Source: Tretioscincus oriximinensis (lineage: Eukaryota > Chordata > Lepidosauria > Squamata > Gymnophthalmidae). From it: a DNA stretch of 64,000 bases. Each line of letters begins with the position of its first letter. Position 1 is the first letter of the stretch. The stretch lies in contig JAJVDF010000136.1 in assembly GCA_022410635.1 (NCBI GenBank), forward strand, positions 1,044,134 through 1,108,133, given 5' to 3'. The notes below the pieces were generated by a model. It was not told where the DNA came from, did no database searches, and was given only the letters and a program-made list of their open reading frames with translations. The translations under genes were made by a program, and so were the position numbers. This document shows, piece by piece, positions 1-64,000 of this stretch.

Positions 1-1565
1 CCTATCTGGCTTTCTCCAATGGAACTACAGGGCACAAACAAACAAACAAAAACGAGTACAAAATTGTTAACACTGCATTCCATGTAAAACAGAATCAACT
101 AAATGAAACTCAGGAACTCTGACTCAGCAGAACATTGACTATCAGAAGAAAAAAGAGATTCTGCAATACTATAATGCCTTACCACGTTGCTCAGATCTCA
201 CACATTTTTGGAGGCTAATCATCTGTTAAGAGTGCCATTTGAGTGACAGCAGTGAGAGCCAATCAGAAAGCACTTCCCACTTCCAAGGGGGAACATTTTG
301 CATGTGAAAGAAATAACTGTGAAACGTTGGGTGAGAAGGGTGGGTTTAGGTTAGAGGTTGAAGAATAATCCCAGGGTGCATCTAGACAGGATCAATACTT
401 GAAAGTCAAATTTCTGCTGCATTTGTCTCAGCAGGTTCTATANATTGGCACATTGCGGGTTTTAAAGCCCCAAACGCGGACTATTTATTTACCGGAAAAT
501 TCAACTGCCAATCCACTCTCTTGGATTACTAGTGGAATTAGTAAAAAAACTTAAAAATTGATGACTAAGTCTNTGTGCACACAGCATATTTCTACCTCGA
601 TCAGAGCGAGATGAGGATGAGTCTAGCACATGGGTTAAGCGTTTTTCAGCAGTCGTCCCGCAATAAACACTGTTTTTCCTGGAATAAACTATTGCTGGGA
701 TATTGAAGCATTGTTCCAGAGAACCTCCATCCTCTTGCNGCCATCCCTGATCCTCTGTCAAGCATATNTGTGTGCACAAATTATGTGTGAAAAGTTAAAA
801 CGAGTGAAAACGCAGCAGTAGTTTCTAGTGGCTGTTGCAAAATTTTTCGGACTGCTCTGACCCAAGATCAGTGAGCAATATTACGCAACTGGGGCACTGG
901 TAAAAGAATATACAGGTTTGGTGTGTACAGACACACAATTGCTATATTCTGGAATATAGATTTATAGTGGTTTTTAAGTTGTCGTGTGCACGCAGCCTAA
1001 TTTGTAAATAAATGTATATAATCGTGAGTCCTGTCACTGTCCTTCCTTCTCACTGCATCTTTGTATCTTAATGTTACAGGCGAAACCCAATTATAAAGAA
1101 CCCCGATATAACAAAATTCACGGAATAACAAGCAAATTTGAAACTTCTATAAGAATAATGTTGGTTACAATGGGATTCACCCATGTCAGTATCAATCAGT
1201 CTGACATGATTCTATAAAGCTCATCTTCATGGTTTTAGCAGAAGCTGAGGAGGTAAATTTACCAAATTGTGCCTGCCCCTCTCAGCTGCTTCCATGATCA
1301 TTAATCGTTGTCAGAGTGCTTTACCTGACATTATTACACATATAGAGCAGATTAATGTGTTCTATCAATAATGTACATCTGAAGTAGAAGACTTGCCTAC
1401 AAAGGTTCATGCCTACTTTCCTCTTTCTAGTCTCCAAAGTGCTACAACATCCCCTTGCTGGACTATCGGTAATGTATTTTAGGGAAGAGTTAAAACAAAT
1501 CTTTTGGGTTGTACCATTATTCCCATGCAAGCTGTGTGGAATATTGAGCTTCATAAAATGTATTA
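1..1565. other. Intronic AT-rich DNA with degraded DNA-transposon ends
   Basis: No reading frame here looks like a real exon. Near 377-400 the sequence resembles the tip of the hAT-like family seen at 1566 and 62178 (gcatctagacaggatcaata). Around 571-590 and 985-1003 there are two GTGTGCAC-containing motifs in direct orientation next to a GCAGC core, as in eroded hAT tips. Single N bases occur at 442, 573, 739 and 768. I could not delimit an element. Confidence 0.35.
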
Positions 1566-2020
1566 CTAAGGCTGCATCCAGACAGGATCAATATTCCACT
1601 TACAAGTGCACTTGCCACACCAGATTGTTATTTAAACAAACAGATTTGGGGTAATAAACACAATAAACAGTATTATTTTTAATTGGGAAAAACAGCTGTG
1701 GAAAAGTTGTGGGGTTATTGTAGAAAGTGTGTATAGTTCCAACAAGAAACTACAACAGGGATTACAGGATCTGATATTGACAGCAAATGATCCATTAGCA
1801 TTTTGGGGGAGGGACGACTGGACTTCCTCTTGACAATCATCCAACAAAATGGCTGGTGGGAAAATGTTTCACATGCACAGAAATTTTGCTTGTCAAGAGC
1901 TGACAGATGGGCAAAAGTTGGAATATACTGTAATGTTCTGGAGGTGACAAAACAAGATAGGAAAACCGATAAACTGGATTATCTGTAAATTCTGCAATAA
2001 ACAAGTACTGTATAAACCTG
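1566..2020 (-). mobile_element. hAT-like non-autonomous DNA transposon, degraded
   Basis: The left edge (ggctgcatccagacagga) is the reverse complement of the right edge of the element ending near 62651. The interior shares a fragment near 1780-1850 (cttgacaatc, ccaacaaaatggc) with the copies at 29.5 kb and 62.3 kb. The right boundary, near the aacaagtactg motif at about 2000, is uncertain and I see no clean target-site duplication. No transposase is encoded. Assignment to hAT rests on the 8-bp target-site suggestion at the 62-kb copy and is an inference. Confidence 0.4.
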
Positions 2021-2092
2021 TGCAACAGCACTTTCGATCCACAGAGAGTACAGGTTTGGCATGAATATGAATTATTTTTCTATATATATGTT

Positions 2093-2231
2093 TTCCAGAG
2101 TCACAATAGTCCCTGAAGGCTCTCCGATTGGACAATATTTGGATGAATCTCATGGCCTGGAGTGATGTCATCAGTGTTCTAAAGCCAGGGCCAAACTGGC
2201 AACAGTTGCCATGGAACCCAGCCCAGCAGAG
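2093..2231 (+). repeat. Interspersed 140-bp repeat with CCAAT- and CRE-like motifs, copy 1
   Basis: This block matches 35465-35601 closely in the same orientation, from the gagtcacaatagtccctga motif to the gttgccatggaaccca motif. Both copies keep an inverted CCAAT-like gattggacaat and an 11-bp CRE/AP-1-like palindrome core tgatgtcatca. The surroundings of the two copies are unrelated. I do not recognise the family; it could be a MITE core, part of an LTR or a SINE fragment. Confidence 0.6.
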
Positions 2232-3020
2232 GAATAGGGAAGGAACAACATAGGAAGAAGAAAGAAGGAAAGAAGGAATATGAAGGGAGAAGAGAAAGCT
2301 AAGCAGCCCTACCCCCCATTGCATTAAACTCAGCAACGGGCTTTTTTAACTAGTTTCTTACAATCTAAAACAAGTACTATATATCCATCTATCGTTCAAC
2401 ATTTCAGAATGGATACGGGAAAGTATTTTCAGTCCCTCATTTCACATTCACTCACTTTTATATTATTCAGTGAAATTTCTAGAAGAAAAAAACATCCATC
2501 ATTTGAAGGCGACTATCATGATGTTCCAAACTTTATTTCTGTGCACACAAGCATGGAAATAATAATAAGGTAGGCACTTCTATTCCTGTGCTAAACAAAC
2601 AGCACATATATTCTAGTTTCACATGCTAAGCTTGCTTAGCATTCATGAATTCATAGATTTCTTTGGCTGTTGGTTTCCTGTCTGAATTTTGTAGATTGAG
2701 ATAATACCAGCAGTCACATTTTTATTCTATGCATAGAGGATAACGTATGTTAATTGTGAGACAGTGCATTTCTGAANTGGGGAGGCAACAGTGATAAAAA
2801 CAGAGATTCAGATGTTGGGGCATATATCTGTCAATGCAATTAAAATTTGGACAGCAATGAACAAATTTTGAAAGGACCACCTGTTCCCAATACTCTTGGA
2901 ACCAGGGAAAGAAGCCACTGCCTCAGAAACAGAACAAAGAAAAGCAAAAACATATGTAACTTCTCGCACATTCCTTCCTTCCTCCTCTCTCTTCCTTCTT
3001 TCCCTTCTAAATCTTTCAAA
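2232..3020. other. Unassigned intronic DNA
   Basis: AT-rich sequence with a purine-rich patch at 2250-2300 and a pyrimidine-rich patch at 2965-3010. No repeat family or exon could be identified. Confidence 0.3.
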
Positions 3021-3021
3021 N

Positions 3022-3770
3022 AAGGCAAATTCCATGTTGGGGATAATTAGGAAAGGAATTGAAAACAAGTCAGCAAATGCTGTTTTGCCTCTTTATAAAT
3101 CTGTGGTGAGGCCACATTTGGAATACTGTGTTCAATTCTGGTTACCACATCTCAAGAGGGATATTTTGGAACTGGAGAAGGTGCAGAAAAGGGCAACAAA
3201 AATGATGAAGGGTCTGGAGCACCTCACTTACAAAGCAAGGCTGCAATGTCTGGGCCTCTTCAGCCTTGAAANGAGACGTTTGAGGGGTGATTGGATTGAA
3301 GTGTACAAAATCATGCATGGGATCGACAGGGTGAATAGAGAAAAAATGTTTTCTCTATCACACAACACAAGGACCAGAGGGCACTCCTTAAAACTGTTGG
3401 GTAGAAAAGTGAGAACAGACAAAGGAAAGTATTTTTTCACCCAGAGGGTCATCGGCCTGTGGAATTTACTTCCTGAAGAGGTAGTGGTAGCTAACAGCTT
3501 GGATAGTTTCAAGACAGGACTAGACAGGTTTATGGACACCAAGGGTATAAATGGATACTAGGGTGGATGTTGCCTCCGTGATGGAGCAACAGGCAGGACT
3601 CCTGAAATACCATCTGCAGGGAGTCATAAACAGGAGCATATTTTGCTTTCCTCTGTTCAGACTGCCCAGGTGCATCTGGTGGGTCTCTGTGTGACAGAGA
3701 ATGCTGGACTTGATGGGCTGTGGCCTGATCCAGTGTGGCTCTTCTTATGTTCTTATGTTCTTATCTTCAT
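3022..3770 (+). mobile_element. CR1 LINE, 5'-truncated, TTCTTATG-tail family
   Basis: The frame from about 3022 to 3561 encodes the C-terminal part of a CR1 reverse transcriptase: the NSMLGIIRKGIENKSAN block, then VVRPHLEYCVQFW, then LERRRLRGDLIEVYKIMHG-like sequence, ending FMDTKGINGY. The 3' UTR follows and ends in the 8-bp tail repeat ttcttatg at 3744-3770. One N interrupts the frame at 3272. Catalytic RT motifs are lost by 5' truncation, so the copy is dead. CR1 elements move by target-primed reverse transcription and are usually 5'-truncated with no clear target duplication, as here. Confidence 0.92.
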
Positions 3771-3930
3771 TCTCCTCTCTCTCCCTAACCCACTTTCTTT
3801 CCTTCTGCCTCTTTCCCTTCATTCCTCCCTCTAATATATCTCTTCTCCTTTTCTCCCAATCTTCTTACCTTACCTTTCTCCCTCTTTCTCACCTTAACTT
3901 TCCCTTTCTATCTTTCCCTTCCAACTGTAA
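3771..3930 (+). repeat. Pyrimidine-rich low-complexity tract
   Basis: About 150 bp of CT-rich sequence (runs of tcctctctctccc, tttccttct) directly downstream of the CR1 tail. The open frames across it are compositional and not coding. Confidence 0.7.
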
Positions 3931-4745
3931 AAGAACGCCTAGAAGTGGTCTGAAAATCAGTTTAGTAAAGAGTCAGGTAAAACCATAATGAAACAAATGT
4001 ATTTGCCTATATTTTCTGGTTAAGGACCAATGTAACACAGGTAAAAATTACAATATCCATTAAGAGTAAATATATTTAAAGGGCTTAAACCTATAGGTAG
4101 AATGTTTTTTAAAAATACAATTTCTCAACTGAAGATGAAAAAGCATAAATGCAAAACAAATTACATTTTTTCCTCCCTTTATTGCAAAACTTTCTCAATG
4201 AAAATGCCAGCAAATGATAAAGTAAACCGTTTAGTTATGTGAATTATTTGACAAGGGCCAGATATTCCTATTTTAATCAAGTCCAAAGATATGAATTATT
4301 AAGCTGGTGTTAGTAGCATGTGCTATTTTTCCTCTGTAACGTGAAATTATAGCAGCCAAGGATTTGTAATCCCTCAAAGATTTGTATTAAACACATTTTG
4401 CTTTTTGACATTCATAACACATATGACTGACACCTCGGCAGAATTCCTGATATTTCCAGCATTTGAATTGTGTTGAACATCTATTCACAAATTATATTTT
4501 ATCAACTGAAGTTAAAAATATAGTTTCTGTTTGAAATGAGAAGTGCCTGCCTCCCCAGCGGTACTTAACACATGTCATTAAATTATTTCAACAATATTTT
4601 TAAGAACTGACAAAAAGTAATCTTTCAACTACTATTATTATGATTCAAAAGCTGTCCCTATGCCATTATATTTAATGGATGAATTCTAATACAATTTTGC
4701 AGCAAAACAACTGAAATAACACAACCAGATAAAATAGAATATAAG
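3931..4745. other. Unassigned intronic DNA
   Basis: AT-rich unique-looking sequence. I see no coding frame, tail repeat or terminal inverted repeat in it. Confidence 0.3.
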
Positions 4746-4747
4746 TG

Positions 4748-4850
4748 GAGCCCTGTTGAATGGGGCACAATCATTCTATTCCAGAGTCTGTCTTGCCCAG
4801 TGACCCACCAATTGCATCTCGGCATCTCAAACAGGACTTGCCACCTGCAT
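4748..4850 (-). mobile_element. Old CR1 3' fragment
   Basis: The stretch from cctgttgaatggggcac through gtgacccaccaattgcatct to ggcatctcaaacag matches the CR1 3' UTR pattern seen elsewhere on the minus strand (for example 45436-45500). It is heavily diverged. The neighbouring 4850-4930 contains a 'gcctgccatagtctacactggc' type motif shared with 32400-32470 and 61020-61090. Confidence 0.55.
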
Positions 4851-5001
4851 GCAAGTATAGACAGCCTGGCCACAGGACATGCATGTGGATGAGCTAAATG
4901 AGGGCCTGCCATAGTCTACACTGGCTATGTAGCCTAAGATATTCTGAAGTATCCGTACATATAATAACTCATTAATCAAAGAGTCCAACATTCTGAGGTG
5001 T

Positions 5002-5323
5002 AACAAGAAGAAGAAGAAGAAGGAGAAGAACTGGGTTCTTATACCCCGCTTTTCTCACCTTTCAAAGGGACTCAAAGTGGCTTACAAGGATATATTTTGC
5101 CCGAAGGCTGACATTCTATCTTCCCCACCAGGCTATGGTGGTTCCCATGTATCTACTTGCAGTCAGTTGCAATTTCTTGCAATTCATGCTTTTGAATAGC
5201 TGGGTTGGCTAGAGCTACAGGCTAGTGGAAGGTGCTCACCCCTCCCCACGTCCCACAAAGGGCTTCGAAACCTGATCTCCCAGGTGAGAGACGAATTCCT
5301 AAGCGACTGAGTTATCCGTGCCT
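5002..5323 (-). mobile_element. tRNA-like SINE with (TTC)n tail, copy 1
   Basis: On the minus strand it starts with a tRNA-like head containing an A-box-like stretch (ataactcagtcgcttagg) and a B-box-like ggtttcgaagcc. A body with ttgcaagaaattgcaactga follows, then a tail domain gaaaagcggggtataagaac ending in a (TTC)n run (plus-strand aagaagaagaag at 5007-5033). Related copies lie at 14309-14502, 34373-34692 and 44312-44532. The tail resembles that of Sauria SINEs, which are mobilised by Bov-B LINEs; that link is an inference. The head abuts a Helitron 3' part at about 5324. Confidence 0.75.
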
Positions 5324-5619
5324 GTGACCAGTGACAGGGCTTGGAACTGGCAGCCTCCAGAGAGAAAAAGATAAAAATAAGCAGAAAAGAAGGAAAGCAA
5401 GGAGGAGGGGAAGGAAGAACAAAGGAAGGAAGGGATAAAAGAAGGAAGGAAAAGAAGGAAGATTAGGAAGAAAGAAGGAAAGAAGGAAGGAAAGAAAGAG
5501 CAGCAAGTGAAAGAGGAGTGAGAGGGAGCAAGTGAGTGAGTGGAGGCATGAATTGGAGCAAGGGGAGGGGAAGCTAGAAGCCACTGCATTACCATAACAC
5601 AACAGGCTAATTNTACTAG
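5324..5619 (+). mobile_element. Non-autonomous Helitron 3' part
   Basis: It begins inside the 38-bp unit (gtgaccagtgacagggcttg), continues through a GA-rich core (aaggaagg repeats, gcagcaagtgaaagagg) and ends caggctaattntactag followed by T. CTAG before a host T is the standard Helitron 3' end. Compared with the copies at 6616-7168 and 15593-16073 it lacks the TCATAAGT 5' tip, so it is 5'-truncated where it meets the SINE. Confidence 0.7.
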
Positions 5620-5635
5620 TATTTACATAAGAGCT

Positions 5636-6075
5636 TTGCTGAATGGAGCCTTAGCCCATCAACTCCAATATTCTGTCCCACCTAGGTCCTACCAATTGCA
5701 TCTGGGCATCTCAAGCTTTAGACTTTCTGCAAATTTCAGGAATCCTGCCTATTGTTCCATCCTAGAAGTATCAAGACATCCATCCCAGTAGCCCTTGATA
5801 CACTTGGTTTCCATGTATTTGTATAATCCTATCATGAAACTACACAGGCTGCTGATTACCACCACCTAATCTGGTAGTAAATTCCTTAGAACACTGACTC
5901 TCTGGGTAGAAAAGATACTTTCCCTTGTCTAACCCAACTCTCCTGTCCATCAGCTTCATAGGGTGCCCCATTATATGCCTACTATTTTTCCTATCCACAT
6001 CATCCATTCTATATANTATTCTATACACTTTAACAAGAAAGCTCTTTATATGCCTTCATTCAAGGCTGAAGGGAG
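5636..6075 (-). mobile_element. Old CR1 LINE 3' fragment
   Basis: Minus-strand CR1: 3' UTR at 5636-5790 (tggagccttagcccatcaac, ccaattgcatctgggcatct), then the C-terminal coding region at 5840-6075 with recognisable MYRI-, HPMKLMDRRVGLDKGKYLF-like peptides. There are many substitutions and one N at 6017. It is much older than the CR1 copy at 3022. Confidence 0.75.
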
Positions 6076-6615
6076 CTAGAGACAAGAAAGATATTACACA
6101 AATGTTATAGAACACCAATGCAGTTATCTCATTTCTTTTCAAATGTAACAGGTTTACGTTGGCATGGATGCCAACATAGAGATGTATATGATATGGTAAT
6201 GTGAAAAGGTACAGGAATATCGGAAGAGGGTGGAAGCTGACATAAATGCTATGCTTAATTTTGAAATGTTGACAAGTAAAACGATAATCTTACATGGGGG
6301 ATGCCTTGGAATGCCTGTATAAAGATGTCTTGGATAAGATGGATAGGTGGTTAAAAAGGTAATACAAAATGGACAATGGAAAGGTTACATAAATATATAG
6401 AACATAAACAAAAATGGTTAGTAGTAAAGAATTATATGATGGTTAGAATGAGAAGTGATGTAGTGAAATTAATATTAATACTCCAGATGTAGAACTAGAC
6501 TGTAGAAGTAAGTAGAGGCAGTGTTTGGAAGGGTCTATGAAGGGAGGAGGAAAAAATCAAAACGTGATTGTAAGTTTGTTTTAAATGTAATTATTGAATG
6601 TCATTTTATATAAGA
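6076..6615. other. Unassigned intronic DNA
   Basis: AT-rich sequence with no recognised repeat. A vaguely protein-like stretch at 6290-6400 (tacatgggggatgccttgg, gataggtggttaaaaagg) may be an L1 relic, but I cannot support it. Confidence 0.25.
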
Positions 6616-7168
6616 CTAGTGGAATTAGCCCTTTGTGTTATAGGAATGCAATGAGTTCTAGCCCCTCCCTTCCCCTTTCACTTGCTGCTTCTTTGCTTCA
6701 TTCCTTCTTTTCTTCCATTTTCTTCTTTTCCTTTTTTAGTTTTATTTATTTATTTTCTTCCATCTTCCATCCATTCTTTCCTTTGTTCTTCCTTCCTTTC
6801 CCATCCTGTACTGCTCTGAGGATTGAACCCATTATTGCACTTCTCTCATCTTTCTAACCACAGAATTGTCCATTTATAGAACTGCATTTTTTTGTCTTTT
6901 AGCCAGTTTCTAACGCAGGACTCTAGTCTCTAGAGGCTGCCAAAATTCTGAGCCCTGTCACTGGTCTCTGGAGGCTGCCAAAGTTCTCAGCCCTGTCACT
7001 GGTCTCTGGAGGCTGCCAAAGTTCTGAGCCCTGTCACTGGTCTCTGGAGGCTGCCAAAGTTCTGAGCCCTGTCACTGGTCTCTGGAGGCTACCAAAGTTC
7101 CAAGCCCTGTCACTGGTCAATATATCTTGGAATGTTGTACTCTCCCACACATCTTTTATTACTTATGA
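6616..7168 (-). mobile_element. Non-autonomous Helitron with both ends and an internal minisatellite
   Basis: On the minus strand it begins TCATAAGTAATAAAAGATG directly after a host A (5' end at 7168) and ends GGGCTAATTCCACTAG before a host T (3' end at 6616). A 5' TC, a 3' CTAG and insertion between A and T with no target duplication are the Helitron hallmarks. The interior has a pyrimidine-rich core (plus-strand 6660-6800) and tandem 38-bp units (6930-7120). No Rep/helicase is present, so mobility would depend on an autonomous partner. Its right portion, 7013-7168, lies in the 1942-bp duplication. Confidence 0.8.
6930..7120 (+). repeat. 38-bp minisatellite inside the Helitron
   Basis: About five tandem units of period 38 with core ggctgccaaagttctgagcc and joint tgtcactggtctctgga. 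Single units also occur in the Helitron copies at 5330, 12545-12660 and 15960-16000, so the array expanded inside this element. Two full units and part of a third reappear at 8955-9060 because of the tandem duplication. Confidence 0.9.
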
Positions 7169-7209
7169 TGAGTGTAATGAATATGAAAACAATAAAACTG
7201 TTTTGAAAA

Positions 7210-7405
7210 AGAGAGTTAGTTGTTGCAGCCTGATTTCATAAGGGATTTTGTTCCAGACCCTTGGATCAGCTCCTTTTCCAGTTTTACTGTACAACATATT
7301 TTATTAAAGGAAACACTTGAGAGCTTGTGAGTGTCCAGGTGCCACTGAGTGAGACAGAAGGTTGAACTAGATGGAATGTAAGCTCTTCTTATATTCATAT
7401 GTTCA
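7210..7405. mobile_element. CR1 fragments in opposite orientations
   Basis: 7216-7265 matches the minus-strand CR1 C-terminal coding region (gttgcagcctgatttcataa). 7340-7405 is a plus-strand CR1 3' end (gttgaactagatggaatg, then cttcttatattcatatgttc). The piece is duplicated at 9152-9347. Confidence 0.65.
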
Positions 7406-7599
7406 TGGTGAACCAGAATGTGAATGTGGCCACATCAATCAGCATTCAAACATTCGTGCCAGGAAGTACATTTGATATATTAAATTATCTACAAAAATCT
7501 CTTTCTAAAGTCTGTACATAGTTTTGGACATCCCAGTGCTATGTTTACTGCTTCTAAGGTCACCTTTAAACGGTCCTTTAGGACCACCGTTATGCAGTG

Positions 7600-8030
7600 C
7601 AGAAACATATAATCAATTTTCAGGTTGGCAGGATTATAGATTCTTGACAGCTTTAAGATATTTTTGATAGAGGCGAGCTAGTTACAGAAAATAAAGTGGT
7701 AGAAATTGGCTGTAAAAGTTTCAAGGAAGGTAATTTTTTGGACACAATTTATAACGAAAAGGAACTTTTAAGGCAATCAACTCTGCAGTTATCCCTCGTA
7801 TAGCATGGTTTTGTTTTAACGTTGTTGGCAAAAAAAAAAGAGAGAGTAATATATATATAATGATGACACACGCTTGGAAAATCTCATTGCCAGAACCCGA
7901 CAGAATGACAAGACTAGGAATATATTATAAAGATACGAACGAGGCACATTAAAATCAGTAAACTGGTAAACCAGATTAACAGGAAATTTCGGAATAAGCA
8001 AATGCTGTGTGAATACAGTCTTAGTTGCTA
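7600..8030 (-). mobile_element. Degraded hAT-like DNA transposon fragment
   Basis: The stretch at 7850-8025 (aatctcattgccagaacc, aggaatatattataaagat, gaataagcaaatgctgtgtg) is related to the reverse complement of 63590-63760. The edge near 8022 resembles the TIR-proximal sequence at 62180-62200. Boundaries are unclear. The sequence is repeated at 9542-9972. Confidence 0.4.
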
Positions 8031-8954
8031 CTTGTTCAACCTTTCTAGTTTCCTGACGTAAAGTCTAGCAAATCAAGAATCTTGCAGCCTGTGACATTTT
8101 ATCGATACCTTTTTCCAAGATTACTGTGGCACTTTCAGGAGTAATTATCGGACTGGAAGTTTACTTTCTGCAGGAGAGAGAGAGAGTCAGCAAAAAAATA
8201 CAATAAGAGCCCAAATAACTCCCTCTTGTCTACACAATTTATTTTTGTTTCCAGCTCTTTTAAATTAAGTAGTGTCCATTTATCGCCAAGAAATGGAACT
8301 TTTCTTCCTTATCAAAGCTACCTTCTAGAGACGGACAACAACAAAATGTCCCCCCAGCTTCTCATGATTCCTGTTTACCTGGACCAGAAAGGCTGAAATT
8401 GACATGCTACCATGATCAGAAAGGTGGTTTTATTAGTGAAAGGAGGCAGTAAATCTTCGAAGATCCTTGTTATTGAGAACATTGGAACATAAGAGAAACA
8501 CTGCTCCTACCTAAGAACATAAGAACATAAGAAGAGCCATAAAACGTAAAAAAATTAAAATATATGAATTCTATAGAGATACTGAACCAATATCAGTAAA
8601 TACAGAATATATATTAGAGATAATTGGTCAGAATAACTGGATATTTGGAAATGCGATAATCCAGTTTCTATCCAACCATCAAACCAAAGGATTGATGTCT
8701 GTAGTNCCTAATAGGTGGTGTGACCTTATAAAGCATGTACTTTATAATAAAAAAGGAGTAATAGGTAAAATCTATAAATATATTACAAGTTTAAAATATC
8801 GTATGCTGGATTATATAGTTACCAAATGGNCAAACTCCTGTAATATAACGCCTGAGATTGTAACTAAGGCTTTAAAAGAAACTTATGAATGCCAATATGT
8901 TAAAGTTATAGAACTGAGAAAAAAACTATTGACATTCTGGTATCGCACTCCAGN

Positions 8955-10896
8955 CTGCCAAAGTTCTGAGCCCTGTCACTGGTCTCTGGAGGCTGCCAAA
9001 GTTCTGAGCCCTGTCACTGGTCTCTGGAGGCTACCAAAGTTCCAAGCCCTGTCACTGGTCAATATATCTTGGAATGTTGTACTCTCCCACACATCTTTTA
9101 TTACTTATGATGAGTGTAATGAATATGAAAACAATAAAACTGTTTTGAAAAAGAGAGTTAGTTGTTGCAGCCTGATTTCATAAGGGATTTTGTTCCAGAC
9201 CCTTGGATCAGCTCCTTTTCCAGTTTTACTGTACAACATATTTTATTAAAGGAAACACTTGAGAGCTTGTGAGTGTCCAGGTGCCACTGAGTGAGACAGA
9301 AGGTTGAACTAGATGGAATGTAAGCTCTTCTTATATTCATATGTTCATGGTGAACCAGAATGTGAATGTGGCCACATCAATCAGCATTCAAACATTCGTG
9401 CCAGGAAGTACATTTGATATATTAAATTATCTACAAAAATCTCTTTCTAAAGTCTGTACATAGTTTTGGACATCCCAGTGCTATGTTTACTGCTTCTAAG
9501 GTCACCTTTAAACGGTCCTTTAGGACCACCGTTATGCAGTGCAGAAACATATAATCAATTTTCAGGTTGGCAGGATTATAGATTCTTGACAGCTTTAAGA
9601 TATTTTTGATAGAGGCGAGCTAGTTACAGAAAATAAAGTGGTAGAAATTGGCTGTAAAAGTTTCAAGGAAGGTAATTTTTTGGACACAATTTATAACGAA
9701 AAGGAACTTTTAAGGCAATCAACTCTGCAGTTATCCCTCGTATAGCATGGTTTTGTTTTAACGTTGTTGGCAAAAAAAAAAGAGAGAGTAATATATATAT
9801 AATGATGACACACGCTTGGAAAATCTCATTGCCAGAACCCGACAGAATGACAAGACTAGGAATATATTATAAAGATACGAACGAGGCACATTAAAATCAG
9901 TAAACTGGTAAACCAGATTAACAGGAAATTTCGGAATAAGCAAATGCTGTGTGAATACAGTCTTAGTTGCTACTTGTTCAACCTTTCTAGTTTCCTGACG
10001 TAAAGTCTAGCAAATCAAGAATCTTGCAGCCTGTGACATTTTATCGATACCTTTTTCCAAGATTACTGTGGCACTTTCAGGAGTAATTATCGGACTGGAA
10101 GTTTACTTTCTGCAGGAGAGAGAGAGAGTCAGCAAAAAAATACAATAAGAGCCCAAATAACTCCCTCTTGTCTACACAATTTATTTTTGTTTCCAGCTCT
10201 TTTAAATTAAGTAGTGTCCATTTATCGCCAAGAAATGGAACTTTTCTTCCTTATCAAAGCTACCTTCTAGAGACGGACAACAACAAAATGTCCCCCCAGC
10301 TTCTCATGATTCCTGTTTACCTGGACCAGAAAGGCTGAAATTGACATGCTACCATGATCAGAAAGGTGGTTTTATTAGTGAAAGGAGGCAGTAAATCTTC
10401 GAAGATCCTTGTTATTGAGAACATTGGAACATAAGAGAAACACTGCTCCTACCTAAGAACATAAGAACATAAGAAGAGCCATAAAACGTAAAAAAATTAA
10501 AATATATGAATTCTATAGAGATACTGAACCAATATCAGTAAATACAGAATATATATTAGAGATAATTGGTCAGAATAACTGGATATTTGGAAATGCGATA
10601 ATCCAGTTTCTATCCAACCATCAAACCAAAGGATTGATGTCTGTAGTCCCTAATAGGTGGTGTGACCTTATAAAGCATGTACTTTATAATAAAAAAGGAG
10701 TAATAGGTAAAATCTATAAATATATTACAAGTTTAAAATATCGTATGCTGGATTATATAGTTACCAAATGGNCAAACTCCTGTAATATAACGCCTGAGAT
10801 TGTAACTAAGGCTTTAAAAGAAACTTATGAATGCCAATATGTTAAAGTTATAGAACTGAGAAAAAAACTATTGACATTCTGGTATCGCACTCCAGN
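8955..10896 (+). repeat. 1942-bp tandem duplication, copy 2
   Basis: Second copy of 7013-8954. It runs on into the complete 3' part of the L1, so it is probably the authentic locus sequence. The join at 8954/8955 jumps from mid-L1 codon sequence into the middle of a 38-bp minisatellite unit at a single N. Confidence 0.95.
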
Positions 10897-11499
10897 ACAA
10901 TTATCTCATTTTATAGTAAACATAGAACNTTNCTGTTGGCATTGTGGAGGACCCCGTGGAGAATATTTACACATGTGGTGGACGTGCGAAAAAGTTAAAA
11001 TCTTTTGGCAAGTAATTCAAGTAATTATTAATACAATTTTGGGAGTTAACATCAGTTGGAATATTGAAATATGGCTATTTGGTCAATCACCCGAAGCTAT
11101 AAGATCTAGCTCAGACAAATTCCTATGCCAACGCTTAATATCCGCCGCTTTACTAACAAGAGCCTTTGACTGGAAAGATGAACAAAAATGGACAATTAGA
11201 AGATGGCAAAGCTATGTGATAGAAATTATGAAATACGATTTGGTTAAAGAGAAAAGACTATATCATAATGGCAATATAACCTTTTTGGTGCAAAGGGAAC
11301 GTTGGAACAAATTGATTAGATATGTGGAAGCAAGAGGCGAAATGTCAACATGGCAAAATGTATGTAATAATATTTTTCCACTTATGCAGAAGCTAATTTA
11401 ATCACGCTCCTGATTTTATATATGGATATAATTAACTGTCTGTTACGTTTTTATATGTATTTTTTCACTGTTTTGTGTTATTTCAAATTAAAAAAAAAA
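10484..11499 (+). mobile_element. 5'-truncated L1 LINE with 13-bp target-site duplication
   Basis: The insertion is flanked by aagaagagccata at 10471-10483 and again at 11500-11512, and ends in an A run at 11490-11501. This is classic endonuclease-primed L1 integration. It carries the C-terminal third of ORF2, open from before the ATG at 10634 to 11401. The target was a minus-strand CR1 3' end, which the L1 splits. Three Ns fall in the coding part (10896, 10929, 10932). The first 412 bp also appear at 8542-8953 through the tandem duplication. Confidence 0.93.
10634..11401 (+). pseudogene. L1 ORF2p C-terminal fragment
   Basis: A 255-codon frame encodes the part of L1 ORF2 after the reverse transcriptase. 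Its zinc-knuckle-like CWHCGGPRGEYLHMWWTCEK corresponds to the conserved C-terminal Cys/His region of vertebrate L1 ORF2. It ends NIFPLMQKLI just before the stop, and the frame stays open upstream of the ATG to about 10502. The endonuclease and RT domains are absent, so it cannot retrotranspose. Few disruptions other than N bases suggest a fairly young insertion. Confidence 0.88.
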
Positions 11500-11503
11500 A
11501 AGA

Positions 11504-11700
11504 AGAGCCATACTGGATCAGGTCACAGCCCATCCAGTCCAGATTCTGTCCCACACAGAGGCCCACCAGATGCACCTGGGCAGTCCGAACTGGGGAAAGC
11601 AAAATATGCACCTGTTCATGACTCCCTGCAAATGGTATTTCAGGAGTCCTGCTCCTATCAGGCCACAACCCGTCTAGCCCAGAATCCTGTCTAGTGTGCA
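11504..11700 (-). mobile_element. CR1 3' UTR fragment split by the L1
   Basis: Minus-strand CR1 3' end: gaagagccatactggatcag, then cagatgcacctgggcagtcc, then gactccctgcaaatggta. Its distal tail (taagaacataagaacataag) lies at 10454-10475, on the other side of the L1. The two halves join through the L1 target duplication. Confidence 0.85.
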
Positions 11701-11734
11701 TTCCACATGGTGCTGCCTCTTGAATGTGGTTTGG

Positions 11735-11920
11735 AATTTGCAGTTGGTGCAGTTGGCGCACTCTCAGTAGCAAATTGGGGGGAGCCTTCTCAGTAGTACC
11801 CCCCAGACTAGTCTCCTCCTTAAGATGCATCAAGCATAATTTCTGTATACATTCAGAGAAATCTTTGAAGACTCACTTCTTTAACCTAGTTGTTTATTTC
11901 TTTGATTAGAGTGTGGCATC
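11735..11920 (+). mobile_element. L2 LINE 3' fragment, old
   Basis: The motif gccttctcagtagtaccccc and the later aaatctttgaagactcactt, ctttaacctagttg parallel the 3' region of the L2 copy at 40262-41137 (cttctcggtggttgccccc, agatctttgaagacgcacct). It is diverged and truncated at both ends. Confidence 0.6.
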
Positions 11921-11947
11921 ATGAGTCTCACAATATTCTATTTTTTT

Positions 11948-12152
11948 AGTCCAGGAAAGGGGCTGGTAGCACTTAGAGACTAACAGAAGAAAAGTAGGTG
12001 GTATAAGGTTCTATAGACACGTCTACATCTTCAGTTGCAAGTAGACGTGTCTACAAAAGCTTATGCCACCTACTTTTCTTCAGTTAGTCTCTAAGTGCTA
12101 CTAGCCCCTTTGCTGGGCATTCTACTGGACTAACATGGCTATTTCTCTGAAA
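11948..12152. mobile_element. Penelope-like element 3' ends as an inverted pair (hairpin)
   Basis: Arms 11966-12026 and 12041-12101 (61 bp each) are near-perfect reverse complements around a 14-bp centre. The arm gtagcacttagagactaac matches the terminus of the full Penelope-like element at 35715-35730. The right side continues into its outermost tip (ggctatttctctgaaa). This is the same head-to-head layout as the large copy, reduced to the termini. Confidence 0.75.
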
Positions 12153-12538
12153 TTACTTTTTTTTTAGGTTCTGATCTTTGGTTTTTCATTATCTGCAAGC
12201 CGTATTCAGTGACATGAAAAGAAATAAAAGCTTGAAGTATATCACTCTGTGGGTAATGAATCTATATAATATGTACGTTTCACCACTTGAACTGAATTAC
12301 TGAACTTTTTAAAACTTTTCTGTGATTTCTAATTTACTGAGAAGCAGTAGTAATTTAGAGCAAGACCTATTATACAAAGGGCTTTAGTCTCAAATACCTG
12401 AGATAGTAATACTTTATTTTGAGATCTCCAACATCCATGACCCCTGGGTGCTGCTGAATACTATCTATATCAATAAGATTGTGTGGGTATGTTCGAATCC
12501 GCCCCTCCAGTTGGTCAACTGCCTTGCGTTCTAAACAG
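12153..12538. other. Unassigned intronic DNA
   Basis: AT-rich, no recognised repeat and no exon-like frame. Confidence 0.3.
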
Positions 12539-12916
12539 GCAGTCTCCAGAGACCAATAACAGGGCTTGAACTTTCGTAGCCTTCAGAGACCAATGACTCT
12601 GGCATCCTCCAGAAACCCAATGACAGGACTCAGAGCTTTGACAGCCTCCAGGGATCCAAGTCCTGGGTTGGAAACGAGCTAAGAGACAGAAAACAGAGGG
12701 AAGTAATAAATGGACAGTTCTCTGGGTGGAAAGATGTGAGAAGTGGAAAACCCCATTACTGGAAGGAAGATAAGGAAGAACAAAGGAAGTAATAAATTAA
12801 AGATAAAGAAAAAAATAAAGAAGGGAGGGAAGAAGGAAGAAAAAGAAAATGGAAAGTAAAAAGAAGCAGCAAGTGAAAGAGGGATGGGGGGGAATGCAAT
12901 GGGCTAAGTACACTAG
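12539..12916 (+). mobile_element. Non-autonomous Helitron, 5' part unclear
   Basis: Three diverged 38-bp units in reverse sense (agagaccaataacagggctt, ccagaaacccaatgacagg) are followed by ttctctgggtggaaag-like sequence, the GA-rich core (gaaggaagaaaaagaaa, gcagcaagtgaaagaggg) and the end gggctaagtacactag at 12913-12916. The base after CTAG is C rather than the usual T, and I cannot find the 5' TCATAAGT tip. Confidence 0.6.
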
Positions 12917-13784
12917 CCTATAGTATTAATAAATCGTGCTCAATGAGTCCAATATTCCAAGATCTGCTGACCAACGATAGAACTTTGGACTTGGCATACA
13001 TGCATGCCTTCCTGTAGGTTGCTTAGCCATCTGCCCAACATGACAGAGAGGGTAGTTCCAGAGGGAAGCCTTCAGTGCCTGGTCCAAATCCAGTACCCAC
13101 TCCATTAACAGCAGCATGGTGGCCCACCCATGCCAACCAGCAGCACTTTGGCTCTCCACCCTTGCCCCTGCCAAGAGCAGCATAGCCCACCCACCCCTAC
13201 CTGTTTTCTCCTCCACACCTTGCCTCCCTAAGCCTGCATTTATATATATAAAAAAAACCCCTAAGACACAAAAACCTAAAACAAAAGACACACAAAAACC
13301 TATGCCATTCTGTATCTTCTCCTTTTACTATTTCCTTTTACTATAAGAAAAGTGTGGACTACCGATGATATGCTGGAAATCAAAGTCACCAGCAAAGTGT
13401 CTGAAAGCAACGTCAGATAACCTGGATCCATTAGCTATCTTCAAAGAGGACGACGCGCAATTGTGCGACAACATACTCTTTACTGTAGCAATCACCCTTT
13501 TTTCACAGTCATGCTCTATGGTTTGGCTATCTTCAAGCAGAGGGAAACAGCACTCAGTGACAACAAGATAAATAGTCTTTCCAGGTAAGCACGCCAGCTT
13601 TCAAAATTCCCCATGCATTATGAAACAGAGCTCTGTAAGGACTCAGTATGCTCGAGCAACTAGGCAGCTCCATATCTCTATATTCAGTGGTGGTTTCCAG
13701 ACTCCCTGCAGAACTTAGATGCAATGCTCTGAAGTTTCCCAGTAGACAGTCTTTGGGGAATTGACTTTTAAAATTTATTATAAT
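12917..13784. other. Unassigned intronic DNA
   Basis: Contains an isolated fragment of Helitron-type sequence at 12948-12985 (ccaatattccaagatctgct, gaactttggac), a C-rich stretch at 13100-13220 and an A-rich stretch near 13245-13300. No exon is supported. Confidence 0.3.
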
Positions 13785-14000
13785 AGTGTTTGCTTATAAT
13801 GCCCCTTTCACCAAAGGGAGGCTGGCACAGCTTTTGTTGCTTTATCCACATCAGACACCCTGTGAAGTAGGTGGGGCTAAGAGAGTTCTAAAGAACTGTG
13901 ACTGGCCCAAAGTCACCCAGCTGGCTTTCATGGAGGAGTGGGGATCGAACCGGGAGACTCCCAGATGCGAGTCCAACACTCTAACCAGTAGACCAAACTA
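13785..14000 (-). mobile_element. Sauria-type SINE
   Basis: On the minus strand the head ends with the B-box-like gggttcgatccccactcc-type sequence (plus strand gaggagtggggatcgaacc). The conserved body follows (plus strand actggcccaaagtcacccag and ccctgtgaagtaggtgggg). This body is typical of squamate Sauria SINEs. The 3' tail is eroded. Confidence 0.75.
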
Positions 14001-14045
14001 AAGGATCTGCTGGTTAGAATTGCTGCAGATTCACAGCCAGGCCCC

Positions 14046-14105
14046 AGTTCAGAGATTCTCCCACCAGTTCAGAGATTCTCCAACCAGACCAGAGATTCTC
14101 CAACC
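14046..14105 (+). repeat. 20-bp tandem repeat, three copies
   Basis: Three consecutive 20-bp units of the form agttcagagattctccaacc, the third with accagagattct. It lies in otherwise unassigned sequence. Confidence 0.85.
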
Positions 14106-14308
14106 AACCCAGCCTCCTTGTAGTGGGTCAGGGGAAGACCTCCGGTCTGCATCTCCCCAGAGCCTCAAGAACAGTGGAGGACGAAGGTATAGGCGAGTTT
14201 ACAACAGAAGTAGATACAGCAATGGGTTGAGCTGGGCTAGGTGAATAATCCTTGCAGGAGCAGGACTGTATTTCAGCTGCAGAGGATAATTGCTTTGATT
14301 AGTGGAGG

Positions 14309-14502
14309 TTTGTGGTAACTCAGTCGCTAAGGAGACAGTCTCCCACCTGGGAGATGGGGTTTCGAAGCCCTGTGTTGGACGTGGGGAGGGGTGAGCACCT
14401 TCCACTAGCCTGTAGCCGCAACCAACCCAGCTATTCGAAAGCATGAATTGCAAGAAATCGCAACTGACTGCAAGTAAATAAACGGGAACCACCACAGCCT
14501 GT
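14309..14502 (+). mobile_element. tRNA-like SINE, copy 2, tail lost
   Basis: Starts with taactcagtcgctaagg (A-box-like) and gggtttcgaagccctg (B-box-like), then ggggtgagcaccttccacta, cagctattcgaaagcatgaa and ttgcaagaaatcgcaactga. It stops at accaccacagcctg, before the tail domain present in the 34-kb and 44-kb copies. Confidence 0.75.
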
Positions 14503-15592
14503 ATTGCTATGGATTGTGCAAAACTTTAGTCTTTATTGTCAAAAGTTTTGGAGTGGGTCTGATGCCATCCAAAAGAGCAGTCCATCACAACATAAACTGG
14601 ATTGCAAATGTTAATACAAGAACAGGCCACTTGTGTTGGAATAATACAGGTACATTTTGAAACAGCGCAACTTCACCGTGTGAAAGGACATCTTTTCGTG
14701 CATACCGAAGTGCAAATAGAGCTCTGGATGAGAGGAAACATTTCCCTCTTCCTATAATTCTGAAATTATAATGCTTTCAAGAACAATTACAGCATGTGAA
14801 AAACTCCCCAAGATGGGAAATTTCATTAAAAAGCCAGAAAGNCTACTAATGCAAGGTTGGCCTTGACAGATAATGGGAATAATGGACAACCTTCCTTGAT
14901 GTGATTAACTTTGTGACATAGAAAACTTTAATGGGGTAGCAATTTCAGCCTAACAGAACACAAAAACCACTCATTACGGATTCTGCTCCTGTGAAAGGCT
15001 GACTTCCGCACCCAAGGCGGCTATTCAGAAACCTGGACACTCTGTTTAAGTCTTTTCTGCTCCTGACAGCCAAAAGTCAAACAAAACGTACAAAACCCAT
15101 ACAAGCAAACCTCTCACTCTTCATTCTGTATCCTTTCTTCCTTATAGGAAACCCCATTTCCCATAAATAGTGAGATCTGGATTTGTCAAAATTTTAAACG
15201 CCTTGAAATAAAATTTGTTGAATCTATGAAAGATGCCACACAGAACAGAATGCTAAACTTAAGCGTCTCATTAAATGAATGAATAGTGGATTCAAGGAGC
15301 CCCGTTTTCTCCCCTTGTGCAGCTGCCAAAAAGGAAACAGATGACTTTTACTTCCATTGTCAACTCGCCATGGTTTGTCACAGTCTGAACAAAACTACAA
15401 TTACTCTAGTAATTTTGTTTAGGAAAGAGGTCAGTTGTAAATACCAGATTGTGGCTTCCCAGGGGATATGGCACCTTTCAGAGGTCTACGGAAGATGTTA
15501 AGCAAGCCAAGGACACAAAGCTGGTGGGGTTTTTTTTTCCTAAGAGGCTTCTAATGTCTAACAGATTCTTTCCACATGGACCTTGTTCCAGG
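14503..15592. other. Unassigned intronic DNA
   Basis: About 1.1 kb with no repeat I can name and no exon-like frame with splice sites. Single N at 14842. Confidence 0.3.
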
Positions 15593-16073
15593 TTAGTGGA
15601 TTTAGCCCGTTGCATGCAACGGGCTCTAGAACCTCCTCCTCCTTGCACCCTCCATGGCCTCCATCCATTCATTCCTCTTCCNCTTCCCATTAACTTTCAC
15701 TTGCTTCTTTCTTTCTTTTTTCTTTCTTTCCTTCCATTTTACTTTCCTTCCTTCTTTCTTTATTTTTCCTTCTTTATCTTCCTTCCTTCCCTTCCATCTT
15801 GGTTCTTCTTTCCTTCCTTCCTTTCCCTCCCAGTACTGGTCCAAATAATGAACCTTGGGGTATTCTACTTCTCACATGTTCCACACAGAGAACTGTCCAT
15901 TTATTACTTCCTTCTGTTTTCTGAGGAAGAGCAGTTTTAGCCAGTTTCTAAGCCAGGATTCTGGTCTCTGGAGGCTGCCAAAGTTCTGAGCCCTGCCTTT
16001 GGATCCNAACCCTGTCATTCATCATTATATCTTGGAATGTTGAACTGTCCAACATGCCTTTTATTACTTATGA
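15593..16073 (-). mobile_element. Non-autonomous Helitron with terminal hairpin
   Basis: The minus-strand 5' end is TCATAAGTAATAAAAGGCAT after an A (16073). The 3' end has a perfect 20-bp palindrome gcccgttgcatgcaacgggc (15605-15624) followed by taaatccactaa, with the CTAA end at 15593-15596. A GC-rich hairpin about 10 bp before a CTRR terminus is diagnostic of Helitrons. The pyrimidine-rich core and one 38-bp unit match the 6616-7168 copy. The flanking base is C, not the expected T. Confidence 0.8.
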
Positions 16074-16647
16074 TTATATATCAGAATCTACCATCCACAT
16101 GCTGGTTAACAAATGAATACCAGGATAGAATGGTTGCAGGAGAAAAGCAGTGAAGTTTTTGACTGAAAGCTTTGAATACCCAAAGCTAACCTTAAGGCTT
16201 GATTTTTGGTTGTTCCTGGAAGAAAAATGCTTTAGTTCGACGCAAACTAAATCTTTGTCATTTAGCTTTGTCTGCCTCCCACAGTTGCTCAGCACATGCT
16301 CAAACCTTCCAGTCAAAATATTAAACATCGATCCTGGTTGTAGGGCGAAATCTTGCTAGTTCTCGTGTAACCATCCGATATAGCCTGGAAACGTGGAACT
16401 ATTAGAAAATCCCACTGCAAACGTTTTTTGTACTGTGGTTTTACTCTGGAGTACTGAAATGTTAAGTACAATTGCCACTGAGAACCAGAAAGCCTATCTG
16501 CTAAACCAGTTGCTACTGTGCATTACATTTGTATTTCTACCTCTGTCTGAATGCACCCTTTGCGTCAGAGAAGCATCATGGATGTCATTTCAGACATGGT
16601 GGTGTATATAGTTATAGCTATGTATATAGTCTTGCCATAGTTATGTT
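16074..16647. other. Unassigned intronic DNA, possible DNA-transposon remnant
   Basis: Parts of 16080-16340 recall the interior of the hAT-like family at 62-63 kb, but no ends are visible. Confidence 0.25.
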
Positions 16648-17435
16648 CATCCTGTTGGGGTGTTGGTGGACAATTCAATGAAGATGTCAACCCAGTGTGC
16701 AGTAGCAGCAAAAAAGGTAAATTCCATGTTGGGGATCATTAGGAAAGGAATAAAAAACAAGTCAGCAAATGTTGTTTTGCCTCTTTATAAATCTGTGGTG
16801 AGGCCACATTTGGAATACTGTGTCCAATTCTGGTCACCACATCTCAAGAGGGATATTGCGGAACTAGAGAAGGTGCAGAAAAGGGTCTGGAGCACCTGCC
16901 TTATGAAGTCAGGCTGCAACATCTGGGCCTCTTCAGCCTCGAAAGACGACGATTGAGAGGTGATCTGATTGAAGTGTACAAAATCATGCATGGGATGGAG
17001 AAAATGTTTTCTCTGTCACACAACACTAGGACTAGAGGGCACTTCTTCAAACTGATGGGTAGAAAAGTGAGAACGGACAAAGGAAAGTATTTTTTCACCC
17101 AGAGGGTCATCAGCCTGTGGAATTTACTTCCTGAAGAGGTGGTGGTAGCTAAGAGCTTGGATAGATCCAAGACAGGACTAGACAGGTTTATGGATCCCAA
17201 GGGTATAAATGAGTACTAGGATGGAAGTCAGGATGCTGCCTCCGGGATGGAGCAATAGGTAGTGCTCCTGAAATGACGTTTGTAGGGAGTCATGAACAGG
17301 TGCATATTTTGCTTTCCTCTGTTCGGACTGCCCAGTGCTTCTGGTGGGCCTCTGTGTGGGACAGAAGGCTGGACTAGATGTGCTCTGGCCTTATCCAGTA
17401 TGGCTCTTCTTATGTTCTTATGTGTTTTCTTTCAA
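16648..17435 (+). mobile_element. CR1 LINE, 5'-truncated, TTCTTATG-tail family
   Basis: Begins within ggtgttggtggacaattc, corresponding to the GVLVDNSMKMSTQCA region of CR1 ORF2. The coding region runs to FMDPKGINEY at 17219, followed by the 3' UTR and the tail cttcttatgttcttatg. A deletion of about 20 bp near 16885 (relative to the 22.2-kb copy) shifts the frame. Confidence 0.92.
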
Positions 17436-18408
17436 TACGTTCACATGCTGGTGGCTCCAATAGGGGAAGTAGGAGGGATTGACTAGGCCTGGTGGTGCCA
17501 CCTAATTATGCAAAGAAAAAGGCCTCATTGGTTGGGGCCTAGTAACAAAGTATATATAAAAGAGAAAGCTCTGGTCAATAAGTTGCTGATGTATTTTCAA
17601 GTTATTGAGGACTTCAGTTCCAGCTTCACACAAGTATTGCGATGGTGGATTCCAACAAGCCAATTTCTTTGTCCAGCCCATCTCTCCTTTCCCTTCAAAA
17701 CCTGAGGTCAACCAGGGTTCACTGTGGCAGTCCTGACAGGGCCTGACAGATGCTTATTAATTGTGGTTCTCAGTGTTATCTTAATGATGCTATGTAATTA
17801 ATTATTCAGACGCAAATTGCTAATGCATGCACACGGCTCAATATAACATCTTCTATGAAAGCAGAATGCATCACAGCATTAAAATTTGTTTTCGAACTTT
17901 ATCTGCAAATGGAAAGCAAGAGGCTTTATTGAACTCATAGATTACATTTATGGATGCTGGATTTGGCACAATTTTCTAGTACAAAGCCAAGCGCAATACA
18001 TTAGGTGAAGATTTTTTCTGAAAATATCTCCAGCATAATGACTCTGTCAAGGCACAGATGCGGATTTACGGTAGAGGAAAACAACTGTTTTCTTTCAGGA
18101 ATAGCTTTTCAACATTTTCAGATGAAGAAAAGTAAAAACGGCCCATTAGTTTATTTTTTCTTTTAAAACTGGATCAGTGAAAACAGCTATCGGTCATCTG
18201 CTTTAAGTTTAAAATCATTGAAGAACAAGTGTATATAGTAGTAAAAAGACAAAACTTTTATGATTGGGCATGTAATGAATCTTTCTTTTCTATTGCTGTG
18301 TGAAACATGTAGTTCCAAGGAGTTTGCCTGAATAGGAATAGCAGAGATGTATTATTTAGTTATGTAATATTTTGAAAATACTCAAACACTTTGCAAGAGT
18401 GTTTGCAG
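17436..18408. other. AT-rich intronic DNA, no recognised repeat
   Basis: One of the longer stretches free of recognisable transposons. 17750-17960 contains several homeodomain-type cores (ttaattaattatt). It is a reasonable place to look for conserved noncoding sequence, but conservation cannot be seen here. Confidence 0.3.
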
Positions 18409-18409
18409 A

Positions 18410-18790
18410 ACCTTAGAGATGACAAGATAAAAGGAGGCAGAATGAGATTTTATAGACAAGACTGCAACTTCTTCAGATGGATGGATAGATAGATATTCTT
18501 GCAATAGCATCTTGTAGCACTTTAAAGATTAACATTAAAAAGGTAGGCAGTATGAGCTTTTGTAGAGAGCTCTACTTCTTCAGATGCTAGCTCTGAGAAA
18601 GATGACAGCCATCTGCACCTATCTTGAAGAGGCTGAGGGATGTCAAACCCACTTGGATTATTTTGGGGCTTTCGTGGTGGTAGCAAGGGGATACTGTAGC
18701 GTCCTAGAGATTATTGAAAGTTGGTAGCCCAAGCTTTTTTTCACAAGTCTATTTTTTCAGATGCCAGGAGACACTTGAATATTGGAAGAA
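18410..18790. mobile_element. Penelope-type terminal fragments
   Basis: Two or three eroded copies of the Penelope terminus: tagcactttaaagattaac with agcttttgtagagagctcta and cttcttcagatgctag (18515-18590), a similar piece at 18440-18480, and ggtagcccaagctttttttc with tttcagatgcc (18720-18765). Confidence 0.55.
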
Positions 18791-18899
18791 CAGATTCTGA
18801 TGCTGGGAAAGATGGAAGGGCAGTGAACAAGGGGTTAGTTGAGATTGTGATGTCTAGACAGTGTCATGGAGTCAACCAATTTGAGCTTAGGCAGACTTC

Positions 18900-19205
18900 A
18901 GGAGGCAGAGAAACATGAAAAGGATCTGTTTTGCTGTAGTCCACGGGCTTCAATACTAAAGGGAATCAACCCTGACCATTTAATAGAGGCCAAATCTTGA
19001 AGTTGACACTCAAATACATTAGCCACATAGTGAGAAAACAGGAAACAAGAACTGTATATAACGAATTGATAATTTCTTTTAACCAGGATAATCAGCTTTA
19101 ATACGTTCAAGTCTGCCAGTTTATATAACATCCTAGTGAGGCAAATGCAACAGAAATCCAACTTCCAGGTGGATTATCAGCCCTGCCTGGATACTGCCTA
19201 AGAAA
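18900..19205 (+). mobile_element. hAT-like non-autonomous element, degraded
   Basis: The right edge (gaggcaaatgcaacagaaat, then gccctgcctggatactgcct) parallels the ends at 62570-62651 and 63930-63990. The left edge is not found. Confidence 0.4.
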
Positions 19206-19560
19206 CACATAATGTGGATTCCCTCAGAATATTTGGGTTTCAAAATTCATAACCCCAGCTGTTGCTTTAGTTTATACCACAATCTCATCTCTGCAAACGT
19301 AGAAAGAAGTTGCTTTATGAACAAGAGACCCTGAGGTCAGGGAATTCAATAAATTTAATTTGGCTTAACTCTAAAACTGATAGTGCCGATATCACACAAT
19401 TACATTTTACTACTGAATACTTCTAGCCGCACACCAGGGACTATGCGTAAAAGCTTTTGTAGCTAACGGCACTACAGAAACGTTTAGTGTGAGTGAGCAA
19501 GAGCAGGTCAGCTAGGTTGATAAGTTTCAACCTGTGCACTTGTATTTATAAATGAAGAGC
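19206..19560. other. Unassigned intronic DNA
   Basis: No recognised repeat and no exon-like frame. Confidence 0.25.
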
Positions 19561-19609
19561 AAGCATCCTTGCCATTTCAAATCTGGGTGTGCATCTGTAC
19601 AATGTTTAC

Positions 19610-20035
19610 GTACTTGATTCTTGATGCAATGTTCTGTTACCTTTGCTACCAGTCATATGGGTTAATGGAGGTTTTGCTAGGCTTTGCCATGCATCCGGAA
19701 AAAACATCTGCAATAGAAGAGGAACCCCCAACTGCAGATTTTCCCGACTACATGGTGAAATGCCTGCATCCTCCATGTTAAGTTACCTGCAGCTCTACTA
19801 TCTGTTGCACAGTCATGAGGAGATGAACAGAATGAGAAGACACCAGACAACAGGACTGCAGGACTGCATCTGGCTGGGCATGCGCAGCTGCATCTTCCTG
19901 GTTCTGCTCGCACCAGCCTCGCACCAGCTCCATGCGGATTCAGAGGTAAGCATGCCCTCTGTTTTTCCCAGAGAAATCCACAATCACTTTTAGATTGTGG
20001 ATTTCTCTCGGTTTCTCTCACAGTGCGTATGGAGT
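19610..20035 (+). repeat. Unclassified interspersed repeat, copy 1, with 16-bp-arm hairpin
   Basis: Shares an ordered series of matches with 23645-23960: ttgatgcaatgtt, attaatggagg-type sequence, aagttacctgcagctct, ggctgggcatgcgcagct and cgcaccagctccatgcgg. Near its end, 19970-19985 and 19993-20008 form a perfect hairpin (agagaaatccacaatc) with a 7-base loop; the other copy lacks it. Family unknown. Confidence 0.6.
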
Positions 20036-20774
20036 TTGGACTGAAAAAGCATTATACAACTTACGTTGAAAGGGTGCAACTGCAAAGGAGCAACGTAGTA
20101 TGATATTTCTACATCTGCTTCTGATTAGAATAGAATTCCTAATTAGATTAGATTTGCAAAGCATGTGAGTTCTAATGGAGAATTTGAAGTCTTTGCACAC
20201 AACACAAAGAGCAACAAATAAGTTTGTTGGAAGCAGGTTGGAAATCAATTGATCAGAACCTCCTTATAATGTGAATCCAAGAGTACATGAAGTCATAGTG
20301 GTTGTGCTGGCTTAAAATCAGCAGCTTAATCTTTAGCTGAATAACACTAATTTGAAAGTATCCCTTTGGGGAAGATGGGTGCCCAAGATTTTCTCCTTAT
20401 TATCTTCCATGCTCCTAGGCTATTTCTGCAGGCGCTGTTTCATTTCATTTGGGTGGGTTTTCCTCCAACACAGTTTGAAGCATATCTAACCAGCACATAA
20501 GCATGTGGAAAAGATAAAAGGGAAATCAAAGAGTAAGCCAAATAAGCCTTTTATTCATGCTTTATTTTTTTATTTTTTTTGCAAATTCTACTATTTCTCT
20601 ATAAAAATAACTGCAACATATAAGTCATACACAAGCTATATATAAGGGTTTGCCCCTAACACACAGAACCTGGAGAGATTTTTTTTTTACACTGGCCAAA
20701 AGTGCAAAGCTTTATCCTGGTTTTAATGTTGGAACCGTGTTATGTACAACCCTGTTTACTATGGGACTGGAAAT
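20036..20774. other. Unassigned intronic DNA
   Basis: AT-rich, with a T run at 20560-20580. No repeat family recognised. Confidence 0.25.
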
Positions 20775-21555
20775 TCATAAGAACATAAGAACTTAAGAGC
20801 AGCCCTGCTCAATTGGGCCATAGGCCATCTAGACCAGCTTTCTGTCTCACACAGTGGCCCACCATTTGCATTTAGGCAGCCTCAAGGAAAAAAACCTCAC
20901 CACCAGTTCTTGATGTTCTGCAAATGCTATTCCAGAAATACTGCTGGTTTTTCCATCCTAATAGATATTGATACACTTGTCTTCCTTTTTTTTTCTAATC
21001 CTATTTTGACACTATCCAGGTTGCTAGTTACCACTACGTCTTCTGGAATTGAATTCAGCTGATCAGTGACCCCCTGGATGAAAAAATACTTTCCCTTTTC
21101 TGCCCTAACTCCGCTGCCCATCAGCTTCAAGGAATGCCCTTAAGTCCTAGTGTTGTGTGATAGAGAAAATATATTTTTCTCTATTCACCTTAACTATCCC
21201 ATGCATGATTTTATATACTTCAATTAGATCACCCCGTCTATCAAGACTGAAGAGGCCAAGATGTTGCAGCCTGATTTCGTAAGGGAGATGTTCCACTCCC
21301 TTGATCATTCTTTTGACTATCTTTTTTTTGCACATACCCTAGTTCCCCAGTATCCTTTCTATATGGTGTGGTGACCGGAATTATACACAGTATTTTGAAT
21401 TGGGCCTCTCCATAGATTTTAAAGAGGCAAAATGACACTTGCTGACCTATTTTTGGTTCCCTTTCTAATTATCCCCAACATTGGATTTGCTTTTTTCATT
21501 TCTGCTGCACGCTGGGCTGACACCTTCACTGAGCTATCCACCAACCTTCACTGAG
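20775..21555 (-). mobile_element. Older CR1 LINE 3' part
   Basis: Minus-strand CR1 from tail (cataagaacataagaactta, 20777-20796) through UTR and coding region up to caccttcactgagctatcca, the VDNSMKVS region. The ORF is broken in several places. It stands head to head with the younger plus-strand CR1 that follows. Confidence 0.88.
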
Positions 21556-21584
21556 GTATTCACCAACAACATATGAGGCTCACC

Positions 21585-22785
21585 AGGTACCTACTTTGGA
21601 TTGGAAACTGGCTAAAAGATAGAAAACAGAGGGTAGTATTAAATGGACAGTTCTCTGAGTGGAAAGAGGTAAGAAGTGGGGTACCCCAGGGATCTGTACT
21701 GGGACCCTTGCTTTTCAATATATTTATAAATGATCTGGATGCCGAGGTAAATAGTGAAGTAGCCAAGTTTGCTGACGACACTAAACTGTTCAGGGTAATG
21801 AAAACTGAAAATGATTGTAAGGCACTCCAGAGTGATTTATTGAAATTGGGTGAGTGGACATCAAAGTGGCAAATGCACTTCAACTTAAGCAAGTGCAAGA
21901 TTATGCATATTGGGGCAAAGAACCCAAAATACTCCTACCACTGATGGGAACCAAGCTTTCTGTGACCGAGCAAGAAAAGGATCTTGGGGTGTTAGTGGAC
22001 AATTCAATGAAAATGTCAACCCAGTGTGCAGCAGCAGCAAAAAAGGCAAATTCCATGTTGGGGATAATTAGGAAAGGAATCGAAAATAAGTCAGCAAATG
22101 TTGTTTTGCCTCTTTATAAATCTGTGGTGAGGCCACATTTGGAATACTGTGTTCAATTCTGGTCACCACATCTCAAGAGAGATATTTTGGAACTGGAGAA
22201 GGTGCAGAAAAGGGCAACAAAAATGATCAAGGGTCTGGAGCACCTCCCTTACGAAGCAAGGCTGCAACGTCTGGGCCTCTTCAGCCTTGAAAGGTGACGT
22301 TTGAGGTGTGATCAGATTGAAGTGTACAAAATCATGCATGGGATCGACAGAGTGAATAGAGAAAAAATGTTTTCTCTATCACACAACACAAGGACCAGGG
22401 GGCCCTCCTTAAAACTGATGGGTAGAAAAGTGAGAACAAAGGAAAGTATTTTTTCACCCAGAGGGTCGTCGGCCTGTGGAATTTACTTCCTGAATAGGTA
22501 GTGGTACCTAACAGCTTGGATAGTTTCAAGACAGGACTAGACAGGTTTATGGACACCAAAGGTATAAATGGATACTAGGAAGGATATCTGGATGTTGCCT
22601 CCGGGATGGAGCAACAGACAGGACTCCTGAAATACCATTTGCAGGGAGTCATGAACAGGAGCATATTTTGCTTTCCTCTGTTCGGACTGCCCAGGTGCAT
22701 CTGGTGGGCCTCTGTGTGACACAGAATGCTGGACATGATGGGCTGTGGCCGATCCAGTATGGCTCTTCTTATGTTCTTATGTACT
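21585..22785 (+). mobile_element. CR1 LINE with RT motif, younger copy
   Basis: Includes the RT palm: GVPQGSVLGPLLFNIFINDL and KFADDTKLF at 21672-21792. The frame then shifts near 21942 through loss of bases by the HLMGTKLSVTEQEKDLGVL block, and an in-frame stop occurs at 22296. The 3' UTR ends cttcttatgttcttatg at 22763-22781. Sequence is very close to the minus-strand copy at 46131-47420, indicating the same recently active subfamily. Confidence 0.93.
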
Positions 22786-22925
22786 TTGTTTCATTTTCAG
22801 CACTTATAAAACACATTTCTTCACCCAGGCTTTTGACTCTTAGCTCCCTCTACATTCTGTCTTTCCAGGGAGTGTGGGGTGGGTTGAAGGGAGGGAGGGA
22901 ATAGATCTTTTAAATTATTATTAAT

Positions 22926-23071
<146 letters not shown>

Positions 23072-23160
23072 TGTTGGTATCATCAACTTTTCTTGATCTT
23101 TTGTTACCAGCCCTGGGACCAATAATGAAGGGTAGGATATAAATCATTTTAAGTAAATAA
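23072..23160 (+). mobile_element. L2-like 3' tail fragment
   Basis: accagccctgggaccaataa, then ggtaggatataaatcatt and taaataaataataa resemble the L2 terminus at 41075-41135. Confidence 0.4.
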
Positions 23161-23214
23161 ATAATAAAGAAAGAAATACCTTCTGTACCTATGTGGAATT
23201 TTTAGATAAAGCAC

Positions 23215-23394
23215 TGATGGAGCTTAAGCAGCATTCAGATATTACTTATTTATTCCACTATAGTTGGATAGTCAGAGTCCAGACCATGCTTTATTCCAGT
23301 ATATCCAACTACATAGCAGAATATACTAGCATCAATGCACATGAAAAAAACACAGCTTAAGGAAAGCAGCTTGGTGTTAGGATGTGTCCATATA
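23215..23394 (+). mobile_element. hAT-like MITE fragment, interrupted
   Basis: agcattcagatattacttat and ttattccactatag resemble the piece at 41447-41482 and the reverse complement of 42430-42475. The element is cut at 23393 by the mariner-type MITE. Confidence 0.35.
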
Positions 23395-23626
23395 CAGGGT
23401 GCTTCAAAAAATGTATACACACTTTGAACTTCCATAGAAAATTTATTTACTGTTCTACAGTTAAATTTCAGGAAATTAGAAAGCTCAAAGTCCAATGTAA
23501 ATAAAACGTAAATAACAAATGTTATTACTGTTCAAATCAGGAAATCCTGAAATTTAACTTTGTAGAACAGTAAATAAATTTTCTATGGAAGTTCAAAATG
23601 TGTATACATTTTTTCGAAGCACCCTG
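23395..23626 (+). mobile_element. Mariner-type MITE, 232 bp, copy 1
   Basis: Long terminal inverted repeats of roughly 80 bp begin cagggtgcttcaaaaaatgt at the left and end with the complement at the right. Both sides are flanked by a TA dinucleotide (23393-23394, 23627-23628). TA target duplication and the CAGGGTG tip point to Tc1/mariner. No transposase is encoded. The second copy, at 26584-26819, has the internal segment in opposite orientation. Confidence 0.9.
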
Positions 23627-23644
23627 TATACAGATTTCTACCTT

Positions 23645-23960
23645 TTCCTTGATGCGATGTTGCACCATAGTCTTTCATCCATACGTATTAATGGAGGCTT
23701 CACCCCCATTCTCCATTATAAGTAACCTGTAGCCCTGTCGTCTATCCCAACCCTTGCAAGGAAACGAACAGCACGAAAAGACGCCAGCCAAGAGGACTGT
23801 AGGATCACAGCTGGCTGGGCATGTGCAGCTCAGATTTCTACGTTCTTCTCGACAGCCTCGCACCAGCTCCGTGTGGCTTTAGATAAAGGCATGTCCCCTC
23901 TTTTCCCCAGTAAAATCAGCAATTATCTCTAAATTGTTTCTAAATCACTCTATTTTCCCC
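23645..23960 (+). repeat. Unclassified interspersed repeat, copy 2
   Basis: Diverged partner of 19610-20035: ccttgatgcgatgttgc, attaatggaggcttc, agtaacctgtagccctgtc, gctggctgggcatgtgcagc, cgcaccagctccgtgtgg. Confidence 0.6.
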
Positions 23961-23974
23961 TCCATGTGGAGATA

Positions 23975-24125
23975 GCCTTAGAGCTGTCTGGATGCTACTT
24001 GTTCCTATTCTGTTTCTCTATTCCTTATTAGAAATCTTTGAAAACCCATTTTCTGGCCTTTAAGTTGCTTTTATTGTGGATTTTGCAACCTGTCTGAAAA
24101 TTCTTTGCACCTCATTTACATCAAT
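23975..24125 (+). mobile_element. Old L2-like LINE 3' fragment
   Basis: agaaatctttgaaaacccat with ctggcctttaagttgc and gcaacctgtctgaaa follow the pattern of the L2 3' region (agatctttgaagacgcacct, cacctggcctttggc). Confidence 0.45.
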
Positions 24126-24647
24126 TCAATTAGGGATGGACTGATTTTTGTTTTATTACAATCAAGTGTAGCGCTGCTCAAATACAGCTACCGAAACCTC
24201 TGGTTTTTGTTTTCTTTTAAAGTTGATTCTGATGAATAAATCAAGACTGATTCAGACTAATTATAGTCATGAGCCTGGATAGGAGAATAAAAACAGCCTA
24301 CAAATGTGGTCCTGCTTGTCAATACCAGAAATGTACTAATTGGACAGCAAACAACCAAAATTTGTGGATCAGAACTGGATTTGACTTGGCTGATTTGAAC
24401 GTTGCAGTTGGATGCAGATGATTTAAACTTTTTGTTGTGGTAAGAATGATTCAGTATTTTGATCCTGTACTCAAGAGCACCATAAAAAAAGTAATTTATG
24501 GATGTTTGTGTAGGCATGCTGACTTATGAAAAAATATCGTACATCTGTTCAGATCGTATGAATTCTAATTATTTTGTCGCCACTAACATCAGACACATTC
24601 TTCTTTCTGAAGACTTTCTAACAGCCTGACAAAATGACTTCTTTTTA
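24126..24647. other. Unassigned intronic DNA
   Basis: No recognised repeat or exon-like frame. Confidence 0.25.
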
Positions 24648-24651
24648 AAAA

Positions 24652-24723
<72 letters not shown>
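24648..24723 (+). repeat. (ATT)n microsatellite
   Basis: About 25 uninterrupted att units. Confidence 0.97.
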
Positions 24724-24725
<2 letters not shown>

Positions 24726-25083
24726 AACCAGTAACAACATAGACCCACAAAACCAAGAACCAAACAGGTACTACAACAAATAATGCACTAGCAAATCAAC
24801 AACAAACCCTTACAGCAACAACAAACACGCCTCCTCACGATATATCAAATGTTAAACAGAATAAATAGTCAAGTAAAATTTCTTTGTTCAAAGAGCATCA
24901 ATACAGTCAGGATTAAGGCAGTTTGTTTGAACTAAACATGGCATAAGCAGTAAGTTTATACCATTTGGTAGTCCAGAGGGTCTTAACCAGGATAGCTTTC
25001 ATAAGCATTCTCCTTACTCTAACATAATCAAAATGAATAAAACCTGCCATATATCCAAGCCAAGCATCCAGAGTACACTTAAA
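24724..25083. other. CAA-rich unassigned sequence after the (ATT)n run
   Basis: 24724-24840 is unusually rich in caa/aac and nearly free of G (caacaacaaa, cagcaacaacaaac). It may be the end of an unidentified retroelement whose tail seeded the ATT repeat. I cannot name it. Confidence 0.3.
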
Positions 25084-25345
25084 ATCATAGAATCCTATAG
25101 TTGGAAGGGACCTCCAGGGCCATCGGATTCGACTTCATTAAACCATCCCAGACAGATGACTGTCCAGTCTCTGTTTGAAGACTTCCAATAAAGTCAAACT
25201 CACAACCTACTGTGGCAAACTGTTCCACTGGTTTATCACCCAGACTGTTAGAATGTTTTTTTTTCTGATATCTAATCTAAATTTCTTTCCTTGCAGTTTC
25301 ATCCCATTGTTTCTAGTCCTTCCATGTGCCAACGATCCCTCTGCT
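25084..25345 (-). mobile_element. CR1 LINE 3' fragment, ATTCTATG-tail family
   Basis: Minus-strand CR1: tail remnant aatcatagaatcctatag, then ttggaagggacctccagggc, then the coding region matching that at 27400-27530 (aaactgttccactggtttat). It lacks the 5' part. Confidence 0.85.
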
Positions 25346-25424
25346 CTGTGGATGGAGATCACAAGTGTCTTAGGACCATACACCAACCATAAGTTGATCT
25401 GAAGGACAAATAACCACTACCACC

Positions 25425-25570
25425 CATTAGGTAGCACATTACACCACCTACCTTATTAGTCTTTAAGGTGGTACCAGACCCCCTTGCTAGAATCTTTCCC
25501 TCTCTCATCTATGCACTGGAAGAAGTAGACTTGCCTATGAAACCTCATGCTGCTGCTATTGCTATTCTCC
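25425..25570 (+). mobile_element. Penelope-type terminal fragments
   Basis: ttagtctttaaggtggtacc, ggaagaagtagacttgccta and aaacctcatgctgctgct are the eroded Penelope terminus in two partial orientations. Confidence 0.5.
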
Positions 25571-25750
25571 AAGAACCCCTTGTTAGATATTTTGGACCCA
25601 GGCCAACATAATAGCTTCTTTGATAACTACTGGAAAAAAAGAGGAACGATACATCACCAAATACTCCCAGTACACTTAATGATGCAAAAATCTAGCATAC
25701 CCTTTTAGTTTCATATCTTTAACTTGCTACCCCACATATACTTTTCAGTA
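25571..25750. other. Unassigned intronic DNA
   Basis: No features seen. Confidence 0.2.
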
Positions 25751-25752
25751 GA

Positions 25753-26163
25753 CTAACCAGATTTTCTGAGGTCCAAACTGGGGCAATTAATATTCATGCT
25801 AATTTGCATAATCATGAATATGCAGATCTCCCACCAACATGCGTATCCCTCCGAAATCCCCACCTGAGAAATCTGCAAAGCATGTGAGAATTTTTTTAAG
25901 TGCGTGAGATATCCACAAAGAGCGTATGGAATGTTTAAAGTACGCAAGAAATTTGCATTTTTAATTTTCTTTTCACTGAGGGGACGGTGCCTTCAGGAAA
26001 TGGCCCCAGTTGCCAGAGCCCCCAAGTGGTAGTGCAGTGGATTTTTTAAATATATATTTTTCCTCAGCAAAAATTGGGGAAATCCCCCCTTCTGTGGAGG
26101 GTGGGGTAGATACCCCTAAACTGGTTCCTCCACCCCCAAAATGAGTCATCTGGTTAGCCTACT
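25753..26163 (+). mobile_element. Long form of the TAGGCTGACCAGATG foldback MITE
   Basis: Left end agactaaccagattttctga, right end gagtcatctggttagccta: inverted tips next to TA. The interior has a degenerate internal repeat (agcatgtgagaattttttt, agtgcgtgag) and ttcatgctaatttgcataat. Relatives of the same length class lie at 39428-39755 and 57085-57590; short foldback forms lie at 43751, 54726 and 55608. Confidence 0.7.
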
Positions 26164-26583
26164 TTTCAGGGAGTAAGCTCAATTAATCACAGCGGATGTA
26201 CTTCTGGACACAGATCCATAGGGCTAGCCTTTAAGCTTTATTTGCACACCAAGAGAAGGCTGGGGAAAACAGTCTAGTTGGCATCTTTTGTTATGAAGCC
26301 TGAAAAGCAGGAGACTGAGGTGGAAGTGACAAGTTACTGGCAACTGTATTTTCAGCAGCCATCAATGTCAGCTGCTGACTTCACAGGCATAATCAAAACA
26401 AGAGCAATGCATATTGTCAAGCTTGGAATATTTTATGCAAGATTCTCAANGGTAGGGAAATGGAGCCTTCCGTTTCCTCATTGTATTGCTTGTCACCCTG
26501 TAACATCAAAGTGCAGGTACAGTTTTGTTATGTGATTTCTAGCCAACGTCTTCAAATGCCAGAGTAAAATATATAAATATCTA
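26164..26583. other. Unassigned intronic DNA
   Basis: No recognised repeat. One N at 26450 in a frame that shows no homology I can recognise. Confidence 0.25.
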
Positions 26584-26819
26584 CAGGGTGCTTCAAAAAA
26601 ATGTATACACACTTTGAACTTCCATAGAAAATTTATTTACTGTTCTACAAAGTTAAATTTCAGGATTTCCCCGATTTGAACAGTATTAACATTTGTTATT
26701 TACGTTTTATTTACACAGGACTTTAAGCTTTCTAATTTCCTGAAATTTAACTTTGTAGAACAGTAAATAAATTTTCTATGGAAGTTCAAAGTGTGTATAC
26801 ATGTTTTTGAAGCGCCCTG
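26584..26819 (-). mobile_element. Mariner-type MITE, 236 bp, copy 2
   Basis: Same terminal inverted repeats as 23395-23626 (tip cagggtgcttcaaaaaaatg), flanked by TA at 26582-26583 and 26820-26821. The central part is the reverse complement of that in copy 1, so the two insertions have opposite orientation. Few differences between copies suggest a common, fairly recent source. Confidence 0.9.
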
Positions 26820-26894
26820 TATATTTTCTGTGAATTAATCACCTTGAATTGCTGATGACTCGGGAATTCTGAAGGCCTCAATAACTCCTGCCCT

Positions 26895-27112
26895 AAGCTC
26901 ACCTGCCAGGGAGGGAGGCATGAAGAAAGATGGTGGAAGGGAGGGTAAGAGGGAGGGAGGGACAATGCGTAGGAGGGAGAGACGGTGGATGTGTAGTTGA
27001 GGACGAAGGAAAATAGGAGAGGATTGTGGGATGAGGGAGAAGGAGAGAGTATAGGAGGGTTTGAAGAGGGAGGTAAGGAGAGAGGGAGGGTGGGCTGATA
27101 GGTGGAAAGGAA
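26895..27112 (+). repeat. GA-rich low-complexity tract
   Basis: About 200 bp of degenerate ggagggagg / gaaggaaa repeats directly upstream of a CR1. The proline/serine-rich minus-strand frames across it are compositional. Confidence 0.85.
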
Positions 27113-27134
27113 GTTGACATGGTAGGTAGGAGGG

Positions 27135-27637
27135 AAGGAAAGTTCTGGGGGCCCCAATTTAAAAAGGACATTGATAAACTAGAGCAAGTTCCAAAGAGAG
27201 TTAAAAAGATGGTGAGTGGTCTGGAAACCAAGGATCTACGGATGTTTAGTCTGCAAAAGAGAAGACTGAGAGGAGACCTGATAGCTGTCTACAAATATCT
27301 GAAGGGCTCTCACAGAGCAGAGGGATCAACATTGTTCTCATTAGCACATGGAAGGACTAGAAACAATGGAATGAAACTGCAAGGGAGAAGATTTAGATTA
27401 GATATCAGAAAAAACTTTCTAACAGTCAGGGTGATAAACCAGTGGAACAGTTTGCCACAGGGGGTGGTGAGTTCGCCTTCTCTAGAAGTCTTCAAACAGA
27501 GACAGGACAGTCATCTGTCTGGGATTGTTTAATGAATCCTGCATTGAGCAGGGGGTTGGACCCCATGACCCTGGAGGTCCCTTCCAACTCTATGATTCTA
27601 TGATTCTATGATTCTATGATTCTATGATTCTATGAAA
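27135..27637 (+). mobile_element. CR1 LINE, 5'-truncated, ATTCTATG-tail family
   Basis: Encodes [16 protein letters not shown], then a block with a short deletion, SLQKRRLRGDLIAVYKYLKG, and finally RDSHLSGIV. The 3' UTR gggggttggaccccatgacc leads into five or six tandem 8-bp attctatg units (27591-27637). That octamer tail is the hallmark of CR1 3' ends. Confidence 0.93.
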
Positions 27638-27795
27638 GAGAGAGAGAAACTGAGTTGGTATGATTGTGTGAGTGAGTTTTGATAGAGTGCATTTTACTAT
27701 TTTGTTTCCATATTTGTTTCATTATAAATTGTGACCTGTCTTGAAATCTCCATGGTGAAGTATGGAGTACAATTATAATAAATAATTTACAAACG
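27638..27795 (+). mobile_element. L2-like LINE 3' tail fragment
   Basis: tgtgacctgtcttgaaatct, ggtgaagtatggagtaca and attataataaataa resemble a LINE 3' terminus of the L2 or CR1-like class. Low identity. Confidence 0.35.
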
Positions 27796-28535
27796 GATAA
27801 ACGTTGTCCTACAATTAACCGTCAATCTGGTTGCCTCATTTCTCCTGTGTTTCTCTTCATGACGAGCTCCTGTCCTAATCCGCTCTGAATGTGGCTTTGC
27901 TAGTTGGCCTGAAAGCCAAGTCTACTAAATGCCTGTATGTTGTTTGTTCTCAAGCAGCAGATGAGTTTTCAGCCCCGATAAGAGACCCTTCCTCCCACTC
28001 ACTTCCAAGCCCCAAATCCTTCAGAATGAAAATTTCATGAAGGGACCAGCTGCTGCACTTTTGCAGTTTACACCCGTTGCTGTGGTTACTGCTCCCGGTT
28101 TCTCACTGAAGCCGGAAAAGGCCTTCTTCGTTCTTTATCTTCTCCATCCAACAAGGGCTTCTCTAAGACTATCTAATTTGTTTACAACTGGCAAGGCATT
28201 GAGAGCTAGACACAGACTTGGCACCCGTCTAAAATGTTCACAGCGAGGACGGATATTTTCATTTATTTGCTTCAGCGGAAAACGGACGATGTTGTTGTTC
28301 TTTAATAGAAATCATTGCTATCTCTTAAAACCAAGACAATATGAATTGCTTGGATTTTAAAAGACCCTCNAGTAACAGCAGGAGGCCTCATTTTGAATAC
28401 TGCGATCGTGAAAGNGTTCCTGCCGTTTAATGGCGGAATAGATGAAGGTATGTTTGGCAGTTGGAGTTTGGAATACAAGGTTGTTTATAAGATGCTGTCT
28501 ACATAGCTACCTCTTGCTTTTCCATCTGGTCATCC
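27796..28535. other. Unassigned intronic DNA
   Basis: No recognised repeat. Contains a 107-codon open frame at 28037-28360 with no homology I recognise and no splice context. Confidence 0.3.
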
Positions 28536-28539
28536 TAAG

Positions 28540-29340
28540 TTAAAACTTCAGAGAACTTCAAAAGGAAACATAGGAGAGCCATTATGGAGACTGTTCCATG
28601 GGTGGGAGCTACTATTGAAGTGTGATGTATTTTGTTGAATGTTTCAACTTTTGGAGGATACAATTGTGGGTGGCAAACTGTGTATACATGTACACGTCCC
28701 AGTAACAGAAATGGAAGAATGGAACCTAGTAGATCTAATGGTCCATTGCTATTCACAATCATCATCAATCTTCCCTAAGAGGTCATGCTTGTTCACCGAT
28801 CCACGCATGAAAAGATCCGTTGTCACAGAATTTGTTAGCCAGCTGTTTGTGCGATTCAATAGACTGCATTATTCTACAATCCCAAAAAATCTTTGTGGAG
28901 ACGTTCAGCAATATGAACATGACAAATCTTGTGAGACTTTGAGGCTCCATTTAAAAGTTAATTGGCTCTCGGTTCACAGAGAATGTTGGGAATTGTAGTA
29001 AGGCAAGCAATGCTGTGTGTGGCTTGTCATGTGACAAGACTACTAGGAAAATGTGTCGGAACAAATTGAAAAGTTGAGGGAGGTGAGACGGATAGCAAAC
29101 GCATTTCAGAATAAATAGCAAGGCAAAATATGAGGTGGGGAAGGGGATTAAGTGTGATGTCTTTTGTTGAATGCTTTCAACTTTTGGAAGATGTCACTGT
29201 GGCTGGCAAATTGTGTCTATAAGTACTATAAGTACTAGATCTCTAATACTTATAGTACTTATAGATGTAATTTCCCAGCCACAATTACTAGAATTTCTGG
29301 TAATAGAAATGGAAGAATGGAATTTAGTGGATCTACGTAT
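28540..29340 (+). repeat. Unclassified interspersed repeat with internal direct duplication
   Basis: 28616-28745 and 29150-29335 are diverged direct copies (gtgatgtattttgttgaatg, gaaatggaagaatggaa). The 28840-29010 segment (gcgattcaatagactgcat, aatctttgtggagacgttc, gttgggaattgtagtaagg) matches the reverse complement of 61350-61545. The second direct copy contains the hairpin 29218-29264. Probably a DNA-transposon remnant; family unknown. Confidence 0.55.
29218..29264. repeat. Perfect 18-bp-arm hairpin
   Basis: Arms ctataagtactataagta (29218-29234 and one more base, to 29235) and tacttatagtacttatag (29247-29264) are reverse complements around a loop of about 12 bases. The arms contain AGTACTATAAGTA, itself repeated. 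The first direct copy, near 28690, lacks it. Confidence 0.85.
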
Positions 29341-29459
29341 GGATACGTCTATACAGTACTTGTTTATTTTGGTAATTATTGATTATTTATTTTGGTTTAT
29401 CAGTTTCCTGGTTTTAATCCACTCCTTTACACTATTATTTTGAGTTTTATTGTTGTGTT

Positions 29460-29790
29460 AGCAGCTGACAACTGAGATTTTCCAGTCATTTGTTCGCAGG
29501 TTGCCAAGTCAAAAGGAAGTCTCGTAGTCTATCCTCTAAAATCCTGTTGGATAGTTTGCTGTCCACAGCAGATACATCCACCTTTCACCCTTGCATTTCT
29601 CACCAAAACTATCCACACATCACAGCTTTTGCTCAGCAACCCTTTGTAGCAGTTCAACAGCCATTTCCCCCATGAACCAATATTCTGGTTAAGCAGCTCA
29701 AAATCCCCAAATCTATCAGTTTATATAGCAAGCCAGTGTGCAAAACACAACACAAATTGAATTTGCAAGCAAATTATTGATCCTGTTTTG
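29460..29790 (+). mobile_element. hAT-like non-autonomous element, degraded
   Basis: Parallels 62300-62640: gttgccaagtcaaaaggaag, ttggatagtttgctgtcc, ttcacccttgcatttctcac, actatccacacatcacagc and the end attattgatcctg. Neither tip is intact. Confidence 0.55.
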
Positions 29791-29864
29791 ATAAGGAGCT
29801 GTGTGTCACCTTCTTTTGATTACTGTTCAAGGCTAAAATGATGTATGTCTGGATCAATAAAGAG

Positions 29865-29960
29865 GGTTTCATTTAGTACCTCAGAGACTAACCAAGAGAA
29901 AGAAGTTGGTAGCCTGAGCTTGCATTGACCAAACCTACTTCTGATGCATCAAATGTAGTA
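29865..29960 (+). mobile_element. Penelope-type terminal fragment
   Basis: ttagtacctcagagactaac, ggtagcctgagcttgcattg and ctacttctgatgcatc follow the Penelope terminus in order. Confidence 0.5.
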
Positions 29961-30188
29961 GACTCAGTCTGTGGCTCTTTATGCACAGACTTACTAATCC
30001 AGTTTAAGGATCTCATTAGTACACNATAAGAATACTGCTAATGTGTGCTTAAGGCCACAAAATGAATTTGTATAGGTAAAATATACTGACTCTCCATGTG
30101 TGTCAATGCTATTTAGTTGAAATTAAGGAACAGTACATATGCATGTAGACCTGACATATGGCTACAAGAATGGAGTGCTGTTCAAACA
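29961..30188. other. Unassigned intronic DNA
   Basis: No features seen; single N at 30025. Confidence 0.2.
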
Positions 30189-30800
30189 ACATCATAGAAT
30201 CATAGAGTTGGAAGGGACCTCCAGGGTCATCGGGTCCAACCCCCTGCTCAATGCAGGATCTGTTAAACCATCCCAGACAGATGGCTGTCCAGCCTCCTTT
30301 TGAGGCGAACTCACCACCTCCTGTGGTAAACTGTTCCACTGGTTTATCACCCTGACTGTTAGAAAAAAATTTTCTGGTATCTAATCTAAATCTCCTTCCT
30401 TGCAGTTTCATTCCATTGTTTCTAGTCCTTCGACGTGCTAATGAGAACAGTGCTGATCCCTCTGCTCTGTGACAGCCCTTCATATATTTGTAGGCAGCTA
30501 TCAGCTCTCCNCTTAGTCTTCTCTTTTGCAGACTAAACATCCCCAGATCCTTTAACCGTTCCTCATAGGACATGGTTTCCAGACCACTCACCATCCTTGT
30601 AACTCTCTTTCATACTTGCTCTAGTTTATCAATGTCCTTTTTAAATTGGGGCCCCCAGAACTGAACACAGGATTCCAAGTGTGGTCGTACCAAAGTACTG
30701 TAGAGAGGAATAATTACTTCACGTGAGCGAGATTCTATGTCCCTCTTGATACATCCCAGGATTGTGTTTGCCTTTTTTGCAGCTGCTTCACATGGCAATT
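30189..30800 (-). mobile_element. CR1 LINE 3' part, ATTCTATG-tail family
   Basis: Minus-strand CR1 with tail aatcatagagttggaagg, 3' UTR, and coding region encoding [40 protein letters not shown] and SLQKRRL. One N (30512) and a frame break near 30600. Same subfamily as 58020-58855. Confidence 0.92.
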
Positions 30801-31745
30801 GTATTTTTTTTAAAAAAAAATCTGCATTGCCTAAGCTCTACAAAGTCTCTCTGCTGCGAAATGCTGTACTAGCACGTGAGTGGCAGGTTCCTATTCCAAT
30901 ATATATCCCAAACAAGGTTCAGTGCAAACAAGAGTGCAGGTTGCTCTTGCCTTCCTCTAAAGATGATAATAAGATCTGATTCACTGCTGGTCCTCACTTG
31001 GGGCTCTGCGATTGGTCTTTATTTGACCAATCCCAGAGCCCACACCAAGTTAGCATGTGTTGGTATATGGAAGAAGCAGTGGAGAGAAACAGAAAATCCT
31101 TTTCACCTGTCTGGCTGTTGGGTGCAGGAAATTATTTTTTAAAAAATTGAAAAGAAAAATTGCCTGGAAACCAAATTTAGCAGTTTCTTCCTTTCATAAA
31201 GAGCAAACTCTTTTGACATGTTTGGAATTCAAATGAGGGCTTCTTCTCTTCATGCATGTTATCAACCTGCCACACATTTGAGCACCTCACTCGCCTTGTC
31301 CAACCTGAAAATCCCCCCGCCTACCCCAGGATGGGAATAAAGTGAACTGCTGGCCAAAACAGCTTACATAATCAGGAGTCCTCCCAGATGACACGAAGGA
31401 AATTAAATTAATGGAGAGGCTGTTCAACAACACATGGAAAAGTGCTGGCAAAATAACTTATATGTTTTTTTTTAAAATAAACAAAACTGAATTAATTTGT
31501 GGATGAGTGTGAGTTCCTGTATTTATGAAAAGCAGCTTTGATTGGCAGACATTTTCTGCAAGATTATTTATCGTTCACATTGGCAGTTCAGAATTACTTT
31601 ACAGACTAGCTTTAGCTAATTNCTTATTTGACAAAAAATAGTCAGTCCTCCAGGCACAATCTCAAAATTTTGAGGAGCTCTGATCATTCTACAGAAAAAC
31701 AATTATTTATATTTAAATAAATAATTCAAATATTTTGTGGAACTG
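30801..31745. other. Unassigned intronic DNA
   Basis: Nearly 1 kb with no identified repeat. 30990-31045 has a short inverted match (ttggggctctgcgattggtc against gaccaatcccagagcccaca). No exon is supported. Confidence 0.3.
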
Positions 31746-31764
31746 GAGAATATATTGTGGAATG

Positions 31765-32215
31765 AGAGGGATATTGTGGAACTAGAGAAGGTGCAGAAAA
31801 GGGCAACAAGAATGATCAAGGGTCTGGAGCACCTCCCTTATGAAGTCAGGCTGCAATNTCTGGGCCACTTCAGCCTCGAAAGGTGACGTTTGAGAGGTGA
31901 TCTGATTGAAGTGTACAAAATCATGCATGGGATGGCCAGGGTGAATAGAGAAAATATGTTTTCTCTATCACACAACACTAGGACCAGAGGGCACTCCTTG
32001 AAACTGATGGGCAGAAAAGTGAGAACAGACAAAGGAAAGTTTTTTTTTCACCCAGAGGGTCATCGGCCTGTGGAATTTACTTCCTGAAGAGGAGGTGGAA
32101 GCTAGCAGCTTGGATAACTTCAAGACAGGACTAGACAGGTTTATGGACACCAAGGGTATAAATTGGTACTAGGATGGATGTTTGGATGTTGCCTCTGGGA
32201 TGGAGCAACAGGCAG
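31765..32215 (+). mobile_element. CR1 LINE 3' part, TTCTTATG-tail family, 3' end lost
   Basis: From gagagggatattgtggaact through the C-terminal coding region (MRGDLIEVYKIMHGMARVNR) to ggagcaacaggcaggagtcc, where the UTR stops abruptly. The missing tail suggests a later deletion or insertion at about 32218. Confidence 0.9.
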
Positions 32216-33476
32216 GAGTCCACACTGAGTTTTATTCTGAGGTATATTTTAGGGCAACGTTTTACTCCAATCACTGCTCCTGCTTCCCTCAGTCCCGGAG
32301 ACATGGTGTCTTTCATCTCCTAACTCAAACAGCTAGGAACTGATTCTATGCTCCTGTCCCTATTGAGCTTTGTTCTGGGCTATATCTCAGAATAAAAGCC
32401 TGCCATCTACATGCTAGTGTAGGCTATGGCAGGCCCTGAATGGGGCCTACCTTAGTCAACACTGGCATGTAGATAGCATCAGAACTGAGGGTGNTGGCCC
32501 ACCGGCTACCAAGGTGAATCCTAAAACTGAGCTGCATCTGGTGTGAGGCTCATGGTCTTCCAGAAACCCGTAGCAGCCCTTACAGAACTGGCCACCGCCG
32601 CCATCTTTCCACCATGCTANGGGTTCTACCAGTGCCTGCAAGGCAACAATCCATGCTGGCAACACATGTCAATGGCAACATTCCGCGGTCTATCATTGGT
32701 TTATAAGAACCAATGACAAGCCTCAGAACTTTGGACTCAGCGATACCTTTTTTTATTAATGATACNGATGCCAATATGGATTTGCCAATGATGTTGATCT
32801 TCAGATTTAGTGCAATATACTAATCTTACAATGATTTTTTGTCTGTTTGTCTATGTGTCTATGTGTGTTTATCAATAAATAAATAAATTTAAATTCTTCG
32901 AAGAGTTTCCTACTTAACGTAACTATGGTGTGAAGCTCTTGATGGAAATTATCATCCTTATTTTCTTAACAAATCAAAATTCAGGCATCTGAAGAAACAG
33001 CTACAACAACGTCTCCCTTCTTGATTTCATCTATCTCCAACACCATTACTTTAATTTTTTGTCTCCCAAATGGGTGACCTCTCTGACTTTAGATTTACAA
33101 ATATAAAAACCCACTGGGAATTCACTAAGCATGTCCATCGCTTACGCATCTCTTTTGATTTGCTGGAATAATGGATTTATTTACAATTTCCTACCATCTG
33201 CTATTCACCAAGATACGACCTTCAAATGGTACCGTGCCTGAAAGAAAGATGATTGCTAGAGACATATTTGCGATTGTTCTCAAACTCAAGCGTAACACTT
33301 TCTGTAGGCAGCTGAACTTAGCAAGCTGTTTTGTACACGGCCTTCTGCATCACATATTACCAGTAATTCCTGCCACTTACTTATTTAAAACTTTTTTTTA
33401 TACAGTTGTTCATTAAAATCTATTTTGGCAGCTTCTAACAATACAATATTAAAGGATAGCTTAGCAGAAAGGTTGC
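32216..33476. other. Unassigned DNA with shared 'ctatggcagg' motif repeat and a Helitron scrap
   Basis: 32395-32475 (gtaggctatggcaggccctg and the near-complement ggggcctaccttagtcaaca) recalls 61020-61085 and 61755-61800, a small foldback family. 32690-32745 (aaccaatgacaagcctcaga, actttggactcag) is a scrap of the Helitron 38-bp unit. 32870-32892 is an aaataaataaa tail. The rest is unassigned. Confidence 0.35.
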
Positions 33477-33484
33477 ATAAGAAC

Positions 33485-33838
33485 CAGCGGAGGCTGGTGC
33501 AGTTTGGGGTTGGGGGGCGCAGGTTCCTGCAGCCTCAGCAAAATTAGTAAAGTGGCTGGGATGAGGCAGATTCAGGCACTTACCAGTCTCTCTCTCTCAG
33601 TCTGCAAATTGAACGTCAATACAAAATGGTGCCTCTGCGNAGANTGAGAGAGAGACTGTAGCCCCTCCTAGGCAGCCCTCCCATTGGTTCAGGGATTGGC
33701 GAACCCTTTTGCCAATTAAAAAAGCTGCCTGGAGCTTTTTGATTTGTTGGCAGCTCTTCTAAGAAAGGAGATTTTGTAACAGATTTTAATGTCTGAGTGT
33801 TCGCCGAACTCCACAAACACAGTGGCTAGCCGCCACTG
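33485..33838 (+). mobile_element. hAT MITE, 354 bp, with perfect 8-bp target duplication
   Basis: Terminal inverted repeats are cagcggaggctggtg (left) and the complement of cagtggcggctagcc (right). The same octamer ataagaac flanks both sides (33477-33484 and 33839-33846), the duplication size made by hAT transposases. It landed in the taagaacataagaac tail of a minus-strand CR1. Ns at 33640 and 33644. No transposase is encoded. Confidence 0.9.
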
Positions 33839-33925
33839 ATAAGAACTTAAGAACATAAGAGGAAACCTGCTGAATGGAGACACAGCCTATCTTGTCCAAC
33901 ATTCTGTCTCAAAGGGTGCATTCCA
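33839..33925 (-). mobile_element. CR1 3' end, target of the hAT MITE
   Basis: ataagaacttaagaacataa, then gaggaaacctgctgaatgg and ccaacattctgtctcaaagg are the CR1 minus-strand tail and 3' UTR. Confidence 0.8.
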
Positions 33926-34372
33926 ACCAATGGAGAAAAAAAAAGATTGGAAAACTGTAAAGCAGGTTTAGATTCACTTTGGTATTTTCCCTTGTTTTCT
34001 ACCCCAATTTGACCCCATTTCAGGTTGGAAATTTAAACTCCTGTCAGAAGTAGAAAAAGGATCTGGCATTTATACCCCGCTTTCAGTGGACAGAGCAGCT
34101 TACAAGGTTAATTTTCACCTGAAGGATTAGTGACAGTACTCATTAATCTACTTGATGCAAATCTACTTTTCTTGAATATTTGAAGAAGGCACTAGAAGCA
34201 AGGAGATTCGCAAAGATTTCCCTTACTGCCATTGACCCTGATCCTTTGGTCTGTGTCTGGCTTTGTTAGGAGCCAGAAACAAAACCAAGAATTGCAATGT
34301 CCAGTCCATCCAATAGAAATGGATTTCCTATAGTCATCGTTCTTGCTGAAATTATGAGAATTCTTGTATTCA
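33926..34372. other. Unassigned DNA with a SINE tail scrap
   Basis: 34055-34110 (ggcatttataccccgctttc, gagcagcttacaag) is the tail domain of a Sauria-type or tRNA-like SINE on the minus strand. The remainder is unassigned. Confidence 0.35.
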
Positions 34373-34692
34373 AGAAGAAGAAGAAGAAGAAGAAGAAGAA
34401 CTGGGTTCTTATACCCCGCTTTTCTCACCTTACAAAGTGACTCAAAGCGGCTTACAAGGGTATTTTTTGCCCACAGGCTTAACTTCTATCTTCCCCATCA
34501 GGCTGTGGTGGTTCCCATGTATCTACTTGCAGTCAGTTGCAATTTCTTGCAATTTGTCCTTTCGAATAGCTGGGTTGGCTAGAGCTACAGGCTAGGGGAA
34601 GGTACTCACCCCTCCCGGCATCCGACACAGAGCTTCGAAACCCCATCTCCCAGATGAGAGACGGATTCCTTAGCGACTGAGCCATCCTGGTA
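34373..34692 (-). mobile_element. tRNA-like SINE with (TTC)n tail, copy 3 (full length)
   Basis: The most complete copy of this family. On the minus strand: A-box-like ggctcagtcgctaagg, B-box-like gggtttcgaagctc, body with tagctctagccaacccagct and ttgcaagaaattgcaactga, tail cccttgtaagccgctttgag and gaaaagcggggtataagaac, then (TTC)n (plus strand 34373-34401). Internal pol III promoter boxes and a microsatellite tail define a tRNA-derived SINE. Confidence 0.85.
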
Positions 34693-34759
34693 CATTATGC
34701 TGCCCATCTTTTTCTTTGTAGCTTTCCTTGCTATAATATTTATCTAGATATGTATTCAT

Positions 34760-34860
34760 CTATCTATGTGAAGAACTAGGCTTGTCTTGGGAAGCACCTG
34801 CTGCCTACCTTTTTCTAGTTAGTCTGCAGGGTCCTACGAGACCCCCTCACTAGTTAACAT
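34760..34860 (+). mobile_element. Penelope-type terminal fragment
   Basis: gaagaactaggcttgtcttg, gcctacctttttctagttag and cctacgagaccccctcacta are an eroded Penelope terminus. Confidence 0.45.
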
Positions 34861-35464
34861 GAACATATCCAGACTTCAAGGTGCAGTAGCCACAGAGTCA
34901 TTGAGAATCAGACATGACCGACTGAACAACAACAACAAACTAAACTCCACATTTTCTTCTTGCTGTTCAGAGTCATCCTGAAATGATCAAAACAGCATCT
35001 TAGTACTGTAATAAGAGCACAGCAGTGATCTATGGGAGCTAAATAATAAAGATTCTGCAAATTCTTCATCATAGCATCTTCTATCCATCTTCTCCCTGCT
35101 CATTAGAGGATATTTTTCTGAAAAGTCAATAGTATAATGTACTCTACATTTTAGTCTTGAAATTGGGGGGGGGGGGGGAGAAAGAGAAGAAAAAGGTCTC
35201 TAGGTTCTTGCAGCCATCCGAGAAACTGGTAAAAAATGAAACATGTCTCTTTCTCAAGCAACGGAGGCAGCACTTTCTCATCCAAGGTGGTTGCTCTACA
35301 GGTACTAATTAATAGTCACTGTGTTCTACAAGGCTCAAATGAAGCCTGGTCAGGCTCAGGGGCCTTCGGCTCTTCATCTGTGGGATTCCTTTAACAAGCA
35401 CTGTAATCCAAATGCAGGCCAGAAGGAATGAAATTAAGAAAATATGCATTGCATGCAGTTATAT
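34861..35464. other. Unassigned intronic DNA with a 14-G homopolymer
   Basis: Contains an uninterrupted run of 14 G at 35165-35178 followed by a purine-rich stretch. The only repeat scrap noticed is gagaatcagacatgaccgac near 34905. Confidence 0.4.
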
Positions 35465-35601
35465 TTCCCGGAGTCACAATAGTCCCTGAGGGCTCTGTGA
35501 TTGGACAATATTTACATGAATGCCATGGCCTGAAGTGATGTCATCAATGTTCTAAAGCCAAAGCCAGGCTGGCAGCAGTTGCCATGGAACCCAGCACATC
35601 A
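35465..35601 (+). repeat. Interspersed 140-bp repeat with CCAAT- and CRE-like motifs, copy 2
   Basis: Partner of 2093-2231. Keeps gattggacaat, the tgatgtcatca core (35536-35546) and gttgccatggaaccca. It lies about 60 bp outside the Penelope-like insertion. Confidence 0.6.
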
Positions 35602-36004
35602 CAGCAGCAGCAAAAGACTATTCAACCTTTGAAAAAGAATAATACAAACATGATTTTCTCTTTCAGAGAAATAGCCGTGTTAGTCTAGCAGAAAGTCCAG
35701 CAAAGGAGCTAGCAGCACTTTGAGACTAACTTGAGAAAAATGGTTGGCATAAGCTTTCGTAGACAGGTCTACTTCTTCAGATGCTGAGGGACTAATGTCA
35801 GGGTCAGGTATTTATAGGGAAATGTGTATGGGAGAAGACAAAGCATATGCAANTGTAGGGAGGTGTTGAATTGCAGGTAAATAGCAGGAACTAATCTCCT
35901 TAAAAAACAGGTAAATAGCAGGAACTGATCCTATTATGTAAAAAGGTGCCTGGGGCAACAAGGTGCAATGTCTGGTAGAGAATCAATCAAGTACTTAACA
36001 GGTG

Positions 36005-37057
36005 TCATAAAAATGTATAGTTGGCCAGGAAACCATTGTCTCTGTTAAGTCCTTTGCTGATGGCCTGGAACTTGTGAATGTATTCGAGTTCTGCTGCTTC
36101 TCTTTCAAATCTTCCTTTGTAGTTTCTTTGTTCAAGAACTGCAGTCCTGAGGTCTGAGAGAGAATGTCCTGGAAGGTTAAAGTGTTCAGCAACTGGTTTC
36201 TGTGTGTTTCCATTTCGAATATCTGATTTGTGTCCATTTATTCTCTGGCGAAGGGATTGTCCTGTTTGCCCAATGTAGAGTGTAGAGGGGCATTGTTGGC
36301 AGAAGATGGAATACACCACATTAGAAGATGAGCATGTAAAAGTCCCTCTAATGTTGTGGGTGGTGTTATCAGGTCCCGTGATGACATTGCCAGGGTGGAT
36401 GTGTGCACAGAGTTGACATCTGGGTTTGTGGCAGGGTCTAGTTCCCATTTCTCCCTCTGTGTCCTGTGTTCTTTGTGTGAGGAGTTGTTTGAGGTTGGGT
36501 GGTTGTTTGTAAGCCAGCAAAGGTTTGCCACCAAGTGCTCTTGAGAGAGCTGTGTTTTTATCCAAAATAGGTTGAAGTTCATTTATTATGTGTTTGAGGG
36601 GCCCCAATTGTGAGCTGTATGTGACCACTAATGGGGTTCTGTTGTTTTCTGTCCTCAATCTGTCCTGTAATAGGTTGATTCTGGGTACCATTCTGGCTCT
36701 GTTGATTTGTTTTTTTACTTCATGTGGTGGGTACTGTAACCTGAGGAATGCTTGCTGTAGTTCCAGGAGTTTGGTGTCTCTGTCTTCTGGATCCGAGCAG
36801 ATGCGATTATATCTGAGAGCTTGGCTGTAGACAATAGATTTGGTTGTGTGTTCGGGATGGAAACTAGAGGCATGTAAATAGGTGTATCGATCAGTTGGTT
36901 TGCAATACAGGGTCGTACTCAGATTTCCATTGTGCAATTTTATGGTGGTGTCTAGAAAGTGGACTTGCTCTCTAGATTGTTCCAAACTGAGGTTAATAGT
37001 AGGGTGGAAGCTATTGAAATTTTGGTGGATTGAGGACAGAAAACAACAGAACCCCAT
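36005..37057 (-). CDS. Penelope-like element protein, C-terminal part with GIY-YIG endonuclease
   Basis: A 350-codon open frame, 5'-truncated. About the first nine residues are read through from the inverted right arm, so the ATG is not authentic. Residues 33-65 hold the conserved post-RT block (FLDTT, KPTDRYTYLH) and 77-89 YSQALRYNRICSD. A Cys cluster CHKPRCQLC lies at 209-217. The GIY-YIG domain spans roughly 247-335 with VVYSI, LYIGQTGQSLRQR, the following NGH and a downstream Glu-rich helix (REAAELEYIHKFQ). In Penelope-like elements this endonuclease nicks DNA to prime reverse transcription. The catalytic RT palm is missing, so the copy is not autonomous. The frame is intact to its stop, which suggests a young insertion. 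Confidence 0.92.
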   Translation of the reverse strand: MGFCCFLSSIHQNFNSFHPTINLSLEQSREQVHFLDTTIKLHNGNLSTTLYCKPTDRYTYLHASSFHPEHTTKSIVYSQALRYNRICSDPEDRDTKLLELQQAFLRLQYPPHEVKKQINRARMVPRINLLQDRLRTENNRTPLVVTYSSQLGPLKHIINELQPILDKNTALSRALGGKPLLAYKQPPNLKQLLTQRTQDTEGEMGTRPCHKPRCQLCAHIHPGNVITGPDNTTHNIRGTFTCSSSNVVYSIFCQQCPSTLYIGQTGQSLRQRINGHKSDIRNGNTQKPVAEHFNLPGHSLSDLRTAVLEQRNYKGRFEREAAELEYIHKFQAISKGLNRDNGFLANYTFL

Positions 37058-37683
37058 TAGTGGTCACATACAGCTCACAATTGGGGCCCCTCAAACACAT
37101 AATAAATGAACTTCAACCTATTTTGGATAAAAACACAGCTCTCTCAAGAGCACTTGGTGGCAAACCTTTGCTGGCTTACAAACAACCACCCAACCTCAAA
37201 CAACTCCTCACACAAAGAACACAGGACACAGAGGGAGAAATGGGAACTAGACCCTGCCACAAACCCAGATGTCAACTCTGTGCACACATCCACCCTGGCA
37301 ATGTCATCACGGGACCTGATAACACCACCCACAACATTAGAGGGACTTTTACATGCTCATCTTCTAATGTGGTGTATTCCATCTTCTGCCAACAATGCCC
37401 CTCTACACTCTACATTGGGCAAACAGGACAATCCCTTCGCCAGAGAATAAATGGACACAAATCAGATATTCGAAATGGAAACACACAGAAACCAGTTGCT
37501 GAACACTTTAACCTTCCAGGACATTCTCTCTCAGACCTCAGGACTGCAGTTCTTGAACAAAGAAACTACAAAGGAAGATTTGAAAGAGAAGCAGCAGAAC
37601 TCGAATACATTCACAAGTTCCAGGCCATCAGCAAAGGACTTAACAGAGACAATGGTTTCCTGGCCAACTATACATTTTTATGA
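37030..37683 (+). CDS. Penelope-like element protein, second inverted copy
   Basis: A 217-codon open frame on the opposite strand, identical in reading to residues 134-350 of the minus-strand copy apart from the join. It starts in the linker (RTENNRTPLVV) and keeps the Cys cluster and the whole GIY-YIG domain. The first codons are at the palindrome junction, where the shared gattgaggacag suggests a microhomology join. It has no promoter or RT domain of its own and is probably not expressed as a functional protein. Confidence 0.9.
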   Translation: MRTENNRTPLVVTYSSQLGPLKHIINELQPILDKNTALSRALGGKPLLAYKQPPNLKQLLTQRTQDTEGEMGTRPCHKPRCQLCAHIHPGNVITGPDNTTHNIRGTFTCSSSNVVYSIFCQQCPSTLYIGQTGQSLRQRINGHKSDIRNGNTQKPVAEHFNLPGHSLSDLRTAVLEQRNYKGRFEREAAELEYIHKFQAISKGLNRDNGFLANYTFL

Positions 37684-37985
37684 CACCTGTTAAGTACTTG
37701 ATTGATTCTCTACCAGACATTGCACCTTGTTGCCCCAGGCACCTTTTTACATAATAGGATCAGTTCCTGCTATTTACCTGTTTTTTAAGGAGATTAGTTC
37801 CTGCTATCTACCTGCAATTCAACACCTCCCTACAGTTGCATATGCTTTGTCTTCTCCCATACACATTTCCCTATAAATACCTGACCCTGACATTAGTCCC
37901 TCAGCATCTGAAGAAGTAGACCTGTCTACGAAAGCTTATGCCAACCATTTTTCTCAAGTTAGTCTCAAAGTGCATGATTTTCTCT

Positions 37986-38135
37986 GTGTAACATGATTAA
38001 TAGTTCTCCAGGTAAGAACTCAAATTGGAAGAATATTGCAACTGAGAGGGAGGAGGGAGGATGGGGATGGGGGGGAGAAAAATGTAAGGCCGAAATTAGC
38101 AAAAGGGAATAATTAAGAAACATGTGATGATGATA

Positions 38136-38168
<33 letters not shown>

Positions 38169-39427
38169 GTGATAATGATTATAATGAAGAGAGGGGAGAG
38201 GTTATATTTTAGGGTTCCCAAATTTTTAATTTTTATTTTTTAAATGGGATAGAGTTTTGCACCTTTAGTGGGTATGAAAAAGTTATTCCCTCTCCCAAAG
38301 TGCTACAGGCAATAGATGCTACACCTGGAGAAATGTTTTCTCTTCTNTAGCCATTAAAGGTGTAAAGATCTATCCCAGTTTTATGTGGGCACCATAATAA
38401 TAAGTATAAAAAGGATTATGAAAAAGCTCATAGTTACAAAACTGAAAACTTCTAATTAAGGGCATATAATAATATAATTGTTAGGATCTGTTCCACTGGC
38501 TGGTGGGATTGCTTCCTGCCTTTCTCACTTTGCAAGAAGAAGCAGGTTGTATTCCAGCCTTTCTGTGTTCTACAAGCCTTGGTGTCCTCTCATTGTGATT
38601 GNGTGAAAACATATCATGTGACATGGAGAATATAGAAAGGCTAGAATACAGCATTCTCACTTCCACAGTGCAGGAATTATTGTGGACTGCTTAAAAGCAG
38701 CATGAACAAAGTAAGTTTAAGAATGCTTTTGGAGCGAAGCGATTAGCAAGCACTTGGACTATTCTCCAATGAATTTGGTATTACCGTGCTACACTAAAAC
38801 AATTGAAAATATATATGTTTGTTGTTGTTGTTAGTGGTCTGTTGCATGGAATTAACAAAAGCTTATTGAAAAAATATATATGATTTAATAATATTTTATA
38901 CAATATATTTAATATACTCTCGGCATTATCCAACTTTTTGTTGTTGTCTTGCCTTATGAATGATTAAAGAGATTAAAGATATAAGAACTTCTCTCACACA
39001 TCAATTTCTTATTATTCAACTGTACCCTCCTAATGTGTTCTATTATATCAACTATTTTGGAAGTTGATCTGCATTGCCAGAGGTTCCTGCAGGGGGTATA
39101 AGAGGGTTATCACTAATGAGGAACATGGCAAGATTGGTTACATGACTTACATGTCTTCAGCTACTTATTTTTGAAAAGTACTGGTGTAACCATGGCTACA
39201 TCCAGGGGTGCATTTAGGCAAAATAGATACAGTAGTTCTACTAAGATATTGATGTTTTTAGTGCTTTTATTATTATAAAACCCAAAGTAGCTGAGGGAAG
39301 AGGGGCACTAAAATAAATAAATAGTGTAAATAAATAAAGTAAATAGGTAAGTAAATTACAGCCCATGGGCAAACTAAAGCCTAAATCCGGCCCTCGCTAC
39401 ATCAAACCTGAGCTATTACAGGCTGAC
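37986..39427. other. Intronic DNA with (GAT)n; otherwise unassigned
   Basis: 38128-38184 is a GAT/GAT-like microsatellite. 38820-38834 is a short GTT run. The rest is AT-rich with no recognised element. 39290-39360 has aaataaataaat runs. Confidence 0.4.
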
Positions 39428-39755
39428 TAGATGACCCCATTTTTTTGGAGGGGGGAAACCTGGTTTTGGTGTGGCTCCCAGAGGGGATGATTTCCCTGTT
39501 TTTAGCTGAGGAAATAATAATATATATATATTAATTACTGCACCACCACTAGGGGCCTCTGGCAACCAGCTCCTGAAGACACCCTTACCTCAGTAAAAAA
39601 ATTCAAAAAATTCTCACATGCTTTGCAGATTTCTCTAGCAGGGATTTCGGAGGGGTATGCATGTTGATGGGTGATTTGCATATTCATGAACATGCAAAAT
39701 AGAATGAATATTAATCACCCCAGTTTGAGCCTCAGAAAATCTGATTAGTCTAGCT
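39428..39755 (-). mobile_element. Long form of the TAGGCTGACCAGATG foldback MITE
   Basis: Tips ggctgactagatgacccca (left) and gaaaatctgattagtct (right). The interior is in opposite orientation to 25753-26163: caccaccactaggggcctct, ttctcacatgctttgcagat and tttgcatattcatgaacatg all match it in reverse. Confidence 0.7.
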
Positions 39756-39904
39756 ATTATAATGTTCTCTCTGTGGAGTTACGAAAATCACTGGGAGACT
39801 GGGGCTCAAGGAGAAGACTGTAGAGAAACTACCTCGTCTTTCCCAGAATATCTTCAAGACAGAGGAATTACTGGCCCAACAGCTGTTGTACCGAAACACT
39901 ACAA

Positions 39905-40092
39905 TTGGTTGTAGTAAGGGGGCTTGTAGCACTTTCACAAGAGGAAGGTAGACGGCATGAACCTTTATAGATAAGTCAACTTCTTCGCGTTCTAGGGAAC
40001 AAAATGCTAGATGTGCCCTAAACATCTCAATAAGTACACTTGTCTATGAAAGCTCATGCCACCTACTTTCCTGAGTTAGCCTTTAAAGCTAT
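39905..40092. mobile_element. Penelope-type termini as an eroded inverted pair
   Basis: Left half cttgtagcactttcacaaga, ggcatgaacctttatagata; right half acacttgtctatgaaagctc, tgccacctactttcctgagt, tagcctttaaagctat. It is a third example of the head-to-head terminal layout, older than those at 11948 and 35662. Confidence 0.6.
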
Positions 40093-40189
40093 TCAGTTCA
40101 AATAATATANACCCTATCCAGACAACATAAAATTCAGTTTACTTCTGGAGATAGCTTACTTCTGAAGTAGGATAGGGTTGCCCAGCCAT

Positions 40190-40261
40190 ATATTATTTAC
40201 TTTACATTTCTATACTGCCCCATACCTGAAGGTCATAGAGCAGTTAACAATGAAAAGCAAA
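40190..40261 (-). mobile_element. SINE or LINE tail scrap
   Basis: tttctatactgccccatacc and gcagttaacaatgaaaagca resemble the 53157-53260 fragment (aatttatattcccccc, ggcagctaacaagag). Confidence 0.4.
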
Positions 40262-41103
40262 TTAATAAATGAATCCAGACAAGACGGAGGTGCTATGTAT
40301 TGGAGCATCCCGGGTTTGTGAAGTGGGGAGGCACCCTGTCCTTGGTGGGGTAGAATTCCCTATAAGGGACGGGTGTGAAATCTGGGGGTGCTCCTGGACT
40401 CTGCACTGACACTTGAAAACCAGGTGGAGGCAGTGGCCAGGAATGCCTTCTTCCAGTTACGTCTGGTTCACCAGTTACGGCCACTTCTGAACAGGGATGA
40501 TCTAGCCACAGTAATCCACGCTCTGGTAACTTCCCAACTGGAGTATTGTAATGCGCTCTATACGGGGCTGTCCTTGAAAATGGTTCAGAAGATGCAGTTG
40601 GTGCAGAATGCAGCAGCTAGACTGCTGACTGGAACAGCTGGCNGGACACACATCACACTGGTTTGAAAGAGTTGTATTGGCTGCCAACTGAGCCCAATTC
40701 AAGGTGTTGACTTTAACTTATAAGGCTCTAAATAACTTGGGCCCCAAATATCTAAAGGAAGGCCTTCTCCCATACCAACCTGACCATGCCTTAAGATCTG
40801 CCGGGTAGGCCCTACTGGTTGTACCACCCCTTTCAACAGCCAATGGAGTGGAAACCCGGGGTAGGACCTTCTCGGTGGTTGCCCCCAGTCTTTGGAATAG
40901 CCTCCCCGACGAGGTGCATCTGGCATCAACATTGCATTGTTTTAGAAGATCTTTGAAGACGCACCTCTTTCACCTGGCCTTTGGCTGAAGAAATGTCATC
41001 TCTGTCCCTACTATTAGATACTGTTTTATGCTGTTCTAATTTTGTATTGACGTTTCACTGTTGGCCACCCTGAGACACTTGGGTATAGGATGGGATATAA
41101 GTA

Positions 41104-41134
<31 letters not shown>

Positions 41135-41137
41135 AGT
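40262..41137 (+). mobile_element. L2 LINE 3' part
   Basis: Encodes the post-RT region of an L2-clade LINE: LGVLLDSALTLENQVEAV-like sequence, then LRPLLNRDDLATVIHALV, LEYCNALYTGL and QLVQNAAARLLTG (40388-40660). Later frames are shifted. The 3' UTR ends caccctgagacacttgggta, ataggatgggatataagt and an ataaataaata tail (41103-41136). It is 5'-truncated and inactive. Confidence 0.88.
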
Positions 41138-41174
41138 AGGTAGAGCAGTTTTTTCAGCAAAAGGCCAGGCTAGA

Positions 41175-41175
<1 letters not shown>

Positions 41176-41219
<44 letters not shown>
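41176..41219 (+). repeat. (GAT)n microsatellite
   Basis: About 14 gat units, followed by a gaggaggagga stretch. Confidence 0.95.
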
Positions 41220-41220
41220 G

Positions 41221-41425
41221 GAAAGAGGAGGAGGAGGAAGGGAAACTGGTTATTATACCCTGCTTTTTTCAACATGAAGGGAAACAAAGCGGTTTACATA
41301 ACCTTCAGTTATTCTCTTCACAACAGGCACCTTTTGGTGCTGAGAGAGCACCAAAGAACTGAGACTAACTCAAGGTCACCGAGCCGGCTTTTATAAAGGA
41401 GTGCAGACGCCATCTTCTGTTTGGT
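41221..41425 (-). mobile_element. Sauria-type SINE
   Basis: In plus-strand reading: tail domain actggttattataccctgct, aagcggtttacataacct, then cttcacaacaggcacctttt, tgagactaactcaaggtcac. Order and content match the Sauria SINE body in reverse; the head is cut at about 41420. Confidence 0.75.
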
Positions 41426-41444
41426 GTCCCATCTCACAGGATGA

Positions 41445-42480
41445 CGAAGGCTGCATCCTTACATCACTTACTTATTCCACTATTATCAGGGGTTGGCTGT
41501 CCCTGATATTTAATGACTGGACGGTGACTTGAGGTAGCTTGCCCTGGGGTCCGTAACACCCGTCGAATAATTCACACGGACGACTCTGCAGGTACAACAG
41601 GCGATCCTAGGAGGTCCACGGGTCATGGATTCCTCCAGAGGGGCCCAAAACTTCAACTTTTATTGACCTTAGTATCAGAAGGCGTGATTAAAATTATGAC
41701 GAGGTGTAATGGGCGGAGGAGACCCAACGTGGGTCAGTGATGTCACAGGTGATGCGTTATTCCTCCTCCCAAGTGGGTGCAGTCTGGGTACAGGAAATCC
41801 AAATGTGGGCAAAGAAGTGTGTGTGGTGTGACTACTGAATGGACCTTAGCTACCATTGTGATCCCCTGTCAATCAAACTAATGACAGGAACAGTGAATCA
41901 TACCAAGGGCCCAGGACTCTTGATGGCCCTTGATTGATAGCAAACAAAGGATAGATAGCAGTATCTATAGAAAGGCAGAAAGAGTAAATAGTGGCTTCCC
42001 CTTGGTACAGTGGGGTTTGCTTCAGGCTATGTTGCCAAAGTGGTTTTCCCAGCAGGGGCCAAGCTAGCCCTAGTGTTGAGGCCAACAGTTGACTTCCCTA
42101 GCTGATGGGATTAGGTACCCTATTCAGTAAGGCCATTTAGAAAGGAGCTACCTATTCACAGGTGCCCCTGAAGGTAAGGAAGAAGATTAAGTAGGTTCCT
42201 GGGGTTGTGCAGAGGTCAGCTTGACCAAGGAAAATTTTGCAAGAAATTACCCAGAGGCCTCACTTTGGTATCTAGGTCCAGACAGGTATATTTGATATTA
42301 ATAATATATATTATTCCTAATATGTGTCCACTGGAATAATTCCCTACACACTATATCTAGATATTCCAAAATAATAAAGAATGGTGGTAACATTCCAGAT
42401 ATTCCAGAATAGCCATGCTTTATTGGAGAATAATTAGTTAGAGTGGAATAAATAAATGATGTGGGCATGTAGCCTTAGAA
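41445..42480 (-). mobile_element. hAT-like MITE halves surrounding an LTR-like block
   Basis: 41447-41482 (ggctgcatccttacatcact, tattccactattatcagg) and 42300-42478 (ending ggaataaataaatgatgtg, ggcatgtagcc) look like the two ends of one hAT-like MITE. Between them, about 41490-42230, is a CpG-richer block. Read on the minus strand it has a CRE-like tgacatca, an aataaaag signal near 41665 and a gtgttacggaccccaggg stretch, the order expected of a solo LTR. I found no clean terminal duplication, so the LTR label is tentative. Confidence 0.35.
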
Positions 42481-42505
42481 CCACAAGGTAAATGGAAGTT
42501 GGATA

Positions 42506-42715
42506 AGAACATAAGAACATAAGAAGAGCCATACTGGATCAGGCCACAGCCCATCTAGTCCAGCATTCTGTCTCTCACAGAGGCCCACCAGATGCACCTG
42601 GGCAGTCCGAAGAGAGGAAAGCAAAATATGCTCCTGTTCATGACTCCCTGCAAATGGCAACCCAGGAGTCCTGCCTGTTGCTCCATCCCGGAGGCAACAT
42701 CCAGACATATTTACT
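42506..42715 (-). mobile_element. CR1 3' end, TTCTTATG-tail family
   Basis: Tail taagaacataagaacataag at 42507-42526, then gccatactggatcaggccac to cccggaggcaacatccagac. Only UTR is present. Confidence 0.9.
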
Positions 42716-42779
42716 TCAGCTGTAGAACCTATGAGAAGTCAACTATCTAGGATGGATGCTGTTGCCACCTTTTATCTAG

Positions 42780-43025
42780 GAGGTTAGCACTTATTTTGGT
42801 AGTAAATTTTCTACATTGATAACCCTACTTCCACTATATAAATAAATATTAATAACAATATTAATACTTTGCCCTTGTCTCTCCTAACTCTCCTGTCCAT
42901 CGGCTTCACTGCTGTGTGATAGAGACAATATTTTTTGTCTATCTCCCTTTTTTTCACCACATACATGGCTTTATAAAGTTCAACGGGGTCATCTGTCCAA
43001 TGGCATCTTTCAAGGCTTACAGGCA
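42780..43025 (-). mobile_element. Old CR1 coding fragment
   Basis: Minus-strand peptides VELYKAMYV, KPMDRRVRRDKGKV correspond to the CR1 C-terminus (IEVYKIMHG, KLMGRKVRTDKGKY). Strongly diverged. Confidence 0.65.
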
Positions 43026-43750
43026 CAGGAATTTTAGATGAACGGTACAGTATGGAAATTCTACATCCCCAGTGTTAATACTTTATGTTTATGGAATAAT
43101 TTACTGTCCAATATTCCACAAAGCCTGACAGTTNTTAAACCATGCATTAATTTTAAAATCTTGCATTCTTACTGGAAGAACAATAATGAAAAAATAATCC
43201 TACAATTAAAATATCTATCCCTCCCTCCCTTCTCGCACAAAAACTATCCACATAAATCACAAAACTAAATATTTTATGCCATCGTTTCTTTTATAACAAA
43301 TCTCTCGGGTGCTCAGTTGTAAAATGATTGTTCCAGCATAAAGGTTAGCTTTCGGATTAAAAATGCATTTAGCCTGTGCCTTTAAACGGGTACCAGTACT
43401 GAAATTAATAGGGATTAAAAAATGAAAAGATAAAAATTGCATTGCAGACATTTTAATGCCTTCTCGGAAATAAACAGCCAGAGACATAAAAATGAAATGC
43501 AACTAAAGGTCTTTTGCTCTGTTGGAAAACAAGTCAGTTTATATTCACCATACAATTGTGAAGAAGTTATCTTAATGTTATCCCTGCATAATCAGGAGCC
43601 AGATGTTACTTTTTCTTGTTTGTTTCATTCCATGGATACAATGGATAGACAGATCAATGGACAGACAGACAGGTAGATAGGTAGACAGGCAGACACCAAG
43701 ATAGAAAGATAAATAGAAAGTTTATTCTTGTTCCAGTGGGTTAGTATATA
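43026..43750. other. Intronic DNA with short CAGACAGA-type repeats
   Basis: 43640-43720 contains a degenerate agacagac/gataga microsatellite. The rest is unassigned. Confidence 0.4.
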
Positions 43751-43932
43751 GGCTGACCAGATGACTCCTTTTAGGGGGGTTTGAAAACCCGGTTTTGGGA
43801 TACCGCCCAGGTTTTTTTGAGGATTTTTTTTCAAAACATATTTTGTTTTTTAATTTTTTTTCCTCAGAAAAACCTGGGAGGCATCCCAAAAATGGGTTTT
43901 CAAACCCCCCATAAGGGATCATCTGGTCAGAC
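43751..43932. mobile_element. Foldback MITE, short form, copy 1
   Basis: Almost the whole element folds on itself: ggctgaccagatgactcctt and ggtttgaaaacccggttttg on the left pair with aaaaatgggttttcaaaccc and gggatcatctggtcag on the right, with a T-rich centre. Flanked by TA on the left; the right flank is mutated. Confidence 0.85.
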
Positions 43933-44097
43933 ATGAGAAAATTACAAAAAAGATATTCTAAAAACATGTTATTAGAATATGTTTTTATAAAGTCACTAAA
44001 CTGACTGGAGTTTTCACGCACTTGAATCACACTGAGGCATCTTACAGTATTTTGCTTGCTACATTCTTTATCTCATAGANCCTTTTTTTTAAGGGTA
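43933..44097. other. Unassigned intronic DNA
   Basis: No features seen. Confidence 0.2.
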
Positions 44098-44310
44098 AAA
44101 GAAGAAGAGCTGGGTTTTATACCCATGTTTTCTCAACACAAAGGNAACCAAACCTTCTAAACTTCTCTTCACAACAGACACCTTGTGATGTAGGTGGGAC
44201 TGAGAGAGCTCCAAAGATCATTGACTACCTCAAGGTTTTGAGGGTTTTGACTAGTTGACTAGCTGATCCAGGAGACTTCTAGATAAGAGCCTGATAATCT
44301 AACCATTACA
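44098..44310 (-). mobile_element. Sauria-type SINE
   Basis: gaagaagagctgggttttat, ttctcttcacaacagacacc, ttgtgatgtaggtgggactg, then tctagataagagcctgataa and ctaaccattacagt at the head end. Directly abutted by another SINE in the opposite orientation. Confidence 0.75.
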
Positions 44311-44311
44311 G

Positions 44312-44532
44312 TCAACCCAGCTATTCGAAAGCATGAATTGCAAGAAATTGCAAGTGACTGCAAGTAGATACATGGGAACCACCACAGCCTGGTAGGGAAG
44401 ATAGAATGTGAGCCTTCGGGCAAAATACCCTTGTAAGCCACTTTGAGTCCCTTTGAAAGGTGAGAAAAGCGGGGTATAAGAACCCAGTTCTTCTTCTTCT
44501 TCTTCTTCTTCTCCTTCTTCTCCTTCTTCTTC
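44312..44532 (+). mobile_element. tRNA-like SINE, copy 4, head lost
   Basis: Begins caacccagctattcgaaagc and runs through ttgcaagaaattgcaagtga, gaaccaccacagcctggta, gtaagccactttgagtccct and gaaaagcggggtataagaac to a (TTC)n tail (44489-44532). The tRNA-like head is missing, probably lost at its junction with the Sauria SINE. Confidence 0.85.
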
Positions 44533-44987
44533 TACACCAGACAGGCTCTCATTGGATTAGCACAGAATGGGAACCCAGGGAACAGGGATTCTAAGACCCT
44601 TGTCACACCTAAATTTTACTCCAACCTCAGACCACTTTCAGAGAAAATGCATCAGCAAAATGGCAAGTTGTTTTTGTTCTCACCTTTTAACTCAAACACA
44701 TTTTTAAGTTTAGAAAACATGGAAATAAAATTACTCTCTGCTGCTGTGTTTTTCCATTCTGAAAATGAACTGAATCTGGATTAAAATTTAGGTAAGTAAT
44801 CAGGACATTTTAAAATCAAAACATGAATCAAAATAACTATTTCATAGCAGTGTGTGTGGTATGCAAATAAATATTCTTTTTCTCATTGTACAATGTGCTT
44901 AGTGATGCATACATTCGTACAAAAACAGAGGATTGTAAATAGCGAGATTAAAATTATATCCACTGTACAAGGCTGTCAGACGCTTAC
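44533..44987. other. ADGRL3 intron next to the exon (downstream side)
   Basis: No repeat recognised. Begins on the minus strand with the donor gtaagcg at 44987-44981. Confidence 0.5.
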
Positions 44988-45201
44988 CTTTGAGTCATAA
45001 TCTTATAGGCATCTGGGAGATAACAGCGAATATTTTCCATCTGAGCGGGATCAGAATCGCAGATTTTATCGTCCGTCCTGCCATAGTTGGCACTTTCAAT
45101 CATGATAACATCTGTTCCTGGACAACGCAGTTCAATAGGGTAGCTTTCGCAGGACAATTCTCGGCGGACTACGGCCATAGGAACGGGGGCACGGCTGAAG
45201 G
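44988..45201 (-). CDS. ADGRL3: Latrophilin-3 (adhesion GPCR L3) exon, lectin domain part
   Basis: Internal exon of 214 bp. On the minus strand the acceptor is a pyrimidine-rich tract ending tttctgcag (AG at 45203-45202) and the donor is CAAAG|GTAAGC (GT at 44987-44986). It opens in phase 1 and closes in phase 2. The 70 full codons give the galactose-binding (RBL) lectin domain start: [38 protein letters not shown] and [11 protein letters not shown], with four cysteines and no disruption. Latrophilins are synaptic adhesion receptors at the plasma membrane; this domain binds teneurins and is followed in the family by the olfactomedin domain that binds FLRTs. Paralogue choice: RAPVPMAVV and [11 protein letters not shown] are as I recall ADGRL3, whereas ADGRL1/2 have FGL(M/V)RREL and DPFQMEN. 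The next exon would start with the Cys after Gln-Arg; it is not in this window. Surrounding DNA is repeat-rich, as expected of this gene's very long introns. Confidence 0.95.
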
Positions 45202-45290
45202 CTGCAGAAAGACGAGAAAGATGGTATGGTGAACAGAAATTCAAATTAGACATTTAGTTTTATATTGTGTATTTAAGACACAACAAGCGC
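45202..45290. other. ADGRL3 intron end upstream of the exon
   Basis: Acceptor tract on the minus strand (ccatctttctcgtctttctg). A branch-point candidate is not obvious. Confidence 0.4.
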
Positions 45291-45535
45291 CCTACTGAAT
45301 CAGCCCTGGTCCTTCCTTCGGTCTCACCTAGTGGCCCACCAATTGCCCCTGGATATCTCAAGCAGAAGAAGACTTCTNACTCCCTGCAAATTGCATTCTA
45401 GGATTCCTGCCTGTTGCTCCATCCCAGTGGCAGGATCATAAGAACACAAGAGGAGCCCTGCTGAATGGGGCCACCAATTGCACCTGGGCATATCAAGCAG
45501 ACTGAGTCAAAATGTTCATTTGTCCCCAACTCTTT
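45290..45535 (-). mobile_element. Two old CR1 3' UTR fragments
   Basis: ccctactgaatcagccctgg with gtggcccaccaattgcccct (45290-45440), then cataagaacacaagaggagc with gccaccaattgcacctgggc (45437-45505). Both minus-strand and diverged. Confidence 0.7.
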
Positions 45536-45885
45536 GAATAGGGACTTGCTGTCCGCTAGCCAAGCACTGCACACACTCACACACAAATGTGTGCTTGCAT
45601 GTATGTGTATTATACAACAATTTAAATCTGATTTAGTGGGAAAGCAGAGATTTGTGTATTTACGAATTATGGTGATGATTTGCAGGAAAATTGGAAAATA
45701 TTAAGAGACACTGAATATTGTGCCAAGCCATTCATCTATAAAAAAATAAGAAAACCATGTTCTTTAATGGCATAGTCATGTGGAANGAGATCTATGTGGA
45801 AGATTGTTTTGGAGGGAAGGGCAAAGGGTAGAATTAATGTGCTTGTAAACTGTATACATTTATTTTCAAATGAAAGTATATAAAA
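45536..45885. other. Unassigned intronic DNA
   Basis: No recognised repeat; single N at 45786. Confidence 0.25.
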
Positions 45886-45887
45886 TA

Positions 45888-46063
45888 CTACTACTACAAG
45901 CACTACTACGATACTACTACTGTTATCACTACTAATAGTAGTAGTACTAATATTATTAATGTTGTTGCTGCTGTTGCTGTTGCTGCTGCTGCTGCTGCTA
46001 CTACTACTACTACTACTACTAATAATAATAATAATACCACCACCACCACCGCCGCCGCCACCG

Positions 46064-46098
<35 letters not shown>

Positions 46099-46131
46099 GC
46101 TACTACTACTACTACTAATAATAATAATAAG
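45888..46131. repeat. Complex triplet microsatellite at a CR1 tail
   Basis: About 245 bp built from runs of CTA, GTT/GCT, ATA, CAC/CGC and CTA again. It touches the 3' tail of the minus-strand CR1 (ataataagaacataagaac). The poly-Ser, poly-Val and poly-Gly translations are repeat artefacts. Confidence 0.95.
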
Positions 46132-47420
46132 AACATAAGAACATAAGAAGAGCCATACTGGATCAGGCCACAGCCCATCGAGTCCAGCATTCTGTGTCAC
46201 ACAAAGGCCCACCAGATGCACCTGGGCAGTCCGAACAGAGGAAAGCAAAATATGCTGCTCCTGTTCGTGACTCCCTGCAAATGGTATTTCAAAAGTCCTG
46301 CCTGTTGCTCCATCCCGGAGGCTACATCCAGACAACTATCTTAGTATCCATTTATACCCTTAGTGTCCATAAACCTGTCTAGTCCTGTCTTGAAACTATC
46401 CAAGCTGTTAGCTACCACTACCTCTTCAGGAAGTAAATTCCACAGGCCGATGACCCTCTGGGTGAAAAAATACTTCCCTTTGTCTGTTCTCACTTTTCTA
46501 CCCAACAGTTTTAAGGAGTGCCCTCTGGTCCTTGTGTTGTGTGATAGAGAAAACATTTTTTCTCTATTCACCCTGTCGATCCCATGCATGATTTTGTACA
46601 CTTCAATCAGATCACCCCTCAAACGTCTCCTTTCAAGGCTGAAGAGGCCCAGACGTTGCAGCCTTGCTTCGTAAGGGAGGTGCAGCAGACCCTTGATCAT
46701 TTTTGTTGCCCTTTTCTGCACCTTCTCCAGTTCCAAAATATCCCTCTTGAGATGTGGTGACCAGAATTGAACACAGTATTCCAAATGTGGCCTCACCACA
46801 GATTTATAAAGAGGCAAAACAACATTTGCTGACTTATTTTCGATTCCTTTCCTAATTATCCCCAACATGGAATTTGCCTTTTTTGCAGCTGCTGCACACT
46901 GGGTTGACATTTTCATTGAATTGTCCACTAACACCCCAAGATCCTTTTCTTGCTCGGTCACAGAAAGCTTGGTTCCCATCAGGTGGTAGGAGTATTTTGG
47001 GTTCTTTGCCCCAATATGCATGACCTTGCACTTGCTTAAGTTGAAGAGCATTTGCCACTTTGATGCCCACTCACCCAATTTCAATAAATCACTCTGGAGT
47101 GCCTTACAATCATTTTCAGTTTTCACTACCCTGAACAGTTTAGTGTCGTCAGCAAACTTGGCTACTTCACTATTTACCTCGGCATCCAGATCATTTATAA
47201 ATATATTGAAAAGCAAGGGTCCCAGTACAGATCCCTGGGGTACCCCACTTCTTACCTCTTTCCACTCAGAGAACTGTCCATTTAATACTACCCTCTGTTT
47301 TCTATCTTTTAGCCAGTTTCCAATCCAGGACAAAGTCTGTCCTCTTATACCATGAGTATGGAGTTTTTTTAGAAGCCTTTGATGAGGGACTTTATCAAAC
47401 GCCTTCTGAAAATCTAGATA
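46131..47420 (-). mobile_element. CR1 LINE, most complete copy in the window
   Basis: Runs from the octamer-type tail (46131-46150) through the 3' UTR to a 330-codon ORF (46341-47333) and a further 85 bp of ORF2 upstream (KAFDKVPHQRLLK-like sequence near 47395-47345 in broken frame). It is 5'-truncated into an N-containing join with an (ATA)n run at 47421-47440. Near-identical to 21585-22785 and 51345-51895. Confidence 0.95.
46341..47333 (-). pseudogene. CR1 ORF2 reverse transcriptase, C-terminal part
   Basis: 330 codons without a stop. It starts inside the RT (MSWIGNWLKDRKQRVVLNGQ); the Met is internal to the real ORF2, not its start. GVPQGSVLGPLLF is at about residues 30-42 and the catalytic FADD at 60-63. 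The thumb and C-terminal region follow (VVRPHLEYCVQFW, RRRLRGDLIEVYKIMHG) to the end FMDTKGINGY. The apurinic endonuclease and the N-terminal RT motifs are missing, so this copy cannot move. The unbroken frame indicates recent activity of the subfamily. It replicates by target-primed reverse transcription in the nucleus. Confidence 0.92.
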
Positions 47421-47437
47421 NANAATATNAACNNNAN

Positions 47438-48683
<1,246 letters not shown>

Positions 48684-49115
48684 CATAGAATCATAGAATC
48701 ATAGAGTTGGATGGGACCTCTGGGGTCACCAGGTCCAGCCCCCTGTTCAATGCAGGATTCATTAAACCATTCCGGACAGATGATTGTCCAGTCTCTGTTT
48801 AAAGACTTCCAGCGAAGATGAACTCCTGTGTCAACTGTTCCACTGGTTTATCACCCTGATTGTTAGAANTTTTTTTTCTGATATCTAATCTAAATCTACT
48901 CCCTTGCAGTTTCATCCCATTGTTTCTAGTCCTTCCATGTGCCAATGAGAATAATGCTGATCCCACTACTCCATGACAGCCCTTCAGATATTTGTAGGCA
49001 GCCATCAGGTCTCCTCTAAGTCTTCTATTCTGCAGACTAAACATCCCCAGATCCTTTAACCCTTCCTCATAGGACATGGTTNCCAGACCACACACCATCC
49101 TTGTAGCTCTCTTTT
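48684..49115 (-). mobile_element. CR1 LINE 3' part, ATTCTATG-tail family
   Basis: Tail catagaatcatagaatcata at 48685-48705, then gttggatgggacctctgggg and the coding region (RATRMVCGL, SLQNRRLRGDLMAAYKYLKG on the minus strand). Ns at 48869 and 49082. Confidence 0.92.
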
Positions 49116-49414
49116 GATTAACCAAGGATGAATACTGCCCTCCCCACATTAGGAGGAGACATACCCACAAGCTCTTAAGATGCTGAATCACACTTCCTGT
49201 TTGCTGTTGGCAACTGTTCCATTTTCTCTCCGCCTTATTGCGAATATCTTTGTGTATTTTCTGATTTTGGACCATGTTTTTCACTGAAATCAAATCAAAT
49301 AACATTTATTTATAATGCCCTAACACCAGAGAGTGGCCCAGTTTCATGAAAAAATTAATTTAAAACTAGAAAGCAGTTACATATATAAAAAATAAAGTCA
49401 GAGAAATGAGGATT
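49116..49414. other. Unassigned intronic DNA
   Basis: No recognised repeat; 49285-49400 is AT-rich. Confidence 0.2.
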
Positions 49415-49608
49415 AGAACATAAGAACATACGAAGAGCCATATTGAATCAGGAGGCAGCCCATCTAGTCCAGCATTCTATCTCATACAGAGGTCCACCAG
49501 ATGCNCCTGGGCAATCTGAACAGAGGAAAGCAAAATATGCACCTGTTCATGACTCCCTGCAAATGGTACCTCGGGAGTCCTTCCTGTTGCTCCATCCTGG
49601 ACCTTATG
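49415..49608 (-). mobile_element. CR1 3' UTR fragment
   Basis: acataagaacatacgaagag, then gcccatctagtccagcattc to tgttgctccatcctgga. UTR only. Confidence 0.88.
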
Positions 49609-49614
49609 ATACAG

Positions 49615-50130
49615 AACACCCTCTCAACTCACTGATTTCAACAATAATATTTCCCCGATGTGCTGGCATTGTAATTCAACCAACGGTAATTCTGTCCACC
49701 TATGGTGGAAATTTTGGGTAGTAAAAACCTTTTGGGAAGTCACAAAACTATACTATAATGGGTTAAACAGTGGATTGGGCTATTGATAAATGGCTTTTTC
49801 TTCAAGATCCAGTTCTAGGATTGGATGATGTAGAGAAATGTCTCTATGGTATGTTAACAACTGCAGCACATCTATTGAGAACCTATCTAGAACCAAATGG
49901 ACAGTTGGAAACTGGCAAAATATATCATAGAACTAATGCGATTTGAAATAATAGATGAAAGAAGAAAATATAACATGAGTTTGAAACACACCTTAGAGAA
50001 ATAAACTGCAAAAACTAATTTAGTATATTGAAGGAAGAGGTCATGGGTTGTCATGGGAGATAATACGCAATCAAATATTTCCTTTAATGCACAAATGGAT
50101 TTAAAATCTTTATCTAGATAGACGGGGGAA
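49615..50130 (+). pseudogene. L1 LINE ORF2 3' remnant
   Basis: gatgtgctggcattgtaatt and acctatggtggaaattttgg encode CWHCNSTN...HLWWKFW, the same Cys/His signature as the L1 at 10484. Several frame breaks follow. The tail end (cctttaatgcacaaatggat) parallels IFPLMQK-type sequence. Inactive and older than the 10.5-kb copy. It directly follows the CR1 fragment. Confidence 0.75.
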
Positions 50131-50195
50131 TGGTGGTGGATTTTTTGGAGGGGATAAAATATTGAAATTTGTTGCATATGTAATAATACAATGTA

Positions 50196-50273
50196 TACTG
50201 CTCAAAACAATTAAGAGAACACTTTAACATAACAGTGTATGTTAACGTTTTCCCTTCATTGTTTTGAGCAGTA
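50196..50273. mobile_element. 78-bp Tc1-like MITE
   Basis: Inverted tips tactgctcaaaacaattaag and the complement of cttcattgttttgagcagta are nearly perfect, with a centre of about 30 bp. TA duplication at 50194-50195 and 50274-50275. The ctgctcaaaa tip is typical of a widely distributed Tc1-like family in vertebrates, by recollection. Far too short to encode a transposase. Confidence 0.88.
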
Positions 50274-50740
50274 TATATAGTGTCATAAGAATTTCTTGTA
50301 ACTTAATAATAAGAAAATATGAAAAAAGAAAAAGAAATAGCTTAGCACAATATAAAAGGATATTGGATCAGAATGATCTTTGCTCTAATCCACTCGGTTA
50401 GAAGAGTTCAAGAGGAAAGCTTATAAGTGTTTAAGAAATTGGTGAACGTTCTCGTCTTCTGAACTCATGAGGAAAGTAGTTCCAATGATAAGGGATTTGG
50501 TGCTGTTTGAATTGCTCCCGAGATAACTTCTGATATGTGTGTTGACCCAAATCCAACAGTGACTAGTCTCTCCTGTGTATTAGTTACATGCTTCCCACTT
50601 TTTAAAACTTTTGTTACAGGCAGCAGCTCTGTTTCTGTTGGTCTCTCGGTTCTGTTTATTACTTTATTTCTGTGTGTAAATGTCTGGACTTATCACCAGC
50701 TGAATCTGGACACACTCTCTCCCAAAGTGTGAAGTTAACA
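50274..50740. other. Unassigned intronic DNA
   Basis: No recognised element. Confidence 0.2.
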
Positions 50741-50744
50741 AATG

Positions 50745-51130
50745 GACCATTCCAAATGGGATTGCTCTTCAGGGACAGCTTCAGACAGCTAGATGAATGC
50801 CTATGAGCCCTAACTGTTGGCATTGCAAAAGGGAAAGAGGAGCATTCTTACATCTGTGGTGAAACCGTCAAGATTCCCAAAAGTTAACTAATAGTTAACG
50901 GAGCAAATCATTTTATTAATAAGCTATCAAAATATTTGTAATAAAAAAGGATGTATTATAGTACTTTGGGAACTTTGAATATTAATGTGAGTGACTGTTG
51001 AATGTGGTCATGCAGTTTAGAAGGGCAGCAGCTAATTTCTAAATGGTATNAATTTATAATCAGTCAACTAAAGTTTGATTTGTTTAAGGAAACATGGGAT
51101 ATTTATAATGGGATGGTTGGGAGGCAAGAG
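50745..51130 (+). pseudogene. L1 LINE ORF2 3' remnant
   Basis: tgttggcattgcaaaaggga with cttacatctgtggtgaaacc encodes CWHCKRERGAFLHLWWN. Frames are broken after this point. This is a third L1 of the same type in the window; no poly-A tail or target duplication remains. Confidence 0.72.
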
Positions 51131-51344
51131 CAAAGGGATCCTCGAAGTGGTGAAATTAAAATAATGTAACAAGTTGTTCTGGCAAAATTATTGTACACAC
51201 GCCCACACATGTATCCAATAGCCCCTCCTCACATCCCATGCAGGCCGCACCTCCCATCAGAAATGACATCACTTAAGAAATCATTTCTGGTGGCTTCCTG
51301 GAACATCATCACTTAAGATGGTGTTCCTGGAAGCAGCAAATAGA
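51131..51344. other. Unassigned DNA with short inverted match
   Basis: 51255-51330 contains gaaatgacatcacttaagaa and aacatcatcacttaagatgg as nearby direct copies. Family unknown. Confidence 0.3.
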
Positions 51345-51895
51345 ATGACATTGAAGCAAGGCTGCAACGTCTGGGCCTCTTCAGCCTTGAAAGGAGACGT
51401 TTGAGGGGTGATCTGATTGAAGTATACAAAATCATGCATGGGATGGACAGGGTGAATAGAGAAAAAATGTTTTCTCTATCACACAACACAAGGACCAGAG
51501 GGCACTCCTTGAAACTGTTGGGTAGAAAAGTGAGAACAGACAAAGGAAAGTATTTTTTCACCCAGTGAGTCATCGGCCTGTGGAATTTACTTCCTGAAGA
51601 GGTANTGGTAGCTAACAGCTTGGATAGTTTCAAGACAGGACTAGACAGGTTTATGGACACTAAGGGTATAAATGGATACTAGGATGGATGTCTGGATGTT
51701 GCCTCTGGGATGGAGCAACAGGCAGGACTCCTGAAATACCATTTGCAGGGAGTCATGAACAGGAGCATATTTTGCTTTCCTCTGTTCGGACTGCCCAGGT
51801 GCATCTGGTGGNCCTCTGTGTGACACAGAATGCTGGACTAGATGGGCTGTGGCCTGATCCAGTATGGCTCTTCTTATGTTCATATGTTCTTGTGT
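51345..51895 (+). mobile_element. CR1 LINE 3' part, TTCTTATG-tail family
   Basis: From gaagcaaggctgcaacgtct through the C-terminal coding region to FMDTKGINGY, then UTR and tail cttcttatgttcatatgttc. Ns at 51605 and 51812 and one stop (agtgagtcat near 51567) within otherwise intact sequence. Confidence 0.93.
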
Positions 51896-52055
51896 TCTTG
51901 GGCAAGGGAGGAAGTGAGGGAGAGGGGCCCTGCACAAAAGCTCTGATCCCCCGTCAAAACACCCAAACATCTTTCCTCTGCAAGGAGACGAGTTGGTGCG
52001 CCCTGTGCTTGACAGCAGATCTGAACCCCCGGCATGCTCCAAGTGTTGCTCTTGT

Positions 52056-52232
52056 TGCAGCTGTCAGCCCCATCGGCTCCTTTGCCTTAAAATCCCAGAT
52101 TTTTACATTCCCTGATGCGACATCGGGGAATGTAAAAATCTGGGGTTTTCACTTAAAACCCGGATGGCACTATATTCTAGTCCCCAAATCCGGGAATGTT
52201 CCGGCTTTCCGGGATGTATGGCAGCCCTAGTG
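52056..52232. mobile_element. Foldback MITE with tight 27-bp-arm hairpin
   Basis: 52091-52117 and 52121-52147 are reverse complements with two mismatches and a 3-base loop (cga). The right edge ccgggatgtatggcagccct looks like a MITE tip; the left edge (gctgtcagccccatcgg) pairs only weakly. Confidence 0.6.
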
Positions 52233-52235
52233 CCA

Positions 52236-53156
52236 TTGTAGCAACCAGTTTACAAATCCCCCNAAAAATAGGTATCAGTTGCTCCGAACTGGTATGAACC
52301 AGCTGAATTCTGCCACTGGCTATCCGAAGTGTAATTCTGAACAAAGGTAAAGAAATGCAGTGTGTCCCAAAGTAATATTTACCTTATACTGTATAGATCC
52401 TATATTCTGATATTTTTATTCTTAATTTAAGTATACTTTCATTTCAGTATCCCCCCCCCCTCTACTTTTATTCACCTCAACCATTTTGCCTACAATTGTA
52501 GTGGCTGCAAACTAAATTGTAACTAAACAGGACAAGCAGGTCCATCTAAGAGTGTAAACATTGATCTGGAACACGCTAATATTTAAGGATTTATTGTATT
52601 AAAAAGTGGATGATATACTGAATAGTTTGGAATAATAAGCTAAGTATAGCTGGGGAGGGAGAGAGGGTTGGGAAGTGAGAATGAACTGTGATAATGGAAT
52701 CTAGGTGTCAAAGTATATAATAATAAACGCCAATAAAATAAAATTTTAGAAGTTACACCTTTCCTATGAGAATAGGGTGCTGCCCGTTCATTCCGTAGTT
52801 CTTGTTGGTTGCTAGACGCAGTAGCAAAATGAACCATTATATCTGCATCTGTGATTCTGGCTGGGTTCTGGCATTCCTGTTGCCAGCCAGCTTTCCTGGC
52901 AATGGAGATGGGTTTTTCCCAGAGCATCTATCGGCCATCTGTGTTTTGCGACAACTATCTGATAAGGGCTTGAAATGGTAGGAAAAGCCAGCAACTCTTT
53001 GAAGAATTAACATTCGCTACCACTGTCAGATGTGCAAGTCCCTTGTGCGTGTGAAATGCATAAATATTTTGCTTTTCCTTGCAGTGTTTTGATGTACTCA
53101 CAGCTCCAACTACATACTGTAAGAATGCTTCCAGAGAGCTAACACTTGTATGATGG
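52236..53156. other. Unassigned intronic DNA with a 10-C run
   Basis: 52451-52460 is a run of 10 C. No exon or repeat is recognised. Confidence 0.3.
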
Positions 53157-53415
53157 GTTTTTATTTATTTATTCGTTTATTTACTTAGAAATTTATATTC
53201 CCCCCTTCTTCACGAACAGATCTCAGGGCAGCTAACAAGAGGAAAAGCAAAAGTACAAATTATTTGAACACATTTCAGATAAAATCTTCCTTCTGACCTG
53301 CCCACCCTCCCTGGCAATACAAACAGAGATAGAGATTGGGAAAGAGAGAAAGATAGGAATCACAGACCTGGATAAAAAAGAGAGTTTTAACCTGGTGTTG
53401 AAGACTATATAATGA
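53157..53415 (-). mobile_element. SINE/LINE fragment with (TAAA)n tail
   Basis: The plus-strand tail tttatttatttattcgttta leads into aatttatattccccccttct and gatctcagggcagctaacaa, a minus-strand element with an L2-like terminal domain. Confidence 0.5.
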
Positions 53416-53439
53416 ACCTTCCTTATATAATCTAGCAAG

Positions 53440-53530
53440 GGGATCNTGTAGCGCTTGAGAGACTAGCAGAAAGAAAAAGTTAGGTGGAATTAGATTTTGT
53501 ATATAAGTCTACTTCTACAGATGCTAAGGA
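53440..53530 (+). mobile_element. Penelope-type terminal fragment
   Basis: gtagcgcttgagagactagc, agattttgtatataagtcta and cttctacagatgct match the Penelope terminus in order. Confidence 0.55.
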
Positions 53531-53589
53531 ACAACTGCCTACAGACAGACTATATGTAGTAAACTGGGTATTGGAAATAGCAACAAACA

Positions 53590-53663
53590 TACCAGATTGN
53601 TGTGTTGGACTCATATCTGGTAGTCCCCCAGTTCGATTCCCCGCTCCTCCGTGAAAGACAGAT
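53590..53663 (+). mobile_element. SINE head, 5' half of a split SINE
   Basis: tgtgttggactcatatctgg and ccagttcgattccccgctcc form a tRNA-like head with a B-box-like GTTCGATTCC. The body resumes at 53986 on the other side of a CR1 insertion. Confidence 0.65.
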
Positions 53664-53985
53664 AAGAACATAAGAACATAAGTAGAGCCATACTGGATCA
53701 GGCCACAGCCCATCGAGTCCAGCATTCTGTGTCACACAGAGGCCCACCAGATGCACCTGGGCAGTCCAAACAGAGGAAAGCAAAATATGCTGCTCCTGTT
53801 CGTGACTCCCTGCAAATGGTATTTCAAGAGTCCTGCCTGTTGCTCCATCCCGGAGGCTACATCCAGACAACTATCTTAGTATCCATTTATACCCTTAGTG
53901 TCCATAAACCTGTCTAGTCCTGTCTTGAAACTATCCAAACTGTTAGCTACCACTACCTCTTCAGGAAGTAAATTCCACAGGCCGA
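53664..53985 (-). mobile_element. CR1 3' part inserted inside a SINE
   Basis: Tail taagaacataagaacataag at 53664-53682 through UTR and into the C-terminal coding region, ending gtaaattccacaggccgat. SINE sequence lies immediately on both sides. Confidence 0.9.
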
Positions 53986-54155
53986 TGGGTGGCCTTGGGC
54001 CAGTCATAGTTGTTTAGAACTCTCTCAGCCTCACCTACTTCACATGGTGTCTGTTGTGGAGAAAGCAACAAAAGCTATGTGCGCCACCCTTAGGTTGGCC
54101 GCCCTGAAACCTTCGTATATAGTGCGGGATATAAGTACAAATAAATAAATACGTG
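53986..54155 (+). mobile_element. SINE body with L2-like tail, 3' half
   Basis: gggtggccttgggccagtca, aactctctcagcctcaccta and atggtgtctgttgtgg are the Sauria-type body. The tail gccgccctgaaaccttcgta and gcgggatataagtacaaata with taaataaata instead matches the L2 end at 41065-41135. A SINE with this tail could have been mobilised by L2 rather than Bov-B. Confidence 0.7.
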
Positions 54156-54199
54156 TGTGTGTGTGAGACGTCCCCCATTTTAAGATTTGTATTTGTTTT

Positions 54200-55070
54200 A
54201 TAAACTTACTGTGCTATCCCAGAGGGAGGGGGGAAGAGCAGGCCTGGGCAGGGGCGTGGCTTCCTGGTTCCCTGTTTGGGAGGGGGCAAGGCTGGAAGAG
54301 CCAGCCAATGGGGCCTCGAGTAGCTGGCTGGTCAGCACATAAAAGGGGAACTGACCAGGGCTGGAGGCCTTTCTGTCGGGTTAAACTTGTGGTGTAGCAA
54401 GTGGACAGNGGGNTCCGCTTCTGATCTACCTCAGAGGGAGGGGGTGGAAGTGTACGGTGGCCTGGAGGAGTCAAAGTTGAGGCTTGACTTGGGGCTAAAA
54501 CAAATAAACAGACACAGTGCCTGTCGCTTTAAGTTCCTGAATCTAAAGTTGCTCTTGCTTGGAGTTTGTGCTTGACTCAGGCTTATTCTATAAAAGCCGA
54601 GGCTTTATTATTCTTACCTTCTTTCTGTTTCTTTGTTGTAAATAATAAACTTGTTAGTTGTTTCAATTCAAATATCTTTCTTTTGTTTCCTTGACAACAC
54701 TATATCCGCACGCTACTGGTTGGTAGGCTGACCAGATGACCCCTTTTGGGGGGGAGGGTTTGAAAACCTGGCTTTGGGGGGCCTCCCAGGTTTTTTTGAG
54801 GAAAATTTTTCAAAAAAACATTTTTTTCCAAAAGATTTTTTGTTTTTGTTTTTCCTCAGAAAAAAACAGGAGGCACCCCAAAAATGGGTTTTCAACACCT
54901 CCCCCCCAAAAGGGGTCATCTGGTCAGCCTACTGGTGTGGGCTGGGAATAAAGCCCCATCACTGAAGTAAACAGAGGCCTTGTGTAGGCCTAAAGTTATT
55001 ACTGTTGCTCCAAGCAGTCGTGGGTGTTGGCTTGGACAACAGGGTGATATTGTGGCACCCCTAGCTGGGA
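54200..55070 (+). promoter_or_regulatory. LTR-like or promoter-like block, interrupted by a MITE
   Basis: A GC-richer region with inverted spacing typical of an LTR: agccaatggggcc (CCAAT, 54303), acataaaagggga (TATA-like, 54339), and polyadenylation-type aataaacttg (54646) or gggaataaagccc (54945). A foldback MITE sits at 54726-54929. It starts near tgtgctatcccagagg, but I could not find a matching CA end with a short target duplication. Alternatives are a solo LTR of an old endogenous retrovirus or another retroelement's 5' region. No retroviral gene is present. Confidence 0.4.
54726..54929. mobile_element. Foldback MITE, short form, copy 2
   Basis: Full-length inverted repeat (ggctgaccagatgacccctt ... 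aaggggtcatctggtcagcc) with clean TA on both sides (54724-54725, 54930-54931). The T/A-rich centre is degenerate. Interrupts the LTR-like block. Confidence 0.92.
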
Positions 55071-55607
55071 GGGNCATTGAACTCTGGGGCCCTCAGGTTG
55101 GGGTTGCCTCAGTGTGTGCTTAATCAGGTGAAGTATAGCTCTTTCTTAGTTGTCACTGTGTGAGAGACAGGCTAAGAAGACCTTTCCTTAAAGTTGTAAT
55201 GCACAGTTGGATCTATATGGTTCAGATGGACCATAAGGCCAGAGCAGTGTCAACGTCTGCAAGGAGAGAGGTTTAAGCCACTTCTAAAGTGGATTAGATT
55301 TCTCCATGCCAAGAAGTGACTGCAGCTTATTCAGATCAAATTAATGTGCTTTTATTGGTCTTTTAANCCAGCAAAATGCAAACAGTGCCATAGACATCTG
55401 TTTTGTAAATAAACAAATAAGTCGTACTATTACTAATTTGTGTTGCGGCAATCATCACTCTGAGCGATACGAGTGCACCAAAAACCTGCCCATCACTTCC
55501 ATAGGAGGTGATTGGATAGGATGCACAAAGCCCACCCCTGGCAATACAAATTCCAGTATAAGTCGCACTGCTCGAGGCAGGTGGGAGCTATCCTATGCAG
55601 TGGCATA
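55071..55607. other. Unassigned intronic DNA
   Basis: May be the continuation of the LTR-like block or host DNA. Ns at 55074 and 55367. Confidence 0.25.
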
Positions 55608-55819
55608 GGCTGACCAGATGACCCCTTGGGGTGGGGGTGGGGTTGAAACCCGTTTTGGGNGTGCCTCCTGGGGTTTTTTGAGGAAAAAAATACTAAAAAA
55701 AAAAAACTGGAAAAAAAATCTTTTTTTGAAAAACTTTTCCTCAGAAAATACTGGGAGGCACCCCAAAACTGGGTTTTCCACACACACACACACACCCAAA
55801 AGGGATCATCTGGTCAGCG
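55608..55819. mobile_element. Foldback MITE, short form, copy 3
   Basis: Same family, with TA flanks (55606-55607, 55820-55821). The inverted symmetry runs beyond the tips: gcagtggc on the left outer side pairs with gccactgc on the right. A short (AC)n run (55780-55795) lies in the right arm. Confidence 0.9.
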
Positions 55820-55821
55820 TA

Positions 55822-57084
55822 GCCACTGCGGCCCTGTGAGACCAACTGGGGACAGCCAGAGGCCAGGCTGAGCTGGCAGAGGATGCTGCCACCCACTCCA
55901 AGGCAATGGAGGATGTCACTTCCTACCATGACCGATGACGGCTGGTAAGATAGGCACCCATCTTCACTTGGAGGGAGGAAGCTCCCACAAGCAGCAAGCG
56001 AAGGCGGAAGCCACGCCCATATTCTTGCAGGCTTCTCATTAGTAAATAAATAATAAATAGCAAGTGTTGCTTCTTCCACCACCTGGAAGAGCTTCATGTT
56101 GCTTACAGACCTTTTTTCTTTCTTTTTTTTTACAAAGACAAATGCACAAGGGTGAATTCCACCCACAAATATATATATCACACACAGGAATTGGCTGTAA
56201 ATCAGTGGCTGAAACAACTATAATTTGAAAGAATTCTCAATTGATAAAAAAAACTGTTGAATTTCATTCCAGGAGAAAACCAGAAGGTAACAAATGTACA
56301 CTAAAAGGAAAATTATATTCCTCTACTATTTCCTCGGGGAAAGATTTCTCAGTAAGGTTTTATGAGAGCATTTCTAGCGCTCACAATGGGCCAATGATAA
56401 GAGAAATGCACATATGAAGAAAGATCATTATTTTAACTTGTTTAGCACAGCTGGGGAGAGAGCAATGGTGCATTTACTTAGTTATAACACTTTTTCTAGG
56501 GCTCCCAAACACAAGCACAAGGCACCTAAATATTCCGCAAATTCATAAATTATACATAAATTCCACATTACAGAACTTTATAGCTTTCATCTCTGGCTGG
56601 AACACAATACAGCAGCCAAGATGTTTTTGTGACTTTCTTTCCACATCTGATAAATTCAAGAAAATGTATATAAATACGCCTATAACTTAGAAGTCTAGAT
56701 TGTATCTCATTGTGGAAATGTGTTGGAAATGCATTATGCATTTAGCCTCATTTCCACACATTTAAACAAAATTGACTCAATGGTGATGTTCAAATATAAA
56801 AATCATTGATCAGTATTATCTAACCCTTCCTTGCAGTAAAATAACGGGTTTAAATCCTATCAGCCTCTACTAGAGCAAGAGAAAGCAATAGTTGGGAATT
56901 GGTAATGTCAGTATTTGATATTTAAGATAGCCAGAAAGGAACAAAACATATTTTTTTCATATCTAACGAGTGGGTCCTCATAGCATCTGAGATAAGAAAA
57001 AGAGAGAGAGAGAAAGTGATTTCACATACAAATCTACTTTTTCAGTTTTCTTCTTCTTTCCCCTTGTTAGAATACCTCTCTCTT
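55822..57084. other. AT-rich intronic DNA, no recognised repeat
   Basis: 56280-56940 is the longest repeat-free stretch in this half of the window and a candidate for conserved noncoding sequence. Purine-rich gagagagaga at 57001-57016. Confidence 0.35.
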
Positions 57085-57086
57085 TA

Positions 57087-57584
57087 TGGACTGACCAAAT
57101 TTTCTGAGGCTCAAATCGGGGTATTAATATTCACACTAATTTGCATATCATGATTATGAAAATTACCCACCATCATGCATTCCCCTCTGAAATTCCCACC
57201 CAAGAAATCTGTGAAGCATGTGAGAATTTTTTTAAAATGCATGAGAATTTTTAAAGTGCATGAGAATTTTTAAAGTGAGAGAATTTTTGGAGTGCATCAG
57301 AAATTTGCATATATATTTTTTTACTGAGGAGAGGCTGCCCTCAGGAGCCGCCCCCAGTTGCTAAAGCAGTAAATTATTTTTTTATTTTAAAAAAATCATT
57401 TTCTTGAAGTGTGCGACAATTTTTTGAAGTGCGTGAGAATTTTTTTTTACCGAGGGAGCTGACCCCAGTTGCCAGCGCCCCCTAGTGGTGGTGCAGTGAA
57501 TATTTATTTATTTGTTTCTCAGCAAAATACAGGGAAATGGTCCCCCCCCCCCCCTTGAGAGTGGGGTTGACACCAAAATTGGAC
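57087..57584 (+). mobile_element. Long form of the TAGGCTGACCAGATG foldback MITE
   Basis: Left end ggactgaccaaattttctga, then aatattcacactaatttgca and several degenerate agtgcatgagaatttttaa units (57220-57310), an expansion of the internal repeat. A 13-C run lies at 57542-57554. The right end near 57580 is eroded. Confidence 0.65.
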
Positions 57585-57953
57585 CATAGAGGAATGGTGG
57601 AAATATGTAATCAAATTTATTACTTTTGACATCCTACAGTCCATACGATTACAATCCATAGGTATCTACCTCAAACCACACTGGTCTGTTAAGTGGCAAA
57701 AATTTATCACCTACGGCGATTCGCCACGGGCTCATACCTTGTTACGACAAGCTGTTCAAACGTTCATTGAATCACGTTGGATTATTTAGGCTGTCTTTAG
57801 CATGATAGGTTACATCAATACTTTGTTCTATTGCGTGGGTGGGGTCACGGGGGATAGCTTTTTACTTTGATACTGTTTGTTATTTTTTTTCTGTTATGTT
57901 ATGTTTGGTTATATTATTCTGTAAAAACCAATAAAAATTTAAATAAAAAAAAA
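57585..57953 (+). pseudogene. L1-type LINE 3' end with poly-A
   Basis: Open codons before the stop near 57790 read EEWWKYVIKFITFDILQS ... LRQAVQTFIESRWII. After that comes an AT-rich UTR with ccaataaaaatttaaat and a terminal A run (57942-57953). A different L1 subfamily from the 10.5-kb copy. No clear target duplication. Confidence 0.6.
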
Positions 57954-58019
57954 ACAATCACATCATTTCCGCATGTCTTCCGTTGTCATTTTCACGGAGA
58001 GGAGACTTAAGGCACTTGA

Positions 58020-58855
58020 AGTAAAATGTATCAAATTTTCTGATGACACAAAGTTAGGAGGGGTTGCTAATACTAAGCAAGATAGACAAAGGATTCAAAA
58101 AGGTCTTGACAAGCTCGAACAATAGGGCTGAAACTAACAGAATGATATTTAATAGAGAGAAATGCAAAATCCTACATCTGGGCAAAAAAATGAAAACAAC
58201 ACATATAGAATGGGAGAAATATATCTGAGAAGCAGCTCAGGTGAGAAGGTCCTGGGTGTCTTGGTAGATCACAGCCTAAACATGAGTCAACAGTGTGAAG
58301 CAGCTGCAAAAAAGGCAAACACANTCCTGGGCTGTATTAAGATAAGCACAGAATCTCAATCACGTGAAGTAATTATTCCTCTCTACAGTACTTTAGTACG
58401 ACCACACTTGGAATACTGTGTTCAATTCTGGGGGGCCCAATTTAAAAAGGACATTGATAAACTAGAGCAAATTCAAAAGAGAGTTACGAGGATGGTGAAT
58501 GGTCTGGAAACCATGTCCTATGGGGAACGATTAAAGGATCTAGGGATGTTTAGTCTGCAAAAGAGAAGACTGAGAGGAGACCTGATGGCTGCCTACAAAT
58601 ATCTGAAAGACTTCCACAGAGCAGAGGGACCAGCATTGTTCTCCTTAGCACATGGAAGGACAATGGGATGAAACTGCAAGGGAGGAGATTTAGATTAGAT
58701 ATCAGAAAAAACTTTCTAACAGTCAGGGTGATAAACCACAGTGGAACAGGTTGACACAGGAGGTGGTGAGTTCACCTTCGCTGGAAGCCTTTAAATGAGC
58801 AGGGGGTTGGAGCCCATGACCCTGGAGGTCCCTTCCATCTCTATAATTCTATGAT
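58020..58855 (+). mobile_element. CR1 LINE 3' part, ATTCTATG-tail family
   Basis: Starts at KFSDDTKLGG-type sequence (aaattttctgatgacacaaa, the catalytic DD region) and encodes GVLVDHSLNMSQQCEAAAKK, LVRPHLEYCVQFW and SLQKRRLRGDLMAAYKYLKD. The frame breaks near 58665. The tail is reduced to ataattctatgat. Confidence 0.92.
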
Positions 58856-59940
58856 AAGTTTCTCTGTGTGGACACACTGCACACCTAAAATGGATGAACT
58901 TAATCAGCTTTTCCTGGAAGGTTGATTCAAACAGATCTTGGCCAGAATTTAAGAGGTAGTGGAAGTCAGAGGGGCCTATAGTGCTTTTATCCATGGGATC
59001 ACAATGTGTTAGACATGACAGAACAACCGAACAACNACCTATATTTTGGGATACAGAACATTGCTGTCATGTTTCTGTGCATCATCTATCAATGCCAAAT
59101 TTTAGGATTTATTTTTATAGCTCATGGAGAACCATCATATTTTGGAACAGAGATAGAGGTGAAAGAAGAAATGAGGTATTAAATTTCTTTCCCTGTTTCT
59201 ATTCCAAGTTTCCTACACCTGGAAAGAAGGATGTGAATATTAGCTACAAAAATGTTGATTTCTTTTTAGTGGAATTGCTCTAGAGAATAATTCTGAATAA
59301 AGGAAAAATCATTACTATTAATTATGCATCAGGTATTAACCGATATAAGAGTTGAAACACCTGACTTAAGAGGATCCAGAACACTTTACAACTGTTGCCA
59401 AACACACGAAGAGGTAAAACGTATGTTGGGCTTGCAACTGATTGTTTATTCTACACATTTTTTTTTGTTCTGTTTCAGTTTTGTCTGCGGCTTGCTTTAT
59501 ATTTTTAATCTATTATTTCTGGTTCATGAACCAAGCTGAGAACTTCTTGAGGCTTATAAATAATGTAAACAAACAGACATCCTTAAGAGACCTTGAGAAT
59601 TCAAGAAGCCTTTTATGCCACAGACAGATGAATCTGGTACATGCCTGGAGGCGTTCGTCAAAGGAGACAGAATGAACATAACATTATACATTATAATATC
59701 AAAATACATTTATTTGCCGTGGCAGGAGAGGGCAGGAGGTAGGCTGGGGTCCTTTAATTGACACAGTATTATTATTTCTTCTCCTTCTCCTTCTTCTTTT
59801 CCTCTTCCTCCTCCTCCTCTTAGCTCTGAGATTCTCAAAAAAGCAGGAAACATTCAAAGAAGGAAGGCCTTTTATTTGATCCAAACAAGATAGCTGCTAT
59901 GCCCTTAAGTGAGAATGTTCACAGGATTTCTAAACACAGA
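58856..59940. other. Unassigned DNA with a CT-rich tract
   Basis: 59770-59820 is a cttcttcctcc tract. 59455-59540 has a hydrophobic 25-residue run in one frame, with no homology I recognise. Ns at 59036 only. Confidence 0.3.
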
Positions 59941-59944
59941 TTGA

Positions 59945-60830
59945 TGTATAAAAACATCAGAACTTAAGAAGTCTGCTACATGGGGCCACAGCACATTTAG
60001 TCCAGCATTCCATCTCATCCAATTGGACACTTGGACAGTCTGAAGCAGAAGGAGAAAGCAAAACCTTCTGTTCTTGACTCCCAACAAATGGCATTTAAGG
60101 AATTCTGCCTATTACTCCTTCCCAGAGACAGTATCAACACATCCATCCTAGTAGCCATTGATACATGTGGCCTCCATCAATTTTTCTAATCACCCTGAGA
60201 CCTTTGGGTATAGGGTGGGGTATAAATACAAACAAACAAACAAACTTATCTTAAAAGTTATCCAGACTGCTAGCTATCCCCATCTCTTCTGGAAATAAAT
60301 TTCATAGACCTCTGGGGAAAATAGAAATATTTTCCCTTGTCTGTCCTAACTCTTAAGCCCTCCAGATTCAAGATGCCTTCCTGCTCCTAGAACTACGGTA
60401 TGAAGAAAATATTTTTTCTCTATTGACCTTATCCTCCACATGCATGATTCTATGCACTTCAGTCACATCACCTCTTAAACTCACTCTATCAAGGCTGAAG
60501 AAACTCAGATGTTGCAGTCTGATTTCATAAGGGATTTTGTTCCAGCCCTTGATTATACTTGTTGCCCCATCCCCNTTTTTTTGCACCTTCTCCAGTTCCA
60601 CAATATATTTTATAAGGGGTTGTGACCAGAATTGTACACAGCATTCCAAATGTGGCCTCACTATAGATTCATAAAGAAACAAACACTTGCTGACCTACTT
60701 TGGATTCTCTTTCTAATCATCCCTAAAATTGCATTTACTTTTTTCACTGCTGCTGCACAATAAGTGACACCTTCAACACCCCAAGATCCATTTCCTGATC
60801 TGTCACAGAAAGCCTGGTCCCCATCAGTGA
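59945..60830 (-). mobile_element. Old CR1 LINE split by an L2-type tail
   Basis: Minus-strand CR1 from UTR (cagaacttaagaagtctgct, ccagcattccatctcatcc) through the coding region (LYESIVRPHLECCVQFW, RLQHLSFFSLDR) to the GTRLSVTDQEMDLGVL block near 60830. An L2 3' tail (caccctgagacctttgggta, gggtggggtataaatac, caaacaaacaaac) sits at 60189-60246 inside it. Confidence 0.82.
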
Positions 60831-60859
60831 GATGCATATTTTTTGGTTTCTGGCTGTAT

Positions 60860-61140
60860 CCACACAGATGGAAGGGGAAAAAAAACCAAACAGCTGAAAA
60901 TCAGTTTTCAGGTGGGAGTGTGTGAATACTCCCAATGCATCACTAATCCACATTAAAAGCCTTAAGGGTATTGTGTGTGAAGCCCTGTCCTCGCTAAGCC
61001 TTATTCCGTGTACAAAGTTTGGCGATCCACATGGCAGTGTATACTATGGCAGACTCTATTTGGGTCCTGCCATTGTCTATACTAGCTTGTTAATGGCAGA
61101 CTCATATTCTGAGATAAATCTCTGAATACGGCTCAGGGCC
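60860..61140. repeat. Small foldback repeat sharing the 'ctatggcag' motif
   Basis: gtgtatactatggcagactc and the near-complement ggtcctgccattgtctatac (61033-61088) form an imperfect hairpin. The same motif occurs at 4895-4920, 32425-32470 and 61765-61795. Family unknown. Confidence 0.5.
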
Positions 61141-61261
61141 CATCCCCGCCTCATGTTTTACACTGCAATTTCTTTTAAAATGTATTTACAATCCGTCTCA
61201 TCTACCTCAACTTTCCATGCTGCTCTGTGACATTGCCTAGCAATCTTGTCATGTGAAGAGA

Positions 61262-61345
61262 TGGTTGGAATGGTTTATTGAATCCTGCATTGAGCAGGGG
61301 GTTGGACCCGATGGCCTTTCCAACTCTATAATTCTATGATCTATA
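61262..61345 (+). mobile_element. CR1 3' end, ATTCTATG-tail family
   Basis: gaatcctgcattgagcaggg, ggttggacccgatggccttt and ctctataattctatgat. Confidence 0.88.
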
Positions 61346-61560
61346 AGAGCCCCATAATGCACTGCTGTGCTTGCCTTACTACATTTCCAAGTATTCTCTG
61401 CAAGCTGAGAACCAATGAACTATTACATATTGCCTTGAAGTCTTGCGAGATTTACCATGTTCACATTGCTGAATGTCTCCACAAAACCTTTTGGGGGGAT
61501 TATAGAAATCCCGGCTATTGAATCGCACAAACTGTGGTGGCTAAAAATTCCATGACACAG
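61346..61560 (-). repeat. Unclassified repeat, partner of 28840-29010
   Basis: In reverse: gcttgccttactacatttcc, gctgaatgtctccacaaaac and attgaatcgcacaaactg match the 28.8-kb copy in order. Confidence 0.6.
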
Positions 61561-62177
61561 AACATTTTAGCGAGTAGATCGCTGAACATGCGTGACCCCT
61601 TGCCATGCGTGACATCTGCCATTGAAGGTGATGTTCTTTCAACCTTGCTAAATATTGTGAAAGGGGATGGTCCCTCAGTGGGGACAGAGTCTGAATGCTA
61701 TTACCTCTAAGACACTGGATTTTTATTCCAGGATGTATCTTAGAATGGGCACCTGGCATGCGCATGCTAGGGCAGACTATGGCAGGCACTGAATAGTCTC
61801 CAGCAACCACACCTCTNATTAGATTTAAAATTGTCCAAAATTGTGGACAAGTAACATCAGATACATCTCATGTTACTTACTGCTTCTTCAAGCAGCAGAA
61901 AGTAAATCTGGAGTTGCACACTTGAAAATATTCCATTTTCAGGCTACAGTGAATNGAACAGTTTCAGGTAGATGGCTTCTGGTCCAATCACAGTGAAGGG
62001 TAACATTCTGGCTTGGGCATCTGAAAATTGCTGACTAACCCTTGATAAGCATCTTCATTTGCTTCTACTCTACTGCCAGAAGTGGAAAGCAACAGGATAA
62101 TTTTCGGTGTCAGACTGCAGGAATGGGCTATAGGAATCATTCTTCAGTGGTAAGTGGGGGGAAAAATTACTTTGAGG
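61561..62177. other. Unassigned intronic DNA
   Basis: Contains another 'ctatggcagg' motif at 61765-61795. Ns at 61817 and 61955. Confidence 0.25.
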
Positions 62178-62651
62178 CTGCATCCAGTACTTTGCTTATT
62201 CCAGTATTTGTTGATGATCTAGTCTAATGATTAAGTGGTCTTAATTTGTCTTGTTTGATCCTTTTACAGTGTTTTCTAAGTTTTGTTGTGCTGTGAGCTC
62301 CTCTCAGCCATTTTGTTTCCTGGTTGTCAAGAGGAAGTCCAGTTGTCCCTCCTCCCAAATACTATTTGATAGCTTGCTGCCAATATCAGATCTTTCTGCC
62401 TCTCACCCTTGCAGTTTCTCACCAAACCAATCCACACGTCACAGTCTTTCTGTAATAAACATACAGTATACAGGATATGGGTTTGACAGCCGTTTTTCCC
62501 AGTATACCAACAATCCACTTAATCGGTTCTAAAACCGGAAATCTGTTGGTTTATATAATAACCAAGTGTGGCAAATGCAACATAGAAGTGGAATTATTCA
62601 CCCAAGCTGGATGCTGCCCTGGTGATTATTGACCGTGTCTAGATGCAGCCT
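62178..62651 (+). mobile_element. hAT-like non-autonomous element, best-preserved copy
   Basis: Left tip ggctgcatccag and right tip ctagatgcagcc are inverted repeats about 470 bp apart. Just outside, ttactttg (left) and ttactgtc (right) match at 6 of 8 positions, as expected of an old hAT target duplication. Interior motifs (gttgtcaagaggaagtcc, caatccacacgtcacag) recur at 29.5 kb and 63.8 kb. Confidence 0.65.
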
Positions 62652-63420
62652 TACTGTCTGTCAGGGAGGGATCCATAACTTCTGATAATTAGTGTGTCAT
62701 CCATGGGAAAATTTCTGTCTGGCAATTTTCAGATCTCTCAAATATTGTACTTACAGCTGTGTTAATATTTAAATTCCAAAGAGCTCTCTGCATATTTACA
62801 TATAACGGTTCAGAATACGAATATATCAGCACAGCCATTCTTTATGTACCCTGTACCGAATAACGAAAACAAATCTAAGAATGATGTCTGAGAAGTCTGA
62901 ACATCGGCTTCAGCCTGACTTTCCTCCCTTTTTTTAACTGTTAAAAGGCTATTAATCATGTAGAACACAATAGCCTAAAGCCTCAGAAAGATTGCAGAGT
63001 CTGTAGAAAGTGACTGAAATTTCATCTAAAAGAAGCAGAAGTCAATAATCCATTTGTTTAGGTATTTTAAGGACAGGCTTGTGATTTCTGTGACTGCAGA
63101 TGTTGACTGCTAGGTATCGCCTGTTTTTTTTTATACAAAATTACAATCAGAATGCTGCATTATTTTATATAATTGCTGTTTTTATCTTGCTTTATCATTC
63201 CAACAAGACCAAATGCAATGTCTCAGGCAAAACAAGCAACAATAACAGAAGGCCTTATGCACTTATCTTAGGCCTTTTATGTACCTGCTGAACTAAATCT
63301 ACATTAATAAATTCAGTTTCGCTTGACCAAGATTAGCTATTGCTTTGTAAATTTGCATTAAGCTGGTCAGGCAGCCATAAAACCAAGACAACACCTGCTA
63401 TAATGTAGGCAAAATCCGTG
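62652..63420. other. AT-rich intronic DNA, no recognised repeat
   Basis: No element or exon recognised. Confidence 0.3.
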
Positions 63421-63559
63421 AACCCCTTGTGTCTCTTTACTTACCACACTTACACCCACCTGTGTATGCAAAATGCTGTGCAACAGCAGAAACTGAAGGA
63501 AATGTTGGTCTCATTTCTGGCCCTTTGAATTTCCACCATGCACGGCGAGAAATGCTACC

Positions 63560-63996
63560 GATGTTCCGTTCAGTTCCCAACGATGCACTGCCAGAGTCTA
63601 TATCCACACAGCACTTATCTATTCTGGAATTTTATTGTAATCCAATTTTGGTTTTCCTATTTAAATGTACCTTCTTCATACCTTTGCAATATATTCCAAG
63701 TTCTGACATTCTGTTACATCTTACATGTGAGATTTTACATGCATGGGACACACAACTTCGTTTCAGTTTGTCAAGAGGAAGTACTTTCGAATGATATTCG
63801 ATAATTTGCTGTCAATATCAGATTCCTTTGACTCTCTCCCTCGTATTTCCTTGCCAAACTATCTACACATCAAAGCCTCCCTGCCATTTTGACAGTGGGT
63901 TTTCTCAGAAAGCCTCTCTATAAAACAACCTGGTGGGGCAAGTGCAACAAAATTTGACATTCAAGCACATTATTGACCCTGTCTGGACACAACNAA
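63560..63996 (+). mobile_element. hAT-like non-autonomous element, partner copy
   Basis: gtttgtcaagaggaagtac, gataatttgctgtcaatatc, aactatctacacatcaaagc and the end tattgaccctgtctggacac match the 62-kb copy. The right tip is at or just before the N at 63994. Left boundary uncertain. Confidence 0.55.
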
Positions 63997-64000
63997 AGAG

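Follow-up and report, generated by a model that had tools for sequence, protein, structure and literature searches.

How did two shortened copies of the same Penelope-like element come to lie head to head within one insert? We addressed this question at 35662–37972 of the window, the term used here for the whole stretch of 64,000 nt that was analysed. The main insert is a young element of the Penelope family, made up of two mirror-image shortened copies within one target duplication. The integration mode of Penelope-like elements is unsettled, with antisense self-priming proposed for rotifers on one side and both-strand extension described for Anolis on the other; for such models, a good test object is a young insert whose ends are clean, whose duplication is single and exact, and whose tail is present on one side only.

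Structure and coding content of the insert

The features of the insert, in coordinates of the window, are as follows.

35649–35661, no strand: target site duplication, left copy, 13 bp, CATGATTTTCTCT (exact match to 37973–37985)
35662–37027, minus strand: left Penelope-like copy, about 1,366 nt, 5′-truncated at 37027, with its 3′ end complete at 35662 (ORF, relatives, arm boundaries)
35662–35693, minus strand: 3′ "tail", 32 nt, at the left end only, the right arm of the main insert being without it (the tail-less arm of the pair 11948–12151 begins exactly 32 nt inside)
35715–36660, minus strand: left inverted arm, 946 nt, one difference in 945 readable bases from the right arm
36005–37063, minus strand: open frame of the left copy, with the end of the reverse-transcriptase part and the GIY-YIG endonuclease; beyond 37027 it is the right copy read backwards
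36661–37027, minus strand: middle, 367 bp, 5′ portion of the left copy, without counterpart in the right copy (aligns with the coding sequence of relatives)
37018–37683, plus strand: open frame of the right copy with a GIY-YIG domain (ORF list, Pfam)
37027–37028, no strand: head-to-head junction, overlap probably 0–2 bp, without a spanning palindrome (Ile/Phe difference, hairpin scan)
37028–37972, plus strand: right copy, about 945 nt, 5′-truncated and missing the last 53 nt of the 3′ end (arm comparison)
37912–37930, plus strand: hammerhead-like core, CTGAAGA ... stem II ... GAAA, supported by its motif only (with a mirror image in the left arm; stem II pairing)
37973–37985, no strand: target site duplication, right copy, 13 bp (exact match; random-placement test)

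The two copies form an inverted repeat with arms at 35715–36660 and 37028–37973, 946 nt each and 367 nt apart, in which the base at 37973 can be assigned either to the right arm or to the target duplication. Position 35853 of the left arm is an N, hence 945 of the 946 positions are comparable, and a single mismatch was found among them (35880 A versus 37808 G). The initial annotation was thus right about the near-identity of the arms but not about the exact sizes, which it had put at about 944 bp with 370 bp between. Such near-identity could stem from a single template, from two RNAs with a common source, or from gene conversion afterwards. The truncated 5′ ends of the left and right copies face each other and the element 3′ ends point outward at both borders; the right copy ends exactly at the target duplication, 53 nt before the full 3′ end.

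Pfam analysis found the GIY-YIG domain (PF01541) in the ORF of each arm, with 28.1 and 29.1 bits against a cut-off of 22.6, and so confirmed that the same GIY-YIG ORF is present on both strands. The minus-strand frame of the left copy spans its arm, the entire middle and the junction. Its protein product matched 152 proteins at E ≤ 0.001, the best among the matches listed being 66% identical over 99% of the query; among these matches, named turtle proteins stood near the top and lizard lower, followed by frogs, shark and others. Five relatives were chosen for alignment (P0001, P0002, P0004, P0006 and P0010), and the left-copy protein was 61–66% identical to them. The remaining part of the frame aligns with relatives that carry PF00078 there, the core domain of the reverse transcriptase lying upstream of the truncation. 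This level of identity, together with the GIY-YIG domain, bears out the earlier reading of a Penelope-like element; its head-to-head arrangement is likewise upheld. The relatives of the element suggest a reptile host, and the turtle and lizard proteins among the matches listed agree with the initial annotation on this point. A scan of viral_contigs for relatives of the element found none.

The sequence between the arms had been described as unique. It is unique within the insert but not of non-element origin: the minus-strand ORF at 36005–37063 and the alignment to relatives identify the middle as element coding sequence, and a foreign spacer was ruled out. The sequence at the head-to-head junction is TTTTGGTGGATTGAGG. 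The codon across it reads Ile in the left-copy frame of the window and Phe in all five aligned relatives, so that the left copy proper appears to stop at that codon; judged from this alignment, the true overlap of the two copies is probably 0–2 bp. A shared gattgaggacag had been taken as a hint of microhomology at the junction. This idea was rejected, since gattgaggacag is merely the innermost 12 bases of the arm, with Phe in five of five relatives and a real overlap of probably 0–2 bp. No palindrome spanning the junction was found; the longest perfect hairpin stem in 36991–37070 measures 5 bp and sits at 36995–37015, to one side.

Near the 3′ end, stem II of the hammerhead-like core pairs in 58 of 70 cells, compared with 17–39 of 70 for slid versions, a count that covers 14 mutually related copies with letters there, both arms of the main insert included. 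Of the 14, only 4 keep GAAA intact and 5 keep CTGAAGA, and core bases are altered in most old copies. The hammerhead family was not matched in the Rfam search, whose two matches below the gathering score belong to snoRNA families and were taken as chance. In this insert, the end of the tail lies 93 nt past the hammerhead GAAA.

Target duplication and other copies in the window

The window contains just two exact copies of CATGATTTTCTCT, one flush against either end of the insert, and none of its reverse complement. A short target site duplication is expected of endonuclease-bearing Penelope-like elements, and the one found here is exact over 13 bp. Twelve placements were tested for duplications, of which only the main insert, with a score of 13, beat every random placement, the chance maximum being 11 in the same search over 300 random placements. 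The exact match at both ends, above 300 of 300 random placements, upholds the proposal of one integration event bracketed by a 13-bp duplication; and since this one duplication abuts both outer ends, the further claim that the composite was not built by two insertions stands as well. A single insertion event is well supported for the head-to-head composite.

A 3′-end profile trained on seven copies in the window was used to search the window and gave 15 matches, grouped into nine clusters. Three clusters are head-to-head pairs (the main insert, 11948–12151 and 39913–40087), two are same-direction groups (18393–18774 with three matches and 25440–25592 with two) and four are single. The 3′ stops, whose positions are partly self-defined because several training copies were cut where BLAST stopped, fell at position 200 (the tail end) in two matches, at 162–172 in nine and at 143–158 in four. 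Thus an optional tail of about 30–40 nt is present at the 3′ end, reached by two of the 15 copies. The right end of the main insert corresponds to model position 147, and that of the pair 39913–40087 to 143. Eight of the 15 matches start at model positions 76–81, just ahead of the hammerhead-like core, although one of the eight alignments, from 12026, overlaps its partner arm; the reverse transcriptase may tend to stop here, at the ribozyme fold.

The pair 11948–12151 is older, with 10 differences in 81 aligned positions between its arms. Its left arm is without the 32-nt tail and its right arm has it, and the tail-less arm extends further 5′ than the tailed one; this 32-nt difference can be read directly from the sequence and does not come from the profile. 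A T-rich target duplication is possible at this pair (score 9, reached by 1.3% of random placements, with 12 placements tested). The third head-to-head pair, 39913–40087, is still older, with arms 10 bp apart, and no target duplication was found for it; it is one of the remaining eight of the 12 placements, which scored 4–6. A score of 8, reached by 5% of random placements, was obtained at 1375–1468 and at 18491–18589, and at the latter it stems from a repeat inside neighbouring element copies. The former is a single Penelope piece of about 94 bp whose start lies immediately ahead of the hammerhead-like core; 12 of 14 positions agree in its possible 14-bp duplication.

Other repeats were observed elsewhere in the window. 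Plus-strand open frames at 8515–9183 and 10457–11401, about 1.9 kb apart, start with the same long protein sequence (EHKNIRRAIKRKKIKIYEF...) and represent either a segment duplicated in direct orientation or a repeat that is present twice. A LINE reverse-transcriptase frame at 46341–47567 runs into a long run of isoleucine codons on its upstream side; the frame 46344–47420 matched 7,959 proteins at E ≤ 0.001, those listed including turtles, birds, fish and frogs, and the best identity among them was 74%, in turtles (over 68–81% of the query).

Routes to a head-to-head insert

Since each border is an element 3′ end and a single duplication encloses the whole, priming from both target ends is the simplest history of the insert. 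We consider that a single integration, driven by two-ended target-primed reverse transcription of an endonuclease-bearing Penelope-like retroelement, has somewhat better than an even chance of being the correct account. The enzyme would cut both target strands 13 nt apart, giving two 3′ overhangs, and from each of them a separate cDNA would be primed with element RNA as template. The top strand would start at the outer (tail) site and copy about 1,366 nt, and the bottom strand would start 53 nt further in and copy about 945 nt. Neither cDNA would reach the RNA 5′ end; their ends would be joined with an overlap of about 0–2 bp, and fill-in of the overhangs would generate the 13-bp duplication. 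We infer the two template molecules (or units), the joining step and the order of these steps.

Two-ended priming is favoured by the biochemistry of the Anolis protein in PMC11167929, from which the name and role of the tail were also taken: the protein cleaves and extends both strands, and the optional tail lies between its two start sites. The RNA printed there has a start site at ORF position 111–118, 86–93 nt past the hammerhead GAAA, and the 93 nt found for the tail end in the present insert also favours two-ended priming. Some observations count against it. The right ends at model positions 147 and 143 are off the usual 200 or 162–172, so that the inner start on the right side is not a recurrent site; arms as similar as these would also be expected from one template or from gene conversion at a later time; and the pair 39913–40087 shows no duplication.

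A single cDNA primed at the left might instead fold back 367 nt inside and copy itself towards the tail, its hairpin end being joined to the right target end. This snap-back is unlikely in our estimate, yet it accounts for the main insert nearly as well as two-ended priming does: the arm that extends further 5′ is also the one with the longer 3′ end, a match that snap-back demands, and hardly any difference separates the arms. The turn, however, needs a few complementary bases, and about 0–2 bp seem available. Nor does snap-back account for the pair 11948–12151, in which the further-5′ arm is without the tail that its partner has, and for this reason two-ended priming is favoured over it; this pair is one old case with a weak duplication (score 9), and not proof. 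Self-priming on an antisense template, with the inverted copy made before or during integration, was proposed for rotifer Penelope elements with the same head-to-head arrangement (PMC3846280). There it was deduced from palindromes at inverted junctions; here none spans the junction, the longest stem in 36991–37070 being 5 bp, which favours two-ended priming and leaves antisense self-priming improbable.

Slightly more improbable still is the movement of a ready-made head-to-head unit from another locus. Partial tandem Penelope copies can be active (PMC3846280), and a source copy with the same junction would be compatible with all data here, but the junctions of the other two head-to-head pairs in the window are different. 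A second insertion following the first, or an inverted duplication that arose later from one copy, might be suggested by the clustering of Penelope copies in the window; we consider this very improbable, given one exact duplication at both outer ends, where a second event is not expected to stop exactly. We give the least credence of all to an error of assembly, for instance through a read that was chimeric or folded back: the window holds 68 N positions, one of them within the left arm, but the sequences on either side of the insert do not mirror each other, the two arms stop at different points of the element, and for the right arm this point falls exactly at the duplication.

Comparison with known systems

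Twin priming of L1 also involves two primed ends and leaves an inverted segment inside one target duplication, and in these respects the present insert resembles it. In L1, twin priming inverts the neighbouring upstream part of one RNA and does not repeat the same part. Here, unlike in L1, the inverted part covers the same region a second time, over about 945 bp, and L1-type twin priming of a single RNA was ruled out by this overlap of the two copies.

Head-to-head Penelope copies inside one target duplication are already known as a kind (PMC3846280). Penelope elements of the rotifer Adineta vaga are flanked by inverted pLTRs, as in Pen2a_Av, and that paper names head-to-head as the inverted arrangement most often observed. 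The rotifer elements and the present insert share the head-to-head orientation, a shorter inverted partner at the 5′ side, an optional tail (about 30 nt in the rotifer) on one inverted end and one target duplication. They differ in the size of the duplication (9 bp in Pen2a_Av versus 13 bp here) and in the inverted partner, which in A. vaga is mostly a pLTR of about 200 bp whereas here it extends for 945 bp into the coding region; and both copies are 5′-truncated here, unlike in the A. vaga elements. Three inverted Penelope pairs within introns are mentioned for Drosophila virilis fosmids in PMC1431729, and passages of PMC6431247 and PMC12910113 contributed nothing further on the head-to-head arrangement. 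A search of titles and abstract openings found no title on such a reptile insert, or on head-to-head copies tied to two-ended priming; subscription journals were mostly outside this search, which is weak evidence of absence. We regard the main insert as ordinary for the Penelope family and the mechanistic lead that it offers as modest.

A close counterpart studied biochemically is PAc, a Poseidon-type Penelope-like element of Anolis carolinensis (PMC11167929). Both are GIY-YIG elements, and their tail ends lie at the same distance from GAAA (86–93 nt and 93 nt). According to the paper, the purified protein cleaves and extends both target strands, reverse transcription starts at two internal RNA sites with the stretch between them forming the optional genomic tail, and a dimer is predicted by AlphaFold2. 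The paper describes tandem repeats, and its main text does not contain the word head-to-head. It is possible, at a little short of an even chance, that head-to-head copies are the direct footprint of symmetrical two-ended priming, in which either half of an enzyme dimer extends one strand, using an RNA of its own, and a tail is present or absent on each side according to the start site chosen there. If so, the inverted arrangement seen so often would be what the enzyme normally makes, rather than a side effect of self-priming or repair. Likened to the present insert through its described biochemistry and the printed RNA, PAc would explain this insert by its cutting and extension of both strands.
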